From Corallococcus macrosporus DSM 14697 (GTDB taxonomy: Bacteria; Myxococcota; Myxococcia; Myxococcales; Myxococcaceae), in contig NZ_CP022203.1 of NCBI RefSeq assembly GCF_002305895.1, positions 722,501 to 786,500 on the forward strand: a DNA stretch of 64,000 nt, read 5' to 3'. The notes under the pieces were generated by a model. The model worked only from the letters and a program-made list of their open reading frames with translations. It was not told the DNA's origin and did no database searches. Both the position numbers and the translations under genes were made by a program. This document shows positions 1-64,000 of the stretch, in pieces. Positions within the stretch are counted from its first letter, which is position 1; each line of letters opens with the position of its first letter.

Positions 1-2673
1 GAGGTCCTCGCGGAAGCGGCCCTCGCGCACGAGCTGGCTCAAGTCCCGGTGCGTGGCCGCCACCACCCGCACGTCCACCTCCACCGGGCGCATCTCCCCC
101 AGGGGGAACACCTCGCCGTTCTCCAGGAAGCGCAGCAGCTTGGGCTGCACCTCCAGGGGGAGCTCGCCAATCTCGTCCAGGAAGAGGGTGCCGCCGTGCG
201 CGGCGCGGATGACGCCCGGGTGGTCCGTGGCCGCGCCGGTGTACGCGCCGCGCCGGTAGCCGAAGAGCTGTCCCTCGAAGAGGTCCCGGGGCACGGCGGC
301 GCAGTTGAAGGCCACGTAGGGCCGCTGCGCGCGGGTGGACAGGCTGTGCAGCGCCCGCGCCACCACCTCCTTGCCGGAGCCGGACTCGCCCGTGACGATG
401 ACGGTGGCCCGGCTGGAGGACAGGCTCGCCAGCTCCGAGCGCAGCCGCCGCATGGCGGACGAGGCGGCGATGAAGCCCGGCACGTCCGTGTCCCGCGCGT
501 CCACGTCGTCGCCGGGCAGGGCGGGCACGTCCACCTGGGCGAAGCCTCGCAGCGTGGCCACCTCCAGCGCGAAGCCGCCCAGCCGGGAGAGCGCCGTCAG
601 CAGCGCGCGGCCGTCCGGGGGCAGGTGCCCCGCGACGCCCAGGCGGAGCCTGCGGCCACAGCCGTCCCCGAACTCCACGGCCTCGGTGGCGGGCATGGAG
701 GCGTCTCCGCCCAGGGGCGTGGCGCGGCCCTGGGAGTCCAGCTCCTCCAGCCGGGGCGCGCTGTGGGGGAAGAGGCCCTCCACCACGGCGAGCAGCTCCC
801 GCTGGAGCAGGGGCGCGCCCATGCCGCGCACCGACAGCCGCTCGAAGGGCACCACCAGGGACTCGGCGCCCAGCCGCGCGTCCCTGTCGGGCGCGTGGGC
901 CGCGTCGGCGGAGCGGGGCTCGCGGACCACGTAGTGCACGAAGTGCTGCTGGTGCACCACCATGCCCACGCGGTGCAGCTCCGCCTCGCTGGCGGCCAGC
1001 AGCTCGCCGGCGGCGGGGTCTCCCTCCATGCGCGCCAGCAGCGCCAGCAGGTGGCGCGTATAGACGGCCATGCACAAATCGCCGGTGAGGCTGAAGGTGC
1101 CCAGCGCGGCCTCCAACAGCGCCCGCGCTTCCGCGGTCCGTCCGTCCAGCACGTGCAGCAGCGCCTCGAAGCGGTGGAGCAGGGCGGAGTGCCACGCGGA
1201 CGGCATGCGCTCCAGGAAGGCGCGCGCGCGCCGCAGCAGCACCAGCCCCTCGTCCCGCTGGCACGCGTAGACGCGGGCGTACGTCTCGTACAGCAGGCAC
1301 TCGCGGCGCAGGTAGGGCCAGCCGCCCAGCTCCACCGCGCGCTGGCCGGCGGCGGCGAAGCCCTCGGCGGCGTGGACGGCCTTGCCCTCCGCGAGGTCCG
1401 CCAGCGACTCCGCGAACTGGGCATAGGCCCCGGTGAGGGCCCGCTGGATGGTGCCGTCGTAGGCCGTCAGGTGCCGGGACAGCCGGCGCAGGCCCGAGTA
1501 CCGGCCGGTGAGCAGGTACAGCCGCGCGCGCGTCACCGTCAGGTACAGCGGCGTCCAGCGCAGCTCCTCCACCACCGCGTCCGCTTCATCCAGCACCGTC
1601 TCCGCTTCCGCGAAGCGCGCCAGCCGCAGCAGCGCCTCCGCCTCCGCGCGCGCGGCGAAGATGAAGGAGAAGCCGCGCGCCATGCGCCCGCCGTACGCGG
1701 CCTCTCGCGCGCGGCGGACCAACTGGAGCGCCTCGGACGGCTCGCAGGCCTCGTCCAGCCGGCGCTGGGCGAGGAAGGCCAGGTTGCGCGCCTCCAGGAA
1801 GGCGTACCCCATGCGCGCCGCGCCCTGCGCCACCTCGCGGAAGCGGCGCGTGGCCAGGGTGGCCTCGCCGCGCAGGGCGGCCTCGTGGGCGCAGGCGTCC
1901 TCGGCGAGCAGCCGCAGCGCCGGGTCCTTCACCCCCGCCAGTGCCTCGGCCAGCCGTCCGGAGCCGTGGGTGATGCGCTCCGCCTCGCCCAGGTAGAAGC
2001 CGCAGGCCACCTCCGCCATGCGAAGCTGGCAGCGCACCTCCGGGTCATCATGGTTGGCGAGCAGCGCCTCCGCGCGCGCCACGTACGCGGCGGACTTGCC
2101 CGCGTCGAACAGCTTCCCGTCCGGTGACGCGTAGAGGGTGGCCGCCATGGCGAGCACGCGCAGCTCCACCTCTTCCGGAAGGACGCCGGCCTCCGCGGGG
2201 CCCAGGTGGGGCAGCAGCGTGGTGAAGGCGCCGCGGCTGTCCTCGCGGCCCCAGCGCTGCAGGTAGGCCAGGCCCACCGCCGCCATGGCCCGCGCGCCCG
2301 GCGTGCGGAGCTGGCCTGAGGCCAGCAGGGACAGCAGGTCCTCCTCCGCGGCCCGCCACTCGGCGCGGGTGAGGTGGGTGACACAGGGGAGGATGCGCGC
2401 CAGCTCCTCGGGGTGCAGCTCCTGACGCCGGGAGACGAACAGGCCGGGCGTGGGCGCACCGCCCCGCGCGGCGAGCTGACGGAGGGCCACGGCCACGCGG
2501 CCGCGCGGACGGCGGGCCTGCGGGGCTTCGCTCGGCAGCTCCCAGCGGTAGACGGTGAGGGGGGTGACGCCCACCAGGCGGGCGAAGGCCGCGCGGCTCT
2601 GCTCACCTCGCAAGGCGCGGATGGTCTCGGGTTCCCACCCGGCGCTCTCCCCCTTCTCCTCCGGTAACTCCAC
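1..2673 (-). CDS. Sigma-54 interacting transcriptional activator with N-terminal XRE-like HTH (3' end beyond window)
   Basis: The first 891 residues are visible and the frame stays open to the left edge. Residues about 20-50 form an XRE/Cro-like helix-turn-helix (SRAAFARLVGVTPLTVYRW). About 90-560 is an alanine-rich helical region resembling TPR repeats. An AAA+ sigma-54 interaction domain starts near 740, with Walker A GESGSGKE (about 760), the loop GAYTGA (about 811, canonical GAFTGA) and Walker B GGTLFLDEIGEL (about 825). Such proteins remodel sigma-54 RNA polymerase to open promoters. Activators of this class usually carry DNA binding at the C-terminus, so the N-terminal HTH is unusual and the unseen end should be checked for a Fis-type HTH. 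The GTG start at 2673 has a modest G-rich ribosome-binding site. Confidence 0.9.
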   Translation of the reverse strand, partial: MELPEEKGESAGWEPETIRALRGEQSRAAFARLVGVTPLTVYRWELPSEAPQARRPRGRVAVALRQLAARGGAPTPGLFVSRRQELHPEELARILPCVTHLTRAEWRAAEEDLLSLLASGQLRTPGARAMAAVGLAYLQRWGREDSRGAFTTLLPHLGPAEAGVLPEEVELRVLAMAATLYASPDGKLFDAGKSAAYVARAEALLANHDDPEVRCQLRMAEVACGFYLGEAERITHGSGRLAEALAGVKDPALRLLAEDACAHEAALRGEATLATRRFREVAQGAARMGYAFLEARNLAFLAQRRLDEACEPSEALQLVRRAREAAYGGRMARGFSFIFAARAEAEALLRLARFAEAETVLDEADAVVEELRWTPLYLTVTRARLYLLTGRYSGLRRLSRHLTAYDGTIQRALTGAYAQFAESLADLAEGKAVHAAEGFAAAGQRAVELGGWPYLRRECLLYETYARVYACQRDEGLVLLRRARAFLERMPSAWHSALLHRFEALLHVLDGRTAEARALLEAALGTFSLTGDLCMAVYTRHLLALLARMEGDPAAGELLAASEAELHRVGMVVHQQHFVHYVVREPRSADAAHAPDRDARLGAESLVVPFERLSVRGMGAPLLQRELLAVVEGLFPHSAPRLEELDSQGRATPLGGDASMPATEAVEFGDGCGRRLRLGVAGHLPPDGRALLTALSRLGGFALEVATLRGFAQVDVPALPGDDVDARDTDVPGFIAASSAMRRLRSELASLSSSRATVIVTGESGSGKEVVARALHSLSTRAQRPYVAFNCAAVPRDLFEGQLFGYRRGAYTGAATDHPGVIRAAHGGTLFLDEIGELPLEVQPKLLRFLENGEVFPLGEMRPVEVDVRVVAATHRDLSQLVREGRFREDL

Positions 2674-2720
2674 GGCACCTGCCCCCTTTTGCCCCCGCCA
2701 AGGCCCATTCTCTACGGAGT

Positions 2721-2733
2721 TTCCCTGGGGGAA
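2721..2733. promoter_or_regulatory. Palindrome between divergent genes, possible operator
   Basis: TTCCC-TGG-GGGAA has perfect 5-bp arms and lies in the 91-bp gap between the divergent sigma-54 activator (starts 2673) and the coiled-coil membrane protein (starts about 2765). It could be an operator for the XRE-like HTH of the adjacent activator. That is inference from position alone. Confidence 0.3.
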
Positions 2734-2764
2734 TGCAATATGCAGCAGGCGACGAATGGAGCGC

Positions 2765-3799
2765 ATGCCCTCCCGGGGAGAAAGTGTCGTCGTTATCGTC
2801 ACTTCCGTGCCACGCAGACGTCCCCAGCCCCCATCTGCCCGTCTCCAACATGAACGCCTATTCAGGTTGGATGCCGCCCTGTCGGAGGCGCAGGCGCGCG
2901 AGGACGCGGCCGTGGAGGCCTGGGTCCGCCGGACGGGAAGGCTCCCACCCCGGAAGGTTCGCCGGAAGTGGGAGAAGCAGTGGCGGCGGGAGGCGAAGCG
3001 CGAGGCCCGGCGCGCCCAGCGGGAGGTGCGGTCCAACCGCTCGCGCAACCCTGGAAGGGGCGCCGCCTACATCGCGGTGGCGGTGACGTGCGTGCTGCTG
3101 GCGCTGGGGCAGCCGCGGCGGCTGTGGTGGCTGGCCTTCGTGGCCTTGGGCCTCTTCCTCGCGGCGAGCAAGCACCTGGAGCGTCCCCGGCGTGACGAGC
3201 CCCGCGCGTGGGACACCGGGACGCCGGAGCAGGAACCCGGAGCGGAGGCGGACCCCCGGGTGGCGAAGGTGGATGCCCTCTGCGCCCGGCTGACGGAGGC
3301 CCTGCGCGAAGGGCCGGCGGTGCTGCGCGAGCTGCTGCACGAGCCCGAGCGCACGGTGGAGTCGCTGCGGCAGGCGTGTCATGCGCTGGCGCGGCGTGAG
3401 CGGGAGCTGCGGGCGCTGGCGCCACCGGACGAGGCGCAGCGGTTGGACGCCGAGCGGGAGGCGCTGGCCGCGCGGGTGGACTCGGAAGCGGATGCGGTGG
3501 TGAAGGAGCGGCTGGCGGGCGCGTTGGAGGCGCTGGACGCGCAGCGGCGGCAGCGCGCGGAGCTGGCCACGGCGGCGGCGCGGCTGGAGGCCGAGCACAT
3601 GCGCCTCTCCTACACGCTGGAGGGCCTCTACGCGCAGGTGCTGCGGGCGCGCTCGGCGGATGCCTCGGGAGAGGACGTCGCCGGGCTGGGGCTGCGGCAG
3701 AGCGTGGAGCAGCTCGGCGCGGAGGTGGAGGCGGTGACGCAGGCGCTGGAGGAGGTCCACGGCGCGCCCGGCGGTGGGGGCCGGACGCGGACGCGGTAG
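2765..3799 (+). CDS. Two-helix membrane protein with coiled coil, unknown function
   Basis: From the ATG at 2765 (MPSRGESVVV) the protein has 344 residues; GTG 2807 and ATG 2756 are alternative in-frame starts. The N-terminus is very basic and rich in Arg/Lys/Trp (KVRRKWEKQWRREAK). Two closely spaced hydrophobic segments follow at about residues 99-134. The C-terminal 200 residues are Glu/Arg/Ala/Leu-rich and look coiled-coil over about 170-330, ending in a short GGGGRTRTR tail. I do not recognise a named family. The layout suggests a membrane-anchored cytoplasmic coiled coil. It is divergent from the sigma-54 activator and convergent with the gene at 3822. Confidence 0.7.
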   Translation: MPSRGESVVVIVTSVPRRRPQPPSARLQHERLFRLDAALSEAQAREDAAVEAWVRRTGRLPPRKVRRKWEKQWRREAKREARRAQREVRSNRSRNPGRGAAYIAVAVTCVLLALGQPRRLWWLAFVALGLFLAASKHLERPRRDEPRAWDTGTPEQEPGAEADPRVAKVDALCARLTEALREGPAVLRELLHEPERTVESLRQACHALARRERELRALAPPDEAQRLDAEREALAARVDSEADAVVKERLAGALEALDAQRRQRAELATAAARLEAEHMRLSYTLEGLYAQVLRARSADASGEDVAGLGLRQSVEQLGAEVEAVTQALEEVHGAPGGGGRTRTR

Positions 3800-3821
3800 G
3801 GCCGCGGCGCCTGCGCGTGCG

Positions 3822-4331
3822 TCAGGCCGGCGCGGCAAGGGTGGCGCGGGGCGCGCACCGCTGCCCGCCCACCTTCATGGCCACCCACAGCGCGGGCAGC
3901 GCCAGCAGGTCCTCTGCATCCGCGACGTGCGCGACGGGGAGCACGCGGGGATGCCAGGGGGCGTCCATGACGTGCGCCCAGGCGGCTCGCGCGGGCCATT
4001 GCAGCAGCCCCAGTCCCCAGCGCCAGCCGTCCCCCGCGAGCGCGGAGACCTGGATGGCGGAGAAGCACAGCCCCGTCAGCAGGACGCAGGCGTGGAGCAC
4101 CGCGCGGGACGGCTGGAAGTCCGTGCCGCCGCGCGCGGTGAGGTGCTCCCACAGCCCCTGGAGCAGCAGCGGGAACATGGCGAGCCCCGCCACGTCGGAC
4201 AGCTTCCCCGTCCACCAGGACGGCCACTGGGCCTTGAACACGTGGTCGTTGAGGATGAGCAGCGCCACCGCCGCGACGGTGACGGGGTGGAGCATCGCGC
4301 TGCCCGGCGTGGGGCGCCTGGCGGTGGTCAC
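3822..4331 (-). CDS. Hypothetical polytopic membrane protein
   Basis: 169 residues with about four hydrophobic stretches (near HPVTVAAVALLIL, KLSDVAGLAMFPLLLQ, VLHACVLLTGLCFSAI and a weaker C-terminal one). The conserved-looking stretch around HVFKAQWPSWWTGKLSDVAG would form a loop between helices 1 and 2. No named domain recognised. It starts 3 bp after the stop of the exported protein encoded at 4335-4919, so the two are very probably one transcript and translationally linked. Confidence 0.7.
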   Translation of the reverse strand: MTTARRPTPGSAMLHPVTVAAVALLILNDHVFKAQWPSWWTGKLSDVAGLAMFPLLLQGLWEHLTARGGTDFQPSRAVLHACVLLTGLCFSAIQVSALAGDGWRWGLGLLQWPARAAWAHVMDAPWHPRVLPVAHVADAEDLLALPALWVAMKVGGQRCAPRATLAAPA

Positions 4332-4334
4332 GCT

Positions 4335-4919
4335 TCAGTTCTCCGAGATGGCGATGGAGATGGCGCGCTCGGACAGCTTCTTCCCGCTATAGGGGTCCAG
4401 CGACAGCGCCAGGCTCCAGGACTCCATGTCGACGGTGCCCGGATGCTCGCTTTCGATGCCGAACTCCAGCGTGCCCTCCCACACGCACTCCTGCCCGGCT
4501 TCGCATTGGATGTCGTGGTAGGCGTGGGCAGTGGCTCCGGTCGCGACGGGCTCGTTCTCCGTGAGGGGGATGCGTTCGGCCTGGGGGAAGCCGTCGGGCG
4601 TCTCGGCTGGCCACCGCACCACCAACGTGGGCGTCGCGCCAGGGACCGTGGTGTCTGGCACCCAGCGGGCCCTGATGCCGGTCGTCATGGAGAGGACGGA
4701 GGAGAAGCCGAAGCTCTGGGGCGCGATGCGCACCGTGACGTGGCGGACCGTCGTGGCCTGTCCGGTCGTGAAGGTGAACGGCAAGCCGGTGTGGGTGACG
4801 CTCACGCTGTTGTCCTCCGACGTCGCCAGGGTGGCGACGCAGGCCATGAGCAGCGCCGCGCGGATGGACCAGTTCCGGATACGAGAGCCAGGTGTGAAGC
4901 TGGACTGCGAGAAATGCAC
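4335..4919 (-). CDS. Exported protein, unknown function
   Basis: The GTG at 4919 was chosen because TGGAGGGGG lies at ideal spacing upstream; a TTG at 4949 is in frame but has no such site. The 194-residue product begins with a basic stretch and a hydrophobic core (AALLMACVATLATS), consistent with a Sec signal. LMAC resembles a lipobox poorly, so soluble export or a lipoprotein are both possible. The mature part is beta-rich with one Cys pair (IQCEAGQECVW) and no domain I can name. It heads a two-gene unit with the membrane protein at 3822. Confidence 0.7.
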   Translation of the reverse strand: MHFSQSSFTPGSRIRNWSIRAALLMACVATLATSEDNSVSVTHTGLPFTFTTGQATTVRHVTVRIAPQSFGFSSVLSMTTGIRARWVPDTTVPGATPTLVVRWPAETPDGFPQAERIPLTENEPVATGATAHAYHDIQCEAGQECVWEGTLEFGIESEHPGTVDMESWSLALSLDPYSGKKLSERAISIAISEN

Positions 4920-5080
4920 GGTGCCCCCTCCAAGTGGTTGCTGATGCAATAGAGCAACCGCCGTGCCGAGGCTGCTCCGAGGGAGCGGTCTCCCCCCTCT
5001 CAGGAGAACCGTGACTTTCCTGTCCTGGGTGGGGTGGCGGGCGTGTCAGAGTCGCCCCGCGCGCTCGACGGCGCCGGCGC

Positions 5081-5377
5081 TCAGCGGACCTCGGGGCAGT
5101 CCCAGACGTTGCGGGTGCCGAAGGGCCGGCAGGTGCAGACGTAGTCGGACCAGATTCCATCCGTACACGCCTGCGTCGCGCCCGGGCGGGGGCACGAGGT
5201 GTAGTGGAGGTCCCAGCAGAACGGGAGCAGCTCGCGGCCCTGGCTGGCCTCGTCGAAGGACTCCTGGCTCACGAGCGTCTCCGGGTCCACGTCCACCGAC
5301 AGGTCCTCCGAATCAAAGTCGGACGCGGCGAAAGCGGGCAGGGACAGGGACAGCGCGATGAGGACGGCCTTCTTCAT
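5081..5377 (-). CDS. Small secreted cysteine-rich protein
   Basis: 98 residues from the ATG at 5377 with a GGAG site upstream. A clear Sec signal peptide (MKKAVLIALSLSLPAFA, cleavage after AFA) is followed by an acidic stretch and a C-terminal module with six Cys (FCWDLHYTSCPRP, QACTDG, YVCTC, WDCPEV), compatible with three disulfides. Short Cys-rich exported proteins of this style are common in myxobacteria; no function is known to me. It lies downstream of the aldehyde dehydrogenase on the same strand, with a strong hairpin between them, so it is probably transcribed separately. Confidence 0.75.
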   Translation of the reverse strand: MKKAVLIALSLSLPAFAASDFDSEDLSVDVDPETLVSQESFDEASQGRELLPFCWDLHYTSCPRPGATQACTDGIWSDYVCTCRPFGTRNVWDCPEVR

Positions 5378-5578
5378 GGGGCGGGCTCCAGTGTGGGAGA
5401 GGGATTGCCGCGTCACATCTTCCACTGTGTCTGCTGAAGACAGCAATGTCTGGAATGCTCTGGTCACGCCCTGTCTGGCGAACGGCCATCCGTCCTGTGT
5501 CGGCACGGCCACGCAGGTCCATCAGTGCGAGGCGGCGTGCCGGGGGGAGTGCGCGGGGAGTTGAGCCGCGCGACGTCT

Positions 5579-5608
5579 CGACCGCCCCGAAGGTTCATGG
5601 GGCGGTCG
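5579..5608 (-). terminator. Strong hairpin after the aldehyde dehydrogenase
   Basis: Perfect 10-bp stem (CGACCGCCCC / GGGGCGGTCG) with a 10-nt loop, 20 bp past the stop of the aldehyde dehydrogenase. It lacks a U-tract on the minus strand, so termination or 3'-end protection is inferred from stem and position. Confidence 0.5.
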
Positions 5609-5627
5609 GCGAGTCCCGTCGCGGGGC

Positions 5628-7043
5628 CTACTCGCTGATGGCGCCGCGGGGCGGAGGCTGCTGGGCCGTGTCCTCCGGAGCGGCGATGCGGACGGACTTG
5701 AGGTTGACGAACTCGTGGATGCCCACGTCCGCCAGCTCGCGCCCGTGGCCGGAGTGCTTCACGCCGCCGAACGGCAGCCGGGCGTCCGACGCCACCAGCG
5801 CGTTGACGAACACCATGCCCGCGTCGATGCCGTCGATGAAGCGCCGCTGCTCGGCTTCGTCCTGCGTCCACACGCTGGCGCCCAGGCCGAAGGGCGTCGC
5901 GTTGGCCAGCTCCAGCGCGTGGTCCACGTCGCGCGCGCGCAGCAGCGTGGCCACCGGGCCGAACAGCTCGTCGTGGAAGGCAGGGGCCTGGGGCGGAGGC
6001 TCGGCCAGGACGGTGGCTGGGTAGAAGTTCCCGGGGCCCTCCAGGGGCTTGCCGCCCAGCAGCAGCCTCGCGCCGGCCTTCACGCTGGCCTCCACCTGCG
6101 CGTGGAGCCCGTCGAGGATGCCGCGCGTCGCCAGGGGGCCCAGGTCCGTCTTCGCGTCCATGGGGTCGCCCACGGTGACGCGCTTCATCCGCTCCACGAA
6201 GCGGCGCTCGAACTCCGGGTAGATGGCGTCGGCGACGATGAAGCGCTTGGCGGCGATGCAGGACTGGCCGTTGTTGATGAGCCGCGCCGTCACCGCCGTC
6301 TCCACCGCCTGCTCCAGGTCCGCGCTGGGCATGACGATGAACGGGTCGCTGCCGCCCAGCTCCAGCACCACCTTCTTGATGGCCTTGCCCGCGGCGGCGC
6401 CCACCGCGCGGCCCGCGCCCTCGCTGCCGGTGAGCGTCACCGCGCGCACGCGGCGGTCCTCGATGACGCGATTCACGTCGGCCGTCTCGATGAGCAGCGT
6501 CTGGAAGGCGCCGCGCGGGAAGCCCGCCTGGAGGAAGAGCGCCTCCAGGGCCAGCGCGCACTGGGGCACGTTGTGCGCGTGCTTGAGCAGGCCCACGTTG
6601 CCCGCCATCAGCGCGGGCGCGGCGAAGCGGACCACCTGCCAGAAGGGGAAGTTCCACGGCATGATGGCCAGCACGGGCCCCAGGGGCTGGTAGCGCACGT
6701 AGGCCTGGCCGCTGCCCAGGTCGATGCGCTTGTCGCGCAAGAGGGCCTCGCCCTTGTCCACGTAGTAGCGGCAGGCGGTGGCGCACTTCTTCGCCTCGGC
6801 CCTGGCGGCGTCGAGGGGCTTGCCCATCTCCTGCGTCATGATGCGGCCGTAGCGGTCGGCCTCGGCCTCCAGCAGGTCGGCGGCGCGCCGCAGCCAGGTG
6901 GCGCGGTCGGCGAAGGTCGTCTGGCGGTAGGCGCGGAAGGTGTCGGCCGCCGTCTGGAGCTTCGCCTCCAGCTCCTCGGCGGTGAGGGGCGTGAAGGTGC
7001 GCAGCGTCTTGCCGGTCGCTGGGTCAACGGTGGAAATGGCCAT
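5628..7043 (-). CDS. NAD(P)-dependent aldehyde dehydrogenase, succinate-semialdehyde type
   Basis: 471 residues from ATG 7043, preceded by AGGAGG at good spacing. It has the whole ALDH fold: PWNFPFWQ with the catalytic Asn (N131), Gly-rich GSEGAGRAVG, the general base in LELGGSDPFIV (E228) and the nucleophile in NNGQSCIAAKR (C262). The sequence LGGSDPFIV and the N-terminal EMGKP motif are typical of the Sad/YneI/GabD group, which oxidises succinate semialdehyde to succinate in GABA or putrescine breakdown. Exact substrate is inferred. No catabolic partner gene sits beside it, so it is probably monocistronic. Confidence 0.9.
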   Translation of the reverse strand: MAISTVDPATGKTLRTFTPLTAEELEAKLQTAADTFRAYRQTTFADRATWLRRAADLLEAEADRYGRIMTQEMGKPLDAARAEAKKCATACRYYVDKGEALLRDKRIDLGSGQAYVRYQPLGPVLAIMPWNFPFWQVVRFAAPALMAGNVGLLKHAHNVPQCALALEALFLQAGFPRGAFQTLLIETADVNRVIEDRRVRAVTLTGSEGAGRAVGAAAGKAIKKVVLELGGSDPFIVMPSADLEQAVETAVTARLINNGQSCIAAKRFIVADAIYPEFERRFVERMKRVTVGDPMDAKTDLGPLATRGILDGLHAQVEASVKAGARLLLGGKPLEGPGNFYPATVLAEPPPQAPAFHDELFGPVATLLRARDVDHALELANATPFGLGASVWTQDEAEQRRFIDGIDAGMVFVNALVASDARLPFGGVKHSGHGRELADVGIHEFVNLKSVRIAAPEDTAQQPPPRGAISE

Positions 7044-7185
7044 GGAAGTGCCTCCTGGGGGCCCTGTGATAGCAGCCGGGCGCGGGGAGACCGTGCCGCT
7101 CGTGGCCCGAGCGTCCAGCCGTTCACTCCAGGGCTTTCGTGGCCCCGGCCCCTCCTTTATATGGGGAGCAGAACGGGAGACTGCC

Positions 7186-7425
7186 ATGGCTGACATCATC
7201 CGCGAGCGCCGCTTCAACTTCCTCATCGCCGGGGTGCTGTCCTTTTTCATCCCCGGCCTGGGGCAGCTCTACAAGGGGCAGTTCATCCGCGCCGTCCTGT
7301 GGTTCCTGATGGTGGGCGCCGGCTACTGGTTCTTCATCATTCCGGGCATCGTGCTGCACTTCTTCTGTGTCCTGGGCGCGGCCTTCGGCAGCGCGGGCTC
7401 GGACCGCATCCGGCTCCCCGGTTAG
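7186..7425 (+). CDS. Small TM2-like two-helix membrane protein
   Basis: 79 residues from ATG 7186 with GGGAG upstream. A basic N-terminus (MADIIRERRFNF) leads into helix 1 (LSFFIPGLGQLYKGQ) and helix 2 (FIIPGIVLHFFCVLGAAF). The PGLGQLYKGQ turn is the hallmark of TM2-like small membrane proteins, whose function is mostly unknown. It is divergent from the aldehyde dehydrogenase. The insertion sequence begins 79 bp after its stop, so the original downstream context has been separated from it. Confidence 0.75.
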   Translation: MADIIRERRFNFLIAGVLSFFIPGLGQLYKGQFIRAVLWFLMVGAGYWFFIIPGIVLHFFCVLGAAFGSAGSDRIRLPG

Positions 7426-7504
7426 CACCCGGGTTGTCCGGCAGGTTCGGGAGGCGGGAGGCTCGCAGGTGGCCTTCGGCGTGGAGGCCCTCAAGCGTCC
7501 CTAG

Positions 7505-7520
7505 AGCGCCGATCAGGTTA
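7505..7520 (+). repeat. IS left inverted repeat (IRL)
   Basis: AGCGCCGATCAGGTTA, preceded directly by CTAG at 7501-7504. Pairs with 9191-9206 with one mismatch. Confidence 0.85.
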
Positions 7521-7601
7521 CAGCGAGGGAGCAGGCAAGCGGCAGGGGATCGACGCGGGCTGTCGTCGCGTGCATAGGTCACCCCCTCACGGAGGTGGCT
7601 C

Positions 7602-9188
7602 ATGGAACGCTGGAAGCCGACTGTGGAGCAGAGCGCACGGGAGCAGCGCCTGCTGAAGCTCGCGGGGAAGAGCAGGAAGCTCTTCGTCTTCCTGCGCGAG
7701 CATCAGCACGAGTTGTTCGATGAGGCCTTTCAGGACGAACTCGAGGCAATGTACCGGCAGACGGGCCAGGGACAAGCGCCGCAGCCGCCCGCGATGATGT
7801 GCATGGCGCTGCTGGTGCAGGCTTACACGCAGACGTCGGACGCCGAAGCCGTGTGTCTCTCGGCCACCGACAGCCGGTGGCGCATGGTACTGGACCGGCT
7901 CGGCACGGATGAGGACGAGCCAGCCTTCTCCCAGGGCGGGCTGCAGCAATTCCGGGAGCGCCTCATCGCGACCGAAATGGACCGCCGACTGCTGGAGCGC
8001 ACCGTCGAGGTGGCGAAGCGGACGAAGGGGTTCGATTCGAAGAAGACGCCGAAGACGCTGCGAGTGGGGGTGGACAGCCGCCCTTTAGAAGGGGCCGGGC
8101 GGGTTGAGGACACCCTCAACCTGCTCGGCCACGCAGGCCGAAAAATAGCCGAGGGCATGGCGCTCGTGCTCGGCACTGACGTCGAGGAGGTGTGCCAGCA
8201 GGCCGATGCGCCGTTGCTGATGGCCAGCAGCATCAAGGCCGGCCTCGACATCGACTGGAGCGCGCCCGACGCGAAGGGCGAGGCACTCAATCGCCTGTGC
8301 CGACAGCTCGACCGCCTCATGGCCTGGGTGGCGAAGCAGTCGGCCTCGTGCGTCGCGGCTCCGCTGACGCGCTACATCGAAGCGCTCGCGCAGGTGCGCG
8401 AACAGGACCTCGAGCCGCGCCCCGAGGGTGGCGTGCAGATTCGACAGGGCGTGGCGGCCGACAGGCGCATCTCCATTGAGGACGCCGACATGCGCCACGG
8501 GCGGAAGAGCAAGAGCAAGCGCTTCAATGGCTACAAGCAGCACGTCGGCATCGACCTCGACACCGAGCTGGTGGTGGCCTGCGCCGTGACACCCGCCAAC
8601 CGCCCCGAAGAGGAGGCGACGGATGCACTGCAGGAAGACATGGCCCACCAGAACCTCTTTCCCGACGTCCTGCTCGTCGACAGGGCGTACCTCAACAGCA
8701 CGATGGCCGAGGACGTGCTGGCGAGCGGCGGCGACCTCGTCTGCCGCCCGTGGCGAGGAGCCAGCGCGAAGCCTGGACTCTTCGGCAAGCGCGACTTCAA
8801 AGTGAACATCCGCGACGGTACCCTCACGTGCCCCGCGGGCGAGGTAGAGCCCTTCGAGCCCGGCGCTGTCGTGCACTTCGACCCGGAAGCCTGCGGGCCG
8901 TGCAAGTTGCGCCCCAGTTGTACCCAGGCCGCGTCCGGCAAGGGGCGCAGCGTCACGATGGGCGATGACGAGCGCCTCCAGCAGCGCCTTCGCTCACGTC
9001 TGAAGACGCGCGCGGGCCGCGCACAGCTCCGCGAGCGGGTCGGCGTCGAGCATCGCCTGGCACATCTCGCCAACCGCCAGGGCCCGAAGGCCCGCTACCG
9101 TGGCACGCGCCGCAACCTCTTTGACCTCAGGCGACTCGGGGTCGTCCAAAACCTTGAGGTTGCCGCGCGCTACCAGCTCGCGGCGTGA
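7602..9188 (+). CDS. IS1182-family DDE transposase
   Basis: 528 residues from ATG 7602, with GGAGGT at ideal spacing. The N-terminal part (LFVFLREHQHELFDEAFQDE) has the helical region of IS1182/ISL3-like transposases. The RNase-H-like core includes LRVGVDSRPLEGAGRVEDT (first Asp), HVGIDLDTELVVACAVTPAN and DVLLVDRAYLNS (second Asp), with the last acidic residue in the C-terminal ERVGVEHRLAHL. A CPAG...CGPCKLRPSCTQ cluster before the C-terminus is the zinc-finger-like insert of this family. It is intact, fills the element, and starts 97 bp inside the left repeat. Confidence 0.95.
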   Translation: MERWKPTVEQSAREQRLLKLAGKSRKLFVFLREHQHELFDEAFQDELEAMYRQTGQGQAPQPPAMMCMALLVQAYTQTSDAEAVCLSATDSRWRMVLDRLGTDEDEPAFSQGGLQQFRERLIATEMDRRLLERTVEVAKRTKGFDSKKTPKTLRVGVDSRPLEGAGRVEDTLNLLGHAGRKIAEGMALVLGTDVEEVCQQADAPLLMASSIKAGLDIDWSAPDAKGEALNRLCRQLDRLMAWVAKQSASCVAAPLTRYIEALAQVREQDLEPRPEGGVQIRQGVAADRRISIEDADMRHGRKSKSKRFNGYKQHVGIDLDTELVVACAVTPANRPEEEATDALQEDMAHQNLFPDVLLVDRAYLNSTMAEDVLASGGDLVCRPWRGASAKPGLFGKRDFKVNIRDGTLTCPAGEVEPFEPGAVVHFDPEACGPCKLRPSCTQAASGKGRSVTMGDDERLQQRLRSRLKTRAGRAQLRERVGVEHRLAHLANRQGPKARYRGTRRNLFDLRRLGVVQNLEVAARYQLAA

Positions 9189-9190
9189 CC

Positions 9191-9206
9191 TAACCTGTTC
9201 GGCGCT
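9191..9206 (-). repeat. IS right inverted repeat (IRR)
   Basis: Reverse complement AGCGCCGAACAGGTTA; followed by CTAG at 9207-9210. It begins 2 bp after the transposase stop codon. Confidence 0.85.
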
Positions 9207-9283
9207 CTAGTTGAAGCGCGTGACAGCCGACGTTCCGCGCGGGACACGTCCCGCCGGACGCCGGAGTGCATACAGTCACGGCC

Positions 9284-10012
9284 ATGTGGCGGAGGCTCTG
9301 GCAGTGGGTGTCGGGATGGGACGTGGCGGTGACGCGGCTGTTGGGGCTGCTCCTGCTGCTGCTCGTGTGCTGCCTGGGCTTCATCGCCCTGTCGGACGAG
9401 GTGGCCGAGGGCGAGACGCAGCAGCTCGATGAGCGCATGCTGCTGGCCCTGCGCGACCCCGAGGACCCGGCGATGCCGCGCGGCCCCTGGTGGCTGCGAC
9501 GCACGGCGGAGGATGTGACGGCGCTGGGCGGTGTCCCCGTGCTGACGCTCGTCACCGTGGCGGTGTGCGGCTTCCTCCTGCTGGTGCGGCGCTACCGCAC
9601 GCTGCTGCTCGTGCTGGGCGCGACGCTGGGCGGCGCGGGCCTCAATGTCCTGCTCAAGCAGTTCTTCGCCCGGCCCCGGCCCTCCGTGGTGCCGCACCTC
9701 ACCGAGGTCGTCAGCCAGAGCTTCCCCAGTGGCCACGCCATGCTGTCAGCCACGGTCTACCTCACGCTCGGCGCGCTGCTGGCCCAGCTCGCCGAGCGCA
9801 AGCGGCTCAAGATCTATGTCCTCACGGTGGCGCTGCTCCTGCCGTTCCTCGTGGGCCTGACGCGCGTCTACCTGGGCGTCCACTACCCCACGGACGTGCT
9901 CGGCGGCTGGTCGGCCGGGCTGGCGTGGGCGCTGCTCATGGCCGTCTGTGCGCGGACGCTCCGACGGCGCAGCCCCGCATTGCGCGCGGAGGCCCGGCGT
10001 CCGGTGGAGTGA
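9284..10012 (+). CDS. PAP2-family membrane phosphatase
   Basis: 242 residues from ATG 9284 (an in-frame GTG lies at 9266). Several transmembrane helices and the three-part phosphatidic acid phosphatase type 2 signature are visible: KQFFARPRP, then FPSGHA, then TRVYLGVHYPTDVLGGW, with the catalytic His residues in motifs 2 and 3. Family members dephosphorylate lipid phosphates such as phosphatidate or undecaprenyl diphosphate at the outer face of the inner membrane. The usual SR of motif 3 is TR here. The last codons lie inside a 22-bp tandem repeat (9996-10061). The IS end is 77 bp upstream, so its native promoter may be displaced. Confidence 0.88.
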   Translation: MWRRLWQWVSGWDVAVTRLLGLLLLLLVCCLGFIALSDEVAEGETQQLDERMLLALRDPEDPAMPRGPWWLRRTAEDVTALGGVPVLTLVTVAVCGFLLLVRRYRTLLLVLGATLGGAGLNVLLKQFFARPRPSVVPHLTEVVSQSFPSGHAMLSATVYLTLGALLAQLAERKRLKIYVLTVALLLPFLVGLTRVYLGVHYPTDVLGGWSAGLAWALLMAVCARTLRRRSPALRAEARRPVE

Positions 10013-10061
10013 GGCGCGGCGTCCGGTGGAGTGAAGCGTGGCGTCCGGTGGAGTGATTCGC
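9996..10061 (+). repeat. Three tandem copies of a 22-bp unit
   Basis: Each unit starts GGCGTCCGGTGGAGTGA and differs only in the last five bases. Copy 1 (9996-10017) contains the stop codon of the PAP2 gene; copies 2 and 3 follow, each carrying the same GAGTGA. Looks like a slippage-type duplication of the gene's 3' end. Confidence 0.9.
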
Positions 10062-10302
10062 ACCCCCGGCCATGCGCGGGACGGTGAGTCGTGCCGCGGC
10101 GCGTCTTCCGTGAACCGGCCCGTCGCCGGATGACCTCGCCGTGCGTCCTTGAATCGGCGTCACGCTCAGGCTCCTGGCGTTCCGCGTCACGACCGTCCGC
10201 GCCCCCGCGCCGTTCAATGCGCGAAGCGCCTCCGAGCCGCGCTGCCCGGGCGCCCCGGCGGACACTGGCCCCAGGCCGCCCCCCGTGAGAGACAATGCGG
10301 CC

Positions 10303-12063
10303 ATGAGCCCGTGGGACTGGCTGTCGCGGTGGAGCTGGGGCGGCGCGCCGGTGCCCGCCTTCTACGACGAGTCCTACCGGCTGCCGCTCACCGGCATCGA
10401 GTCCTCCGTGGGCATCGAGCCGCGCGGCGTGGACTTCACCACCTGGTACCTCCTGGAGGCCCGCGCGCTGCGCGCCCAGGACGTGCACCACCCGCAGCCG
10501 GTGAGCCTGGCCGAGCTCACGCGCGTGCATGACGCCGCCTACCTGGAGTCGCTCGGCCAGCCGGAGACGCTGGCGCGCATCTTCGCCACCGACCCCGCCG
10601 ACGTGCCGGTGGACGCGCTGCTGTCCAACCTGCGCCGGGTGTGCGGCGGCACGCTGGGCGCGGCGCGGCTCGCGGTGGCGCGCAAGGGCCCGGTGGTGAA
10701 CATGGCGGGCGGCTTCCACCACGCCGCCCCGGCGCGCGGCGGCGGCTTCTGCGCGGTGAACGACATCGCGGTGGCGCTCGCCGCCCTCCACGCGGACGGC
10801 TTCGACGGGCAGGCCGTGGTGTTGGACTTGGATGCCCACCCGCCAGACGGCACGGCGGAGTGCCTGGCGGGACAGAAGCGGGCCTGGCTTGGCTCGCTGT
10901 CCGGCTGCGACTGGGGCGCGCTGGCGCCCGAGGTGGACGAGACGCGCGTCCCCGAGGGCACCGACGACCGGACCTACCTGGCCCTGCTCGACGCGCTCCT
11001 GGAGCGCATGCCCCGGCCGGACGTGGCCTTCGTCATCGCGGGCAGCGACGTGCTCGCGGGGGACCGCTTCGGCCGCGTGGGCCTGTCGCTGGACGGCGCC
11101 CGGCGCCGGGACCGGGCGCTGGCGCGCGCGCTGCGAGGCCTCCCCAGCGTCTGGCTCCCGGGCGGGGGCTACCACCGCGACGCGTGGAAGGTGTTCGCGG
11201 GCACCGTGCTCGTCCTGGCGGGACAGGGCCGCCGCCGCATCAAGGCGCGCTACGACCCGCTGAGCGCGCGCTATCGACGCATCGCCCGCTCCCTGACGCG
11301 CGAAGGCGCGACGCCGCTGGACGAGCCCATCACCCAGGAGGACCTGGAGGGCTCGCTGGGCCTGGGCGGCGGCCAGCGCCAGTCACGCCTCCTCGGCTAC
11401 TACACGGCGCAGGCGCTGGAGTACGCCTTCTTCCGCTACGGCCTCCTCGCCTACGTGGAGCGGCTCGGGTACAGCCGGCTGCGCGTGGCGGTGGGCTCGG
11501 TGGGGGAGGGGGACCGGATGGAGGTGCACGGCTGCGCGGCGGGCCAGGAGCACCTGCTGGTGGACTGCGTCGTGGAGCGCCGCGTGCTGGCCGGCGAGCC
11601 CTTCCTCTTCGTCAACTGGCTCGGCCTGCGCCATCCCCGCGCGCGCTTCAGCGAGGGCCGTGGGCGGCTCCCAGGCCAGGACGTGCCGGGGCTGGGCCTG
11701 GCGCGCGAGGCGACGGAGATGCTGCTCCTGATGGCGAAGCGCCTCGTCCTGGCGGGCGTGGCCTTCCGGCCCATGTGGTTCCACCTGGCGGTGCTGGCGC
11801 GCGCGCGCTTCCGCTTCCTGGACCCAGCGCGGCAGGGCCGCTTCGAGGCGCTGCTGCGCGATTTGGGCCACCTGCCCCTCCTGGAGGTCTCCCAGGCGGT
11901 GGTGGACGGCCAGGTGCTGCTCGACGGCCAGCCCTACGCGTGGGAGGCGAGCGACATGGTGTCGCGCCTGGAGCCCGCGGCGGGCGACGTGGAGGCCACG
12001 GCCCGGGAGCGCGAGCGCTGCCGCTTCACCTGGGAGCCCACCCGGCTGGCCACCGGGGCGTGA
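10303..12063 (+). CDS. Histone-deacetylase-like protein fused to a C-terminal domain of unknown function
   Basis: 586 residues from ATG 10303 (GTG 10285 also in frame). Residues about 15-310 are an arginase/deacetylase fold of the HDAC/AcuC/acetylpolyamine-deacetylase family: HDAAYLES (about 76-83), the His pair in GGFHHAAP (139-140), metal ligands D177 and H179 in VLDLDAHPPDG, D249 in AGSDVLAGD and the tyrosine of GGGYH (Y290). The usual DxHHGDG is DAHPPDG, so the stretch next to the zinc ligand is altered. Residues about 340-586 form a second domain with no family I can name. Likely role: zinc-dependent removal of acyl groups from lysines or small molecules. An acyltransferase gene follows 12 bp downstream. 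Confidence 0.85.
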   Translation: MSPWDWLSRWSWGGAPVPAFYDESYRLPLTGIESSVGIEPRGVDFTTWYLLEARALRAQDVHHPQPVSLAELTRVHDAAYLESLGQPETLARIFATDPADVPVDALLSNLRRVCGGTLGAARLAVARKGPVVNMAGGFHHAAPARGGGFCAVNDIAVALAALHADGFDGQAVVLDLDAHPPDGTAECLAGQKRAWLGSLSGCDWGALAPEVDETRVPEGTDDRTYLALLDALLERMPRPDVAFVIAGSDVLAGDRFGRVGLSLDGARRRDRALARALRGLPSVWLPGGGYHRDAWKVFAGTVLVLAGQGRRRIKARYDPLSARYRRIARSLTREGATPLDEPITQEDLEGSLGLGGGQRQSRLLGYYTAQALEYAFFRYGLLAYVERLGYSRLRVAVGSVGEGDRMEVHGCAAGQEHLLVDCVVERRVLAGEPFLFVNWLGLRHPRARFSEGRGRLPGQDVPGLGLAREATEMLLLMAKRLVLAGVAFRPMWFHLAVLARARFRFLDPARQGRFEALLRDLGHLPLLEVSQAVVDGQVLLDGQPYAWEASDMVSRLEPAAGDVEATARERERCRFTWEPTRLATGA

Positions 12064-12075
12064 TAGGGAAGGGGC

Positions 12076-12735
12076 GTGGACCTGGACGCGCTCCGCCGTG
12101 AGCAGCACAAGCGCCGGCTCTCCTGGATGCCGTGGCTCTATTTCAGCCTCAAGCCCCGCCACCGCGAATGGGCGGAGGCCTGGCAGCGCGAGGTGCAGCA
12201 GCAGCTCCGCGACCTGGAGACAGTGGACATCGCGGAGGGGTGCTTCATCGCCCCGGAGGCGCGCATCTTCGCCGAGCCCGGGCGCACCGTCGTCATCGGC
12301 CCCGGGTGCAGCATCGCGGCGGACGTCTTCCTTCACGGCCCCGTGACGCTCGGCCCCCGGGTGAGCCTCAACGCCCGGGCGAGCCTGGACGGCGGCGCCG
12401 CGGGCATCCGCATCGGCGAGGGGACCCGCATCGCCACCGGCGCCACCCTCTATGCCTTCGACCATGGGCTGGCGCCTGACCGGCCGGTGCGCGAGCAGCC
12501 CGTCACCTCGCGGGGGGGCGTCATCGGCGCGGACGTGTGGGTGGGGGCCAACGCCGGCATCACCGACGGCGTCACGGTGGGGGACCACGCCGTGGTGGCC
12601 ATGGGCGCCGTCGTCACCCGGGACGTCCCGGACTGGGCCATCGTCGCGGGCGTGCCGGCCCGCGTCGTGGGGGACCGGCGCCAGCGGCCCCGCTCAGGTG
12701 CTCCGGGTGGGTGGGAGCCCGGAGACGGAGCGTGA
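12076..12735 (+). CDS. Left-handed beta-helix (hexapeptide-repeat) acyltransferase
   Basis: 219 residues from GTG 12076 with GGAAGGGG upstream. Short helical N-terminus, then hexapeptide repeats of the form [IV]Gx(4) from about residue 50 ([17 protein letters not shown]) to the end ([22 protein letters not shown]). The DHGLAP stretch places the catalytic His where galactoside/maltose/WbbJ-type O-acetyltransferases have it, and [12 protein letters not shown] is the family's closing motif. It probably transfers an acetyl group from acetyl-CoA to a sugar or similar acceptor. It is 12 bp from the deacetylase-like gene, so the two are almost certainly co-transcribed. Confidence 0.88.
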
Positions 12736-12751
12736 AGTTCTCCCGCCTTCA

Positions 12752-12780
12752 TTGACTTCCAGATATTGAGACCCAATATG
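12752..12780 (+). promoter_or_regulatory. Candidate promoter with internal palindrome upstream of the sensor kinase
   Basis: A -35-like TTGACT (12752-12757), 17-bp spacer and -10-like AATATG (12775-12780). Inside it lies a perfect inverted repeat ATATTG-AGACC-CAATAT (12763-12779), conspicuously AT-rich in this genome and well placed for an operator. Unassigned regulator. Confidence 0.45.
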
Positions 12781-12898
12781 CTTCGGGTGACGTCGCCACG
12801 GGAGGGGAACCGCAGGGTCTGGACTCGCTCCCGGCAGCCGTAGGCGCTGTCAGGGCTTCCGGCCCCTCTCCGATGAGGCGCCAAGGGAGGCCAGGCAC

Positions 12899-15070
12899 GT
12901 GGCAGACGAGCAACGGGACGCGGCGGCGGTCAAGGACGCTCCCGGGAAGGCTTCAGGGACGGTCCCCGCGGACGTGGCGTGCGACCTGCTTTCCCCCATG
13001 AAGCCGCGAGCGGCACACGCCGGGAGCCAGGTGGAGTCCGAGCGCTTCCAGCACCTGTCCGAGCTGCTCCACGAGGTGGTGTTCCAACTCGACGCGCAGG
13101 GCCGCCTCACGGTGCTGGGCGGCGCGTGGGAGCGCCTCACCGGGACGCCGGTGGCGGACTGGCGCGGCCGCGCCCTGCTGGACGCCATCCACGCCGAGGA
13201 CCGCGCGCGCGCCAGGGCCGTGCTGGCGTACACGCCTGACAGGCCCGCGCCGCGCGAGGAGGTGCGCCTGGACGTGGGCGGCGGCAGGGGTGTCCGCTGG
13301 GTGGAGCTGTCCGCCCGCGCCCTGGCCACGGTGCCGGGCGAGGTGATGGGGACGCTCCTGGACGTGACGTCGCGGCGCTCCGCCGAGGAGGCCGTCACCA
13401 CCCGCGAGCGCTACCTGGAAGCCATGGTGCAGGTGCAGCGGCGGATGATGGGGCACGAGCTGCCGGACGACCTGTACGGCGCCGTGGTGGAGCCGCTGGG
13501 CCACGTCTCCGACGCCAGCCGCGTCTACGTCTTCGAGATGCACCTCGCCGAGGACGGCGCGCTGCTGGCGTCACAGCGCGCGGAGTGGTGCGCGCCGGGG
13601 GTCCCTCCCAACCTGGAGGACCCCAACATGCACGGCCTGCCCTTCAACGAGGCCCTGCGGCCCCACCAGTCCGAAAAGCTGCTGCGCGGCGAGCCGGTAC
13701 AAGGCCAGCCGCGCGACTTCACGGAGATGCTGGCGCCCATGCTGGAGGCGCAGGGCGTGCGCTCCGTGCTCCTGCTGCCCTTGCATGTCCACGGGCAGCT
13801 CTTCGGCGTCATCGGCTTCGACAACTGCCGCGAGCCCCAGCGCTGGGGCCCCATCGAGGTGAACCTGCTGTCGGGCGCGGCGGGCGCGCTGTCCCTGGCG
13901 CTGGAGCAGCGCACGGCCAACGCGCTGCGCATGCGCACGGAGACGACGCTGCGGCGCACCGAGGCCGGCGTCCACCTGCTGATCGAGGCCTTCCCGGACC
14001 CGGTGCTGGTGCACGTGGGCGACGGCGTGCTGCTCTCCGTCAACCCGGCCCTGGTGCAGTACCTGGGCTTCCGCGACGCCTCGGAGCTGGTGGGCCGCCA
14101 CATGCTGGACCTGGTCCGCCCCGAGGACCGGGGGGCCGCGCAGCTCCACCTGAGCCAGGCGCTGGAGGGCAAGAGCGCCGCGCGCGTGGTGGAGATGCCG
14201 CTGGTGCGCAGCGACGGCGAGGTGGTGGTGGCGGACCTGGTGACGCTGGCCGTGGTGCTGGACGGCTCGCCCGCGCGCATCACCGTGGCGCGCGACTTCA
14301 CCGAGCGCAAGCGCACCCAGGCGCAGCTCATGCTGACCGACCGCATGGCCTCCATGGGCCTGCTCGCCGCCGGCATCGCGCACGAGCTGAACAACCCCCT
14401 GGCCTACGTGCTGTCCAACCTGGACTTCCTCCACAGCGCCGTGGGCGGCACGCGCCCGCGCATGCTCTCCCCGGAGGACCTGGTGGAGCTGAAGCAGGTG
14501 CTGGACGACGCCCGCGAGGGCGCCGAGCGCATGCGGCAAATCGTCCGCCAGCTCCGCGTCTTCTCCCGCGTGGAGGACGGCAAGGAGGAGTCGGTGGACA
14601 TCCACGCCGTGCTCGAGTCCGTGTCGCAGATGGCCGCCAGCGTGGTGCGCGCCCGCGCCCGGCTGGTGAAGGACTACGGCGAGGTGCCGCTGGTGCGCGG
14701 CAACGAGGGCAAGCTGTTCCAGGTGTTCCTCAACCTCCTCATCAACGCCGCGCACGCCATCGAAGAGGGCGACTCGGAGGCGAACGAAATCCGCCTCACC
14801 ACCCGCGTGGAGGTGGGCCGGGTGACGGTGGTGGTGAGCGACACCGGCCAGGGCATCCCCCCGGAGCACCTGCGCCGCATCTTCGACCCCTTCTTCACCA
14901 CCAAGTCCTCCGGCCTGGGCACCGGCCTGGGGCTGTCCATCTGTGACACGATTGTGACGGCGCTGGGCGGCCACATCTCCGTGGAGTCGTCGGTGGGCGC
15001 GGGCACCACCTTCCGCGTGGCGCTCAGCGCCGCGCCGCCCAAGGCTCCGGTCAACCGGCCAGGCGGGTGA
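12899..15070 (+). CDS. Soluble PAS-GAF-PAS sensor histidine kinase
   Basis: 723 residues from GTG 12899, preceded by GGAGGCCAGG. No transmembrane segment. Domain order: PAS about 50-160, GAF about 165-340 (LLLPLHVHGQLFGVIGFDN), PAS about 355-470, HisKA with phospho-acceptor H495 in AGIAHELNNP, then HATPase with N box LLINAAHAIEE, G1 DTGQGIPPEH, F box FDPFFTTK and G2 GTGLGL. This is the soluble HPK4-like type abundant in myxobacteria. It senses a cytoplasmic signal and passes phosphate to a partner response regulator. No response regulator is adjacent, so it is an orphan kinase. A palindrome-bearing promoter lies about 120 bp upstream. Confidence 0.93.
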   Translation: MADEQRDAAAVKDAPGKASGTVPADVACDLLSPMKPRAAHAGSQVESERFQHLSELLHEVVFQLDAQGRLTVLGGAWERLTGTPVADWRGRALLDAIHAEDRARARAVLAYTPDRPAPREEVRLDVGGGRGVRWVELSARALATVPGEVMGTLLDVTSRRSAEEAVTTRERYLEAMVQVQRRMMGHELPDDLYGAVVEPLGHVSDASRVYVFEMHLAEDGALLASQRAEWCAPGVPPNLEDPNMHGLPFNEALRPHQSEKLLRGEPVQGQPRDFTEMLAPMLEAQGVRSVLLLPLHVHGQLFGVIGFDNCREPQRWGPIEVNLLSGAAGALSLALEQRTANALRMRTETTLRRTEAGVHLLIEAFPDPVLVHVGDGVLLSVNPALVQYLGFRDASELVGRHMLDLVRPEDRGAAQLHLSQALEGKSAARVVEMPLVRSDGEVVVADLVTLAVVLDGSPARITVARDFTERKRTQAQLMLTDRMASMGLLAAGIAHELNNPLAYVLSNLDFLHSAVGGTRPRMLSPEDLVELKQVLDDAREGAERMRQIVRQLRVFSRVEDGKEESVDIHAVLESVSQMAASVVRARARLVKDYGEVPLVRGNEGKLFQVFLNLLINAAHAIEEGDSEANEIRLTTRVEVGRVTVVVSDTGQGIPPEHLRRIFDPFFTTKSSGLGTGLGLSICDTIVTALGGHISVESSVGAGTTFRVALSAAPPKAPVNRPGG

Positions 15071-15215
15071 GCGCCGCGAGGGCCGCCGTCACCTCCGGCC
15101 CTCGCGCGGACTGTGGCCCTCTCGACGGCTCATTCTTCCGGTACTGCGTGCCCGCCCCGAGGCGTTATCCCCTTCCACTCCAGGGAGATGTTCCCTGGCG
15201 CCTTGGAGGCAGGCC

Positions 15216-17279
15216 ATGCGCACCCACTTCGTCCGGCACCTGCTGGCGCTCTCGCTCGTGCTCGCGACGGGGGCCCAGGCGGCCCACCAGCCATGGCGGA
15301 CCTCCCCGCACCCGGAAGCCGCCGCCTCCGGCCTGACGGGCGCGTGTGAGGGCTCCCAGGACTTCCTGCTGGGCGCGGGCAGCGCCGACATCACCGGCCC
15401 CGCCGCGGAGGTGGGGATGATGGGCTACGGCATGGTGGAGCAGCAGACCACCGGCATCCACCAGCGGCTGCGCTCGCGCGCGTTCGTCATCGCCTCGCCC
15501 TGCAACGGCAAGCGGGTGGCCTTCGTCAGCGCGGACCTGGGCATGGTGTTCCAGGCGGTGAAGCAGCAGGTCGTGGAGCGGCTGCGCGCGCGCTACGGCG
15601 ACCTCTACACCGACGACAACGTGCTGCTGAGCGCCACCCACACCCACTCCGGGCCGGGGGGCTATTCGCACTACACCTTCTACAACCTCACCACGCTGGG
15701 CTTCTCGCCCCAGAACTTCGAGGCCATCGTCTCCGGCATCGTCGCCTCCATCGTCCGGGCGCATGAGCGGCTCGCCGGGGGCACCGTGCGCGTGGCCTCG
15801 GGGGAGTTGCTGGGCGCCAGCCGCAACCGCTCCCCCGACGCCTACCTGCTCAACCCGGCCGAGGAGCGCGCCCGCTACGCGCTCGACGTGGACACGCGGA
15901 TGACGCTGTTGCGCCTCACCCGCGCGGACGGCGCCGACGTGGGGCTCATCAACTGGTTCGCGGTGCACGCCACGTCCATGGGCAACGGCCACACCCTCAT
16001 CAGCGGTGACAACAAGGGCCTGGCCGCGTCCCTCGCCGAGCAGGCGCACGGGGGCGATGGGGACGCCTTCGTCGCCGCCTTCGCCAACGCCAACGAGGGC
16101 GACGTGACGCCCAACATCCTGGGCGGCACCGACGGCGGCGGCGCCGACGACTTCGAGGACACGGCGATTTCCGGCCACAAGCAGCACGCCTTCGCCGCGA
16201 AGCTGTGGGCGCAGGCGAAGACGCCGCTCACGGGCGGCGTGGACTACCGGCACGCCTACGTGAAGATGGACGCGGTGGACGTGGCGCCGTCCTTCGCGGA
16301 CGGCGCGCCGCGGCGCACCTGCCCGGCCGCCATCGGCGTGTCCATGCTGGCGGGCGCGGAGGACGGGCCCGGCGTGGGCGAGGAGGGCGTCACCTGCGCC
16401 GCGGGCCAGAATGCCTGGGGCCAGTTCAGTTGCTCGCTCACCACCACGCCGTGCCAGGCGGAGAAGCCCATCGTCCTGGAGACGGGCAGCATGCAGCCCT
16501 TCCCGTGGACGCCGGAGGTGCTGCCGCTGCAACTGGTCACCCTCGGCAACCTGGCGCTGGTGGCGGTGCCCTTCGAGCTGACGACCATGGCCGGCCGCCG
16601 CCTGCGCGACACCGTGGAGACGGCGCTGGCGCCCACCGGCGTGACGGACGTCGTCATCGCCGGCCTGTCCAACGCCTACTCCGGCTACGTGGCCACGCGC
16701 GAGGAGTACGCGCGCCAGGACTACGAAGGCGCCTCCACGCACTTCGGCCCGTGGACGCTCGCGGCCCTCCAGCAGCACTTCCACCTGCTGGCCACGTCGC
16801 TGCGGGACGGCGCGGGGGTGCCGCCCGGGCCCACGCCCCGGGATTTGCGCGGCGAGCAGCTCAGCCTCCAGCCCGGCGTGGTGTTCGACGACAAGCTCCT
16901 GTGGGTGGACTTCGGCGAGGTCGTCACCGACGCCCGGCCCACGTACGCGCGCGGCGACACGGCGAGCGTCACCTTCTGGGGCGGCCACCCGAAGAACGAC
17001 CTGCGCCAGGAGGGCACCTTCCTGAAGGTGCAGCGGCGCGAGCCGGATGGCGCCTGGACGGACGTGGCCACCGACGCGGACCCGGCCACGCGCTACCAGT
17101 GGGGGCGTGAGAACTGCGTGCCCACCCTGGCGTGCTCGCACATCACCGTGACGTGGGACATCCCCACGGACGCGGCGCCGGGGACCTACCGGCTGGTCCA
17201 CGACGGCAACTGGAAGTCGGGCTGGGACGGCAACGTGCGGCCCTACACCGGCGCGTCGCGGACCTTCACCGTGAAGTGA
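15216..17279 (+). CDS. Secreted neutral ceramidase
   Basis: 687 residues. A Sec signal peptide (cut after ATGAQA) precedes the neutral/alkaline ceramidase domain. Visible family motifs are LLGAGSADITGPAAEVGMMGY at the start, the zinc-ligand segment HTHSGPGGY, NRSPDAYLLNPAEERARY, and INWFAVHATSM with ISGDNKG. The last ~150 residues form the beta-sandwich C-terminal domain. The enzyme hydrolyses the amide bond of ceramides to sphingoid base and fatty acid. Myxobacteria contain sphingolipids and prey on other cells, so roles in lipid turnover or predation are both plausible. It stands alone and converges with the Ser/Thr kinase gene, 15 bp apart. Confidence 0.95.
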   Translation: MRTHFVRHLLALSLVLATGAQAAHQPWRTSPHPEAAASGLTGACEGSQDFLLGAGSADITGPAAEVGMMGYGMVEQQTTGIHQRLRSRAFVIASPCNGKRVAFVSADLGMVFQAVKQQVVERLRARYGDLYTDDNVLLSATHTHSGPGGYSHYTFYNLTTLGFSPQNFEAIVSGIVASIVRAHERLAGGTVRVASGELLGASRNRSPDAYLLNPAEERARYALDVDTRMTLLRLTRADGADVGLINWFAVHATSMGNGHTLISGDNKGLAASLAEQAHGGDGDAFVAAFANANEGDVTPNILGGTDGGGADDFEDTAISGHKQHAFAAKLWAQAKTPLTGGVDYRHAYVKMDAVDVAPSFADGAPRRTCPAAIGVSMLAGAEDGPGVGEEGVTCAAGQNAWGQFSCSLTTTPCQAEKPIVLETGSMQPFPWTPEVLPLQLVTLGNLALVAVPFELTTMAGRRLRDTVETALAPTGVTDVVIAGLSNAYSGYVATREEYARQDYEGASTHFGPWTLAALQQHFHLLATSLRDGAGVPPGPTPRDLRGEQLSLQPGVVFDDKLLWVDFGEVVTDARPTYARGDTASVTFWGGHPKNDLRQEGTFLKVQRREPDGAWTDVATDADPATRYQWGRENCVPTLACSHITVTWDIPTDAAPGTYRLVHDGNWKSGWDGNVRPYTGASRTFTVK

Positions 17280-17294
17280 CGCACCTGGCGCGCC

Positions 17295-18704
17295 TCACAG
17301 CACCACCTCCGCGCGCATCAGCGTGGACGCGGGGGTGGTCAGCCGGTGGGGCTGCACGCGGCGGATGAGCTCGCACAGCCGGGCGGACGGGTTGATGAAC
17401 TGCACGCCCACGCCCGTGGACAGCATGCCCCACGTCTGCGCCTGGGCCGCGTCCACGTGCCGCACCACCTCGCCCGCGCACTCCACCAATTCACCCGCGA
17501 GCAGCAGGGTGAACTCCAGCCGGTTGAACAGGCGGGGGAAGGGGTCCGCGCAGCACATGAAGAGCCCACCCCGGCTCAGCTCCGTGCACAGCACCTCCAC
17601 GTCCCCCGTGCCCGAGCGGCGCCGCACCCGCGCCACCCACGTCAGCGGCGGGGTGAGCGCGTTGGGCTCCGTCGCGGGGCCCTCCGTGTCCAGCCAGGCC
17701 AGGGACGGCACCGGGGTGTGGCTCCGCGGCGGCGGCGTTTCGGAGGCCAGGGCGTCCGCCAGCGGCTGGGCGGCGGCCAGCAGCAGGGCCTCCTTGAACT
17801 CCAGCGCCGTGGCGTAGCGGTCCTCGCAGCGGCGGGACAGCGCGCGCAGCAGCACCTCCGACAGCGCGGGCGGTATTCCGGGAGTCAGCAGGTGCGGCGG
17901 CGGCGCGCCCACCGGCCCCGTGCCCAGCGCCAGCTCCACCATCTGCCCCCGCTCGAAGGGGAGCTGCCCGGTGGACAGGTAGTAGGCCGTCACCGCCAGC
18001 GCGTAGATGTCCGCGCGCCCGTCCACCGGCTGCCCCGCGGACTGCTCCGGCGCCATGTACGCCGGCGTGCCCAGGACGATGCCCGCCGCCGTCTCGTCCT
18101 CGCCCGGGTGGGGCCGGCGCGCCTTGGCCACCCCGAAGTCCAGCACGCGCAGGGTGGGCGGCTCCCCCGCGTGCCGCACCACGAAGAGGTTGTCCGGCTT
18201 CAAGTCCCGGTGCACCACGCCGCACCGGTGCGCCGCGTCCAGCGCGTCACACGCCTGCGCCAGCAGCGTCACCAGCGGCCCGGGCGCCATGGGCCGGGGC
18301 AGGTGCGACATGGGCACGCCCTCCAGGTACTCCATGACGAAGTAGTGGAGGCCGCCCGGCGCCTCGTTGATGTCGAAGATGTGGACGATGTTGGGGTGGC
18401 CCACCACGTTGACCGTGCGCGCCTCCGCGTAGAACCGCGCGCGCAGGCTCTCGTCCCGGCCCAGGTGAGGGTGCAGCACCTTCACCGCCACCCGCGCGCC
18501 AATGCGCGTCTGCTCGCCCTGGTAGACGGTGCCCATCCCTCCAGCGCCCAGCCGGCGGACCAGCCGGTAACTACCCAACGTCTGGCCCGTGAGGTCCACG
18601 GGAGGGGCCTCCGCGTCGCCCGTGGACAGGTACACCTGCGTCCAGGGCTCGCCGCCACACGCCACATCGTGAGGATGCTCGGTCAGACAGAGCTCGCAGT
18701 GCAT
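17295..18704 (-). CDS. Ser/Thr protein kinase with C-terminal PilZ-like domain
   Basis: 469 residues from ATG 18704 (AGGGAACC upstream). The N-terminus has a Cys-rich stub (MHCELCLTEHPHDVAC) that could bind a metal. A complete eukaryotic-like kinase domain follows (about 45-305): GAGGMGTVY, catalytic Lys in VAVKVL (K75), HRDLKPDN (D167), DFG (D189), GTPAYMAPEQ. After a Pro-rich linker, residues about 365-465 match a PilZ-type barrel (RVRR near its start, ELSRGGLFM, GVGVQF). Such domains bind cyclic-di-GMP or serve as docking modules; the canonical RxxxR/DxSxxG motifs are only partly kept, so c-di-GMP binding is uncertain. No transmembrane helix, so cytoplasmic. Confidence 0.92.
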   Translation of the reverse strand: MHCELCLTEHPHDVACGGEPWTQVYLSTGDAEAPPVDLTGQTLGSYRLVRRLGAGGMGTVYQGEQTRIGARVAVKVLHPHLGRDESLRARFYAEARTVNVVGHPNIVHIFDINEAPGGLHYFVMEYLEGVPMSHLPRPMAPGPLVTLLAQACDALDAAHRCGVVHRDLKPDNLFVVRHAGEPPTLRVLDFGVAKARRPHPGEDETAAGIVLGTPAYMAPEQSAGQPVDGRADIYALAVTAYYLSTGQLPFERGQMVELALGTGPVGAPPPHLLTPGIPPALSEVLLRALSRRCEDRYATALEFKEALLLAAAQPLADALASETPPPRSHTPVPSLAWLDTEGPATEPNALTPPLTWVARVRRRSGTGDVEVLCTELSRGGLFMCCADPFPRLFNRLEFTLLLAGELVECAGEVVRHVDAAQAQTWGMLSTGVGVQFINPSARLCELIRRVQPHRLTTPASTLMRAEVVL

Positions 18705-18836
18705 GGTTCCCTGAAGCAGACACCAGGGTGGCGCCCGGGCGCGCCTCACCCCGGGCACGCACCGTCTGTCAGGTGGCAATGCGCCGCCGCTCCGTCGACC
18801 AGCCGACCCGCGACTCCTGCCGTGGGACGGCTGGCC

Positions 18837-19880
18837 TCAGCTCGCGGCGAAGGGGGCGGCGTCGACGCGCACACCCACGTACGACGGGAAGCGCGGCACG
18901 CCGTCGTTGGACAGCTCCTGGTAGCGGAAGGTGATGATGGCACCCACGGGGGGCGGCGCCGCGCGCTCCGCGTCCGACAGGCCGGTGCCCACGTTGAAGC
19001 GCTTGCCGTCGCGCAGCTCCACCTCCAGCGCGCCCAGGCGGCCCTTGTGGCGGCCCGCGCCGGGGACGTGGCCCACCACGCGCGCCTCGTCATCCTTGAA
19101 GCTCTTCACCTTGAGCAGCGTGTGCGAGCGCCCCGCCTCGTAGCGCGAGCCGGGCTGGCGCAGCATGAGGCCTTCTCCACCCAGGCCCTCCACGCGCGCC
19201 AGCTCCGCGCGCAGGTGCGGCGTGCCGTCGCAGCGCGCATGGGCGTGCCACTGGGCATACGCGGGCTTCGCCTCCTCCATCCACTGGCGGCAGCGCTCCA
19301 GCCGCGCCTCGAAGGCGCCGTCCACGCCGGGCGCGTCGAAGACGACGAAGGCCAGCTCCTTCCAGTCGTCGCCGCGGTCCTGCCGGCGGACGATGCTCAC
19401 CGTGCGCTGGAAGCGCTTGCGTCCGCCGAACAGCTCCCCGTCGAGCGGGAAGTCCGGCAGCCCCGCGGTGAACCACTCCGGCGCGAGGAACGCGTTGCCC
19501 AGGCGCGACCAGAACTGCTTGCCGTCCCAGTACGCGCGCACGCCGTCCAGCTTCTCGCTCATCCACCAGCCGGTGAGGTCCACGTCGTTCTCCCATGACT
19601 GGGCCAGCAGCAGGGGCGGGGCCTTGGAGTCGTCGGTGGCGGACGGGGTCCTCGCCGGGCGCGCGGGCGCCGTGGTCGCGTCACCGCCGATGCGCGCGTC
19701 CTCCGCCGCGTCACCGCGCACGCGGCGCAGGTGCTTGCAGGTGCGCCGCTCGATGGCCACCGACTGGTTGCGCCAGGCGGGGCAGGAGCACGAGTACACC
19801 CCGCCGGTGTTCTTGAGGATGTAGGGCTTGGCGCCCGAGCCCTTCACCGAGACCTGCTCTCCGTCCGCGATGTCCGCCAT
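18837..19880 (-). CDS. ATP-dependent DNA ligase with N-terminal SWIM zinc finger
   Basis: 347 residues. Residues about 18-52 are a SWIM zinc finger (YSCSCPAWRN...TCKHL; ligands C31, C33, C48, H50). After a ~35-residue linker comes a small ATP-dependent ligase: motif I SEKLDGVRAYW with adenylated K110, motif III FPLDGELFGG, FVVFDAP, GEGLMLR, LLKVKSF, and an OB fold to the end (GAIITFRYQEL). This resembles the minimal bacterial LigB/Lig E-type ligases used for nick sealing in repair rather than replication. The SWIM finger probably adds DNA or protein binding. No Ku or polymerase neighbour, so not a standard NHEJ locus. Confidence 0.92.
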   Translation of the reverse strand: MADIADGEQVSVKGSGAKPYILKNTGGVYSCSCPAWRNQSVAIERRTCKHLRRVRGDAAEDARIGGDATTAPARPARTPSATDDSKAPPLLLAQSWENDVDLTGWWMSEKLDGVRAYWDGKQFWSRLGNAFLAPEWFTAGLPDFPLDGELFGGRKRFQRTVSIVRRQDRGDDWKELAFVVFDAPGVDGAFEARLERCRQWMEEAKPAYAQWHAHARCDGTPHLRAELARVEGLGGEGLMLRQPGSRYEAGRSHTLLKVKSFKDDEARVVGHVPGAGRHKGRLGALEVELRDGKRFNVGTGLSDAERAAPPPVGAIITFRYQELSNDGVPRFPSYVGVRVDAAPFAAS

Positions 19881-20051
19881 GACCGACCCTCCCTGCCGCG
19901 TTCCGGGCGGCGATGGGATGAAGCATACCCCCGGGGTCCGACGTCCCGGGACGTGATGCGGTGGGCATTCCGCCCGGGAAGGGGTGGCGCGAGGCCGCCG
20001 GGCGCCCCACGATGTGGAGTGGGCCCCGGCAAGCCAGGAGGAGTCGCGTCA

Positions 20052-20540
20052 ATGGTCGTCATCGTCATGGGGGTGTCCGGAGCGGGGAAGACGACGGTGG
20101 GGCGCACCCTGGCGGCCGAGCTGGGCTGGCGCTTCGTCGACGCGGATGACCTGCACCCGCGCTCCAACGTGATGAAGATGGCCGCGGGCGCGGCGCTGAC
20201 GGACGAGGACCGCGCGCCCTGGCTGCGCAAGCTGCGCGACGAGGTGGCCCAGGCGCTGTCGCGGGGCGAGGACGTGGTGATGGCGTTCTCCGGCCTCAAG
20301 CAGGCCTACCGCACGCTGCTGGAGGCGCTGGACCCCGCGCACGTGAAGTGGGTCTTCCTGCACGCGCCGCATGAGGTGCTCGCGCGCCGCATCTCCCAGC
20401 GCCAGGGGCACTTCATGCCCGCGACCCTGCTGGAGAGTCAGCTGGCGACCATGGAGGTGCCCGAGCGCGCCCTCAGCGTGGACGTGACGCCCCCGCCGGC
20501 GGACATCGTGAAGCGCATCCGTGACGGGCTCGGCGTTTGA
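20052..20540 (+). CDS. gntK: Gluconokinase
   Basis: 162 residues from ATG 20052, with AGGAGGAG upstream. Walker A GVSGAGKTT, then the family stretch FVDADDLHPRSNVMKMAAG, with LTDEDRAPWL; ARRISQRQGHFMPATLLESQ matches the GntK lid/substrate region. It phosphorylates D-gluconate to 6-phosphogluconate, feeding the pentose phosphate or Entner-Doudoroff route. No gluconate transporter or dehydratase is adjacent. A carbonic anhydrase and dihydroxyacetone kinase follow on the same strand, the former after about 100 bp. Confidence 0.93.
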   Translation: MVVIVMGVSGAGKTTVGRTLAAELGWRFVDADDLHPRSNVMKMAAGAALTDEDRAPWLRKLRDEVAQALSRGEDVVMAFSGLKQAYRTLLEALDPAHVKWVFLHAPHEVLARRISQRQGHFMPATLLESQLATMEVPERALSVDVTPPPADIVKRIRDGLGV

Positions 20541-20639
20541 ATCAGGGGCCGGCCCGCCCCCTGGCCGCCCGGCTGGTGTATAGCGCGCTGTCGGGTTGCC
20601 ACCTTTCCCCTCTTCGCCTTCCAACCGAGGACTCGCGCC

Positions 20640-21281
20640 ATGCCTCCTTCTCCGACATCTCCGTTGTCCGCCCAGGAAGCCCTCGCCCAGCTCCGGGCGG
20701 GCAACCAGCGCTTCGCCCTGAATGCGCGCAGCTCGGAGAACCCGCTCGGCCGCTCCGCGCGGCAGGCGCTGGTGGCGGGGCAGAGCCCCTTCGCCATCAT
20801 CCTCTCGTGCTCGGACTCGCGCGCCCCGTCGGAGTACATCTTCGACCAGGGCCTGGGGGATTTGTTCGTCATCCGCGTGGCGGGCAACGTCGTCGCGCCG
20901 TCGCTGGTGGGCAGCGTGGAGTTCGCCGCGGCGAAGTTCGGCACGCGCCTGGCGGTGGTGATGGGGCACTCGCACTGCGGCGCGGTCCAGGCCACGCTGG
21001 ACTACGTGCGTGACGGCAAGGGCGCGCCGTCCGACAACATCCGCGACATCGTGGAGCGCTGCCGCGAGCCGGTGACGACGGTGGTGCACGCCGCCGGGCC
21101 GGACGCGGACCCGGAGTTCCTGATGAAGCAGGCCGTCCGCGCCAACATCCGCAACTCCTGCGACCACCTCCGGCACGGCAGCCGCCTGCTGGAGAAGCTG
21201 TGCCAGGAGGAGGGGATGCTCATCGTCGGCGCCGAGTACTCGCTGGAGACCGGCGCGGTCGACTTCTTCGACGGCGTCTGA
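20640..21281 (+). CDS. Beta-class carbonic anhydrase
   Basis: 213 residues. Zinc ligands are visible in SCSDSRAPSE (Cys, with the Asp/Arg pair) and MGHSHCGAV (His and Cys). The flow AGNQRF...LSCSDSR...DLFVIRVAGN...HSHCGAV is the classic bacterial beta-CA pattern. It hydrates CO2 to bicarbonate in the cytoplasm for carboxylation reactions. No signal peptide. The dihydroxyacetone kinase starts 16 bp after its stop, so they form one transcription unit. Confidence 0.94.
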   Translation: MPPSPTSPLSAQEALAQLRAGNQRFALNARSSENPLGRSARQALVAGQSPFAIILSCSDSRAPSEYIFDQGLGDLFVIRVAGNVVAPSLVGSVEFAAAKFGTRLAVVMGHSHCGAVQATLDYVRDGKGAPSDNIRDIVERCREPVTTVVHAAGPDADPEFLMKQAVRANIRNSCDHLRHGSRLLEKLCQEEGMLIVGAEYSLETGAVDFFDGV

Positions 21282-21296
21282 GGAGAGGGCACGTCC

Positions 21297-22997
21297 ATGA
21301 AGAAGCTGGTCAACGCCCCGCGCGCGGTGGTGCGGGAGATGCTCGAGGGGCTCGTCTCGCTCTCCCCCGGACAGGTGCTGCTGGAGGGCGAGTCCGTGGT
21401 GATGCGCGCCGACGCGCCGTCCGACGTCCACGCGCGCAAGGTGGCCGTCCTCTCCGGCGGTGGCAGCGGCCATGAGCCGGCGCACGCGGGCTACGTGGGC
21501 GCGGGCATGCTGGACGCGGCGGTGGCCGGGGACGTCTTCACCTCGCCTTCCACGGACGCCGTCCTCGCCGCCATCCGCGCCGTCGCGGGGCCCGCGGGCG
21601 CGCTGCTCATCGTGAAGAACTACACCGGGGACCGGCTCAACTTCGGGCTCGCCGCCGAGCTGGCGCGCGCCGAGGGCATCCCCGTGGAGACGGTGGTGGT
21701 GGCGGACGACGTGTCCCTGCACGACACGGTGGAGCCCGCGCGGCGCCGGGGCATCGCCGGCACGGTGCTGGTGCACAAGGTCGCGGGCGCGGCGGCGGCG
21801 GCGGGCGCGCCGCTCCAGGACGTCCTCCGCGAGGCCACCGCGGCGGCGGAGGCGCTGGGCACCATGGGCGTGGCGCTGGGGCCCTGCACCGTGCCCGCGG
21901 CGGGCAAGCCCGGCTTCACGCTGGGCGAGGACGAAATCGAGCTGGGCCTGGGCATCCACGGCGAGCAGGGCGTGCGGCGCGCGCCCATGCAGCCCGCGGA
22001 CCGCCTGGTGGACACGCTGCTCACCACCATCGTCGAGGACCGCCGCATCAGCTCCGGAGACCGCGTGGTGCTCATGGTCAACGGATTGGGTGGAACGCCG
22101 CCCATGGAGCTGGCCATCGTCGCCCGGCACGCGCTGGCCGCGCTCCGTCAGGGCGGCATCCGCGTGGAGCGGGCCTGGAGCGGGACGTTCCTCTCCGCGC
22201 TGGAGATGCCGGGCTGCTCGCTCACGTTGCTGAAGGTGGACGACGCGCGGCTGGCCCGCCTGGACGCGGCGGCGGACGCGCCCGCGTGGCCTGGCGCGGG
22301 ACGGATTCCGGACGAGCCGCGGATGCACCGGCCTCCGTCCGCCGCGGCTTCGGCGCCGCTGGCGGCGGAAGCACCGCTGCCGGGGATGGACCCCTTCCGC
22401 GCGGCGGCCCTGCGGGTGGCGGACGCGTTCGAGCTGTCGGAGGCCCGGCTGACGGCGCTCGACAGCGCGGCGGGAGATGGCGACCTGGGTATCAGCCTGG
22501 TGCGTGGCGCCGAGGCGATTCGCGCGCTGCCGGGGGACGTGTGGACCCGCCCATCGCGGGCGCTGACGGCCATTGGCAACGCCCTGCGGCGCGGCATTGG
22601 AGGCAGCTCGGGCCCCTTCTATGCGACGGCGCTGCTGCGCGCCGCGCGCCGGCTGGCGGAAGGGCCCGCGGATGCCGCCGCGTGGGCGGAGGCCTTCGAC
22701 CTGGCCGTCACCGCCGTGTCGGACCTGGGCGGCGCGCGGCCCGGGGACCGGACCATGCTGGACGCGCTGCGGCCCGCGGCGGAGGCCTTCGCGAAGGCGG
22801 TGCGGGAAGGGCAGTCCGCGCGCGACGCCTGGACCGCGGCGGTGCGGGCCGCGGAAGCGGGTGAAGAGGCGACGTCCCAGATGCAGCCGCGCCTGGGCCG
22901 TGCCAGCTACCTGGGGGCGCGCGCCGTCGGTGTTCCGGACGCGGGCGCCGCCGCCGTCGTTGTCTGGATGAAGGCGCTGACGCCCGCCATCGGCTGA
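21297..22997 (+). CDS. ATP-dependent dihydroxyacetone kinase (DhaK-DhaL fusion)
   Basis: 566 residues. The DhaK half (about 1-330) carries VLSGGGSGHEPAHAGYVG, VKNYTGDRLNFG and the substrate-binding His in LGIHGEQG. After an Ala-rich linker the DhaL half (about 370-566) has SAAGDGDLGISLVRGAE (Mg-ATP binding Asp) and GNALRRGIGGSSGPFYA. A single-chain DhaK-DhaL protein uses ATP directly, unlike the PTS-dependent three-subunit enzyme. It makes dihydroxyacetone phosphate for glycolysis. Linked to the carbonic anhydrase upstream and followed by a strong hairpin. Confidence 0.94.
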   Translation: MKKLVNAPRAVVREMLEGLVSLSPGQVLLEGESVVMRADAPSDVHARKVAVLSGGGSGHEPAHAGYVGAGMLDAAVAGDVFTSPSTDAVLAAIRAVAGPAGALLIVKNYTGDRLNFGLAAELARAEGIPVETVVVADDVSLHDTVEPARRRGIAGTVLVHKVAGAAAAAGAPLQDVLREATAAAEALGTMGVALGPCTVPAAGKPGFTLGEDEIELGLGIHGEQGVRRAPMQPADRLVDTLLTTIVEDRRISSGDRVVLMVNGLGGTPPMELAIVARHALAALRQGGIRVERAWSGTFLSALEMPGCSLTLLKVDDARLARLDAAADAPAWPGAGRIPDEPRMHRPPSAAASAPLAAEAPLPGMDPFRAAALRVADAFELSEARLTALDSAAGDGDLGISLVRGAEAIRALPGDVWTRPSRALTAIGNALRRGIGGSSGPFYATALLRAARRLAEGPADAAAWAEAFDLAVTAVSDLGGARPGDRTMLDALRPAAEAFAKAVREGQSARDAWTAAVRAAEAGEEATSQMQPRLGRASYLGARAVGVPDAGAAAVVVWMKALTPAIG

Positions 22998-23086
22998 GCG
23001 CCGCCAAGGGCCCGTGCTCGAGTCCTTCGTCGACCTGGCGCGGGCCAGGACGTGACGGCGCGGGCGCGAGGCCCCCGGTGAACGGC

Positions 23087-23123
23087 GAGAGCCGCGACGG
23101 GCGCGAGGCCCACCGCGGCTCTC
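23087..23123. terminator. Hairpin between convergent genes
   Basis: Perfect 10-bp stem GAGAGCCGCG / CGCGGCTCTC with a 17-nt loop, midway between the dihydroxyacetone kinase and the convergent CBS gene. No T-run; position suggests a bidirectional transcript end. Confidence 0.5.
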
Positions 23124-23170
23124 AGGAGCGTCTCGCACGAGGGGCGGACGCTAGATTCTGCCCATCCCGC

Positions 23171-23509
23171 CTACTGCACCCAGCGCTTGCTGGTCTGGTA
23201 CACGTCCACCAGCGGGGAGACCAGGGTGATGCGCGGCCCCCAGCGGGTGGCGTCCTCCAGGTCCTCGGCCCGCAGGGATTTCAGTGAAAGAATTTCCGAC
23301 ATACAGGCCAGCGGGGCGTGCTGCCAGACCCGGGTGAGGTCGTCGGCCGTCACGTCGCCGATGAGCTCGCCGTGCACCTCGTCCACCACCGGCAGCCGGC
23401 TCAGTCCATACCGCTGCATCAGCGACAGCGCCCTCACCACCGTGTCCTTCGGGAAGAGGGTCACCGCCTTCGCCACCGTGTCCTTGCGCTCCATGTACAG
23501 TTCCGTCAT
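23171..23509 (-). CDS. Small CBS-domain protein
   Basis: 112 residues from ATG 23509, with GAGGTGGG upstream. One full CBS motif is clear (TVVRALSLMQRYGLSRLPVVDEVHGELIGDVTADDL, quoted here only as its ends: VRALSLMQ ... IGDVTADDL). A second, degenerate half follows, ending TLVSPLVDVYQTSKRW. CBS modules bind adenine nucleotides and regulate partner proteins; alone like this they act in trans. No partner is obvious. Alternative starts upstream are in frame but without a good ribosome-binding site. Confidence 0.8.
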   Translation of the reverse strand: MTELYMERKDTVAKAVTLFPKDTVVRALSLMQRYGLSRLPVVDEVHGELIGDVTADDLTRVWQHAPLACMSEILSLKSLRAEDLEDATRWGPRITLVSPLVDVYQTSKRWVQ

Positions 23510-23666
23510 TTCCCACCTCGCCGCCCTGTTGTTGCCCTGCGAGGCACAGAAGCAAAACGGTTGCCAACAGCGGCGCGCCCGCCCGCCAGGGACGGGGTGG
23601 CAGGCGAGGGCTGGTTGATGTCGCCGGGGTGACAGTCCTCCAGGGGCGGCGTGGGCCCGCGGCGGG

Positions 23667-24446
23667 CTACAGCCGGATGCCCACCGAGGTCCGGAGCTGG
23701 GTGTCGAGCTTGGGGACGCCCAGGGGCGGGGAGTTGTCGAAGGTGAGGTTGAAGCCAATGGCGACCGACAGGCGCGCGTTGGGCTTCACCTCGAAGATGG
23801 TGTCGTTGAGCAGGCGGATATCCGCGGGGTTCGTCACGCGGGGCTGGGCGTAGAGCGTCTGCACCAGGAAGACGTTCTCCATGAACTCCAGCCGCCCCAG
23901 CACGTAGCTGGACAGGCGCGGGTCGGTGCGGAACTTCCCGGCGTCCGGCTCGGCGTCCCGGCGGATGCGCTCATGCTCCAGCATCAGCGCCAGCCCCACC
24001 ACGAGCGTGGCCTTCTTGTCCGTCAGGACCTTCACCCGGGGCCCCGCGCCCAGCAGGGCCCGGAACTGGATGCGGCGGAACTCGTCGAACTCGTGCTGGG
24101 CGAACACCTCGCCGGAGAGCCGCTCCGTGAAGCCGTAGCGGTAGCGGACGTGCTCCATCACCTTGCTGACGATGACCTCCTCGGCGGCGAAGGCGTACTC
24201 GCCGCGCACGACGCCCAGCCAGGTGTGCTTCTCCGTGCGCCACTGGCCCAGCAATGCGCCGCGCAAGCTGAACAGGTCGATGCTGCCCGTGCGCCAGTCC
24301 GCGCCCAGGTCCACGGCCACGGAATGCCCCGGGCCCATGTTCTCGTCGAACAACGCCTGGACGTTGATGATTTGCGCCGACGCCGTTGCCGCATGGAGCC
24401 ATGCGAGCAGCAGCACCCACCTGCCGCCTGATTTCACTCCCGCCAT
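23667..24446 (-). CDS. DUF481-family outer-membrane beta-barrel protein
   Basis: 259 residues from ATG 24446. Signal peptide MAGVKSGGRWVLLLAWLHAATASA, then alternating beta strands with aromatic ends (HTWLGVVRGEYAFA, RYRYGFTERLSGEVFAQHEF, SSYVLGRLEF), closing with a Leu-terminated strand (TQLRTSVGIRL), as outer-membrane barrels require. The pattern matches DUF481/YdiY-like proteins, called salt-induced in some bacteria without a firm function. It stands apart from its neighbours. Confidence 0.8.
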   Translation of the reverse strand: MAGVKSGGRWVLLLAWLHAATASAQIINVQALFDENMGPGHSVAVDLGADWRTGSIDLFSLRGALLGQWRTEKHTWLGVVRGEYAFAAEEVIVSKVMEHVRYRYGFTERLSGEVFAQHEFDEFRRIQFRALLGAGPRVKVLTDKKATLVVGLALMLEHERIRRDAEPDAGKFRTDPRLSSYVLGRLEFMENVFLVQTLYAQPRVTNPADIRLLNDTIFEVKPNARLSVAIGFNLTFDNSPPLGVPKLDTQLRTSVGIRL

Positions 24447-24496
24447 GGCGTGGGTCTGCACTGTTGGCCGGCCCGTTTCAAGCGCGCCCGCGCGCC

Positions 24497-25123
24497 TCAG
24501 GGCAGGCGCTCCACCGTGGCCCCCGCGCGCTCCAGCAGCTCGCGGTACCAGTCGAAGGCGCGCGCGGTGCGCTCGCCCAGGGCCTTGGCGCCCCAGAGCA
24601 CCGTGAGGGTGCGGCGGGTGTCCGCGTTCGTCTTGGTGCGCTGCGCGTCCTTCACCGCGTTGGCGCAGGGGCCCTCCGCGTCGAAGAGGCACAGCAGTCC
24701 CGCCAGGTCGATGCTCTGCCCGGACGCGTTGAAGACGTACTGCGCGCCCTCCGGGGCCACGCCGACGCGGAAGGGCGCGGTGGCCCGGTCCAGGTCCACC
24801 ACGCTGATGGGCAGGCCGCTGTGCAGGGACACCGCGTTGCAGGCGTCCACGGCCAGGTTGATGGCGCCCAGCGAGCCGTCCCCCGAGGCCCGCACCAGGT
24901 ACTCCGACGCGGGCTTGCCGCGCCCGGTGGGCTTGTAGCCGCCGTGGCGGAGCATGTCGCGGATGGCGCCGCGCACGGTGTCGTCACTGGCCAGGGGCGC
25001 GGTGGCGCCGGGCTTCAGCAGGGCCACCAGCCACTCCGGGGAGGGCAGCCCGCCCAGCGGCCCGGGGAAGGTGGTGGTGAAGGCCAGCGTGTCCAGGGAG
25101 GGGTGGGCGTCGACGGTCAGCAC
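24497..25123 (-). CDS. B3/B4 tRNA-binding domain protein
   Basis: 208 residues from GTG 25123 (weak ribosome-binding site; upstream start possible). The central part, from SLGAINLAVDACNAVSLHSG through SVVDLDRATAPFRVG to AVKDAQRTKTNADTRRT, follows the B3/B4 fold of the phenylalanyl-tRNA synthetase beta chain. In the synthetase this domain edits Tyr-tRNAPhe. Free-standing B3/B4 proteins may act as trans-editing hydrolases, but substrates are mostly unproven. Divergent from the ABC-F gene. Confidence 0.8.
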   Translation of the reverse strand: MLTVDAHPSLDTLAFTTTFPGPLGGLPSPEWLVALLKPGATAPLASDDTVRGAIRDMLRHGGYKPTGRGKPASEYLVRASGDGSLGAINLAVDACNAVSLHSGLPISVVDLDRATAPFRVGVAPEGAQYVFNASGQSIDLAGLLCLFDAEGPCANAVKDAQRTKTNADTRRTLTVLWGAKALGERTARAFDWYRELLERAGATVERLP

Positions 25124-25308
25124 GGCGCGGCAGTCTACGCCACGGCCGGAGTGGGGGCAGGTCCCACTTCCTGCCTGGGACGGAGGGCTCCCCCGCCTGT
25201 CCGCTCCCGTGCAAGAGAAGTGGCTTTCCAGCAGTTCGGAACATTCTTCCCGAGGCGCGCTACGTGGCATAAGGGCGCCGCACCCGCTTCCGGGCCCCCC
25301 GTACGCAC

Positions 25309-26931
25309 ATGATTCGTCTCGACAACATCAGCAAGCAGAACGGCCAGCAGATTCTCTTCATCGAGGCCTCCGCGGCGCTCCACAAGGGGGAGAAGGTCGG
25401 GCTCGTCGGTCCCAACGGCGCCGGCAAGACGACGCTGTTCCGGATGATTACCAGCCAGGAGCACCCCGACGAGGGCCAGGTCGCCGTCGACCGGGGCGTC
25501 ACCATTGGCTACTTCAGCCAGGACGTGGGGGAGATGGAGGGCCGCAGCGCCGCCGCCGAGGTCATGGACGGCGCGGGCCCGGTGAGCACCGTGGCCGCCG
25601 AGCTGAAGGAGCTGGAGGCCGCCATGGCCGACCCGGACCAGGCGGACGACATGGACAAGCTCGTGGAGCGCTACGGCCTGGTGCAGGGGCGCTTCGAGGA
25701 GCTGGGCGGCTACGCGCTGGAGGGCCGCGCGCGGGAGATTCTGGCGGGCCTGGGCTTCAGCCAGGAGATGATGGACGGCGACGTGGGCGCGCTGTCGGGC
25801 GGTTGGAAGATGCGCGTGGCGCTGGCCCGCATCCTCCTGATGCGCCCGGACGCGATGCTGCTCGACGAGCCGAGCAACCACCTGGACCTCGAGAGCCTCA
25901 TCTGGCTGGAGGCGTTCCTCAAGAACTACGACGGCGCGCTGCTGATGACGTCGCACGACCGCGAGTTCATGAACCGCATCGTGAACAAGGTGGTCGAAAT
26001 CGACGGCGGCTCGCTGTCGACCTACACCGGAAACTACGAGTTCTACGAGCAGCAGCGGGCCATGAACGAGAAGCAGCAGCAGGCGCAGTTCGAGCGCCAG
26101 CAGGCCATGCTCGCCAAGGAGCTGAAGTTCATCGAGCGCTTCAAGGCGCGCGCCTCGCACGCCGCGCAGGTGCAGAGCCGCGTGAAGAAGCTGGAGAAGA
26201 TTGAGCGCGTGGAGCCGCCCAAGCGCCGCCAGACGGTGCTCTTCGAGTTCCAGCCCGCGCCGCGCTCGGGCGACGACGTGGTGAGCCTGAAGAACGTGCA
26301 CAAGGCTTATGGCTCGCGGACCATCTACGAGGGGCTGGACTTCCTGGTGCGCCGCACGGAGCGCTGGGCCGTCATGGGCGTCAACGGCGCGGGCAAGTCC
26401 ACGCTGCTGAAGCTGGTGACGGGCTCCACGCAGCCGGACGAGGGCAACGTGGCCCTGGGTGGCAGCGTGAAGATGGGCTACTTCGCCCAGCACGCCATGG
26501 ACCTGCTGGACGGCGAGCGGACGGTGTTCCAGTCGCTGGAGGACGCCTTCCCGCGCGCGGGGCAGGGCTCGCTGCGGGCGCTGGCCGGCTGCTTCGGCTT
26601 CTCCGGGGACGAGGTGGAGAAGAAGTGTCGCGTGCTGTCCGGTGGTGAGAAGGCCCGGCTCGTGATGGCGAAGATGCTCTTCGACCCGCCGAACTTCCTG
26701 GTGCTGGACGAGCCCACCAACCACCTGGACATGGCCACGAAGGAGATGCTGATTACGGCGCTCTCCCGCTACGAGGGGACGATGCTCTTCGTCTCCCACG
26801 ACCGTCACTTCCTGGCCGCGCTGTCCAACCGCGTGCTGGAGCTGACGCCCGAGGGCATCCACCAGTACGGCGGCGGCTACACCGAGTACGTGGCCCGCAC
26901 CGGCCAGGAAGCGCCCGGCCTGCGAAGCTGA
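25309..26931 (+). CDS. ABC-F family ATPase (translation factor-like, YbiT group)
   Basis: 540 residues, two ABC cassettes and no membrane segments. Cassette 1: GPNGAGKTT, LSGGWKMRVALAR, LLDEPSNHLDL, TSHDREFM. A basic, Gln/Lys-rich linker (about 240-310) is the P-site tRNA interaction motif of ABC-F proteins. Cassette 2: GVNGAGKST, LSGGEKARLVMAK, LDEPTNHLDM, VSHDRHFL. Family members bind the ribosomal E site and rescue or gate translation. Length and layout are closest to YbiT. Single gene, convergent with the PH-domain pair 8 bp away. Confidence 0.93.
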   Translation: MIRLDNISKQNGQQILFIEASAALHKGEKVGLVGPNGAGKTTLFRMITSQEHPDEGQVAVDRGVTIGYFSQDVGEMEGRSAAAEVMDGAGPVSTVAAELKELEAAMADPDQADDMDKLVERYGLVQGRFEELGGYALEGRAREILAGLGFSQEMMDGDVGALSGGWKMRVALARILLMRPDAMLLDEPSNHLDLESLIWLEAFLKNYDGALLMTSHDREFMNRIVNKVVEIDGGSLSTYTGNYEFYEQQRAMNEKQQQAQFERQQAMLAKELKFIERFKARASHAAQVQSRVKKLEKIERVEPPKRRQTVLFEFQPAPRSGDDVVSLKNVHKAYGSRTIYEGLDFLVRRTERWAVMGVNGAGKSTLLKLVTGSTQPDEGNVALGGSVKMGYFAQHAMDLLDGERTVFQSLEDAFPRAGQGSLRALAGCFGFSGDEVEKKCRVLSGGEKARLVMAKMLFDPPNFLVLDEPTNHLDMATKEMLITALSRYEGTMLFVSHDRHFLAALSNRVLELTPEGIHQYGGGYTEYVARTGQEAPGLRS

Positions 26932-26939
26932 GGCGGCGC

Positions 26940-27710
26940 TCAGGGCTCCACGCGGCCCCGTGCCGCCAGGGTGCTTCGGAGCGCTCGCATCTCGCCCAGC
27001 AGCTCCTTCGCGGCGCCCAGCGTCGCGGCCGAGGGGCCCGCTGACACGGGGAGGGCGGCTGGCTCGGGATGCTGCGGCTCACCCAGCCCGGCGTCCCGGT
27101 GCATGCGCACCCGCGCCATGATGACGTCGCGAATCTCCTCGGGGTTGTCCACGCCGCGGAAGTGGGCCTCGTGCAGGCCCTCGGTGTGTGACGCGTCAGC
27201 GTCCGCCGAGCCGCCCTTGCTGCCGCCGCCCGCCGTCTCCACCTTCACGTCGGCGATGCCGAACAGCCGCTGGAGCGGGTTCTGCCGGATGGAGACCTGC
27301 TGGATGTTGGCGAAGGTCATCGTCTTCTCCTGGAGCGAGACGAGCCCTTCCCGGATGCGCAGGCTCCGGTCGGAGAGGATGTACCAGCGGTACTCGTAGT
27401 CGAGCCACGCCACCAGGAAGGTGATGGGGGCCTGCACGGCGAAGGCGAGCCAGGCGAACAGCTCGAAGATGAAGAAGACGGTGCCCGCGTATTCGTAGGG
27501 CAGGTGCGGGACGAACCGGTTCTTCACCGCCACCCAGGTGAAAATCAGGCCCACCACGACGCCAGCCTGCCGCAGGCCCCAGCGGAGCAACTGGAGCTGG
27601 CGATGGGCCTGTGCGGCGCGGAACACGCGCACCGCCGCGCCCTCTGGGATGTGCGGCGCGGGGGGCACCTTCAGCAGGCGCAGGAACCAGGCGGGCGCGG
27701 CGTCAGACAT
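26940..27710 (-). CDS. Bacterial PH-domain (bPH2) membrane protein
   Basis: 256 residues. Two transmembrane helices (about 45-65 and 75-105), then the bPH2 core YRWYILSDRSLRIREGLVSLQEKTMTFANIQQVSIRQNPLQRLFGIADV, recognisable by YILSDRSLRIREG and IQQVSI. A Gly/Ser linker and a C-terminal Leu-rich helix follow. Similar to YdbS/YdbT-type proteins of unknown role at the membrane. Its ATG overlaps the stop of the upstream PH-domain gene by 8 bp, so the two are translationally coupled and may form a complex. Confidence 0.88.
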   Translation of the reverse strand: MSDAAPAWFLRLLKVPPAPHIPEGAAVRVFRAAQAHRQLQLLRWGLRQAGVVVGLIFTWVAVKNRFVPHLPYEYAGTVFFIFELFAWLAFAVQAPITFLVAWLDYEYRWYILSDRSLRIREGLVSLQEKTMTFANIQQVSIRQNPLQRLFGIADVKVETAGGGSKGGSADADASHTEGLHEAHFRGVDNPEEIRDVIMARVRMHRDAGLGEPQHPEPAALPVSAGPSAATLGAAKELLGEMRALRSTLAARGRVEP

Positions 27711-28287
27711 CCTGCTTCTCCCGCGGGTCGCCGCCGCCCAGGCTCAGCCGCAGGGCCCGCACCTCGGAGGCAATCTCCTGGAGCGTCGCCGCGAGCTCAT
27801 CGGAAGCCCCCGGCGCGGCGTGCGCCGCGTCGTGCGAGGGCGCGGCGCGCTCCCGGCTCCCCCGCATCTTCGAGTAGAGGAAGTCCCGCATGGCGGCGAA
27901 CTCGGGGATGCCCTCGATGGTGATTTCCGCGTGCGAGTTGCCGCTGGCCGTCTGGATTTGGATTCGCGCCAGGCCCAGCCAGCGCTCCATCACGTTGCTG
28001 GACAGGTGGATGTCCTGGATGCGCGCGTAGGTGAGGGACACCTCGCGCCGGAAGAGGATGCCCCAGCGGACGGTGATGCCCTCGGCGTCCAGTGAGTAGC
28101 GCAGCGTCTGGTACTTGAAGTAGCGGATGAGCCCGAGGATGGGAAAGCCGGGCCCGGCGAGCAGCGCGCTCACGAGGTAGTAGGCGAGCAGGCTGCGGTG
28201 CGGTTGCAGCACCGTGGGCAGGCGCGACAGGAAGCCCCCGTCACCGGGGACCATCGTCAGAGGGGAGGGCGACCCCGAGGCTGTCAT
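27703..28287 (-). CDS. Bacterial PH-domain membrane protein, first of a pair
   Basis: 194 residues from ATG 28287 (GGGGAG upstream). A hydrophobic segment (LLAYYLVSALLAGPGFPILGL) precedes the PH-like core (LRYSLDAEGITVRWGILFRREVSLTYARIQDIHL in outline: YSLDAEG, RWGILFRREV, ARIQDIHL). Both partners end in a similar amphipathic tail (ELAATLQEIASEVRAL here; AKELLGEMRALRS in the partner), which suggests tail-to-tail pairing. Overlaps the second gene by 8 bp. Confidence 0.87.
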   Translation of the reverse strand: MTASGSPSPLTMVPGDGGFLSRLPTVLQPHRSLLAYYLVSALLAGPGFPILGLIRYFKYQTLRYSLDAEGITVRWGILFRREVSLTYARIQDIHLSSNVMERWLGLARIQIQTASGNSHAEITIEGIPEFAAMRDFLYSKMRGSRERAAPSHDAAHAAPGASDELAATLQEIASEVRALRLSLGGGDPREKQDV

Positions 28288-28361
28288 GTGCGGCTCCCCG
28301 GCAGGCGTTCTTGAAAGAGACGGCTCAGGCACTACGGACCCCAGCATCTCCCATTTCACGC

Positions 28362-29801
28362 CTATTCGAACAGCCGCCCCGCCAGCCGCGCCAGCTTCTG
28401 CGCCTTGCCCGTGAAGGGCGGGAAGAACAGGTGGACCAGGGAGGTGCGCCCCTGGCGCAGCACCGCGCGCTCGTGGCTGAAGGTCCGGAAGCCCGCCTCG
28501 CCGTGGTAGGCGCCCAGGCCGCTGGTGCCCACGCCCCCGAAGGGCAGGTTCGGGTTCACGTTGTGCAGCACCACCGTGTTGATGCACGCGCCGCCCGAGC
28601 GCGTGTCCCGCAGCAGCCGCTCCACCGCGGCCTCGTCGTTGCTGAAGACATAGAGCGCCAGGGGCTTGCCGTCCTCGCGCACGTGCGAGACGACTTCATC
28701 CAGGGACTCGAAGCGCAGCACCGGCAGCACCGGGCCGAAAACCTCCTCGGCCATGATGGGCGCGTCTGGCGCCACGTCCGCGAGCACCGTGGGCGCGATG
28801 TAGCGCGACTCCGCGTCCACGCCGCCGCCCGTCACCACCCGCGCGCCGGCCTCCACGGTGCGGTCCATCAACTGGCGCACCCGCGTGAAGGCGCCGTCAT
28901 CCACCATGCGGCACAGGTCGGCGCTCGCGCGGCGCGCCTCCTCCGTGCGGCCGTAGAAGCGCTCCAGGGTGGCCTTCATCGCCTCCAGCAGCGCCTCTTC
29001 CCTCGACGCGTGGACCCAGACGTGGTCAGGGGCGATGCACGTCTGCCCGCCGTTGAGGAACTTGCCCCACACCACGCGCTCGGCGGCGGCCTCCACGTCC
29101 GCCGTCTCGTCGACGATGACGGGCGACTTGCCACCCAGCTCCAGCGTCACGCTGGCCAGGTGCTTCGCCGCCGCCTCCATCACCCGCCGGCCCACGCGGG
29201 CGCCGCCGGTGAAGAAGAAGTGGTCGAAGGGCAGCCTCAGCAGCGCCTCGCCCACCTCCGGGCCGCCCTCCACCACCGCGACCTCCTCCGGGGGGAAGAC
29301 GTCCTTCACCAGCGCCGCGATGAATCGCGACGTGTTCGGCGTCTTCTCGCTGGGCTTGCACAGCACGGCGTTGCCCGCCGCCACCGCGGCCACCAGCGGG
29401 GCCGCCAGCAGGTGGAAGGGGTGGTTCCATGGGGCCAGCACCAGCACCACGCCCCGGGGCTCGTACCGCACCAAGCTGGAGGTGCCGGTGAGCAGCAGGG
29501 GCGTGGCGGCCTTGCGGGGCTTCATCCACGTCTTGAGGTGCTTCTGGATGGAGGCCAGCTCCATCAGGACGGGGAGGACCTCGGTGGCCTCCACCTCCGC
29601 GCGAGGCTTGCGGAAGTCGGCGTGGAGCGCCTCGGCCAGGGCCTCGCGCCGGGAGATGAGCAGCGTCTTGAGCTGCTCCAGCCGGGCCAGCCGTTCCTTC
29701 ACGCCGCGGCGCGCCACCTCCCAGCGATGCGCGTGGAGGCGGTCGAACGCCTCCTGCACGCCGTCCGGCATCCGTGCCTCTTCCAGCTTCACCACGCGCA
29801 T
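28362..29801 (-). CDS. Aldehyde dehydrogenase (class 3 / coniferyl-aldehyde type), paralogue 2
   Basis: 479 residues. Complete ALDH motifs: PWNHPFHLL, FTGGARVGRRV, general base in LELGGKSPV (E221), nucleophile in NGGQTCIAPD (C255), EEVFGPVLPV, and NLPFGGVGTSGLGAYHG. The short N-terminus and C-terminal hydrophobic FFPPF place it with class 3 fatty/aromatic ALDHs (ALDH3, AlkH, CalB). It oxidises long-chain or aromatic aldehydes with NAD(P). Starts 37 bp after the stop of its paralogue, in a tetR-led operon. Confidence 0.92.
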   Translation of the reverse strand: MRVVKLEEARMPDGVQEAFDRLHAHRWEVARRGVKERLARLEQLKTLLISRREALAEALHADFRKPRAEVEATEVLPVLMELASIQKHLKTWMKPRKAATPLLLTGTSSLVRYEPRGVVLVLAPWNHPFHLLAAPLVAAVAAGNAVLCKPSEKTPNTSRFIAALVKDVFPPEEVAVVEGGPEVGEALLRLPFDHFFFTGGARVGRRVMEAAAKHLASVTLELGGKSPVIVDETADVEAAAERVVWGKFLNGGQTCIAPDHVWVHASREEALLEAMKATLERFYGRTEEARRASADLCRMVDDGAFTRVRQLMDRTVEAGARVVTGGGVDAESRYIAPTVLADVAPDAPIMAEEVFGPVLPVLRFESLDEVVSHVREDGKPLALYVFSNDEAAVERLLRDTRSGGACINTVVLHNVNPNLPFGGVGTSGLGAYHGEAGFRTFSHERAVLRQGRTSLVHLFFPPFTGKAQKLARLAGRLFE

Positions 29802-29838
29802 CGCCCGGCTCCTTCCGGAGGTGCCCCGGCCTGGGGTG

Positions 29839-31290
29839 CTACTCCAACAGCCGGGTCGCGCGGGAGGCCAATTCCTGCGCCTTCCCGCGGTACGGCGGGA
29901 AGAACACCGAAGCCAGCGACTTCATCCACTGAACCATCACGGCCCGCTCATGGCTGAACGTCTTGAAGCCGTAGTGGCCGTGGTAGTTCCCCAGGCCACT
30001 GGTCCCCACCCCGCCAAAGGGCAGGTTGGGGTTGGCCAGGTGGACGAGCACGTTGTTCACCACCGCGCCGCCCGAGGTGGTGTTCCGGAAGATGTCCTCC
30101 ACCGCCCGCTTGTCCTGGCTGAACACGTAGAGCGCCAGGGGCTTCCCGCCCGCGCGGATGTGCGCGTAGACCTCTTCGCGGGACTGGAAGGTGAGCACCG
30201 GCAGCACGGGGCCGAAAATCTCCCCCTCCATCACCGGGTTCTCCGCCGTCACGCCAGACAGCACGGTGGGCGCGATGTAGCGCGAGGGCCCGTCCGCCTC
30301 CCCGCCCACCTCCAGCGTCGCTCCCGCGGCCACCGAGCGGTCAATCAGGTCCTTCACCCGCCGCCACGCCACCGGGTCCACCAGTCGCGTCAGGTCGGGG
30401 CTCGCCTGCCGCTCCTGCTCCGTGCCGCCGTAGAAGCGGGTGATGGCCGCCTTGAACGCGTCCAGGAACGCCCGCTCCTTCGACGCGTGCACGAAGACGT
30501 AGTCCGGCGCCACGCACGTCTGGCCGCCGTTGATGAACTTGCCCCAGCACAGGCGCTCCGCCGCCGCGGCGAGGTCCGCCGTCTCGTCGACGATGACGGG
30601 CGACTTGCCGCCCAGCTCCAGCGTCACGCTGGCCAGGTGCTTCGCCGCGGCCTCCATCACCTTGCGGCCGATGCGCGTGTTGCCGGTGAAGAAGATGTGG
30701 TCGAAGGGCAGCTCCAGCAGCGCCTCCGCCGTCTCCGCGCCGCCTTCGAACAGCGCCACCTCGTTCTCCGGGAACACGTCCTTCACCAGCCGCGCCAGGA
30801 AGCGCGAGGTGTTCGGCGTCTTCTCGCTGGGCTTGCAGATGACGGCGTTGCCCGCGGCGATGGCGGCCACCAGCGGCGACACCAGCAGGTTGAAGGGGTA
30901 GTTCCACGGCGACAGCAGCAGCACCGTGCCGCGCGCCTCGTAGCGCACGTGGCTCGACGAGCCCGCCAGCGGCATGGGCGTGCCCACGCGCGTGGGCTTC
31001 ATCCACGACTTGAGGTGCCGCACCGTGTGGTTCAGCTCCTCCAGCGTGGGGTGCAGCTCCGTCAATTCCACCTCCACCGCGGGCTTGCGGAAGTCCGCGT
31101 GGATGGCGTCCGCCAGCTCCGCGCGGCGGCTGACGATGGCCTCGCGCAGCCGCTTCAGCCGGGCGATGCGTTCAGCGGCGGTGGAGCGCGACAGGTTCCA
31201 GCGGTTCGCGCGCTGGGCCTCGAACACCGCGCGGAGGCGCTCGGTGTCGGCGGTGGGCTGCGAGGCGGCGTGTGACGTGGCTTCGAGCAT
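29839..31290 (-). CDS. Aldehyde dehydrogenase (class 3 type), paralogue 1
   Basis: 483 residues. Same architecture as the gene at 28362: PWNYPFNLL, FTGNTRIGRKV, LELGGKSPV, NGGQTCVAPD with the catalytic Cys, EIFGPVLPV and NLPFGGVGTSGLGNYHG. The two share long identical blocks (for example KHLASVTLELGGKSPVIVDE), so they are a tandem duplication that has diverged at N-terminus and substrate loop. It starts 27 bp after tetR, so it is co-transcribed with the regulator. Confidence 0.92.
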   Translation of the reverse strand: MLEATSHAASQPTADTERLRAVFEAQRANRWNLSRSTAAERIARLKRLREAIVSRRAELADAIHADFRKPAVEVELTELHPTLEELNHTVRHLKSWMKPTRVGTPMPLAGSSSHVRYEARGTVLLLSPWNYPFNLLVSPLVAAIAAGNAVICKPSEKTPNTSRFLARLVKDVFPENEVALFEGGAETAEALLELPFDHIFFTGNTRIGRKVMEAAAKHLASVTLELGGKSPVIVDETADLAAAAERLCWGKFINGGQTCVAPDYVFVHASKERAFLDAFKAAITRFYGGTEQERQASPDLTRLVDPVAWRRVKDLIDRSVAAGATLEVGGEADGPSRYIAPTVLSGVTAENPVMEGEIFGPVLPVLTFQSREEVYAHIRAGGKPLALYVFSQDKRAVEDIFRNTTSGGAVVNNVLVHLANPNLPFGGVGTSGLGNYHGHYGFKTFSHERAVMVQWMKSLASVFFPPYRGKAQELASRATRLLE

Positions 31291-31317
31291 GGGGTTCTCC
31301 AGGGGTGGGGAAGGGGC

Positions 31318-32001
31318 TCAGCGGGACTCCAGCCCGCGAAGCAGGGTGGTGAGGGCCGCCGTCAGCTCGGCGGTGAAGTCCACGCGCAGCGGCGCCAGGT
31401 GCGGCTGGGCCTCCAGCACGTCGCGCGCGACGGGGGCCACGTCCGCCATCTGCCGCAGGCCCGTCACCAGCGCGTGCAGGTGGATGAAGAAGCGCGGGCC
31501 GTCACCCGCTTGAAGGAAGGGGAGCCGCTGCTCCACCTGTGCGCCCGCGCGGAGCAGCGCCGCCAGCAGCCGCTCCTTGAACGGGCGGAGCTGCTCGGCC
31601 GTCACGTTCTGCTCCAGCACCGTCTGCAGCAGCGCGAGCAGCCGCGTCAGGGCGACCTCTCCTTCGAGCGACTCGGCCACCGTGCGCGCCAGCCGGGGCC
31701 CCGTCCAGCCGGGCTCGCCCTGGGCCAGCAGGCCCTCCAGCCGGTCGAACCACGCGAAGAGCAGGTCCTCCAGCAGCGCCAGGAACAGCGCCTCCTTGGT
31801 GGGGAAGTAGAGGAACACCGTCCCCTTGGCCATCAGGGCCCGCCCCGCCACGTCCGCCATCTTCACCTCGGCGTAGGACGTCGCCTGGTACAGGGCCAGG
31901 GCCTCATCCAGGATGAGCCGCCGCCGCGCCTCCTTGTCCTCGTCCTTGCGCGCTCGCTGGGGCAGGGCCCGCTTCGCCTTCGCCGCCGTGTCGCCGACCA
32001 T
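31318..32001 (-). CDS. TetR-family repressor of the aldehyde dehydrogenase operon
   Basis: 227 residues. The N-terminal HTH is typical (RRLILDEALALYQATSYAEVKMADVAGRALMAKGTVFLYFPTKEALF, seen as VAGRALMAKGTVFLYFPTKE). The rest is an all-helical ligand-binding domain. First gene of the operon tetR-aldh-aldh, directly downstream of two palindromes placed at its promoter, so autorepression released by an aldehyde or hydrophobic ligand is the likely logic. Ligand unknown. Confidence 0.92.
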   Translation of the reverse strand: MVGDTAAKAKRALPQRARKDEDKEARRRLILDEALALYQATSYAEVKMADVAGRALMAKGTVFLYFPTKEALFLALLEDLLFAWFDRLEGLLAQGEPGWTGPRLARTVAESLEGEVALTRLLALLQTVLEQNVTAEQLRPFKERLLAALLRAGAQVEQRLPFLQAGDGPRFFIHLHALVTGLRQMADVAPVARDVLEAQPHLAPLRVDFTAELTAALTTLLRGLESR

Positions 32002-32007
32002 GCCGCA

Positions 32008-32052
32008 TGAAGTAATGACCCCGGGTCATTCGTCAAGTGACTCAAGGTCATT
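32008..32052 (-). promoter_or_regulatory. tetR promoter with two tandem operators
   Basis: Operator 1 (32014-32030) AATGACCCCGGGTCATT has perfect 7-bp arms. Operator 2 (32036-32052) AGTGACTCAAGGTCATT is the same with weaker left arm. Their centres are 22 bp apart, two helical turns. On the minus strand TTGACG (32036-32031) makes a -35, operator 1 is exactly the 17-bp spacer, and ACTTCA (32013-32008) would be a weak -10. Confidence 0.7.
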
Positions 32053-32099
32053 TGTTCACCGGCTGGCTGGGTGGGGGTATGTGTGGTGAAGTGCGTGGC

Positions 32100-32732
32100 A
32101 TGCGTCCCATCGAGGCGGAGCTCCTGTCGGGCAGTGCGCTGTACCGGGAGGTGGTGCTGGAGAAGCTGCTCCACGCCCGGGAGTCGGTGTGGATGGCCAC
32201 GGCCAACGTGAAGGCGATGTTCGTGGAGCACGGGGGGCGCTTCGTCCCGCTGGTGGACGTGTTGGACACGCTGGCGGCGCGCGGGGTGGCGTTGCGCCTG
32301 CTCCACGCGGAGCTGCCGAGCCGGCCCTTCCGCGCCGCCTTTGACCGGCAGGCCCGGCTGGTGGCGGGGGGCCTGTCACTGAAGGTCTGCCCGCGCGTGC
32401 ACTTCAAGGCGGTGGTGGTGGACGGCGCGTGGGCCTACCTGGGCAGCGCCAACCTCACCGGCGCGGGGCTGGGCGCCAAGGGCGAGTCGGCGCGCAACTT
32501 CGAGCTGGGCTTCGTCACCGAGGACTTCGACGTCATCGACCGCGTGACGGCGCTCTACGAAGCGGTGTGGAGCGGCGCGGAGTGCAAGGCGTGCAAGCTC
32601 CGAGCGGTCTGTCCCGACCCCATCCTGCCCGCGGGCAAGCGAGCGCCCACGCCGCGCCGTCCTCGTGCTGGCGCCACGCGCCTGGGCAAGGCACGCCGAA
32701 TCCAACGGAGCACGAAAGGGGCCGGACGCTAG
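32100..32732 (+). CDS. Phospholipase D-like protein with one HKD motif
   Basis: 210 residues from ATG 32100 (GGTGA upstream); ATG 32079 and GTG 32037 are also in frame, the latter inside the operator region. PLD-superfamily features: VHFKAVVVDGAWAYLGSANLTGAGL, i.e. HxK(x)4D and the GSAN/T stretch, present once, so the protein would act as a homodimer like Nuc endonuclease. The C-terminus has CKACKLRAVCPD, three Cys that could hold zinc, then a strongly basic tail rich in Arg/Lys, suggesting nucleic-acid binding. Divergent from tetR and sharing its operator region. Confidence 0.8.
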   Translation: MRPIEAELLSGSALYREVVLEKLLHARESVWMATANVKAMFVEHGGRFVPLVDVLDTLAARGVALRLLHAELPSRPFRAAFDRQARLVAGGLSLKVCPRVHFKAVVVDGAWAYLGSANLTGAGLGAKGESARNFELGFVTEDFDVIDRVTALYEAVWSGAECKACKLRAVCPDPILPAGKRAPTPRRPRAGATRLGKARRIQRSTKGAGR

Positions 32733-32853
32733 GCGGGCCACACCGCGCGTCGGGTGTGTCAGGCACGACGGAGTGCGGGCTGAAATCAGTCCCCGTCCGC
32801 TGTAGCGTGAGCGCTGTTTCGCGCGCTCCTCGTCTCGCATCAGGAAGCCTCTC

Positions 32854-34173
32854 GTGCGCCCGGCCACCGACTCCGCCACCTCACCTCCCGAGCTGGAATC
32901 CCAGCTCAAGCTGCGGCGCCGCAACTTCTTCCTGTGCGCCGCGGGGCTCGCGCTGTCGCTGGTGATGCAGCCGCTGACGCTGGGGCAGGTCGTCCCGCGG
33001 GTGCTCTGGGTCCACCTGGGCTGGTGCGCCGCCTTCATCTTCCTGGGCGTGGCGGTGGCGGCCCGGTGGCTGTCGCCGCCCACCATCGGCATGGGCGCCG
33101 CCGTCGTCAGCCTGGCGGGGCTCACGCTGGACATCCACTTCACGGGAGGCATCTACAGCCCCTTCTTCCCCTCGCTGTACGCGGTGCCGCTCATCATCTG
33201 CGTCTTCACGCCGGGGCACCGCCGTCCCACGCAGCTCGCGTGCGCGCTCACCTTGGTGTCCGTGTTGGTGACGTGCTGGGCCTCGGGGGCGCCGCTGCAG
33301 GTCGCCGTGTCGCAGGGCCTGTCCTTCGCATTCGTGGCGTGGGTGTCCGTGCTCGGCTCGCAGACGTTCCGCCGGCTGCGTGACGCGGAGCGGGCCGCGG
33401 GCGATGCGCGGATGGTGGCGCTGGAGCGGCTGGCGGAGAGCGAGCGGCTGCGCGCCCAGGCGGACCTGCACCGCGCGGAGATGGAGCGGCTGGCCCTGGT
33501 GGGGCAGTTGGCCGCGGGCGTGGCGCACCAGGTGAACAACCCGCTGTCCTATGTGAAGTCCAACCTGGGCTACCTGGACGAGGAGCTGCGCGAGCCGTCC
33601 CCGGACGTGGAGGACCTGCGCCGCGTGGTGGACGAGACGCAGCAGGGCGTGCTGCGCATCCAGCAAATCGTCACGGAGTTGCGCGACTTCTCCCGCGCCA
33701 ACCCCCAGGACGACGAAGCCTGCGCGGTGGCGGAGGCGCTGGCGAAGGCGCGCTGGCTGGCGTCCGCGGAGCTGCGCGGCCTGAGCGAGGTGGTGGAGGA
33801 CGTGGCGCCGGACCTGCCCCGCGTGCGCATGGGCCTGGGGCGGTTGGTGGAGGTGCTGGTGAAGCTGCTCCTCAACGCGGCCCAGGCGGTGGATGACGCG
33901 CAGCCCCGGCGCCCGGGCCGCGTCGTCCTGCGTGCCCGGACGTTCCAGGACGGCGTGCGGCTGGAGGTGGAGGACAACGGCCCGGGCATCCCCGAGTCCG
34001 TGCTGCCACGCCTCTTCGAGCCCTTCTCCGCCTTCCCGCGCGCCCGGGCCGCGGGGCTGGCGCTGTCGGTGTGCCGCGACCAGGTGGAGAGCGTCGGGGG
34101 GACCCTGTCGGCGGAGAACCACCCCGACGGCGGCACCCGCTTCGTCCTCGACCTGCGACAGGCCCCGGCCTGA
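32854..34173 (+). CDS. Membrane-bound sensor histidine kinase
   Basis: 439 residues from GTG 32854 (AGGAAG upstream). Residues about 22-170 hold five or six transmembrane helices without a large periplasmic loop, so sensing is probably intramembrane. HisKA: H225 in GVAHQVNNP; HATPase: LLLNAAQAVDD, DNGPGIPE, FEPFSAFPRARAAGLALS. The G2 box is atypical (RAAGLAL instead of GxGLGL). Orphan kinase, no neighbouring response regulator. Confidence 0.9.
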   Translation: MRPATDSATSPPELESQLKLRRRNFFLCAAGLALSLVMQPLTLGQVVPRVLWVHLGWCAAFIFLGVAVAARWLSPPTIGMGAAVVSLAGLTLDIHFTGGIYSPFFPSLYAVPLIICVFTPGHRRPTQLACALTLVSVLVTCWASGAPLQVAVSQGLSFAFVAWVSVLGSQTFRRLRDAERAAGDARMVALERLAESERLRAQADLHRAEMERLALVGQLAAGVAHQVNNPLSYVKSNLGYLDEELREPSPDVEDLRRVVDETQQGVLRIQQIVTELRDFSRANPQDDEACAVAEALAKARWLASAELRGLSEVVEDVAPDLPRVRMGLGRLVEVLVKLLLNAAQAVDDAQPRRPGRVVLRARTFQDGVRLEVEDNGPGIPESVLPRLFEPFSAFPRARAAGLALSVCRDQVESVGGTLSAENHPDGGTRFVLDLRQAPA

Positions 34174-34212
34174 GCGGAGCGGCGCCGAGGGACGGTGGAG
34201 CCCGCGCCCGAG

Positions 34213-34878
34213 TCAGCCGGTGCGCTGGCGGATGCCGGGCGACGTGGGCTCGTCGAAGAAGTCCCGGGGCGAGGCCTGGTCCACGAGCATCCCGTCGTCG
34301 ATGAGCAGCACGTGGTCGGCCACCATGCGCGCCAGCGGGAGGTGCTGCGTGACGAGCACCACGGTGCGCTCGGCCCGCAGCATCAGCAGCCGCCGCGCGA
34401 GCCACCGGACGCTGTCGCCCGTCAGCCCCACCTCGGGCTCGTCCAGGAGCACCAGGGGCGCCTTGCTGGCGATGGCGGCGGTGAGCAGGGCCAGCCGCCA
34501 CAACCCTTCGGGCAGCAGGGCCACGGGGCGCTCCCGCAGGCGGTCCAGCCGCACGGCCGCCGCGGGCGCACAGGCCCAGACGGACTCCAGCGTCTGGCGC
34601 GCGTCGGGGCCGAGCAGCTCACCCAGGCTGCGCGATTCCGCGGGCCGGGATTGGGGCACCACCGCCTGCGCCGACACGGGCAGGGAGAGCTCCCCCCGCA
34701 CCCAGAAGTCCGCGCCGTCGCCGAGCCCGCCGTTGACCAGGGCCCGGAGCAGGGTGCTCTTGCCACTGCCGCCCGAGCCCAACACCACCGTGGTGCGCCG
34801 CCAGGGCAGGTCGAAGGAGAGCTTCGCCAGCACCGCGCGAGGGCCATAGCCGGCACCCAGGTTCCTGGCTTGAATCAC
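34213..34878 (-). CDS. Lone ABC-type ATPase with degenerate signature motif
   Basis: 221 residues. Walker A GSGGSGKST, Q-loop near VVPQSRP, Walker B VLLDEPEVGL and the switch His in VTQHLPLA are all present. The signature that should read LSGGQ is LLPEGLWRLALL, so ATP sandwiching with an identical partner would be compromised. No permease gene is near. It overlaps the preceding 92-aa gene by 4 bp (ATGA), which points to a two-protein unit. It could be a divergent transporter ATPase or a non-transport ABC protein. Confidence 0.8.
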   Translation of the reverse strand: MIQARNLGAGYGPRAVLAKLSFDLPWRRTTVVLGSGGSGKSTLLRALVNGGLGDGADFWVRGELSLPVSAQAVVPQSRPAESRSLGELLGPDARQTLESVWACAPAAAVRLDRLRERPVALLPEGLWRLALLTAAIASKAPLVLLDEPEVGLTGDSVRWLARRLLMLRAERTVVLVTQHLPLARMVADHVLLIDDGMLVDQASPRDFFDEPTSPGIRQRTG

Positions 34879-35153
34879 GGCGCTGCGCTTCCTTGGGGGC
34901 GAGGGGGACGGCGTTCAGCGTGCGGCGGCCAGGACATCCGGTTCCGCCGCCGATCGGTGCGGTCCTCGATGCGCAGCTCCTCGAAGATGTCCCGGCCCGT
35001 CAGCTCGGAGAAGCACACCGCGGCGTGGCGCGGCGCGGGCACCATCGCCTGTACGAGCTGCGAAGACGCCTCCTCCTCGCACCGGCGCAGGTCCACCTGC
35101 CGCGCCAGGTGAACCGCATCCGTCAGCGCTGTCTGTAATTGACCGGGCGTCAC
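34875..35153 (-). CDS. 92-residue protein coupled to the ABC ATPase, unknown
   Basis: Starts at GTG 35153 with AAGGAAC upstream and a good sigma-70-like promoter immediately before it. The body is helical (LQTALTDAVHLARQVDLRRC, EEEASSQLVQAM), followed by a mixed stretch FSELTGRDIFEELRIED and a basic, Pro-rich tail. No family recognised. Its stop overlaps the ATPase start by 4 bp. A later start at M37 (35045) is possible. Confidence 0.6.
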   Translation of the reverse strand: MTPGQLQTALTDAVHLARQVDLRRCEEEASSQLVQAMVPAPRHAAVCFSELTGRDIFEELRIEDRTDRRRNRMSWPPHAERRPPRPQGSAAP

Positions 35154-35163
35154 GTTCCTTGAT

Positions 35164-35193
35164 TTTGTAGTGTTTGTGGATAATTCGTGTCAA
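35164..35193 (-). promoter_or_regulatory. Sigma-70-like promoter for the 92-aa/ABC ATPase unit
   Basis: On the minus strand TTGACA (35193-35188), an 18-bp spacer and TACAAA (35169-35164). It sits in the most AT-rich stretch of the neighbourhood. Transcription would start about 35157, only a few bases before the GTG at 35153, which would give a nearly leaderless message. Confidence 0.6.
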
Positions 35194-35408
35194 ATCGCCG
35201 CGGAGTGCGGGAATCAGTCTGAAAGTCCGCTGAGACAGGGAACTCGCGCAGTCCCGCGCGTCCTTCATCGCACCCATCAGGTGTCAAAGACTTGCGCGTC
35301 GGCCGCCGCGACAAGCGCTCCGGCCTGACAAACTATGGGAATGTTGAGCGCCTGTGCTGGCTGGCACGGATTGCCGGGAGCCAGCGGCTTCCCGGCTCCG
35401 GGGCGAGG

Positions 35409-36317
35409 CTACTCGGGGACTTCGGGCGCGCCCACGGCGGGGGCCGGGCCGGCCGCCGCTGCCGCGTCCTCCAGCGACTCGACGGAGGGCGGCGTGTCCA
35501 GGCCCTGTGGCTGCCGCTGTCGGTCCCTCCAGGCGCTGGGGGATTCACCCACCAGCTTGCGGAAGAGGCTGCTGAAGTGCTGGAGCGAGGCGCAGCCCAC
35601 CTCCACCGCCACGGCGGTGAGCTTCATGTTCGACTCGCGCAGCAGTGACTGCGCCATGCGCACCTGCACCGCGTTCAGCTCCGCCTGGAACGACGTGCTG
35701 GCCTCCTTCAGCCGCCGTTGCAGCGTCCGCTCGGACATGCCCATCTCCCGGGCCACGTCCGACAGGTTCACCTCCGGCAGCCGCCCCCGCATCACCTGGT
35801 GCAGCTCCCGCAGCAGGGGAGACTGGCCGGTGGCCTCCGCGACCAGGCCGTTGAGCTCCTCCAGCAGCGCCGCGGCCTGGGCCTCCGGCTGCCCCAGCCA
35901 CTGCAGGGCGGTGTCCGGGGCGGTGAAGGCCCGGCTGGGGTAGGCGCCGGACAGCAGCGTGTAGAAGCCCCCCACCACCGCGCCCACCACGCCCTCGGGC
36001 CGCACCAACGCCTGCTTCAGCACGGAGGCGCTGAAGTCCTTCTCGCGGGGCTGCATGTATTTGACCAGGGCGGCAAAGGCCATGGGGTCGGCGGCCTCGA
36101 GCCGGCGCGCATCCACCAGCGAGGCGTGCGGTTTGGCGGGGGCCAGCTCCACGTCCAGCACCTGGACGAGCCGGCGCACCTCGGCCTCACCGGGGCGCCC
36201 CCAGAGGATGAAGCCGCACAGGTCCGCCGAGGCGTACCAGTGGAGGAAGCCCTCCCCGACTAGGTAACGGCCGTGGGGGTCCCGGAGGTAATCTTCGACT
36301 CCGTCTGCGGATCGCAC
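35409..36317 (-). CDS. AraC-family transcriptional regulator
   Basis: About 302 residues if GTG 36317 is the start; no strong ribosome-binding site decides it. The N-terminal ~190 residues resemble the ligand-binding region of the AraC/OruR-like group (DUF2236/arabinose-binding type not assignable by eye). The C-terminal AraC HTH pair is clear: NLSDVAREMGMSERTLQRRL and MKLTAVAVEVGCASLQHFSSLFRKLVG, read as helix 1 and helix 2. The gene overlaps the 3' end of the desaturase by about 58 bp, so the two are probably co-transcribed and the regulator may control fatty-acid desaturation. Confidence 0.85.
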   Translation of the reverse strand: MRSADGVEDYLRDPHGRYLVGEGFLHWYASADLCGFILWGRPGEAEVRRLVQVLDVELAPAKPHASLVDARRLEAADPMAFAALVKYMQPREKDFSASVLKQALVRPEGVVGAVVGGFYTLLSGAYPSRAFTAPDTALQWLGQPEAQAAALLEELNGLVAEATGQSPLLRELHQVMRGRLPEVNLSDVAREMGMSERTLQRRLKEASTSFQAELNAVQVRMAQSLLRESNMKLTAVAVEVGCASLQHFSSLFRKLVGESPSAWRDRQRQPQGLDTPPSVESLEDAAAAAGPAPAVGAPEVPE

Positions 36318-37159
36318 GGCTTGGCAGAATAGCGCTTCGCCACCCGGGCCACCCACAACGGATTGATGGGGGATAGCCCGGTTGTCAGCTCTGGACGGAG
36401 CCTGGCCGTCCGGGCGAGCGTCTCCGTGAGGGCCGGCAGCTCGTACCAGGGCACCTGGGGCTTCAGGTGGTGGGCCTGGTGGTAGCCCGCGTTGAAGAAC
36501 CAGCGGTTGTAGAAGGCGGAGTAGGACGTCGTCCCCAGGGCGTCCTTCTGCTCCGAGTCCGTTTCGAAGTGGGCCGCCAGGTTGAGCCAGTGGATGCAGA
36601 ATTGCGTCACCAGCAGCACGCCCCACCAGGCCAGGCCCAGCGCGGGCTTCCAGACGACGAGCGCCAGCAGCAGGCCGTCCACCACCAGGAAGTCCACCCC
36701 CAGCTCCAGCCGCTGCTGCTTCTTCTTCGCCCACTGCCAGACCTGGCCCAGCGTCTCATAGGGCCACAGCCACGGCGTCAGCGCGTTGCGCAGGCAGTAG
36801 CGGAAGACGCGCTCTCCGGGGCGGCGGCGGCCCCAGTCTCCCGGACCGTCATCGTACCGGTGGTGGTTGAAGTGGTGGATGAAGTAGCCCCGGTAGGGGA
36901 AGCCACAGGCCATGCCCAGCGAGCGGGACACCAGCCAGTGCGCCAGCCTGGGCCGGGCAACGGGCACGTGCATGTGGTTGTGCAGGACGGCGTAGTTCCA
37001 GAAGCAGATGGCCCAGCCCAACAGGCACATGCCCAGCCGCCCCGGCCAGGGCAGCGCGTCCCAGCTCAGGATGAAGGCTGGGAACCACCCCCACCACAAC
37101 GCGTGCACCGCGAGCTGCGGCAGGTCGGCTGAAGGGGGCGAGGGGCGGGCGGGGGTCAT
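36260..37159 (-). CDS. Membrane fatty-acid desaturase
   Basis: 299 residues from ATG 37159 (TTG 37210 and GTG 37195 also in frame). Three His boxes of the integral-membrane desaturase/hydroxylase family: HNHMH (early), HHFNHHRYDD, and GYHQAHH (late). Four hydrophobic regions flank them. These proteins use a di-iron centre and O2 to insert a double bond or hydroxyl into acyl chains. Its tail overlaps the AraC regulator gene, and an XRE regulator lies upstream on the same strand. Confidence 0.9.
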   Translation of the reverse strand: MTPARPSPPSADLPQLAVHALWWGWFPAFILSWDALPWPGRLGMCLLGWAICFWNYAVLHNHMHVPVARPRLAHWLVSRSLGMACGFPYRGYFIHHFNHHRYDDGPGDWGRRRPGERVFRYCLRNALTPWLWPYETLGQVWQWAKKKQQRLELGVDFLVVDGLLLALVVWKPALGLAWWGVLLVTQFCIHWLNLAAHFETDSEQKDALGTTSYSAFYNRWFFNAGYHQAHHLKPQVPWYELPALTETLARTARLRPELTTGLSPINPLWVARVAKRYSAKPCDPQTESKITSGTPTAVT

Positions 37160-37304
37160 GAAGCATTCAGTACGCCCCCCCAGCAGCGGCTGCTTCACTC
37201 CACGCGCCAAGCGCTTGCGCCAGGGCGCAATCCGTCCGGCCCCTCACCACCCTTCAGGTGCCGGCCAGGGTCTGCACCGCCCCGGCCGGGTCCTCGCTGT
37301 ATCG

Positions 37305-37670
37305 CTAGGTCTCCAGGGCGTTGGCGACCTGTCCCAGCAGCCGCAGACGCGGTGCGTCCAGCTTGCGCACCGTGCGCAGCAGGCGGCGCACTTCAGGGCG
37401 CTCGCGGTACTCCGGCGGATCCTCCGCCAGCGTGGGCGCGCCTTCCACGCCCGCGCCCGCCATGCCCAGCAGCACGTCCGACGAGCAGTTGAGCACCAGG
37501 CACAGCTTGCGCAGGGTGCGGACGCTGGGAAGCATGTGGCCGCGTTCCAGGCGGCCATACACCTCGGTGGCGATGCCAACGCGCTCGGCCACGTCGGCCT
37601 GGGTCAGCTCCAGCCGTTGTCGCGCCGCGCGGACCGCGTTTCCAATGAGGGTTGCCAGTCGTTGTTCCAT
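37305..37670 (-). CDS. XRE-family transcriptional regulator
   Basis: 121 residues from ATG 37670. The HTH at about 12-66 reads AARQRLELTQADVAERVG then IATEVYGRLERGHMLPS, a standard Cro/C1-type domain. A Glu/Arg/Leu-rich C-terminal region (EVRRLLRTVRKLDAPRLRLL) probably dimerises. It is upstream of the desaturase on the same strand by 145 bp and divergent from pomY, so it could regulate either direction. Confidence 0.88.
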   Translation of the reverse strand: MEQRLATLIGNAVRAARQRLELTQADVAERVGIATEVYGRLERGHMLPSVRTLRKLCLVLNCSSDVLLGMAGAGVEGAPTLAEDPPEYRERPEVRRLLRTVRKLDAPRLRLLGQVANALET

Positions 37671-38091
37671 GGCGTGCGGAAAACCTGTCGAAAAGAGGGC
37701 TTCGTCCCCCCGCATCCAGGCGGAGAGGCACCGGGGAGAAGTGACGGCCGTTGGCTGCCTCGTGGAACACAGATTACGAGTGGGGTCTGACATTCCGGGG
37801 CTTCCGGGAGGGCCTGCTGGAGCGTCCGGAACCGAGCGCTTCAAACCCCCGTGATGCATGTGTCGCGAGCGGCGCCCGCAATCGCGCGGAAGCCGAAAAT
37901 TCGGCCTGGGCGGCGTTGTCAATGGCGGCTCGGGGCGGACTGGAAAAAGCCCTGGTGTTTCCGTGGTTTACGAAGTGAGGACGTCTGACGTAGGGTGGGC
38001 GCCCCGGTAGGTACCGGGAATCCGGTGCAAACCCCCGGTGACTCGGATCCGCAGGCCGCGCCGCGTGCCTCGCGGGGAGGCTGTTGAGGTC
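37671..38091. other. 421-bp intergenic region between the XRE gene and pomY
   Basis: No convincing coding frame. The part near 37897-37960 is relatively AT-rich (GAAAATTC, GGAAAAAG, GTGGTTTACG) and most likely holds the pomY promoter; TTGTCA at 37916-37921 resembles a -35 but has no good -10 partner. The last 100 bp contain the structured element described separately. Confidence 0.6.
38003..38048 (+). promoter_or_regulatory. Structured leader of pomY, cobalamin-riboswitch-like core
   Basis: Hairpin CCCGGT-AGGT-ACCGGG (38003-38018) runs into GGGAATCCGGTGCAA (38016-38030), which is identical to the J6/3-P5-L5 core of many cobalamin riboswitches (GGGAA-N3-GGTGNAA). Downstream, ATCCG pairs with CGGAT (38020-38024 / 38044-38048). 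The CCCGCNACTG stretch and upstream P3/P4 of a full riboswitch are not visible, so this may be a truncated or chance match. It ends 43 bp before the pomY start. Confidence 0.35.
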
Positions 38092-40503
38092 GTGAGCGAC
38101 GAGCGTCCGGACGCGCTGCTCAAGAGCGCACTCGAAAAGATCGTCTACTTCGAGGCGCGTGCCCAGCAGCTCCACAGCGAGCTGACTTCGACGCGCGAGG
38201 AGATGGAGCACCTCAAGCGCGAGGTGGCCCAGACGCATCAGCGTGAGCTGGGGCTGCGCCGCGAGGTGGCGGAGCTGGAGGTCCGCGTGGGCCGCCTCCA
38301 GGCCGAGCGCGAGGAGCTCAACCGGCTCAACCAGGTGATGCGCGCCGAGCGCAACCAGATGATGGACAAGCTCCTGGACGTGGGCCGCATCCGCGCCTCG
38401 TCCCAGGACCGCGACGACGAGGACGACGACCTGGGGCTGGACCTGGCGTCGTTCATCTCCCAGCTCCGCAGCGAGGTGATTCTGCGCGGGGAGGGCGGCC
38501 CGGTGGCGCGCGGGCTGGTGGTCCCCACGCGGGGCTCCGCCGTGCCGCTGCGTGAGACGCAGGCCAGCGTCGCGCTGACGCAGGCGCCGGTGAGCGAGCC
38601 GCCCGTGGCCTCCGCTCCCGAGGCCGACAGCCTGTCGCCGGTGGCGCGCGAGGCGCAGCGCTTCCTGCAGGCGGGCCGGCTGAGCGTGAGCGCGGCGCAG
38701 CACGCGGAGCTGTCCTCGCACGCGGGCTACGGTGGGACGTCGGACGAGACGCTGTTCGGGTTCTCCATCCGGGAGCTGTCCGCGCAGGACAGCGCGGCGC
38801 GGGTGCGCGCCGCCGAGCGGCTGAAGGCGTTGTCCCAGCCGGCCGCCGCGCCCGCGCTGGCGTCGGCGCTGCACGCGGAGACGGACCCGACGGCGCAGGT
38901 GGCGCTGCTCCAGGCCTTCGCGTCGCTGTGCCAGGAGGAGGGCGCGTCGGTGGTGTCGCCGCTGCTCGCGTCGCCGGTGCCGGAGGTGCGCATCGCGGCG
39001 CTCAAGGCGCTGCTGACGCTGGCGCCGAAGGACGCGGCGCCGCACCTGGCGCAGGCGATGAAGGACTCGGACCGCTCGGTGCGCAGGCGCGCGTCACTCC
39101 TGGCGCTGGGCCTGGAAGGGGAGACGGCGCGGCGGCTGGGCGAAGAGGCCATCCACGACGCGGATCCAGAGGCGCGCGCGCTGGCCGCGCTGGCGCTCGG
39201 GGCCGGCAGTGGGGAGAACGCGCGCACGCTGCTGCTGGGCGCGCTGGGTGACCGGGAGCCGCGCGTGCGCAAGGCGGCCGCGCAGAGCCTGTCCCGCATC
39301 CTGGGGCAGGACGTGTCGGCCGTGGTGGCGTTGGATGACACGCACCGGCGCCGGGAGATTCGCCGGCTGGCGACGCTGCCCGTGAAGCCCGTTCGGGCGC
39401 GGCTGGAGCAGCCTCGGCCGGTGGTGGCCGTGGTGCAGGCGGTCGCGCCGGAGGTGGCCGTCGCCGCGGTGGCCCAGGACGTGGTTCAGGCGCAGGTCGC
39501 GCAGCCCGCGTATGCGGTCGCGGCCGTGGGCGCAGCGAATCGGCAGGCCGTCACGGTGGGGCTCTCGCAGGGGGCTGGCGCTGCGCCGGAGCATTCGGCG
39601 GGAGTTCGGGGTGATGCCTCCGCTGCTTCGGTGAGCAGGGCGCCCGTGGGTGTGGGGGCCGTGTCTGGTGCCCCGGCGCCCGTGGCGCGCGCCGCCGCGG
39701 GGGCTCCCGACGCTGGCATGCAGCATCAGGCGAGGAGCGTTCCTGGAGCGCCGGTGCAGCGCCCGTCCGCGCCGGCTCCGCAGGCCGCCACGGCAGTGCA
39801 GCGCCCGTCCGCGCCGGCTCCGCAGGCCGCCACGCCCGCTCCGCAGTCCGCACCGACTGCGCAGCGTTCGCCCTCGGCAGCTCCACAGGCCACCTCGGCG
39901 CAACGTCCGCCTACGCCAGCTCCACAGGCCGGCACGGCCGAGCGTTCGCCAGCGCCAGCTCCACAGGCCGCCTCGGCACAACGTCCGCCTACGCCAGCTC
40001 CACAGGCCACCTCGGCGCAACGTCCGCCTACGCCAGCTCCGCAGGCCGCCTCTGCGCAACGTCCGCCTACGCCAGCTCCGCAGGCCGCCACGGCTCAGCG
40101 TTCGCCCGCGCCGGCTCCACAGGCCACCGCTACCGCGCCGCGTCCGCCAGCCTCGGCTCCTCAATCTCCGCCGGCCCCGCGCGCTCCCGCTGCCCCGGCC
40201 GCCCGCCTGTCCCCCGTCCAAGCCGCCCTGGTGGCCATGGGCGCGGTGCCCGGACAGGCCGCCCCCGCGCCGCGCGCCGCCGAGCCGGCCCGCCCGGCCG
40301 CCCCCGCGCGTTCCAGCGCGTCACCCGTGGAGACCCTCTGCACGCAGATGCTGGCCGAGGTCCGTGCCGCCGTCCGAGGCCGCTCGCTCGTCGAGCTGGC
40401 GGTCGCGCTCTCGGCGCCCTCGGAGCTCGCCCAGGAGGCGCTCACCCTGTTGTCCGCCAGGGGAGCAGTGATTCGAAGGGGGCACAAATACTTCGCCGCT
40501 TGA
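38092..40503 (+). CDS. pomY: PomY, cell-division positioning protein
   Basis: 803 residues from GTG 38092, with TTGAGGT upstream. Coiled coil about 17-103, HEAT-repeat domain about 217-410 (ARVRAAERLKAL, EVRIAALKALLTLA, RVRKAAAQSLSRIL), then a long Pro/Ala/Gln disordered region (about 430-735) and a folded end about 740-803 (LVELAVALSAPSELAQEALTLL). This is the domain order of M. xanthus PomY, which with PomX and PomZ forms the nucleoid-associated complex that places FtsZ at midcell; PomY forms condensates that bind FtsZ. The disordered region carries 39-bp repeats and makes the protein longer than the M. xanthus one. First gene of pomYZX. Confidence 0.92.
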   Translation: MSDERPDALLKSALEKIVYFEARAQQLHSELTSTREEMEHLKREVAQTHQRELGLRREVAELEVRVGRLQAEREELNRLNQVMRAERNQMMDKLLDVGRIRASSQDRDDEDDDLGLDLASFISQLRSEVILRGEGGPVARGLVVPTRGSAVPLRETQASVALTQAPVSEPPVASAPEADSLSPVAREAQRFLQAGRLSVSAAQHAELSSHAGYGGTSDETLFGFSIRELSAQDSAARVRAAERLKALSQPAAAPALASALHAETDPTAQVALLQAFASLCQEEGASVVSPLLASPVPEVRIAALKALLTLAPKDAAPHLAQAMKDSDRSVRRRASLLALGLEGETARRLGEEAIHDADPEARALAALALGAGSGENARTLLLGALGDREPRVRKAAAQSLSRILGQDVSAVVALDDTHRRREIRRLATLPVKPVRARLEQPRPVVAVVQAVAPEVAVAAVAQDVVQAQVAQPAYAVAAVGAANRQAVTVGLSQGAGAAPEHSAGVRGDASAASVSRAPVGVGAVSGAPAPVARAAAGAPDAGMQHQARSVPGAPVQRPSAPAPQAATAVQRPSAPAPQAATPAPQSAPTAQRSPSAAPQATSAQRPPTPAPQAGTAERSPAPAPQAASAQRPPTPAPQATSAQRPPTPAPQAASAQRPPTPAPQAATAQRSPAPAPQATATAPRPPASAPQSPPAPRAPAAPAARLSPVQAALVAMGAVPGQAAPAPRAAEPARPAAPARSSASPVETLCTQMLAEVRAAVRGRSLVELAVALSAPSELAQEALTLLSARGAVIRRGHKYFAA
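39757..40158 (+). repeat. 39-42-bp tandem repeats coding the PomY disordered region
   Basis: Six uninterrupted 39-bp units from 39883 to 40116 encode variants of PQATSAQRPPTPA; flanking 42-bp units on both sides are more diverged. Two neighbouring units (39961, 40000) are almost identical, which indicates recent slippage or unequal crossing-over. Confidence 0.9.
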
Positions 40504-40543
40504 GGCAAGGTAGCCGTCCCGCACGTCTTTCGAAGGGTCGTCC

Positions 40544-41503
40544 ATGGAAGCGCCGACGTACAGCTCCAAGCAGGTCGCCGAGATGCTCGGCGTGTCCCCG
40601 AAGCAGATTCCGGAGGAATCGCGGAAGGACGCCTACACGCCGGACGACATCTGGGAGCTGCGCGCCACGCTGGACCGTTTCCCGGCGCGCCTGGGCCACC
40701 GGCGTCAGCTCTTCCTGAACTTCAAGGGCGGCACCGGCAAGACGTCGCTGTCCACCTCCTACGCCTGGCGCCTGGCGGAGCTGGGCTACGCGGTGCTCCT
40801 CATCGACCTGGACAGCCAGGGCCACGCCACCAAGTGCCTGGGCTACGAAGGCGAGGACTTCGAGAAGACGCTCCTGGACGTGCTGGTCCGCAAGACGCCC
40901 CTGGCCAAGGTCATCCAGAAGTCCTCCCTGCCCAACCTGGACTTCGTCCCCTCCAACCTGACCATGTCCACGGTGGACCTCGCGCTGATGCCCATGGCCG
41001 GCCGCGAGTTCAAGCTGCGCAACGCCCTCAAGGACGTGGAGGCCCAGTACGACGTCGTCGTCTTCGACGCGCCGCCGTCCTTCGGCCTGCTCAACCTCAA
41101 CGCGCTGATGGCGGCGAATGACTTGTTCGTCCCCGTGCTCGCGGACTTCCTGTCCTTCCACGGCCTCAAGCTGCTGTTCGAAACGGTGCAGAGCCTGGAG
41201 GAGGACCTGAACCACGTGCTCGACCACGTCTTCATCGTGGTCAACTCCTTCAACGCCACCTTCAAGCTGGCGAAGGAGGCGCTGGAGGCGCTCCAGACGC
41301 ACTATCCGGAGTTCCTGCTGCCCACCATCATCCGGCAGTGCACCAAGTTCGCGCAGGCCTCCAGCGAGGGTCGGCCGGTGTTCGTCGCGGACCCCTCGTC
41401 GAAGGGGGCCAACGACATCCAGGCCATGATTGACAACATCCTGCCCCGGCTGGTGGCCGCGGCAGCCGCCGCCCAGACGAAGGGCACCCAGCAGGCCGGC
41501 TGA
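40544..41503 (+). CDS. pomZ: PomZ, ParA/MinD-type ATPase
   Basis: 319 residues. N-terminal MerR-like HTH stub (YSSKQVAEMLGVSPKQIP), then a ParA-type ATPase: deviant Walker A KGGTGKTS at 61-68 (G62, K66), Walker A' LIDLDSQG with D90, and FDAPPSFGLLN as Walker B. Residues G62, K66 and D90 fall exactly where M. xanthus PomZ mutants define dimerisation and ATP hydrolysis. ATP-bound dimers bind DNA and carry the PomXY cluster to midcell; hydrolysis is stimulated by PomX, PomY and DNA. Starts 40 bp after pomY. Confidence 0.95.
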   Translation: MEAPTYSSKQVAEMLGVSPKQIPEESRKDAYTPDDIWELRATLDRFPARLGHRRQLFLNFKGGTGKTSLSTSYAWRLAELGYAVLLIDLDSQGHATKCLGYEGEDFEKTLLDVLVRKTPLAKVIQKSSLPNLDFVPSNLTMSTVDLALMPMAGREFKLRNALKDVEAQYDVVVFDAPPSFGLLNLNALMAANDLFVPVLADFLSFHGLKLLFETVQSLEEDLNHVLDHVFIVVNSFNATFKLAKEALEALQTHYPEFLLPTIIRQCTKFAQASSEGRPVFVADPSSKGANDIQAMIDNILPRLVAAAAAAQTKGTQQAG

Positions 41504-41508
41504 GAACC

Positions 41509-42798
41509 ATGAAGAAAGCCTTTGAACAGAACGTGTCCCGCGCCAAGCCGCGCCTCCGCCTGGGCGCGCTGACGGGCCTCGTCGACCCCGTCGAGCCCGC
41601 GCCTCCCGAGCCCGAGGCCGAAGCGGCCCCCGAGCCCGTCGCCGAGGCCCCCGACCTCTCCGCCGAGGTGCGCGCCCGCGTCGAGCGCGCCCGCGCCCCG
41701 CGCCCCAGCGCCGCCCAGGCCATGGACGCCGCCCTGCGCGAGCCGGAGCCCGAGCAGGACCCCGTCGCCTACGCGGAGCCGGAGCAGGACCCCGCCGCCT
41801 ACGCCGCGCCCGAGCCGGAAGCGGCGCCCGTCTACGAGGAGCCCCCGCCTGAGCCGGAGGCCGTGGCCGACGTGCCCGTCACCTACGGCGCGCCGCCGCC
41901 GGAGCCCGAGGCGCTGCTCGACGACGCGCCGTCCGCCGAACCCGTCACCTTCGCCGCGCCGCCCCCGGCGCTGCACTTCGACGCCGTCAGTCCTCCTCCG
42001 GAGGCGCACCCCATGACGCAGGCCTCGGCTCCCGTCTCCATGTCGCATGTCACCGCCACCGTCGCGGAGCCGGTGGCCCGTGTCGAGGCGCCGCCCACCG
42101 AGGTGGAGGTGCAGCGGCCGGCCCCGCCGCGCGAGGACTCGCACGACGCCGCGGGCCGCCGTGAGCGGCTGAAGGCCCGGCTCAAGGCGGTGCGGGAGAA
42201 CCCGCGTCCGGAGCCGCTGCCCGCCACCGTGGCGGAGGCGGGCCAGCGCGCGGTGGAGCGCATCACCATCCTCCAGGCGGAGCTGGTGAAGGTGAAGGCG
42301 CTCAACCTCTCCCTCACGCACGACCTGGAAGTGGCGCGCCGTCAGGCGGAGAAGGCCACGGAAGAGGCCCGCCTGCGCATGGACGAGGCGCGCCGCCTGT
42401 CCTCGGAGATGGAGGGCCGGGTGAAGCTGCTGGCCGACCTGGAGCGCGAGCTGGCCGCGCTGGAGGGCGAGCGCGACGAGGCGCTGCTGTCGCTCCAGGA
42501 GACGCGGCAGGCGCTGCATGCCGCGGCCCGGGAGCGCGAGGGCCTGGAGGACGAGGTCGCCCGCGGCAAGCAGTCCCTGGTGGACAGCCTGGCCGAGGAG
42601 GAGCGGCTCGCCGGTGAGCTGGAGACCGCGAAGGACGAGTCCTCCTCGCTGCGCCGCGCCGTGGAGACGCTCCAGGGTGAGCGCGACGTGCTGGCCCAGC
42701 AGGTGGCCTCGCTCACCGCCGAGCGCGCCGAGCTGCTGGAGGCGCGCAAGGCCCTGGAGTCGGTGCACCGGGCCCTGAGCCAGGCCACGGTGCGCTGA
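41509..42798 (+). CDS. pomX: PomX, scaffold and PomZ-activating protein
   Basis: 429 residues, 5 bp after pomZ. The first 22 residues (MKKAFEQNVSRAKPRLRLG and following) match the M. xanthus peptide that activates PomZ ATPase, including K13 and R15. About 30-215 is a Pro/Glu/Ala-rich disordered region with short repeats (EPEQDPVAYA, EPEQDPAAYA). About 220-429 is one long coiled coil (Glu/Arg/Leu/Ala heptads) that builds filaments and recruits PomY. Cytoplasmic; part of the midcell-positioning cluster. Confidence 0.95.
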   Translation: MKKAFEQNVSRAKPRLRLGALTGLVDPVEPAPPEPEAEAAPEPVAEAPDLSAEVRARVERARAPRPSAAQAMDAALREPEPEQDPVAYAEPEQDPAAYAAPEPEAAPVYEEPPPEPEAVADVPVTYGAPPPEPEALLDDAPSAEPVTFAAPPPALHFDAVSPPPEAHPMTQASAPVSMSHVTATVAEPVARVEAPPTEVEVQRPAPPREDSHDAAGRRERLKARLKAVRENPRPEPLPATVAEAGQRAVERITILQAELVKVKALNLSLTHDLEVARRQAEKATEEARLRMDEARRLSSEMEGRVKLLADLERELAALEGERDEALLSLQETRQALHAAAREREGLEDEVARGKQSLVDSLAEEERLAGELETAKDESSSLRRAVETLQGERDVLAQQVASLTAERAELLEARKALESVHRALSQATVR

Positions 42799-42808
42799 CC
42801 CCGGCTGT

Positions 42809-43786
42809 CTACTTCCCGTCCTTCGCCACGCCGCGCGCGCTGCTCCCACCGCGCACGGCGGCGAAGGCGGGGCTGAGCGGCGGCGAGCGGAGCCCTTCGG
42901 TGGCCAGTCCACGGAAGGCCCCGTCCGGCTGCTTCAGCGCCTGGACGTGGGCCAGGATGTTGTCCCGGCGCTCGTCCTTGCCCGGGTGGTTGGCGAAGGC
43001 GCCACCCCCGTCCGTCGTCTTGGCCAGCAGGGCCAGGTAGTCATCCGGCGTGTAGCCGGCGGACAGCATCAGCTCGACGGCGACGCGGTCCGCCTCCAGC
43101 TCCTGCTCCTTGGCGTTGCCCTTGTCGATGAGCTCGATGGTCTTCTCGCTCAGGTAGCCCAGCAGCCCCGAGTCCTTGTCCAGGTCCAGCGAGCCGTCGC
43201 CGTCACGGCCAGCGGAGAGCAGCCTCACCGCGGAGGGAGGGAGGGCGGACTCGCCCAGGGTGACGAGCGTGCACGTCTTCACCTTCGCCTCGCCGTACTG
43301 GCGGATGGCGTGCTTGAGCGTGACGTGGGCGATTTCGTGGGCCAGCACGCCAGCAAGCTCGCCTTCGTTCTCCAGCCCCTGGAGCAGCTTCCGGGTGACG
43401 AAGACGTAGCCGCCGGGCGCGGACATCGCGTTGAACTGGGAGGTGTCCCGCAGCACGCCAAAGGTCCACTCGAGCGTGGGCCGCGCGGACTGCGCCGCCA
43501 GGTTCTTCCCCACGACGTTGACGTAGCGGTGGAGCGCGTCATCGGGGCCGCTCAGCAGCAGTCCGTCCCCCCGGCGCACGAAGTTGATGGCCAGCGCTCC
43601 GCCCAGTGCGTATTCCTCCTGGACGCCGGGGTCGGCGTGCATCTTCTCGCACCGCTGAGCTTCCACGGAGAAGGTGTTCACCTTGTCCAGGGCCTGGGTG
43701 AGCGTGGCCGTGTTGAGGCCCTTGCAGGACGTCGTCACCGCGCTCAGCCCCACCAGGGCGAGCACCTTCCAACCCGTGCGCATCAT
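42809..43786 (-). CDS. M48-family metalloprotease, lipoprotein
   Basis: 325 residues from ATG 43786 (or 43783). Signal with lipobox (VGLSAVTTSC). Zinc protease motif HEIAHVTLKH (HExxH) plus the third ligand region ELEADRVAVELML (ExxxD), as in M48 proteases such as BepA/LoiP. These act in the periplasm on outer-membrane proteins. The last ~60 residues carry a FANHPGKDERRDN segment typical of the family. Its start overlaps the stop of the SH3-like gene by 4 bp, the last step in the cyclase-SH3-protease operon. Confidence 0.9.
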   Translation of the reverse strand: MMRTGWKVLALVGLSAVTTSCKGLNTATLTQALDKVNTFSVEAQRCEKMHADPGVQEEYALGGALAINFVRRGDGLLLSGPDDALHRYVNVVGKNLAAQSARPTLEWTFGVLRDTSQFNAMSAPGGYVFVTRKLLQGLENEGELAGVLAHEIAHVTLKHAIRQYGEAKVKTCTLVTLGESALPPSAVRLLSAGRDGDGSLDLDKDSGLLGYLSEKTIELIDKGNAKEQELEADRVAVELMLSAGYTPDDYLALLAKTTDGGGAFANHPGKDERRDNILAHVQALKQPDGAFRGLATEGLRSPPLSPAFAAVRGGSSARGVAKDGK

Positions 43787-44361
43787 CGCTTGCCGCTCCG
43801 CTTGTTCGTTCCGGCCTTCGCCACCGTGTCGTTGGCGCCCACCACGGGGAAGAGCCCCGCCGCCGTCACGTGGGCGGCGATGTCCGCCGTGGACACGGAC
43901 TTCGCCAGCGCCTCCAGCGCCTTGATGTCGTCCACGGCCTCGCCGTGGTCCCCGCCCTTGTCCTTGCCGTACTGCTCCGCGCCGGGGCTGAGCGCCTTCA
44001 CCGCGGCGCCGCTGGCCACGAACTTCTTCGGGTCCACCTGCTGGGTGCCGCCGCTGCCCGTCACCAGCTCCATGTTGGGCGGCGTGGTGGACAGGTTCGT
44101 CTGGAACACGAAGCCCTTCTTCCCGGTGGACGTCGTCACCTTGTGCCACTGCTTGTGCTTCGCGTCCGCGCCGCCCCACGTAATCCGCTCCCCGGGCTGG
44201 AGCACCGCCACGGCGTTGGCCGAGCCGGACGGGCTCGCCAGCACGCGCGTGTTCTTCGCCTTCACGTACAGCGGCTCGCCGACCTTCACGGCCGCCGCCG
44301 CCGTTGGAAGCGCCAGCGTCAGCACGGCGGTGGCCCACGCCACCCGCGTCTTCATCTCCAT
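43783..44361 (-). CDS. Exported SH3-like domain protein
   Basis: 192 residues from ATG 44361 (GGGGAG upstream; ATG 44391 overlaps the cyclase stop). Signal peptide MEMKTRVAWATAVLTLALPTAAAA. Residues about 25-90 form a bacterial SH3 domain (EPLYVKAKNTRVLASPSGSANAVAVLQPGERITW, recognised from VKAKNTRVLASPSG and VLQPGERI). Such domains bind peptidoglycan or protein partners in the periplasm. The rest is Ala/Lys-rich. Encoded between the cyclase and the M48 protease with overlapping junctions. Confidence 0.82.
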   Translation of the reverse strand: MEMKTRVAWATAVLTLALPTAAAAVKVGEPLYVKAKNTRVLASPSGSANAVAVLQPGERITWGGADAKHKQWHKVTTSTGKKGFVFQTNLSTTPPNMELVTGSGGTQQVDPKKFVASGAAVKALSPGAEQYGKDKGGDHGEAVDDIKALEALAKSVSTADIAAHVTAAGLFPVVGANDTVAKAGTNKRSGKR

Positions 44362-44387
44362 GTCTCCCCGACTCCTTTCCGCACCGC

Positions 44388-46772
44388 TCATTTGTCCAGG
44401 TTCGCCACGCCGTCGAAGCCCGGCGGCGGCGCCTTCGCATACCGTTGGCAGCGCTCCAGCAGCGCCTGCGTGGGGCCGTCCTCCGGGTCCTCTACGCGGC
44501 GCGCGTCCAGCACCGCCGCTGCTTCCTCGAACCGCGCCGCGCGGTAGAGCGCCAGCGCCGCGTGGTACCGCTCCACCGTCTCCCGCTTGCGCGCCTCCAG
44601 CCCGCCCTTGAGCGCGAGCAGCTCGTACACCGTGACGGCCTCCGTCTTGCCCGCCACGCGCACCCGGTCCAGCTCCCGCACCTCGATGTGCTCGCGGGCC
44701 AGCTCGTAGGTGCGCGGGCCAATCATGATGACGGAGCCGTAGGCCTTGTTCGCGCCCTCCAGCCGCGCGGCCAGGTTCATCCCGTCACCGATGGCGGTGT
44801 AGCTGAAGAGCTGCTCGCTGCCGAAGTTGCCCACGAAGTTCACCGCCGTGTTGACGCCGATGCGCGTGTACATGTCCGGCAGGCCCTGGGCGCGGAACTC
44901 CTCGCGCAGCCGGTCCACCGCCGCCTTCGCCGCCAGCGCGCCCCTGCAGCCGCGCAGCGCGTGGTCCGCCTGCCGCATCGGCGCGCCGAAGAGGCACACC
45001 ACGGCGTCGCCGATGTACTTGTCCAGGCACCCGCCCTCCTTCAGCAGCGCCGCGCTCACCCGCGTCAGGTACGTGTTGAGCAGGCGCACCAGCTTGCGCG
45101 GGTCGTCCTTGAAGCGCTCACTGAAGCTGGAGAAGCCGCGGATGTCGCTGAAGAAGGCGGTGATTTCGACGTTCTCCCCGTCCAGCCGGGGCAGCTCCCG
45201 CTGGGCAATCATCTGCTCCACCAGCTTGGGCTCCATGAAGCGGCTGAAGGCCTGCCGGATGAACGCCGCCTCCTCGTTGGCCACCAGGTGGTTGAAGGCC
45301 ACCGCGCTGACGCTGGCCAGCACGCCCGCCAGCGCGGGCAGGGCGGTGAGGACGTAGGTGTTCGTCAGCCCGAGGATGGGGCCCGTCACCCAGCTCATGC
45401 CCGCGTAGAGCCCCAGCGGCCACGCGATCTCCAGCGGCGTCCAGCGCGTGGTCATCAGCAGCACCGCCGACGCGAAGGCCACGCCGAAGACGAGCGCCAG
45501 GCTCGCCCACAGCGGCGCGCGGGTGATGAAGCGGCCACTGCCCAGCAGCGTGTCCAGCACCGCCGCCTGCTTCACCACGCCGGGCTCGTGGGACGAGAAG
45601 GACGTGGCCTTGACGTCGTTGAGCCCCACCGCGTTGCCGCCGATGACCACCACCTTGCCGCGGAACACGTCCGGCGGCAGGCCCGTGGGCTGTCCCTGGC
45701 TGCGCTTCACCCACGCGTCGAGCACGGAGATGAGCGGGACGCTGGTGAAGCGGTCATGCAACTGCCCGCCGAAGTCGATGCCCGCGCTGCCATCCGCGTC
45801 CACGGCGTAGGCGCGCGAGCCCAGGCGCAGCGTGCGCCCGGAGAGCTCGATGGCGCTGGCGCCCAGCAGGCCCGCGGCCACGCGCACCGGCAGCGTCGCG
45901 AAGGCGTTGGCGCCATCCGAATAGACGAAGCGGGTGCGGCGCATGAAGCCGTCGGCGTCCGCCTCCGGCTCCACCAACCCGAAGCCGTCCACCGCGTCCA
46001 CCAGCACGGGGATGGGCTGCACCGGGTGGCTGGGGAGCCGCTCGCCCGAGGACGTCTCGTAGTCCAGCGCGGGAAGCGCCCTGCCGTCCGTGCGCACCGG
46101 GAACGCCAGGGCCCGGGCGACCTGTTCGGGCGTGACGCTGGGGAGGACCCCCTCCGAGGCCTCCTCCATGAACGTCTCCGAGCCGGCCTCCTCCGGAAAC
46201 GTCTCCTCCGCCGTCGATGGGCGCGGCGCGTCCAGGACGTCGGCGGCCGGGGCCTCCGTGGGCGGCGGCGCGCTGAAGTCCGCGGGGGGCAGCCGCGGCG
46301 CGTTCGCATGGGTGGACACGCCGAGGAAGAAGGGCGTCGCCGTGGCCTGGAGCACCTGCGCGAAGGCCAGGTCCATGGACTCGTCGGTGCCGCGCTCGTC
46401 CATGACCGCGTCGAGCACGATGGCCCGGGCGCCCTCCGCCTCCAATTGCTCCACCACCCGCGCCCACAGGTTCCGGCTGTAGGGCCAGTTCCCGAAGTTG
46501 AGGGCGTACTGCGCGTTGGCGCGGATGTCCTTCAGGCTGAGCTGGTCGATGGCCACCAGCACCACCTGCGATGACACCTCGGGCCGCTGGGTGAAGCGGG
46601 TGACGACGGTGTCGTAGGTGGAGCGCTCGGCCTCCTCCAGGAACCCGCCCAGCCTCACGTCAAGTTGGTGCCATGCGGCGGCCAGCGTGGTGGTCAGCAC
46701 CGCCACACCGAGCATCTGCCGCCAGTGGTTCCGCCACCGCGAACGGACCGTCTTCAAGCGCTCGCCTGCCAC
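44388..46772 (-). CDS. CHASE2-domain adenylate cyclase
   Basis: 794 residues from GTG 46772 (GAGGGGG upstream). N-terminal transmembrane helix (about 20-38), large extracytoplasmic CHASE2 domain (about 45-400; VLVAIDQLSLKDI, RAIVLDAVMDERG, KVVVIGGNAVGLNDVKATSF), three transmembrane helices (about 415-495) and a class III cyclase domain (about 530-735). Metal-binding Asp are in FFSDIRGFSSFSE and KYIGDAVVCLFG; the Lys of LDKYIGDAV specifies adenine, and YTAIGDGMNLAARLE completes the site. A TPR-like tail follows. Predicted to convert ATP to cAMP in response to a periplasmic signal. Heads an operon with the SH3 protein and M48 protease. Confidence 0.93.
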   Translation of the reverse strand: MAGERLKTVRSRWRNHWRQMLGVAVLTTTLAAAWHQLDVRLGGFLEEAERSTYDTVVTRFTQRPEVSSQVVLVAIDQLSLKDIRANAQYALNFGNWPYSRNLWARVVEQLEAEGARAIVLDAVMDERGTDESMDLAFAQVLQATATPFFLGVSTHANAPRLPPADFSAPPPTEAPAADVLDAPRPSTAEETFPEEAGSETFMEEASEGVLPSVTPEQVARALAFPVRTDGRALPALDYETSSGERLPSHPVQPIPVLVDAVDGFGLVEPEADADGFMRRTRFVYSDGANAFATLPVRVAAGLLGASAIELSGRTLRLGSRAYAVDADGSAGIDFGGQLHDRFTSVPLISVLDAWVKRSQGQPTGLPPDVFRGKVVVIGGNAVGLNDVKATSFSSHEPGVVKQAAVLDTLLGSGRFITRAPLWASLALVFGVAFASAVLLMTTRWTPLEIAWPLGLYAGMSWVTGPILGLTNTYVLTALPALAGVLASVSAVAFNHLVANEEAAFIRQAFSRFMEPKLVEQMIAQRELPRLDGENVEITAFFSDIRGFSSFSERFKDDPRKLVRLLNTYLTRVSAALLKEGGCLDKYIGDAVVCLFGAPMRQADHALRGCRGALAAKAAVDRLREEFRAQGLPDMYTRIGVNTAVNFVGNFGSEQLFSYTAIGDGMNLAARLEGANKAYGSVIMIGPRTYELAREHIEVRELDRVRVAGKTEAVTVYELLALKGGLEARKRETVERYHAALALYRAARFEEAAAVLDARRVEDPEDGPTQALLERCQRYAKAPPPGFDGVANLDK

Positions 46773-47041
46773 GTCCCCCTCTTGCGAAGCGTGCGGGTGT
46801 GAACACTACCTCAGCAACGCAGGGGAATGCAGTCACCTCTCATGTCGCGGGGGGACGGACGTGTTTTCACGGATAAAGCCGATACATCCAGGAATGCCGT
46901 GGGCAGGCGGGCAGGCGGGCCGCTGGCGCCCCCGACGTCGTCCTTCCGAAACTCCGTGGGCGGTTTGCCACGCGCTGGCGCCATCCGGACCTTTGCCATC
47001 GGTTCGGCACGGATTTTCGCAATCCCATCAAGGAGTCAGAC

Positions 47042-48247
47042 GTGGCCCTGGATATCCTCCAAGAAAAAGGCGTCCCGCTCGACAAACAGGTCTACACCTG
47101 GAAGGACCTGGTCCAGCGCCCCTTCAGCAAGCTGGATGACGACGCATTCACGCGGGTGTGCGTCATCTACATGAACGGCATCATGGCGGACGCGCTGCGG
47201 ACGAAGCACGCCTTCGCGCGCATGAACCGCGAGCTGCGGGAGCCCTTGGCGGTGATTCGCCGGCTGGAGCAGTACGAACAGACGCTCATCAACTGGCTGA
47301 CCCCCGCGGACCAGTCGCCGCTGGAGACCACCCTGGGCTTCGAGCAGGTGGCCATCGAGGTGACGGCCAGCGTGGCCCTCCGCGAGCCGGACCCCTATCT
47401 GGCCCAGACGTACCGGTTCGGCCTCCTGGAGGACTTCGACCACCTGTACCGCTACTCCGCGCTCTATGACCGCATCGAGGGCAAGGACCCCAACAACATC
47501 ACCCAGTCGTACACGGACATCATCCCCGGGCGGCCCACGTCCGTGGAGCACCGCCACCCGCTGGATGACCTGCGCCGCCCCTATGACAAGGCCACGGCGC
47601 ACCCGCTGACGAAGCTCCACGCGATGAGCATCACCGCGGCGGAGAACCAGACGCACGACTACTACATGACGGTCGGCCCCTTCTTCAGCGACCCGGTGGC
47701 CCGCCAGCTCTACGCGGAGATTGCCTCCATCGAGGAGCAGCACACCTCCATGTATGAGTCACTGCTCGACCCGGGCGAGTCCATGCTGGAGAAGTGGCTG
47801 ATGCACGAGGCCTGCGAGGTCTACAACTTCTACTCGTGCGTCGCCTTCGAGAAGAACCCGCGCATCAAGGCCCTCTGGCAGCGCATGCTGGACTACGAGC
47901 TGGGCCAGCTCCACTACGTGAAGGAAATCTTCCAGCGCGTGGAGAAGCGTGACGCGGCGGAGGTGCTCCCCAGCTCGCTGCCGGAGCCCATCGGCTTCAA
48001 GGAACACCGCGACTTCGTTCGCAAGACGCTGAACCAGGAGGAGGACATGGCCTCCAACGGGCAGGACTACGTGCGCATGGCGGAGCTGCCGCGCGACCAC
48101 CGCTCGTTCGTGTGGCGCGACCAGCTCAACTCCGATGGCTCACCGTCCGAGACGGTGGCCGCTGGCTACAAATGGATTCCGGGCACGGAGCTCGCCGCGC
48201 GCACGCCGCGCATGGGCTCCACGTTCGAGGGAAAGAAGGTTCACTGA
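47042..48247 (+). CDS. Ferritin-like di-iron protein, larger of a pair
   Basis: 401 residues from GTG 47042 (AAGGAG upstream). Several helices with regularly spaced Glu/His: LLEDFDHLYRYSALYDR, AAENQTHDYYMTVG, EIASIEEQHTSMYESLL, LMHEACEVYNFYSCVAFE, YELGQLHYVKEIF. The EEQH and E..H patterns fit a four-helix ferritin-like fold with a di-iron site. Not a canonical ferritin or rubrerythrin; function unknown, perhaps iron or oxidative-stress related. A second ferritin-like gene starts 1 bp after its stop. Confidence 0.8.
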   Translation: MALDILQEKGVPLDKQVYTWKDLVQRPFSKLDDDAFTRVCVIYMNGIMADALRTKHAFARMNRELREPLAVIRRLEQYEQTLINWLTPADQSPLETTLGFEQVAIEVTASVALREPDPYLAQTYRFGLLEDFDHLYRYSALYDRIEGKDPNNITQSYTDIIPGRPTSVEHRHPLDDLRRPYDKATAHPLTKLHAMSITAAENQTHDYYMTVGPFFSDPVARQLYAEIASIEEQHTSMYESLLDPGESMLEKWLMHEACEVYNFYSCVAFEKNPRIKALWQRMLDYELGQLHYVKEIFQRVEKRDAAEVLPSSLPEPIGFKEHRDFVRKTLNQEEDMASNGQDYVRMAELPRDHRSFVWRDQLNSDGSPSETVAAGYKWIPGTELAARTPRMGSTFEGKKVH

Positions 48248-48248
48248 C

Positions 48249-49022
48249 ATGAAGACGACCACCAGCGACATGGGGCGCAACCGGACGGGCGTGGCCACCT
48301 CGCCCGTCGACAGCGCGGACATCACCCAGGAGGCGGAGAAGCACCAGCCCAGCCACCTGGGAGACGGCTCGCTCCTCCTCAAGGTCCGGCAACTCTACGC
48401 GAAGGAGTCCGAGGGCCTGGGCAGCGTGCCGCCGCCGGCCAGCCTCAAGGGCGTGGCGAAGACGGCCGTGGACGCGCTCAAGGGCGCCAAGTCCACCGTC
48501 TTCATCGACAAGCTGGGGGAGCGGCTCGCCTTCGAGCGCAGCGGCACCCGCCTCTATGAAGGCGCGCTCGCCAAGTACGACGTCTACGGCGGCTGGGACG
48601 GCGGGCCCACGCGCGAGGGCCTGGAGAAAATCTACAACGACGAGCTGTCCCACTTCCTCATGCTCACCGAGGCCCTGAAGTCCCTGGGCGCCGACCCCAC
48701 GGCGATGACGCCCAGCGCGGACGTCACCGCGGTGGTGTCCCAGGGTCTGCCGCTGCTCATCTCGGACCCACGCTCCAACCTGCGCCAGTCGCTGGAGGCG
48801 CTGCTGGTGGCGGAGCTGACGGACAACGCCTGCTGGGAGATGCTCCTCGACCTGGCGCGCGACCTGGGACACGACGCGCTGGCGGAGCGCTTCCAGCTCG
48901 CGCTGGATTCGGAGGTCCAGCACCTCCAGTGGGTGCGGGGCTGGCTGGCCGCGGGCGTCACCGCGGAGGCGCGCAGGGAGCCCACCGGCGCGGAGCGCGC
49001 GGGCGCCCAGCCCCCGGCGTAG
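48249..49022 (+). CDS. Ferritin-like protein, smaller of a pair
   Basis: 257 residues from ATG 48249. Helical: LGERLAFERSGTRLYEGALAKY, LEKIYNDELSHFLMLTEALKSLGAD, EALLVAELTDNACWEMLLDLARDLGHD, ERFQLALDSEVQHLQWVRGWL. The E-x-H spacing (DELSHF, SEVQHL) matches ferritin-like/DUF892-type proteins. A disordered N-terminus precedes it. Encoded 1 bp after the larger ferritin-like gene, so the two are translated together and may associate. Confidence 0.82.
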   Translation: MKTTTSDMGRNRTGVATSPVDSADITQEAEKHQPSHLGDGSLLLKVRQLYAKESEGLGSVPPPASLKGVAKTAVDALKGAKSTVFIDKLGERLAFERSGTRLYEGALAKYDVYGGWDGGPTREGLEKIYNDELSHFLMLTEALKSLGADPTAMTPSADVTAVVSQGLPLLISDPRSNLRQSLEALLVAELTDNACWEMLLDLARDLGHDALAERFQLALDSEVQHLQWVRGWLAAGVTAEARREPTGAERAGAQPPA

Positions 49023-49025
49023 CGC

Positions 49026-49580
49026 TCAGAACGACGAGCCCGGCTCCTGGAGGAAGGCGGACTCCTCCGGAGTCGTGGACCGGCCCAGCGTCACGTTGCG
49101 ATGCGGGAAGCGCCCGAAGCGCTGGATGACGTCCCGGTGCTGCCGGGCGTAGTCGAGCGCCTCGCGGCTGTCCGCGTGGTACAGCGCCAGCACCTCGAAG
49201 AGGGCCACCGACAGCCGCTGGTCGTTGACGGACTCGCTGTGCTCGAAGGGCAGGTACATGAACTGCCGCCACAGCGGCGGCAGGGCCATGTCCAGGCCCC
49301 GCGCCAGCGCGTGCCGGGCCACCTCGCGCGCCCGCGCGTCCGAGGCGAACGCCTGGGGCGTGCCGCGGAAGAGGTTGCGCGGGAGCTGGTCCAGCAGCAG
49401 GAGCAGGGCCACGCAGCTCCGGGGCTCGTCCTTCCATGCGTCCAGCTCGCCCGCCGCGGCGCGCTCCACCGCGGGCAGGAAGCGGCGCCGGCACTCATCG
49501 TCGAAGGCCTCATCCCGTAGGAACCACCGCTCGCGTGGCTGGTTGAACCAGAAGCCCAGGACTTCCTCTGCGCTCGCCAT
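49026..49580 (-). CDS. DUF924 family protein
   Basis: 184 residues from ATG 49580 (AAGGAG upstream). Signature stretches EVLGFWFNQPRERWF, LLLLDQLPRNLFRGTPQAFASD, and YLPFEHSESVNDQ with RFGRFPHRN are diagnostic of DUF924, a helical, TPR-like family with no settled role. Convergent with the ferritin-like operon (3 bp apart) and divergent from tspO. Confidence 0.92.
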   Translation of the reverse strand: MASAEEVLGFWFNQPRERWFLRDEAFDDECRRRFLPAVERAAAGELDAWKDEPRSCVALLLLLDQLPRNLFRGTPQAFASDARAREVARHALARGLDMALPPLWRQFMYLPFEHSESVNDQRLSVALFEVLALYHADSREALDYARQHRDVIQRFGRFPHRNVTLGRSTTPEESAFLQEPGSSF

Positions 49581-49710
49581 GAGAGGCTCCTTCGTCAACG
49601 AGGGAAAGCCACCTTGTACACCGGCGCCAGGCGGGGTGGCGGCCCCGGGCGCCCGGTACCACCTTCCACCCGACACTGGCGGGCGCTCCGCCAGCCAAGG
49701 GAGGACGCGG

Positions 49711-50256
49711 ATGGACTGGACGGTGGAACCGACGACACGGACGATGCCGGGCCCGGTGCGGCGCACGGCCCTCAACCCCACGCTGCGCAAGGAGTCCGTG
49801 GTGGCGCTGGGCGTCTTCGGCGCCCTGACGTTTGGCGCGGCGGCGCTGGGCGCGCGCGTCAGCTCCGCGGACTCGCGCTGGTACCGGCGCCTGCGCAAGC
49901 CCGCGTTCCAGCCGCCAGCGAAGGTGTTCGGCCCCGTGTGGACGGTGCTGTACGGCCTCATCGCCCTCTCCGGCTGGCGCGTGTGGACGGCGCCCGCGGG
50001 CGCGGCCCGCTCCCAGGCGCTGGCCTGGTGGGGCATCCAGATGGGGTGCAACGCGGCCTGGTCCTGGCTCTTCTTCGGCAGGCACCAGCCTCGCCGCGCG
50101 CTGGTGGACAACCTGGCGCTGCTGGGCAGCGTGACGGCGTACGTCGCCGCCACCAAGGACGTGGACCGCCCCGCGGCCTGGATGGTGGCGCCGTACCTGG
50201 GGTGGGTGGGCTTCGCGAACGTGCTCAACGCCGAAATCGTCCGCCTCAACCCCTGA
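49711..50256 (+). CDS. tspO: TspO/MBR-family translocator protein
   Basis: 181 residues from ATG 49711 (GGGAGGA upstream). Five transmembrane helices. Family motifs WYRRLRKPAFQPPAKVFGPVWTVLY (WY..L.KP.f.PP...f...W...Y), then NAAWSWLFFGRHQP and the C-terminal VAPYLGWVGFANVLN. Bacterial TspO binds porphyrins and responds to light or oxygen. It carries about 30 extra residues at its N-terminus. Divergent from the DUF924 gene. Confidence 0.93.
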   Translation: MDWTVEPTTRTMPGPVRRTALNPTLRKESVVALGVFGALTFGAAALGARVSSADSRWYRRLRKPAFQPPAKVFGPVWTVLYGLIALSGWRVWTAPAGAARSQALAWWGIQMGCNAAWSWLFFGRHQPRRALVDNLALLGSVTAYVAATKDVDRPAAWMVAPYLGWVGFANVLNAEIVRLNP

Positions 50257-50270
50257 GCCTGGCGCCCGCC

Positions 50271-50438
50271 CTAGTTGCGCAGCTTCGACGGCTTGGGCGG
50301 GTTCATCGCCAGCACGGTGGCGAAGTAGCGCGCCTGGCTCTCCGTGGTGCAGCGCACCTCCTGGATGCGTCCGCCCACCTTCACGCGGACGAGCCAGCCT
50401 TCGTTGTCACGAGTCCAAGCAGCCGTATCGGTCGTCAT
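50271..50438 (-). CDS. 55-residue protein of unknown function
   Basis: ATG 50438, preceded by AAGGAGGGTGACC, one of the best ribosome-binding sites in the window. The product starts MTTDTAAWTRDNEGWLVRV, with a central KVGGRIQEVRCTT and a basic end (PPKPSKLRN). Codon choice shows the normal high-GC third-position pattern. It looks like a small beta-sheet protein; no family recognised. Convergent with tspO. Confidence 0.75.
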   Translation of the reverse strand: MTTDTAAWTRDNEGWLVRVKVGGRIQEVRCTTESQARYFATVLAMNPPKPSKLRN

Positions 50439-50592
50439 GGTCACCCTCCTTTGAAGTGCATCCTCCGCCGTTCGGTAGAGCAGCCGCCATGCCAGCGCCG
50501 GAAGCGTGCGAATCCAGGCGCTTCACCCGGCCTGCTGGCCCATGGAAGGCACCCGCCCCTGTCATTTTTTCGGGAGGGCGGGTGGCGGAGTT

Positions 50593-52140
50593 TCAGTGGA
50601 TGAGCTGTTCGGGCTCCTGCGCGAGCGGCTGCGCGGGCGCGCCCGCCATCAGCGGCAGGGCGACGTGGAAGGTGGAGCCGTGGCCCGGTTCGCTCTCCAC
50701 CCAGATGCGGCCGCCGTGACGCTCGACGATGTCCCGGCTGATGTAGAGCCCCAGCCCGAGCCCGCCGAACGAGCGCGCGGAGACGTTGCGCGCCCGGAAG
50801 TAGCGGTCGAAGAGCAGCCTCTGCTGGTCCGGGGGGATGCCGATGCCTTCGTCGGAGACGGACAGGAGCGCCAGGCCGCCACGCTGGCGGAGGCTCACGC
50901 GCACGGTGCCCCCATGCGGGCTGTACTTGAACGCGTTCTCCACCAGGTTGGAGAGCACCTGCTCCATCCGGAAGGGGTCCACGTTCACCTGCACCGGTTG
51001 CTCGGGCGCGTCGAAGTGCACGGTGTGGTCGCCGCGCTCGGACTCCAGGCTGTGCAGGACCTGCTTCACCAGCCCTTCCAGCCGCGTGGGCTCCGGCCGC
51101 AGGGCCAGCCGCCCCGCCTCGATGCGTGAGGCATCCAACAAGTCGTTGATGAGGCTGGTGATGCGCAGCAGGTGCAGGCGCGCCTGCCGCAGGGTGGACG
51201 GCTCCACGTGCTCGCCGCGCGCCAGCCGGCGCTCCAGCGTGGCCAGCCGGAGGCTCAACGGCGTGAGGGGCGTCTTCAGCTCGTGCGAGGCGATGGACAG
51301 GAAGTCATCGCGCACGCGGACGGCCTCCTGGGCCTCGCGGTACAGGCGCTCGCGCTCGCTCTCCGCGCGGCGGCGCTCGGTGATGTCCTCGACGATGCCA
51401 ATGCCCCCCTCCACCTGGCCGACCGCGTTGAAGCAGGGCGCGAAGCGCACGTGGACCGGTGTCTTCTTGCCGGAGGTGATGGCGCGGTATTCCCCTTCGT
51501 AGTCGCAGGTGTGGCCCGCCAGCGTCTCCCGGACGCAGTGGAGGATGCTCTCGTCCCGGAGCGACAGCAGGTTGAGGCCCACCAGCAGGCGCTTGGGCGA
51601 GCCGATGATTCGCACGAACAGCTCGTTGCACGCGATGACGATGGCGCTCCGGTCGAAGTAGAGGATGCCCAGCGGCGCGTTCTCCACGACGGTGCGGAAG
51701 AGCGCGTCACCGGCCACGCTCTCCGCTTCACGTCCGGGCAGCGCGCGCTCCACCGGCTCGGGCAGGACGTCCAGCACCTCGTGCAGGCGGCGGAAGTTGA
51801 GGACGATGCGCTCGTCGAGCCCCTGCCCGGAGCCGCCCACCGTCAGCTCCACCAGGATTTCAGCGCCGTCCCTGCGGCGCGCCAGCACCCGGGTCGCCCG
51901 GCCCCCCAGCGCGGCCCGGCGGGAGAGCAGGTGGCGCAGCAGGCTCTGCCCTTCATGGTCGTGCACCCGCTGGGGAAAGAGCCGGGACGCGGGCTGGCCG
52001 ATGAGCTCCTCGCGCTTCCACCCCAGCAGGCGCTCCGCGGCGGCGTTGAGGAAGCAGATGCGCTCCCTGGCGTCGCAGCCCACCAAGGGGTCCACGGCGG
52101 CGTCCAGCCATGCGCTGAGCTCGTCTGTGCCTGCGTCCAT
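50593..52140 (-). CDS. Soluble sensor histidine kinase with two PAS domains
   Basis: 515 residues from ATG 52140 (GAGGAG upstream). PAS about 10-115 (DPLVGCDARERICFLN, ERLLGWKREELIG), PAS/PAC about 145-260 (GILYFDRSAIVIACNE, IGIVEDITERRRAE), HisKA with H286 in IASHELKTPL, and HATPase from about 385 (NLVENAFKYSPHGG, DEGIGIPPD, FRARNVSARSFGGLGLGLYI). No transmembrane segment. Orphan; its response regulator must be elsewhere. A Cys near residue 211-212 (GHTCDYE) in PAS 2 may be coincidental. Confidence 0.92.
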   Translation of the reverse strand: MDAGTDELSAWLDAAVDPLVGCDARERICFLNAAAERLLGWKREELIGQPASRLFPQRVHDHEGQSLLRHLLSRRAALGGRATRVLARRRDGAEILVELTVGGSGQGLDERIVLNFRRLHEVLDVLPEPVERALPGREAESVAGDALFRTVVENAPLGILYFDRSAIVIACNELFVRIIGSPKRLLVGLNLLSLRDESILHCVRETLAGHTCDYEGEYRAITSGKKTPVHVRFAPCFNAVGQVEGGIGIVEDITERRRAESERERLYREAQEAVRVRDDFLSIASHELKTPLTPLSLRLATLERRLARGEHVEPSTLRQARLHLLRITSLINDLLDASRIEAGRLALRPEPTRLEGLVKQVLHSLESERGDHTVHFDAPEQPVQVNVDPFRMEQVLSNLVENAFKYSPHGGTVRVSLRQRGGLALLSVSDEGIGIPPDQQRLLFDRYFRARNVSARSFGGLGLGLYISRDIVERHGGRIWVESEPGHGSTFHVALPLMAGAPAQPLAQEPEQLIH

Positions 52141-52336
52141 GGGCTCCTCGGAAAGCCGCTGGCCGTCATTGCCAGCGTCCCGGGACGTGGGCGTTCGAAA
52201 CCGCCTCGACGCGATATGCGGAGGGCGTGTCCCTTTCCATACAAGTAGGCATTGGCGGCACAGCCCGCTCCTCCCGCGCCAGTGGGCGCCGGGTGGATGC
52301 CAGGTTCGACGGGCGGGCGAGCGGGCAGGCCCTTGT

Positions 52337-54979
52337 CTAGCGCCGTGGGGCCTTGCGGGGCCGCCCTCCGGCCTTGCGGGCACCCGGCTTCACGCGCGCC
52401 GGCGCCTTCTTCTTCGCGGCCTTCGTGCCGCCTCGTGGGGGCCGAGGTGGCTCCGGCGGCTTCAGCGCCAGCCCTTCCAGCCGTTCGCGCAGCGCTCGTG
52501 TCTCTTCCTTGAGGCGGTCCATCTCCTCACGCAGCGAGGCCACCTCGCGGGCCTGCGGCTCACCCTCGCGCAGGAAGCGCACCGTCTCACGGGCGGCGCG
52601 CCGGGCGACGGCGTCCAGCAGCGGTGTCTGCTCCAGCGCGGGCACCAGCCGCGCGTCTCCCAGCGCGCGCGCCGCCTCGAAGACGCCCATGCGCACGCGG
52701 AAGAGCGGGTCGCGGAGCAGCTCGCCGAGCAGGTCCACGGCCTCGCGTTTGCGCCCCGCGACCTCCGCCAGCTTCGCCACCGCGAGCGTGGCGGCGCGGC
52801 GCAGCGGCGCCGAGTGGCCGTATTCGGTGCGCGCCAGCACCGCGGTGAAGGCGGCGGGGTCCTGGGACTCGGCCAGCCCGTCCACCGCGCCCACGGCGAT
52901 GACGTCCTGGTACGAGGCGCGGGTGCTCGCGGCTTCCAGGACGGCCAGCGCGTCGGGCGCGCGCACCCGGCCGTAGCTGCGGGCGGCCTCCGCCTCTACG
53001 AAGTAGCTGGCGTCACCGCCGTTCACCAGGGCGCGCAGGCGCGATGTCACCTCCGCGTCGCGGCGGAACTCTCCCAGCGCGGCCACCACGGCGCGGCGCA
53101 CGCGGGGATGCTCGGTGGACAGCGCGGCCAGCAGGCGCGCGCGAGCCTCCGCCGTCCGGATGCGGCCCAGGGACTTCGCGCACGCGGCGCGGGTGCCCCA
53201 GAACAGGCGCGTGTCCGCGAGGGCCTCACCCAACGCGTCCACGGAGCGAGGGCCGCCTTCACGTCCCAGCGCCACCGCGGCCTCGGTGCGCGCGCGCATC
53301 TCCGGCGCGGCGCGCAGCTCCTCCCGCCAGAGGCCGGCGGACTTGTCCACCGCCAGCGTGCCGAGCACTCCGCGACGAGGGTCCACGCGCACCTGCGAGG
53401 GCGCGCTGGAGCAGGGCAGGTGGAACGCGTGCTCCGCGTCCGTCACCTCCAGCCGGTGGACGGTGTCCCGGCCGTCCACGGTGAGCGCCACGTCCAGCGG
53501 CAGGCGGAAGAGGGGCACGCCGTCCGCGGTGGACTGCGTCTGGCGCACCTGGACGCGCAGCCGGGCCTCCTCGGCGTCGTAGCGGACCTCCACCTTCAGC
53601 TCGGGGTGACCGGGAGCGAAGACGTACTGGTCGAAGAAGGCGTCCAGGTTGTGGCCGGTGGCCTCCTCGAAGGCGCGGGCCAGGTCCACCGTCTCCACGG
53701 AGCCGTGGCGGTGGCGCGCGACGTAGTGGCGCAGGCCCTTGAAGAACAGGTCGTCCCCCAGGCGGCGGCGCAGCTCGTGGAGGACCAGGCCGCCCTTCTC
53801 GTAGAGGTGCCGGTCGAAGACGTCCATGGGCGCGTGGAAGCGCCGCGCGACGATGGGGCGGGCGTAGCGCTCGCGCGCCTCGGCCAGGTAGGCGTCCAGG
53901 TCCACCAGCCGGTGCTGGTCGGCCTCGTCCTGCCCGTCCGCGCGCTCCTTCCAGAGCAGCTCGAACCAGGTGGCGAAGCCCTCGTTGAGCCAGCCGTGGG
54001 GCCAGTCGCGGCAGGTGAGCAGGTCGCCGAACCACTGGTGGGCCAGCTCGTGGGAAACCAGCGGCTCCGCGTTGTAGTCCGGCTGGGCGCGCGCGTCGTG
54101 GAGGACGGTGTCGGTGAGGCTGGTGGCGGAGGTGTTCTCCATTCCGCCCAGGATGAAGTCGGTGACGAAAATCTGCGCGTAGCCGCTCCAGGGGTAGGGC
54201 TCGCCCGTGACCTCCTGGAAGACGCGCACCATCTCCGGCGTGCGGCGCACGCAGCGCAGCGCGTCCTCCTTCCGGCCCCTGGGGAAGAGGTAGCGCAGGG
54301 GCACGGTGCCGGCGGTGTCGGTGGCCTCCTCGAACTCCCCCACCACGAGCGTGACGAGGTACGGCGCGTGGGGCTGCGCCATCCGGTAGTGCTGGGTGCG
54401 GCGCCCGCCGCGGACGTGGTCGCTCTCCAGCGTGCCGTTGGAGAGGGACGTCATCGCCTCGGGGAAGGTGGCGATGACCTCCGTCGTCGCCTTCTGGGCC
54501 GGCGTGTCCAGGCAGGGGAACCAGGCGCGCGCGTCGATGTCCTGGCCCTGCGTCCAGGCCTGGCGGGGGCGGTGGGGATGGGCGGCGTCGGGGCCCCAGA
54601 AGTAGAGGCCCCGGCGGGGCTGGGCCGTATAGCGGATGGCCACCTCGCACGCGCCCCCGGCGGCCAGCGGCGTGGGCAGCTCCACGCGGACGTGCGCGCC
54701 GGAGTTGGAGAAGCGCGCGGCGCGGCCGTCCACGTGGACGTCGGACACGTCCAGGTCCACCGCGTCGAAGGTGACGGTGTGGACGGGCCGGACGGCCCAG
54801 ACGCGGGTGGTGCACAGGCCGGTGATGCGGTGGGCGTCGAAGTCGAGGTCCACCTCGATGCGGACGTGCTCGGCGCGGACGGGGCGCTCGGCGGCGTAGT
54901 GCTCGGTGGCGCCAGGGAGGGAGAAGGGGCGGGGGCCGGAGGGGATGGGCTCGGAGGCGTGACGGTGGCAGCAGCGCAT
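52337..54979 (-). CDS. M1-family aminopeptidase with C-terminal HEAT repeats
   Basis: 880 residues. N-terminal beta domain, GGMENTSAT substrate site, zinc motif HELAHQWFGD with NEGFATWFE downstream (about 310-335), and the catalytic Tyr region LYEKGGLVLHELRRRLGD. From about 560 to 810 short helical HEAT-like repeats replace the usual C-terminal domain. The end has a coiled coil (REEMDRLKEETRALRERLEGL) and a very basic tail (KKAPARVKPGARKAGGRPRK). No signal peptide: the first residues MRCCHRH are not one. It trims N-terminal residues from peptides. The basic tail suggests binding to nucleic acid or the membrane surface. Confidence 0.92.
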   Translation of the reverse strand: MRCCHRHASEPIPSGPRPFSLPGATEHYAAERPVRAEHVRIEVDLDFDAHRITGLCTTRVWAVRPVHTVTFDAVDLDVSDVHVDGRAARFSNSGAHVRVELPTPLAAGGACEVAIRYTAQPRRGLYFWGPDAAHPHRPRQAWTQGQDIDARAWFPCLDTPAQKATTEVIATFPEAMTSLSNGTLESDHVRGGRRTQHYRMAQPHAPYLVTLVVGEFEEATDTAGTVPLRYLFPRGRKEDALRCVRRTPEMVRVFQEVTGEPYPWSGYAQIFVTDFILGGMENTSATSLTDTVLHDARAQPDYNAEPLVSHELAHQWFGDLLTCRDWPHGWLNEGFATWFELLWKERADGQDEADQHRLVDLDAYLAEARERYARPIVARRFHAPMDVFDRHLYEKGGLVLHELRRRLGDDLFFKGLRHYVARHRHGSVETVDLARAFEEATGHNLDAFFDQYVFAPGHPELKVEVRYDAEEARLRVQVRQTQSTADGVPLFRLPLDVALTVDGRDTVHRLEVTDAEHAFHLPCSSAPSQVRVDPRRGVLGTLAVDKSAGLWREELRAAPEMRARTEAAVALGREGGPRSVDALGEALADTRLFWGTRAACAKSLGRIRTAEARARLLAALSTEHPRVRRAVVAALGEFRRDAEVTSRLRALVNGGDASYFVEAEAARSYGRVRAPDALAVLEAASTRASYQDVIAVGAVDGLAESQDPAAFTAVLARTEYGHSAPLRRAATLAVAKLAEVAGRKREAVDLLGELLRDPLFRVRMGVFEAARALGDARLVPALEQTPLLDAVARRAARETVRFLREGEPQAREVASLREEMDRLKEETRALRERLEGLALKPPEPPRPPRGGTKAAKKKAPARVKPGARKAGGRPRKAPRR

Positions 54980-55166
54980 GGGCGCCCAAGACTCTTCCGC
55001 AAGCCCGAGCCACCGTCGAGGAGGAGTGCACCGGGGGGCTGGTGAGCGTCGTGTATCGACGAAGTCCTGAAGATGACGTCAGGGTCGCGGTCCGCCCCAC
55101 TGGGGCGTTCACGACATGCACCTGTTCCCACGCGGGGCGGCGTTGACCGGGTAGGCTCTGACCACC

Positions 55167-55958
55167 GTGCAGTGGGTCCTCTTCTTCTCCGACAGACAGG
55201 TGCGTGAGCAGCTCTTCGCCCGGGTGGATTCAACGCGGGGCTTGTTGCTGGTGACGGGCGTCCGGCATGGCGCGGCCATGCGTCCTCCCGAGGCGCGCGA
55301 GCCCTTCGCCACGCTGGAGCGGCTGCACGGTGAGGTGTTGTCGCAGGTGCTGGTGGCGGATGAAGGCACAACGGATGGGATGTGGAGGGACCCGCTGGGG
55401 GATTTGGGGGACCGGCTCCATCCCGGCAGCCGGGATGACGCCTACGCGGCGGCCACGGGCTACCTGCTGCTGCGGGACGGCCGCCCTGTCGCGGTGGTGC
55501 GCAAGCAGGGGACGCCCTTCGAGGACCTCTGGTTCCTGCAAGAGGCCCTGAGCAAGCTCACGCCGCGGGTGCCACCACCGGACCCGGCCCAGCGGCCCGG
55601 GCGCCGCCGCGCGGAGCCGGCGCCCCGTTCTCCGCCGAGGCCCGCCAGCGGTGGCGCGAACGCCCGCGCCACGGGAACGCGGGAGCGGACGGGCTGGGAC
55701 GACGAGGCCACGCCGCCCCGGGGCACGCGGGTGCCGCCGCCCGAGCCGCCGAGGAAGGACCCGTGGACGGTGCTGGGCATCGCGCCCGGGACGCCGCTGG
55801 ACGAGGCGCGCCGGGCCTTCCGGGCGCTGGTGGCGCAGTACCACCCGGACAAGGTGGCGCACCTGGCGCCGGAGTTCCACGCGCTCGCCGAGCTGCGCAC
55901 GCGGGAGATCCTGGACGCGTGGGGAGAGGTGGAGCGGGCGCTGTCCGGAGGGACGTGA
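55167..55958 (+). CDS. Protein with C-terminal J domain
   Basis: 263 residues from GTG 55167. Residues 1-125 form an uncharacterised N-terminal domain (FSDRQVREQLFARV, GYLLLRDGRPVAVVRKQG). A Pro/Arg-rich linker (about 130-200) leads to a J domain (about 203-263): DPWTVLGIAPGTPLDEARRAFRALVAQYHPDKVAHL with the essential HPD. J domains recruit DnaK. Here the J domain is C-terminal, unlike DnaJ, so the N-terminal part probably binds the client or localises it. Confidence 0.85.
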   Translation: MQWVLFFSDRQVREQLFARVDSTRGLLLVTGVRHGAAMRPPEAREPFATLERLHGEVLSQVLVADEGTTDGMWRDPLGDLGDRLHPGSRDDAYAAATGYLLLRDGRPVAVVRKQGTPFEDLWFLQEALSKLTPRVPPPDPAQRPGRRRAEPAPRSPPRPASGGANARATGTRERTGWDDEATPPRGTRVPPPEPPRKDPWTVLGIAPGTPLDEARRAFRALVAQYHPDKVAHLAPEFHALAELRTREILDAWGEVERALSGGT

Positions 55959-55968
55959 GCCCGGCTCG

Positions 55969-56961
55969 CTACGACAGCAGCGAGGTCGGCGCTGGCGTGA
56001 TGAGCGTCCTGCCGCTGTCCAGGGCGAAGCGGGCGATGATGGGCATGTGGTCGGACAGGCCATGGAAGCGGCTGCGGAGGTCTCCGAAGGGTGACGTCTC
56101 CTGCGTGTCGAGCCAGCGCACGCCGGCGCCGGAGAACACGTGGTCCAGGTGCATCCGCATGTGCATGAAGCCGGCGGTGGGAAAGCCGCGCGCCACGTTC
56201 GGGTCAATCTGGCCCACGGCGGCCTGGGCGCAGGTGAGCCGGCCGTCGGTGGTGAGGTAGCGGTACACGGGCGAGGCGGGCGGCGAGTTGAAGTCTCCGC
56301 ACACGATGTAGGGCTCGTCGCCGGTGAGGCCGTGCATGAACTCGGTCAGCTTGCGCGCTTCGTGGAGCTGGTTGACGCCGCAGCCCATCTTGTCGCGCGT
56401 GGCCCAGAACTCGCGGGCGAAGGGCGTGGGCAGGCTGAGGTGGGTGTTGAAGATGTGGAAGGGGTGCCCGTCCTCGCGCCGCAGCAGGCGCATGTGGGCG
56501 CAGATGCGGCTCTGCTTCCGGTCCTTGAGCCGCTGGACGTGGTGGTGGGTGATGGCCTGGGGCGCGGCCACGTTGTGCGTGGCCACCTCCAGCTTGCGTG
56601 TGTTCACCAGCACGGCCAGGCCGGTGGTGTACAGGGACACCTCGCCGAGCTTGTAGTGGTGGGCGCGGAAGTAGAAGGCCTCGTAGGGCATCTCCAGGCC
56701 CGCCATGCCGAACGTCTCCACCATGCGGCCCATGAAGGCGGTGAGCTGCGTCTCTCCCGGGCTCTTGGGCCGGTCGACGATGTTGCTGCGCAGCGAGGAG
56801 GTCTCCACCTCCTGCAGGCAGACGACGTCGGGCAGCGGCTCCAGCGACGCGAGGGCCGCGGCGACCCTCCGCTTGGGGCCCACGGTGCTCGCCAGGCCGC
56901 GGAGCATGTGGCCGAAGTAGCGGACATTGTAGGTGACGATTCGCAGCGGGGATGGGCTCAT
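55969..56961 (-). CDS. Endonuclease/exonuclease/phosphatase family protein
   Basis: 330 residues. EEP fold: RIVTYNVRYFGH at the start, CLQEVETSSLRS (metal-binding Glu), FHIFNTHLSLPTP, VCGDFNSPPASPVY, and LSDHMPIIARFAL (catalytic Asp-His). The family includes DNase I, exonuclease III and inositol or sphingomyelin phosphatases; no signal peptide or substrate motif narrows it. Divergent from the lipoprotein gene and convergent with the J-domain gene (10 bp). Confidence 0.92.
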   Translation of the reverse strand: MSPSPLRIVTYNVRYFGHMLRGLASTVGPKRRVAAALASLEPLPDVVCLQEVETSSLRSNIVDRPKSPGETQLTAFMGRMVETFGMAGLEMPYEAFYFRAHHYKLGEVSLYTTGLAVLVNTRKLEVATHNVAAPQAITHHHVQRLKDRKQSRICAHMRLLRREDGHPFHIFNTHLSLPTPFAREFWATRDKMGCGVNQLHEARKLTEFMHGLTGDEPYIVCGDFNSPPASPVYRYLTTDGRLTCAQAAVGQIDPNVARGFPTAGFMHMRMHLDHVFSGAGVRWLDTQETSPFGDLRSRFHGLSDHMPIIARFALDSGRTLITPAPTSLLS

Positions 56962-57169
56962 GGGCAGCGCGCTGGCCCCCTCCTTGGGCCTTGGGAGGAA
57001 ACTACTAACCTGCAGGCGCTCCGGCTCAGCACGGCGTCAGCCGCCTGACACTCCGTGCGCCCGCCTGCCCGGTCGCTGTGAAGGCCAGGCAGCAAGAGAG
57101 GGCCTGCCCAGCCCAGGGATGTGGTCTCATCTCGGACCCAATCCGTCTCTCCGACACGAGGCAACACGC

Positions 57170-57727
57170 ATGCGTGGAATGACATGGGGGCTGGTGGCCG
57201 CCGTGGTGGTGGCGCTCACCGGATGCGGCGAGGACGACACGTACGTCTACGACGTGACGCTGGACGCGGAGACGCTGGCCAACGTGCCCACGGAGTGCTC
57301 CGAATACGTCCAACCCGCCCAGGGCCCCGCGGTGGGCCTCGCGGCGCAGCAGCGCTGGATGATTCGCCGGGGCGACATGGACTCGATGTCCCTGGAGCTC
57401 CCCGACATCGACTTCGAGACGCCGAACAACGCCTACGTCATCAACGGCGACGGCGCGCCGGACGTGCTCACGGGCTCGGCGGGCGCGGACGGCGGCTACC
57501 ATTTCCTCCACATCCAGACGCGCCTGGAGGAGGACCACGCGCTGTTCCCCCTGGGCAACGAGCACGCCTTCCGCATCTCCATCAACACCAAGGACCTGGA
57601 TGACACCATCCAGGGCACCGTCTGGGTCCGCAACGAGCACGTCGAGCAGGACCCCATCACCGGCGCCTCGATTGCCTCCGGCTGCGCGTCCGCCCTCCGC
57701 TTCACGGGCCGCCGGGTGACGCGGTAG
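57170..57727 (+). CDS. Lipoprotein, unknown function
   Basis: 185 residues from ATG 57170 (GAGG upstream). Signal with lipobox VALTGC, so acylated at Cys. The mature part is acidic with alternating strands (YVYDVTLDAETLANVPTEC, MDSMSLELPDIDFETPNN) and a likely disulfide. No family recognised. Its last 26 bp overlap the end of the convergent DUF3037 gene. Confidence 0.82.
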   Translation: MRGMTWGLVAAVVVALTGCGEDDTYVYDVTLDAETLANVPTECSEYVQPAQGPAVGLAAQQRWMIRRGDMDSMSLELPDIDFETPNNAYVINGDGAPDVLTGSAGADGGYHFLHIQTRLEEDHALFPLGNEHAFRISINTKDLDDTIQGTVWVRNEHVEQDPITGASIASGCASALRFTGRRVTR

Positions 57728-58118
57728 CGCGCTTCAGCCGCACCACCGTGTCCAGCAGGTGCTCCAGCGCCGCCTGGGGCTCGGCGCACAGCCCGGAGTG
57801 CACCGGCCCCGTCTGGATGATGGTGCTGCGCGGCGCCACCACCCAGTGCCAGCGCTCCTTCTGGGACAGCCGGCCAATGGGCCCCGAGCCCTTCCCGCCC
57901 TCGCACACGCGGCGGAAGCTCTCCAGGTGGCCGCGAATCATGTCCACGTCCGCCTCGGGCCACAGCGCCCTCAGCCGCGCCTCATCCGGCTCCACGCGCA
58001 CGCCCAGGAAGCGCTGGGTGGCGCAGAAGAGCACGACGCCCGCGTTGATGAACTCCTCGCGCTCCACGCGCGGGACGACGCGGATGATGGCGTAATCAAA
58101 CGAGCTGGGCGCGGGCAC
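57702..58118 (-). CDS. DUF3037 protein
   Basis: 138 residues from GTG 58118 with GAGGAGG upstream. The stretch FDYAIIRVVPRVEREEFINAGVVLFC is the diagnostic core of DUF3037 (read here as YAIIRVVPRVER and EEFINAGVVLFC), with VPRSTIIQTGPVHSGL-like end (RSTIIQTGPVHSG). No known biochemical activity. It overlaps the end of the HipA-like kinase gene by 23 bp, so the pair is translationally coupled. Confidence 0.9.
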   Translation of the reverse strand: MPAPSSFDYAIIRVVPRVEREEFINAGVVLFCATQRFLGVRVEPDEARLRALWPEADVDMIRGHLESFRRVCEGGKGSGPIGRLSQKERWHWVVAPRSTIIQTGPVHSGLCAEPQAALEHLLDTVVRLKRATASPGGP

Positions 58119-58881
58119 GGTCCGCCTCCTCGATGAACGCGGGCACCGCTTCCAGCCGGCGCAGCAGCCAGGTGGTGTAGGCGGCGCGGTGGGCCTCGGC
58201 GGTGGGGAAGGGGGACTCGGTGCTCGTGAGCCACGCCTCCGGAATGGCGCCCACGATGCGCTCCACCACCTCCTGGGTGACGCGCGCGCCAAGCTGCTGG
58301 CCGGCCTCCGTCAGCGCGGTGGCCCACGGCAGCAGCACGTGGTCCCTGATGGGCGCGAAGCGGCCCTGGCTGCGCGCCTCCCAGTCGTCCCAGGAATGGT
58401 GGAAGTACAGCGACGCCCCGTGGTCGATGAGCCACAGGTGCCGGTGCCAGGTCAGCATGTTGGGGTTGCGCGGCGTGCGGTCCACGTTGGTGATGTACGC
58501 GTCGAACGCGACGATGCCGGACGCCTCCGCCGCGGAGGGCGCGGGGTCCGCCACCGGGTCGAACGTCACCGACGCCGGGAGGTAGTCCAGCGCCAGGTTG
58601 AGGCCCGCGCTGGCCTTGAGCAGCTCGCGAATCTCGGAGTCCGGCTCGTTGCGCCCCAGCGCCGGGTCCAACTCCACCAGTACGAGCTCCGGCACCCGCA
58701 GTCCCAGCTCCCGGGCCAGCTCCCCGGCGATGAGCTCGGCGATGAGCGCCTTGGCGCCCTGGCCCGCGCCCCGGAACTTCACGACGTAGAGCCCCGCGTC
58801 GTCCGCCTCGATGATGGCCGGCAGCGAGCCGCCCTCCCTCAGTGGCGTCACGTAGCGCGTGGCGGTGACCGTCCTTGGCAT
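58096..58881 (-). CDS. HipA-like kinase
   Basis: 261 residues from ATG 58881 (GGGAGAG upstream). Kinase-like features: ATP-binding Lys in GLYVVKFRGAGQG, catalytic loop FDAYITNVDRTPRNPNML (D in NVDRTPRNPN), metal Asp in LIDHGASLYF. This is the PI3K/PI4K/HipA fold. It lacks the HipA N-terminal domain, and no HipB antitoxin is next to it; instead it is followed by DUF3037 with a 23-bp overlap. Target unknown. Confidence 0.88.
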   Translation of the reverse strand: MPRTVTATRYVTPLREGGSLPAIIEADDAGLYVVKFRGAGQGAKALIAELIAGELARELGLRVPELVLVELDPALGRNEPDSEIRELLKASAGLNLALDYLPASVTFDPVADPAPSAAEASGIVAFDAYITNVDRTPRNPNMLTWHRHLWLIDHGASLYFHHSWDDWEARSQGRFAPIRDHVLLPWATALTEAGQQLGARVTQEVVERIVGAIPEAWLTSTESPFPTAEAHRAAYTTWLLRRLEAVPAFIEEADRARAQLV

Positions 58882-59071
58882 TTCCGCTCTCCCATCCTCG
58901 CTCCTGGCGTCGTCCCTGGACGCCCGCCGGGCCGCGTCGCGGCATGTAGCATGGCGGCCGGGGTGGGGAGGCGCTGACGCCGCTAATGGCCGGGCGCTGG
59001 AAACTTTGTCCGACACAATGCGACAATCAATTATCGGCGTTTTTTTCTGCCCCCCACGGAGCACCCCCACC

Positions 59072-60691
59072 ATGGAAATCTCTCGCAAGCCGAAGTCGCC
59101 CGTGTCGCAGTCCACCCGCCCCAGCGACACGGCCAGGCCGGCCGCCGCGGCCAGGCCCGTGGAGAAGGCGCCGGCCCAGACGGCGAAGGACGGCTTCGAG
59201 TCGGGGGGCGCGCGGGGCTCCAACTTCGTGGACCGCCCGAAGGGCAACTTCGTGGACCGCCCCACGGGCCTGCCGCCGGGCACCCCGTCCGCGCTGCCGG
59301 CCACGGCCTTCACCTTCGGCTCCGGCCACGTCGCCGTCCGGCCCTTCGCGGACAGCGCGGCCCGGGCCCCGGTCACGCTGAAGGCGTCCGCCACGCCCAA
59401 CGCGAAGGTGAACGACCTCCAGACGACCACGTCCACCGTGTCCTTCGACCAGGACGTGAAGCTGGACTCGCTGAAGCTGAACCTGGACCTGGCGCACACC
59501 TACAAGGGTGACCTGGTCGTCAAGCTGACCAGCCCCTCCGGCAAGACGGAGACCCTCCACAACCGCACGGGCGGCAGCGCGGACAACATCCAGGGTAGCT
59601 TCGACCTGGCCGCCTTCAAGGGCGAGTCCACCAAGGGCACCTGGACGCTCTCCGTCGAGGACAAGGCCCGCCGCGACACCGGCACCCTGAAGAGCTGGAG
59701 CCTGGACGCCGCGGGCCATGCGACGGGCCCGGGCCCCATCGAGGAGCCGCAGAAGCCGCTCTCCGGCCCGCCGGTCATCGCCGTGTTCGACGGCGGCGTG
59801 GACTTCAAGCACTCCGACCTGGATGACGCGATGTGGGTCAACCCGAACGAGGTCGCGGGTGACGGCGTCGACAACGACGGCAACGGCGTCAAGGACGACA
59901 TCTACGGCTACAACGTCGGCTACAACAGCGGCGACGTGATGCGCGGCAGCGGCACGGACCACGGCACGCACGTGGCCGGCATCATCGCCGCCGAGGACAA
60001 CGGCGAGGGCAACACCGGCGTCGCCGCGGGCAAGGCGAAGATCATGAGCCTGGGCGGCCTGTACAACGGCGCGGACCTGCTCACCAACTTCGAGCGCGGC
60101 GTCGACTACATGGTGAAGATGAAGACCGAGCACGGCGTGAACATCCGCGCCGTCAACGCCAGCTTCGGCAACGAGTACCGCAACCCGGCGGACGTGAAGC
60201 GCTGGACGGACGCGGTGCAGAAGCTGGCCGACGCGGACATCCTCCTCGTCGCGGCCACGGCGAACGGCAACGGCAGCAACCTGAACGACGTGCCGGACAT
60301 GCCCGCCAACATCGACCTGCCCAACGTCATCACCGTGGCGTCCATGGACAAGAACAACGACAAGCTCGCGAGGTTCTCCTCCCACGGAGACAAGGTCGTG
60401 GAACTGGCCGCGGTGGGTGAGGACGTGCTGAGCACCGTCCCGGGCGGCCGCTGGGAGGAGATGAGCGGCACCTCCATGGCCACCCCGACGGTGGCGGGCG
60501 CCGCGGCGCTGATGTTCGCCGAGAACCCCAACCTGACGGCCGCCCAGGTGCGCGACCTGCTGGTGCAGACGGTGGAGGTGGACTCCGACCTCAAGGGCAA
60601 GGTCAGCACCAGCGGCAAGCTGGACATCGAGGCCGCCGTCGCCGCCGCCAAGGCCACGCTCGACGACGACACCACGGTCGCCGGGCGCTGA
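59072..60691 (+). CDS. Subtilisin-like serine protease with N-terminal P-domain
   Basis: 539 residues from ATG 59072. Low-complexity N-terminus with a duplicated NFVDRP motif, then a proprotein-convertase P-domain (about 85-215; VKLDSLKLNLDLAHTY, GDLVVKLTSPSG, GTWTLSVEDKA). The S8 domain (about 230-525) has the triad in AVFDGGVDFKHSDLDD (Asp), DHGTHVAGI (His) and MSGTSMATPT (Ser). No signal peptide is visible, so it is cytoplasmic or uses another route. P-domains normally follow the protease domain; here it precedes it. Followed by a textbook terminator. Confidence 0.93.
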   Translation: MEISRKPKSPVSQSTRPSDTARPAAAARPVEKAPAQTAKDGFESGGARGSNFVDRPKGNFVDRPTGLPPGTPSALPATAFTFGSGHVAVRPFADSAARAPVTLKASATPNAKVNDLQTTTSTVSFDQDVKLDSLKLNLDLAHTYKGDLVVKLTSPSGKTETLHNRTGGSADNIQGSFDLAAFKGESTKGTWTLSVEDKARRDTGTLKSWSLDAAGHATGPGPIEEPQKPLSGPPVIAVFDGGVDFKHSDLDDAMWVNPNEVAGDGVDNDGNGVKDDIYGYNVGYNSGDVMRGSGTDHGTHVAGIIAAEDNGEGNTGVAAGKAKIMSLGGLYNGADLLTNFERGVDYMVKMKTEHGVNIRAVNASFGNEYRNPADVKRWTDAVQKLADADILLVAATANGNGSNLNDVPDMPANIDLPNVITVASMDKNNDKLARFSSHGDKVVELAAVGEDVLSTVPGGRWEEMSGTSMATPTVAGAAALMFAENPNLTAAQVRDLLVQTVEVDSDLKGKVSTSGKLDIEAAVAAAKATLDDDTTVAGR

Positions 60692-60717
60692 GCCGGACCT
60701 GAGCGGACGCAGCGAGC

Positions 60718-60749
60718 AGCTCCCGGTGCCCAGGCGCCGGGAGCTTTTT
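60718..60749 (+). terminator. Rho-independent terminator of the subtilase gene
   Basis: Perfect 9-bp stem AGCTCCCGG / CCGGGAGCT (60718-60726 / 60737-60745) with a GC-rich 10-nt loop, followed by a T-run to 60749. It begins 27 bp after the stop and also insulates the ohrR promoter. Confidence 0.9.
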
Positions 60750-60763
60750 CGTGTCCGATTTGG

Positions 60764-60792
60764 TTGCGCACAATTTAATTGCGCCCTACTTA
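60764..60792 (+). promoter_or_regulatory. ohrR promoter with OhrR operator in the spacer
   Basis: -35 TTGCGC (60764-60769), 17-bp spacer, -10 TACTTA (60787-60792). The palindrome GCACAATTTAATTGCGC (60768-60784) has 7 of 8 base pairs and resembles known OhrR sites (CAATT-AATTG core). The start codon at 60799 lies at the expected +1, so the message is probably leaderless. Confidence 0.75.
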
Positions 60793-60798
60793 TCTCCC

Positions 60799-61254
60799 AT
60801 GTCGCTGGATGACCCGCTCAGCCTGGACCGGCAGCTCTGCTTCCCGCTCTACGCGGCGGCCCGGGCCATGACGCAGGCGTATGCGCCGCTGCTGTCGAAG
60901 CTGGGCCTGACGTACCCGCAGTACCTGGTGCTCCTGGTGCTGTGGGAGACGGACGGTGAGACGGTGAAGGGGATGGGGGAGCGGCTGTACCTGGACTCGG
61001 GGACGCTCACGCCGCTGCTCAAGCGGATGGAGTCCCAGGGGCTGGTGCGGCGGGAGCGGAGCGCGGAGGACGCGCGCTCGGTGCGCATCCACCTGACGTC
61101 CGGAGGACGGGCCCTGCGCCGCAAGGCCGCGTCCATTCCCGAGGCGATGGCCTGCAAGCTGGGGCTGACGCTGGAGGAGGCGACCCGCCTGCGCCGCGAC
61201 GTCATGCGGCTTTTCGAAGTGCTTTCGCGGTCCCACGTTGATTCCTCGAAGTAA
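60799..61254 (+). CDS. ohrR: OhrR, MarR-family organic peroxide sensor
   Basis: 151 residues from ATG 60799. The reactive Cys of OhrR is in RQLCFPLYAAARAM (Cys14), with the partner Tyr/aromatic residues further on (AYAPLLSKLGLTYPQYLVLLVLW). Winged helix: LYLDSGTLTPLLKRMESQGLVRRERS. Oxidation of the Cys by organic hydroperoxides releases the repressor. It precedes ohr by 17 bp and lies directly behind an OhrR-like operator, so it autoregulates and controls ohr. Confidence 0.95.
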   Translation: MSLDDPLSLDRQLCFPLYAAARAMTQAYAPLLSKLGLTYPQYLVLLVLWETDGETVKGMGERLYLDSGTLTPLLKRMESQGLVRRERSAEDARSVRIHLTSGGRALRRKAASIPEAMACKLGLTLEEATRLRRDVMRLFEVLSRSHVDSSK

Positions 61255-61271
61255 CGCCCAAGGAGAACACC

Positions 61272-61709
61272 ATGGCTCCCGTCGCCATCAGCCCCCTGTA
61301 CAGCACCGCCGCCACCACCCACGGAGGCCGCGATGGCCGCGTGAAGTCCGAGGACGGCGTCCTGGACCTGCCCCTGGCCATGCCCAAGGCGCTGGGCGGC
61401 GCGGGAGGCGCCGTCACCAACCCGGAGCAGCTCTTCGCCGCGGGCTACTCCGCCTGCTTCGAGAGCGCGCTGCGGCTGGTGGCGCGCATGCAGGGGAAGA
61501 GCCTGGGCAGCGACGCGGGCGTGCGCGCCACCGTCACCATCGGCAAGACGCCGGACGGCGGCTTCGGGCTCGCGGTGGAGCTCCAGGGCCTCCTGCCGGG
61601 CATCCCGAACGAGGAGGCCCAGCAGCTCATGGAGGCGGCCCACCAGGTGTGCCCGTACTCGAAGGCCACGCGCGGCAACATCGACGTGAAGGTCTCCGTC
61701 GCCGGGTAG
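61272..61709 (+). CDS. ohr: Ohr, organic hydroperoxide resistance peroxidase
   Basis: 145 residues from ATG 61272 (AAGGAG upstream). Both redox Cys are present: FAAGYSACFESAL (peroxidatic) and HQVCPYSKATRGN (resolving), plus GGRDGRVKSEDG with the catalytic Arg. Ohr is a dimer that reduces fatty-acid and other organic hydroperoxides using lipoylated proteins. Cotranscribed with ohrR. Confidence 0.96.
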   Translation: MAPVAISPLYSTAATTHGGRDGRVKSEDGVLDLPLAMPKALGGAGGAVTNPEQLFAAGYSACFESALRLVARMQGKSLGSDAGVRATVTIGKTPDGGFGLAVELQGLLPGIPNEEAQQLMEAAHQVCPYSKATRGNIDVKVSVAG

Positions 61710-61736
61710 CCGCGCGCGGGCCACGCGTCGCGCCTA

Positions 61737-61748
61737 ACGAACGTTCGT
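61737..61748. promoter_or_regulatory. 12-bp perfect palindrome upstream of the WGR/LRR gene
   Basis: ACGAACGTTCGT, 32 bp before the ATG at 61781 and 27 bp after the ohr stop. Its form resembles TetR-type operators, but no such regulator is adjacent. Confidence 0.4.
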
Positions 61749-61780
61749 GCGCGGCGCGTGGGAGTTGGTATAGGGCAGCG

Positions 61781-63622
61781 ATGCCGAACACCTCGCTGCC
61801 CGCTCCCGCGCCACGCGCCTCCCTCGCCCTCATCGCCCGGGAGAAGGGGGCGGAGCGAAGCTGGTCCTTCGAGCGCGGCGGCACGGTCGTGACGCTGCGG
61901 GAAGGCCCGCTCGGCGGGAAGTCGAAGCAGACCGAGAAGACGTTCGGGACCGAAGCCGAGGCGGTCGCCTTCTGCGACAAGAGCCTCCAGGCGAAGGTGG
62001 AGAAGGGGTACTTCTCCTCGGAGCTGGGGCTCCGCGCGGTCCCTCTCTCGGAGGTGCACGCGGAGCTGAAGGTCGCGGACAACGCCGAGCCCGCCGACGC
62101 TCGCGTGCTCGTGTTCGACGGTGACCTGGTCGTTCCGCACGACCTCGTCCTGGATGAAGGGTTCGGCCTGCTGGCCCCCGAGAAGGACGCGCCTTCTCCG
62201 TATGTGGGGCTCCTCATCCGAGGCGCGCTCACCATCGAGGGCAGCCTGCTCAACTTCGAGGACGACACCGGGCCCTTCCTGCAGGTGGAAGGCGCGCTCG
62301 TCGCCAGGGGTATCGGCGTCGGTGGCTCCCAGATTCGCGTCAACGGGAGCGTTCGCACGGGTGAGCTGGTGGGCGTCTACAACCACGGCCACCTCGACGT
62401 GGGGGGCGACCTCGACGCGCGCATCGTGGCCACCGAGCACGCTGTCACGGTCGCTGGAAAGACGAATGCCCTGCGCTACCTGGGGTGGGGCGCCAGCATC
62501 TTCCCGGTGACGGACGGCGTGGAAGACGCGAGCGACCCGCACGATGCCAAGGGCGTCTTCGTCGCCGGTGTCCTCAAGAAGGCGGAGGAACAGGTGGACC
62601 TCTCACTCGCGCGCGAGCGTGTGGCGGCGCGAAAGCCCATCCTGCTGGACGCGCCGGTGAGCGTTCGCGCCGAGTTCCGCAAGCAGATGGCCAAGAAGCT
62701 GGAGGCGCCGGAGAAGCTCAAGAGCCTCGCGCTGACCCGCAAGAATCTCAGCGTCCTGCCCGCGGAGCTGTTCCAGTTCCGCCGGCTGGAGAAGCTCGAC
62801 CTGACGGGGAACACGCTGCGCACGCTCCCCGAGGAGCTGGGGCAGCTCACGGAGCTGAGAGAGCTGCGGCTGAATGGCAACGGCCTGCAGGAGCTGCCCG
62901 AGTCGATTGGCAACCTGGAGAAGCTCGTCCACCTGGACCTGGAGGCCAACTGCCTCTGGCGGCTCCCGGACTCCCTGGCGCGCTGCACCGAGCTGCGCAC
63001 CCTCAACCTCATCAACAATCCCTATTCGTACGTGCGCGCCTCGTTCGGCGGCTGGGCCAAGGTGAAGCTGCTCCGCGACTTCCCCGAGGTCCTCACCCGC
63101 CTGCCGAAGCTGGAGGTGGTGGAGTTCAAGGGCACCTTCTTGCGCTCGCTGCCGGCGCGCGCGTTCGACAGCAAGCGCTTGCAGCGGGTGAGCATCCAGG
63201 ACTCGCTCATCACCGACGTCGACAAGGCGCTGCACCCGTTGGTGGAGGTCGACCTGGAGCACGCGAAGCAGACCGCCGCGGACTTCGTGCGCTTCTGGTT
63301 CGCGCATGACACCGTCCACCTCGTGGACTTCTACGACGCGAAGACGCGGCGGTACGACTTCACCGACGTCATCGCGCTGGTCGGCCTCCTGCTCGAAAGC
63401 GCTGTCCCCGTCCCCGCGTCCTACGAAGGCGTGCTGGCTACCTGGAAGCACCAGATTGAAAGGGTGGGCCACGTCATCGACCGGAGCGAAAGGAACCCGG
63501 AGCATGCGCGGGCGCTGTTCGGTGCGCTCCGGGACGCGCTCGACACGCTGGGCACGCCGTACGGTGCGAACGCGCTCGTGGACGGCCTGCGCGCGCTGTT
63601 CGACGAGCGCGCGCGAGCCTAG
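61781..63622 (+). CDS. WGR-domain protein with beta-helix and leucine-rich repeats
   Basis: 613 residues from ATG 61781. Residues about 15-78 are a WGR-like domain (RSWSFERGGTVVTLREG, GGKSKQTEKTFGTE, KVEKGY). About 100-245 is beta-strand-rich with short Gly/Val repeats resembling polymer-forming beta helices (LLIRGALTIEGSLLNF, LVARGIGVGGSQIRVNG). About 300-460 holds leucine-rich repeats of about 23 residues (LEKLDLTGNTLRTLPEEL, LRELRLNGNGLQELPESI, LVHLDLEANCLWRLPDSL). The remainder is helical. WGR domains bind nucleic acid or NAD-related ligands in some proteins. Combination and role are unknown to me. Confidence 0.88.
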   Translation: MPNTSLPAPAPRASLALIAREKGAERSWSFERGGTVVTLREGPLGGKSKQTEKTFGTEAEAVAFCDKSLQAKVEKGYFSSELGLRAVPLSEVHAELKVADNAEPADARVLVFDGDLVVPHDLVLDEGFGLLAPEKDAPSPYVGLLIRGALTIEGSLLNFEDDTGPFLQVEGALVARGIGVGGSQIRVNGSVRTGELVGVYNHGHLDVGGDLDARIVATEHAVTVAGKTNALRYLGWGASIFPVTDGVEDASDPHDAKGVFVAGVLKKAEEQVDLSLARERVAARKPILLDAPVSVRAEFRKQMAKKLEAPEKLKSLALTRKNLSVLPAELFQFRRLEKLDLTGNTLRTLPEELGQLTELRELRLNGNGLQELPESIGNLEKLVHLDLEANCLWRLPDSLARCTELRTLNLINNPYSYVRASFGGWAKVKLLRDFPEVLTRLPKLEVVEFKGTFLRSLPARAFDSKRLQRVSIQDSLITDVDKALHPLVEVDLEHAKQTAADFVRFWFAHDTVHLVDFYDAKTRRYDFTDVIALVGLLLESAVPVPASYEGVLATWKHQIERVGHVIDRSERNPEHARALFGALRDALDTLGTPYGANALVDGLRALFDERARA

Positions 63623-63633
63623 CCACGAGGGGC

Positions 63634-64000
63634 CTACGGCGTACCGCCCGGCACCCACACGCCCCAGTCCAGGAGCTGCATGCCTCCACCGGCAGGCATG
63701 AGCTGGTCGAGCAGCGGCTGGAAGCGCGCCTCGTGGGCCAGCCCGGAGAGTGCCTCGTCCCAGGGGTCGGCGGCATAGACCTGGACCTGGACGTTGTTCA
63801 TCTGGGGCTGTGGCGTCTCGAAGCGAAGCGCCGGAACGCGGTGCGCGCCCACCGTCACGGTCTCGCTCCTGGCCGGCGCGAGGCCCGTGGGAGACGGGGG
63901 CCACTGCCGGACGTCGAGGGACTCCCAGATGCGCGCCAGCACCGCTTCCTCCAGAGGCACGGCGTCCGCCTGGGTGAAGTCCGGGCACGCCGCGCCTGTC
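63634..64000 (-). CDS. Hypothetical protein, 5' end cut by the window edge
   Basis: The frame is open to the right edge, so only the last 121 residues are seen (…GAACPDFTQADAVPLEEAVLARIWESLDV in outline: ACPDFTQADAV, then EEAVLARIWESLDV). An internal GTG at 63960 is unlikely to be the start. The C-terminal half has LLDQLMPAGGGMQLLDWGVWVPG. No family recognised. Convergent with the WGR/LRR gene, 11 bp apart. Confidence 0.65.
   Translation of the reverse strand, partial: TGAACPDFTQADAVPLEEAVLARIWESLDVRQWPPSPTGLAPARSETVTVGAHRVPALRFETPQPQMNNVQVQVYAADPWDEALSGLAHEARFQPLLDQLMPAGGGMQLLDWGVWVPGGTP

Follow-up and report, generated by a model that had tools for sequence, protein, structure and literature searches.

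A HipA-like kinase gene overlapping a short DUF3037 gene in Corallococcus macrosporus: a conserved two-gene pair with a possible resident chromosomal role

The window analysed here is a stretch of 64,000 nucleotides from the chromosome of Corallococcus macrosporus DSM 14697 (NZ_CP022203.1, positions 722,501 to 786,500), and it contains two overlapping genes on the minus strand, one coding for a HipA-like kinase and the other for a DUF3037 protein. The features of this pair are given below in window positions; short-type kinases are those encoded with a short DUF3037 protein.

58096–58881, minus strand: gene for a HipA-like (HipA_2) kinase, 261 aa, ATG start (Pfam, PADLOC, AlphaFold2)
57702–58118, minus strand: gene for a DUF3037-only protein, 138 aa, GTG start (PF11236, PADLOC, structure model)
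58096–58118, minus strand: 23-bp overlap of the two genes (sequence reading, locus comparison)
58125–58130, minus strand: Shine-Dalgarno sequence AGGAGG of the DUF3037 gene, lying within the kinase gene and 6 nt ahead of the DUF3037 GTG
58819–58842, minus strand: Gly-rich loop LREGGSLP of the kinase, residues 14–21, lying between strands 1 and 2 of the model
58459–58488, minus strand: catalytic motif N132-x-D134-R135-x3-N139-x-N141, all invariant in 120/120 short-type kinases
58417–58425, minus strand: metal-binding motif D153-H154-G155, with D153 and H154 in 120/120 short-type kinases
58038–58082, minus strand: most conserved DUF3037 stretch, R13 to G27 (RVVPRVEREEFINAG), with P16, R20, E22, N25 and G27 in 105/105

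The kinase gene comes first in the pair and is divergent from a subtilase gene. The initial annotation had described a HipA-like kinase lacking HipB, and this description holds, as the protein matches PF20613 (HipA_2) with 77 bits (E 1.7e-21), above the Pfam curated cut-off of 27, and no hipB-like HTH gene adjoins the kinase, whose immediate neighbours are the DUF3037 gene and the divergent subtilase gene. The surroundings are ordinary and consist of housekeeping genes: one flank holds an aminopeptidase-like gene (named from its sequence), a J-domain-like gene, an endonuclease/exonuclease/phosphatase gene and an unannotated gene, and the other holds the subtilase, a MarR regulator and an OsmC-like gene. 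The subtilase (59072–60691) has a proprotein-convertase P domain and found no match in 2 of the 13 genus loci checked. The MarR and OsmC-like genes (60799–61709) resemble an OhrR-Ohr peroxide pair; several members of the genus gave no MarR gene match and retained OsmC. A pattern search at the locus found no promoter or terminator. A TGTCGCA...AGTTTC block at 58990–59070, just upstream of the subtilase gene, is kept where the subtilase is kept and is probably the subtilase promoter; as an operator of the kinase pair it was rejected, since it adjoins the subtilase and is missing in the two loci without a subtilase match.

The AlphaFold2 model of the kinase (pLDDT 95.8) matched the folds of CtkA (Z 16.4), PI4KII (Z 14.0), HipT (Z 11.7) and HipA (Z 11.2), and as modelled the protein is a minimal Hip-type kinase without the N-terminal lid of HipA. 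Sequence searches of solved structures gave no match for the kinase. A search of NCBIfam also came back without a match. Besides the motif residues D134, R135, N139, N141, D153 and H154, K35 is invariant in 120/120 short-type kinases and E49 is found in 119/120; the invariance of K35, D134, N139 and D153 argues for kinase activity. To judge from HipA and HipT, Ser19 of the Gly-rich loop may be a site of autophosphorylation; the alignment has Ser at this position in 119/120 short-type kinases and Thr in 43 long-type kinases.

The DUF3037 protein matched PF11236 over model positions 1–118 of 118 (159.8 bits, E 3.8e-47, curated cut-off 22.6), and it covers the PADLOC model PDC-M66B only at positions 3–128 of 281, ending after the DUF3037 domain. 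Both DUF3037 and HipA_2 are single-copy in the whole 8.97-Mb genome. The invariant polar residues of DUF3037 in the alignment (R20, E22, N25, R89 and Q102) would be unusual for a mere antitoxin and are compatible with a catalytic or sensing role. Its structure model (pLDDT 91.9) found no clear match among solved structures, the best being CYTH-like and Med18 barrels at Z 3.1, too weak to keep either identity, and a sequence search of solved structures also gave no match. HipT is inhibited by HipS through an inserted Trp (PMC10627512). A HipS-like fold was absent among the top matches of the DUF3037 fold search, which at a best Z of only 3.1 is no evidence against one; that the conserved W92 might act like the HipS Trp is only a guess. 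The dN/dS values, which codon bias in this G+C-rich genome affects and which are read only relative to the flanking genes, were 0.1–0.42 for the kinase, similar to the flanking genes, and indicated slow evolution of DUF3037.

The initial annotation had also noted the 23-bp overlap and a tight coupling of the two genes, and comparison with other loci bears this out. All 20 Myxococcota loci that we read share the AGGAGG, the 23-bp overlap and the GTG start. Across phyla the overlap is exactly 23 nt in 66 of 84 loci, a set made up of 4 plasmid records and the best 80 of at least 592 confirmed relatives in a genome scan, the 80 being the closest matches to the query alignment and not a random sample. 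The 23-bp overlap is therefore not a product of chance. Other overlaps are mostly 20, 17, 14, 11 or 8 nt, and nearly all preserve the frame relation. Nine phyla are represented among the genome-scan loci that have the 23-nt overlap: Bacteroidota, Chloroflexota, Pseudomonadota, Myxococcota, Acidobacteriota, Cyanobacteriota, Thermomicrobiota, Ignavibacteriota and Rhodothermota. In 84/84 loci the short DUF3037 gene comes after the kinase gene, including one locus where the kinase is truncated. That the pairing recurs in bacteria, as proposed earlier, is equally clear from genome searches: HipA_2 was present in all 84 Myxococcota genomes with DUF3037, and short DUF3037 genes adjoined a kinase gene in 48/48 Bacteroidota cases. 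The two small genes thus form one operon, are translationally coupled and co-occur, as is usual for type II toxin-antitoxin systems. The truncated kinase is on plasmid p1 of Leptolyngbya boryana (L083, 4962–5634), cut to its C-terminal part with the overlapping DUF3037 gene intact, which would make sense if DUF3037 did no harm by itself; about 1 kb upstream there is a gene for an IS110 transposase.

Searches with DUF3037 returned two separated groups, high-scoring short copies (108–166 bits) and low-scoring copies (mostly below 98 bits), the latter mostly within frames of about 270–310 aa. Proteins of the short branch are about 125–154 aa and consist of DUF3037 only. Short copies dominate among Myxococcota and were found in 48 of 65 positive genomes of Bacteroidota, 44 of 44 of Actinomycetota (296 searched), 10 of 24 of Pseudomonadota (397 searched) and 5 of 7 of Cyanobacteriota (184 searched). 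Two Bacteroidota copies have intermediate scores (G830, 91 bits; G695, 75 bits); they are short, and their kinases fall within the short clade. In an unrooted maximum-likelihood tree, 42 kinases with a short DUF3037 partner were split from 20 long-type kinases by one branch of length 1.01 and support 96/89, the window kinase lying across it from the prophage and other long-type kinases. The short branch has a REGGS Gly-rich loop and an IDHG metal site, whereas the long branch has mostly NEGST and IDHN; the catalytic residues are identical in both. Some genomes carry one short and one long pair together.

The two branches are distributed very differently. The pair was found in 27/27 genomes of the source genus and between the same flanking genes in 13/13 genus loci checked, and elsewhere in other genera; other myxobacterial genera are complete too (for example 16/16, 7/7 and 6/6 genomes). 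Searches of 2.9 million viral contigs and 50,697 phage records yielded no relative of the short type. The viral-contig scans with queries P0002, A1 and A6 returned no relative, and query A5 returned seven matches only, all long-type at 26–32% identity. One long-type phage pair used as a query, by contrast, retrieved 33 viral contigs, 3 phages and 21 plasmids. Seven plasmid records carry a short-type kinase, and these include Bacteroidales records with housekeeping genes. One PLSDB "plasmid" with a short-type kinase, an 11.85-Mb Nonomuraea record (L084, NZ_LT559118.1), is surely a chromosome.

Long-branch genes lie in prophages, plasmids and restriction islands, and their 128 neighbour proteins include type I restriction systems, relaxases and a phage portal protein, whereas no restriction or mobility genes were seen among the 130 neighbours of short-type pairs, a comparison of hand-picked loci with simple gene calls that serves as a contrast and not as a statistic. 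PADLOC matches among the 130 were housekeeping look-alikes or generic families (DndA, SspA, GlgB, subtilase and mad3), and no family occurred in more than three of them, so the neighbours offer no functional clue. In the temperate Klebsiella phage Kp4864-1 (L085, 4234–5810) a long-type HipA-like/DUF3037 pair directly adjoins a CI-like repressor gene, and near-identical copies of this pair recur in IMG/VR contigs. The branch of the window pair is old, non-mobile and core to the genus.

The initial annotation had stated that no function was established for this pairing, and this is outdated, as relatives were shown in 2025–2026 to act against phages through a toxic kinase that DUF3037 holds in check (PMC12548924, PMC13092281). 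A HipA-like kinase and DUF3037 beside Retron-Sda1, described in 2025, form a stand-alone defence system for which the retron parts are dispensable; deletion of the kinase abolished defence against phage Bas51 and deletion of DUF3037 was toxic (PMC12548924). DefensePredictor validated DS-6, in which a HipA-like kinase is paired with a DUF3037+DUF1829 protein; the system was renamed HipAD and is reported there to have been first described by Brenes and Laub in 2025. Its catalytic mutant no longer gave protection, and in AlphaFold3 predictions the two proteins bind each other and DNA (PMC13092281). In both of these tested relatives the DUF3037 protein is long and has an additional C-terminal part.

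HipAD (PADLOC candidate PDC-M66) resembles the window pair in having a kinase and DUF3037 in one operon, no HipB and the same catalytic residues. However, its second protein adds DUF1829, predicted to bind DNA, and is about 280 aa in long-type loci against 138 aa in the window, where this C-terminal part is lacking. HipAD kinases also belong to the other clade, with NEGST and IDHN, and to mobile, prophage or island contexts, whereas the window kinase has REGGS and IDHG and its gene lies in no mobile, prophage or defence-island context. The Retron-Sda1 pair shares the kinase and DUF3037, with toxin and antitoxin roles known from its published test, but has a retron neighbour and a DUF3037 C-terminal part resembling the retron DNA-binding protein. 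HipBST of E. coli and Legionella likewise has a minimal HipA-type kinase without N-subdomain 1 and a separate small partner (Z 11.7), but it has HipS and HipB. The HipBA kinase and the window kinase are of one superfamily (Z 11.2 against Shewanella HipA), whereas the window pair has no HipB, its kinase lacks the N-terminal lid of about 100 aa, and the kinase gene comes first. The closest solved fold is that of CtkA, a HipA-family kinase of Helicobacter pylori (212 residues, 16% identity), for which we know of no DUF3037 partner; a common fold implies nothing about a common function. The window pair is thus related to the HipAD defence systems as tested, but it is not a member of them.

The explanation that we favour, at a probability of about one half, is that an intact HipA/PI4K-type kinase is held by a co-translated DUF3037 partner, as in toxin-antitoxin systems, in a resident chromosomal role and not as a mobile defence cassette. 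DUF3037 would be translated from the 3' end of the kinase gene, and the partner would therefore be made in step with the kinase, bind it and restrain it. Once the restraint was lifted, the kinase would phosphorylate a cellular protein, perhaps a tRNA synthetase as with HipA and HipT, and growth would slow. For the window branch we infer the restraint by binding, and likewise the target, trigger and physiological role of the pair. The short branch would be a resident chromosomal module kept by vertical descent. Because the C-terminal part of the HipAD second protein is absent, the window pair probably does without HipB-style repression of its own promoter. Its job probably differs from phage defence and is built in, because the branch is old, non-mobile and present in every genome of the genus that was searched. 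Of the earlier suggestion of a toxin-antitoxin or defence unit, the toxin-antitoxin likeness stands through the published tests on relatives; the defence part does not stand for this locus, and association with defence islands, which had been proposed as a check, was not seen, there being no defence genes near the pair.

A resident place on the chromosome does not keep a gene from serving in defence, and a HipAD-like abortive infection system that has become fixed in these lineages is a somewhat unlikely alternative. Homologous two-gene systems do defend (PMC12548924, PMC13092281), the catalytic residues are the same in both branches, and the pair matches PDC-M66A/B; the PDC-M66A defence-candidate model even scores the short kinase (94 bits for the window protein) above a phage kinase (50 bits), which counts against our explanation. 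On the other hand, the pair is universal in the genus instead of patchy and evolves slowly, viral collections lack the short type, no defence neighbours were seen, and the C-terminal half of the tested versions is missing. It is unlikely that DUF3037 instead serves a constitutive kinase pathway as activator, adaptor, substrate or enzyme, making this a signalling pair outside the toxin-antitoxin class. Such a role would suit a DUF3037 that evolves slowly, has invariant polar residues and lacks a clear known fold, and it would suit the ubiquity of the pair in several large genera, but the toxicity of DUF3037 loss in a relative (PMC12548924) fits restraint, and the Leptolyngbya locus retains DUF3037 after truncation of its kinase. 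Very improbable, finally, is a selfish or vestigial addiction module without a host role: the two-gene compactness and the lack of conserved neighbours outside the genus would agree with it, but purifying selection like that on the flanking genes, the invariant catalytic residues, the single copy and the absence of mobility genes seen nearby speak against it.

Returning to the resident kinase held by its partner, we tentatively picture an ancient module, single-copy, with a fixed 23-bp overlap, present in nine or more phyla and universal in a number of myxobacterial genera, which may serve regulation and not defence; the mobile HipAD systems would form a sister branch that evolves fast, and DUF3037 would be a conserved kinase regulator whose fold has no clear match. 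Because PDC-M66 of PADLOC can match both branches, many genomes may be credited with phage defence where they really carry a resident kinase pair. Should this branch have a physiological role, comparison of the two branches would show how traffic runs between the kinases of core signalling and the mobile toxins of phage defence, and the single-copy, genus-universal pair would offer a clean genetic system for finding the kinase target and the role of DUF3037.
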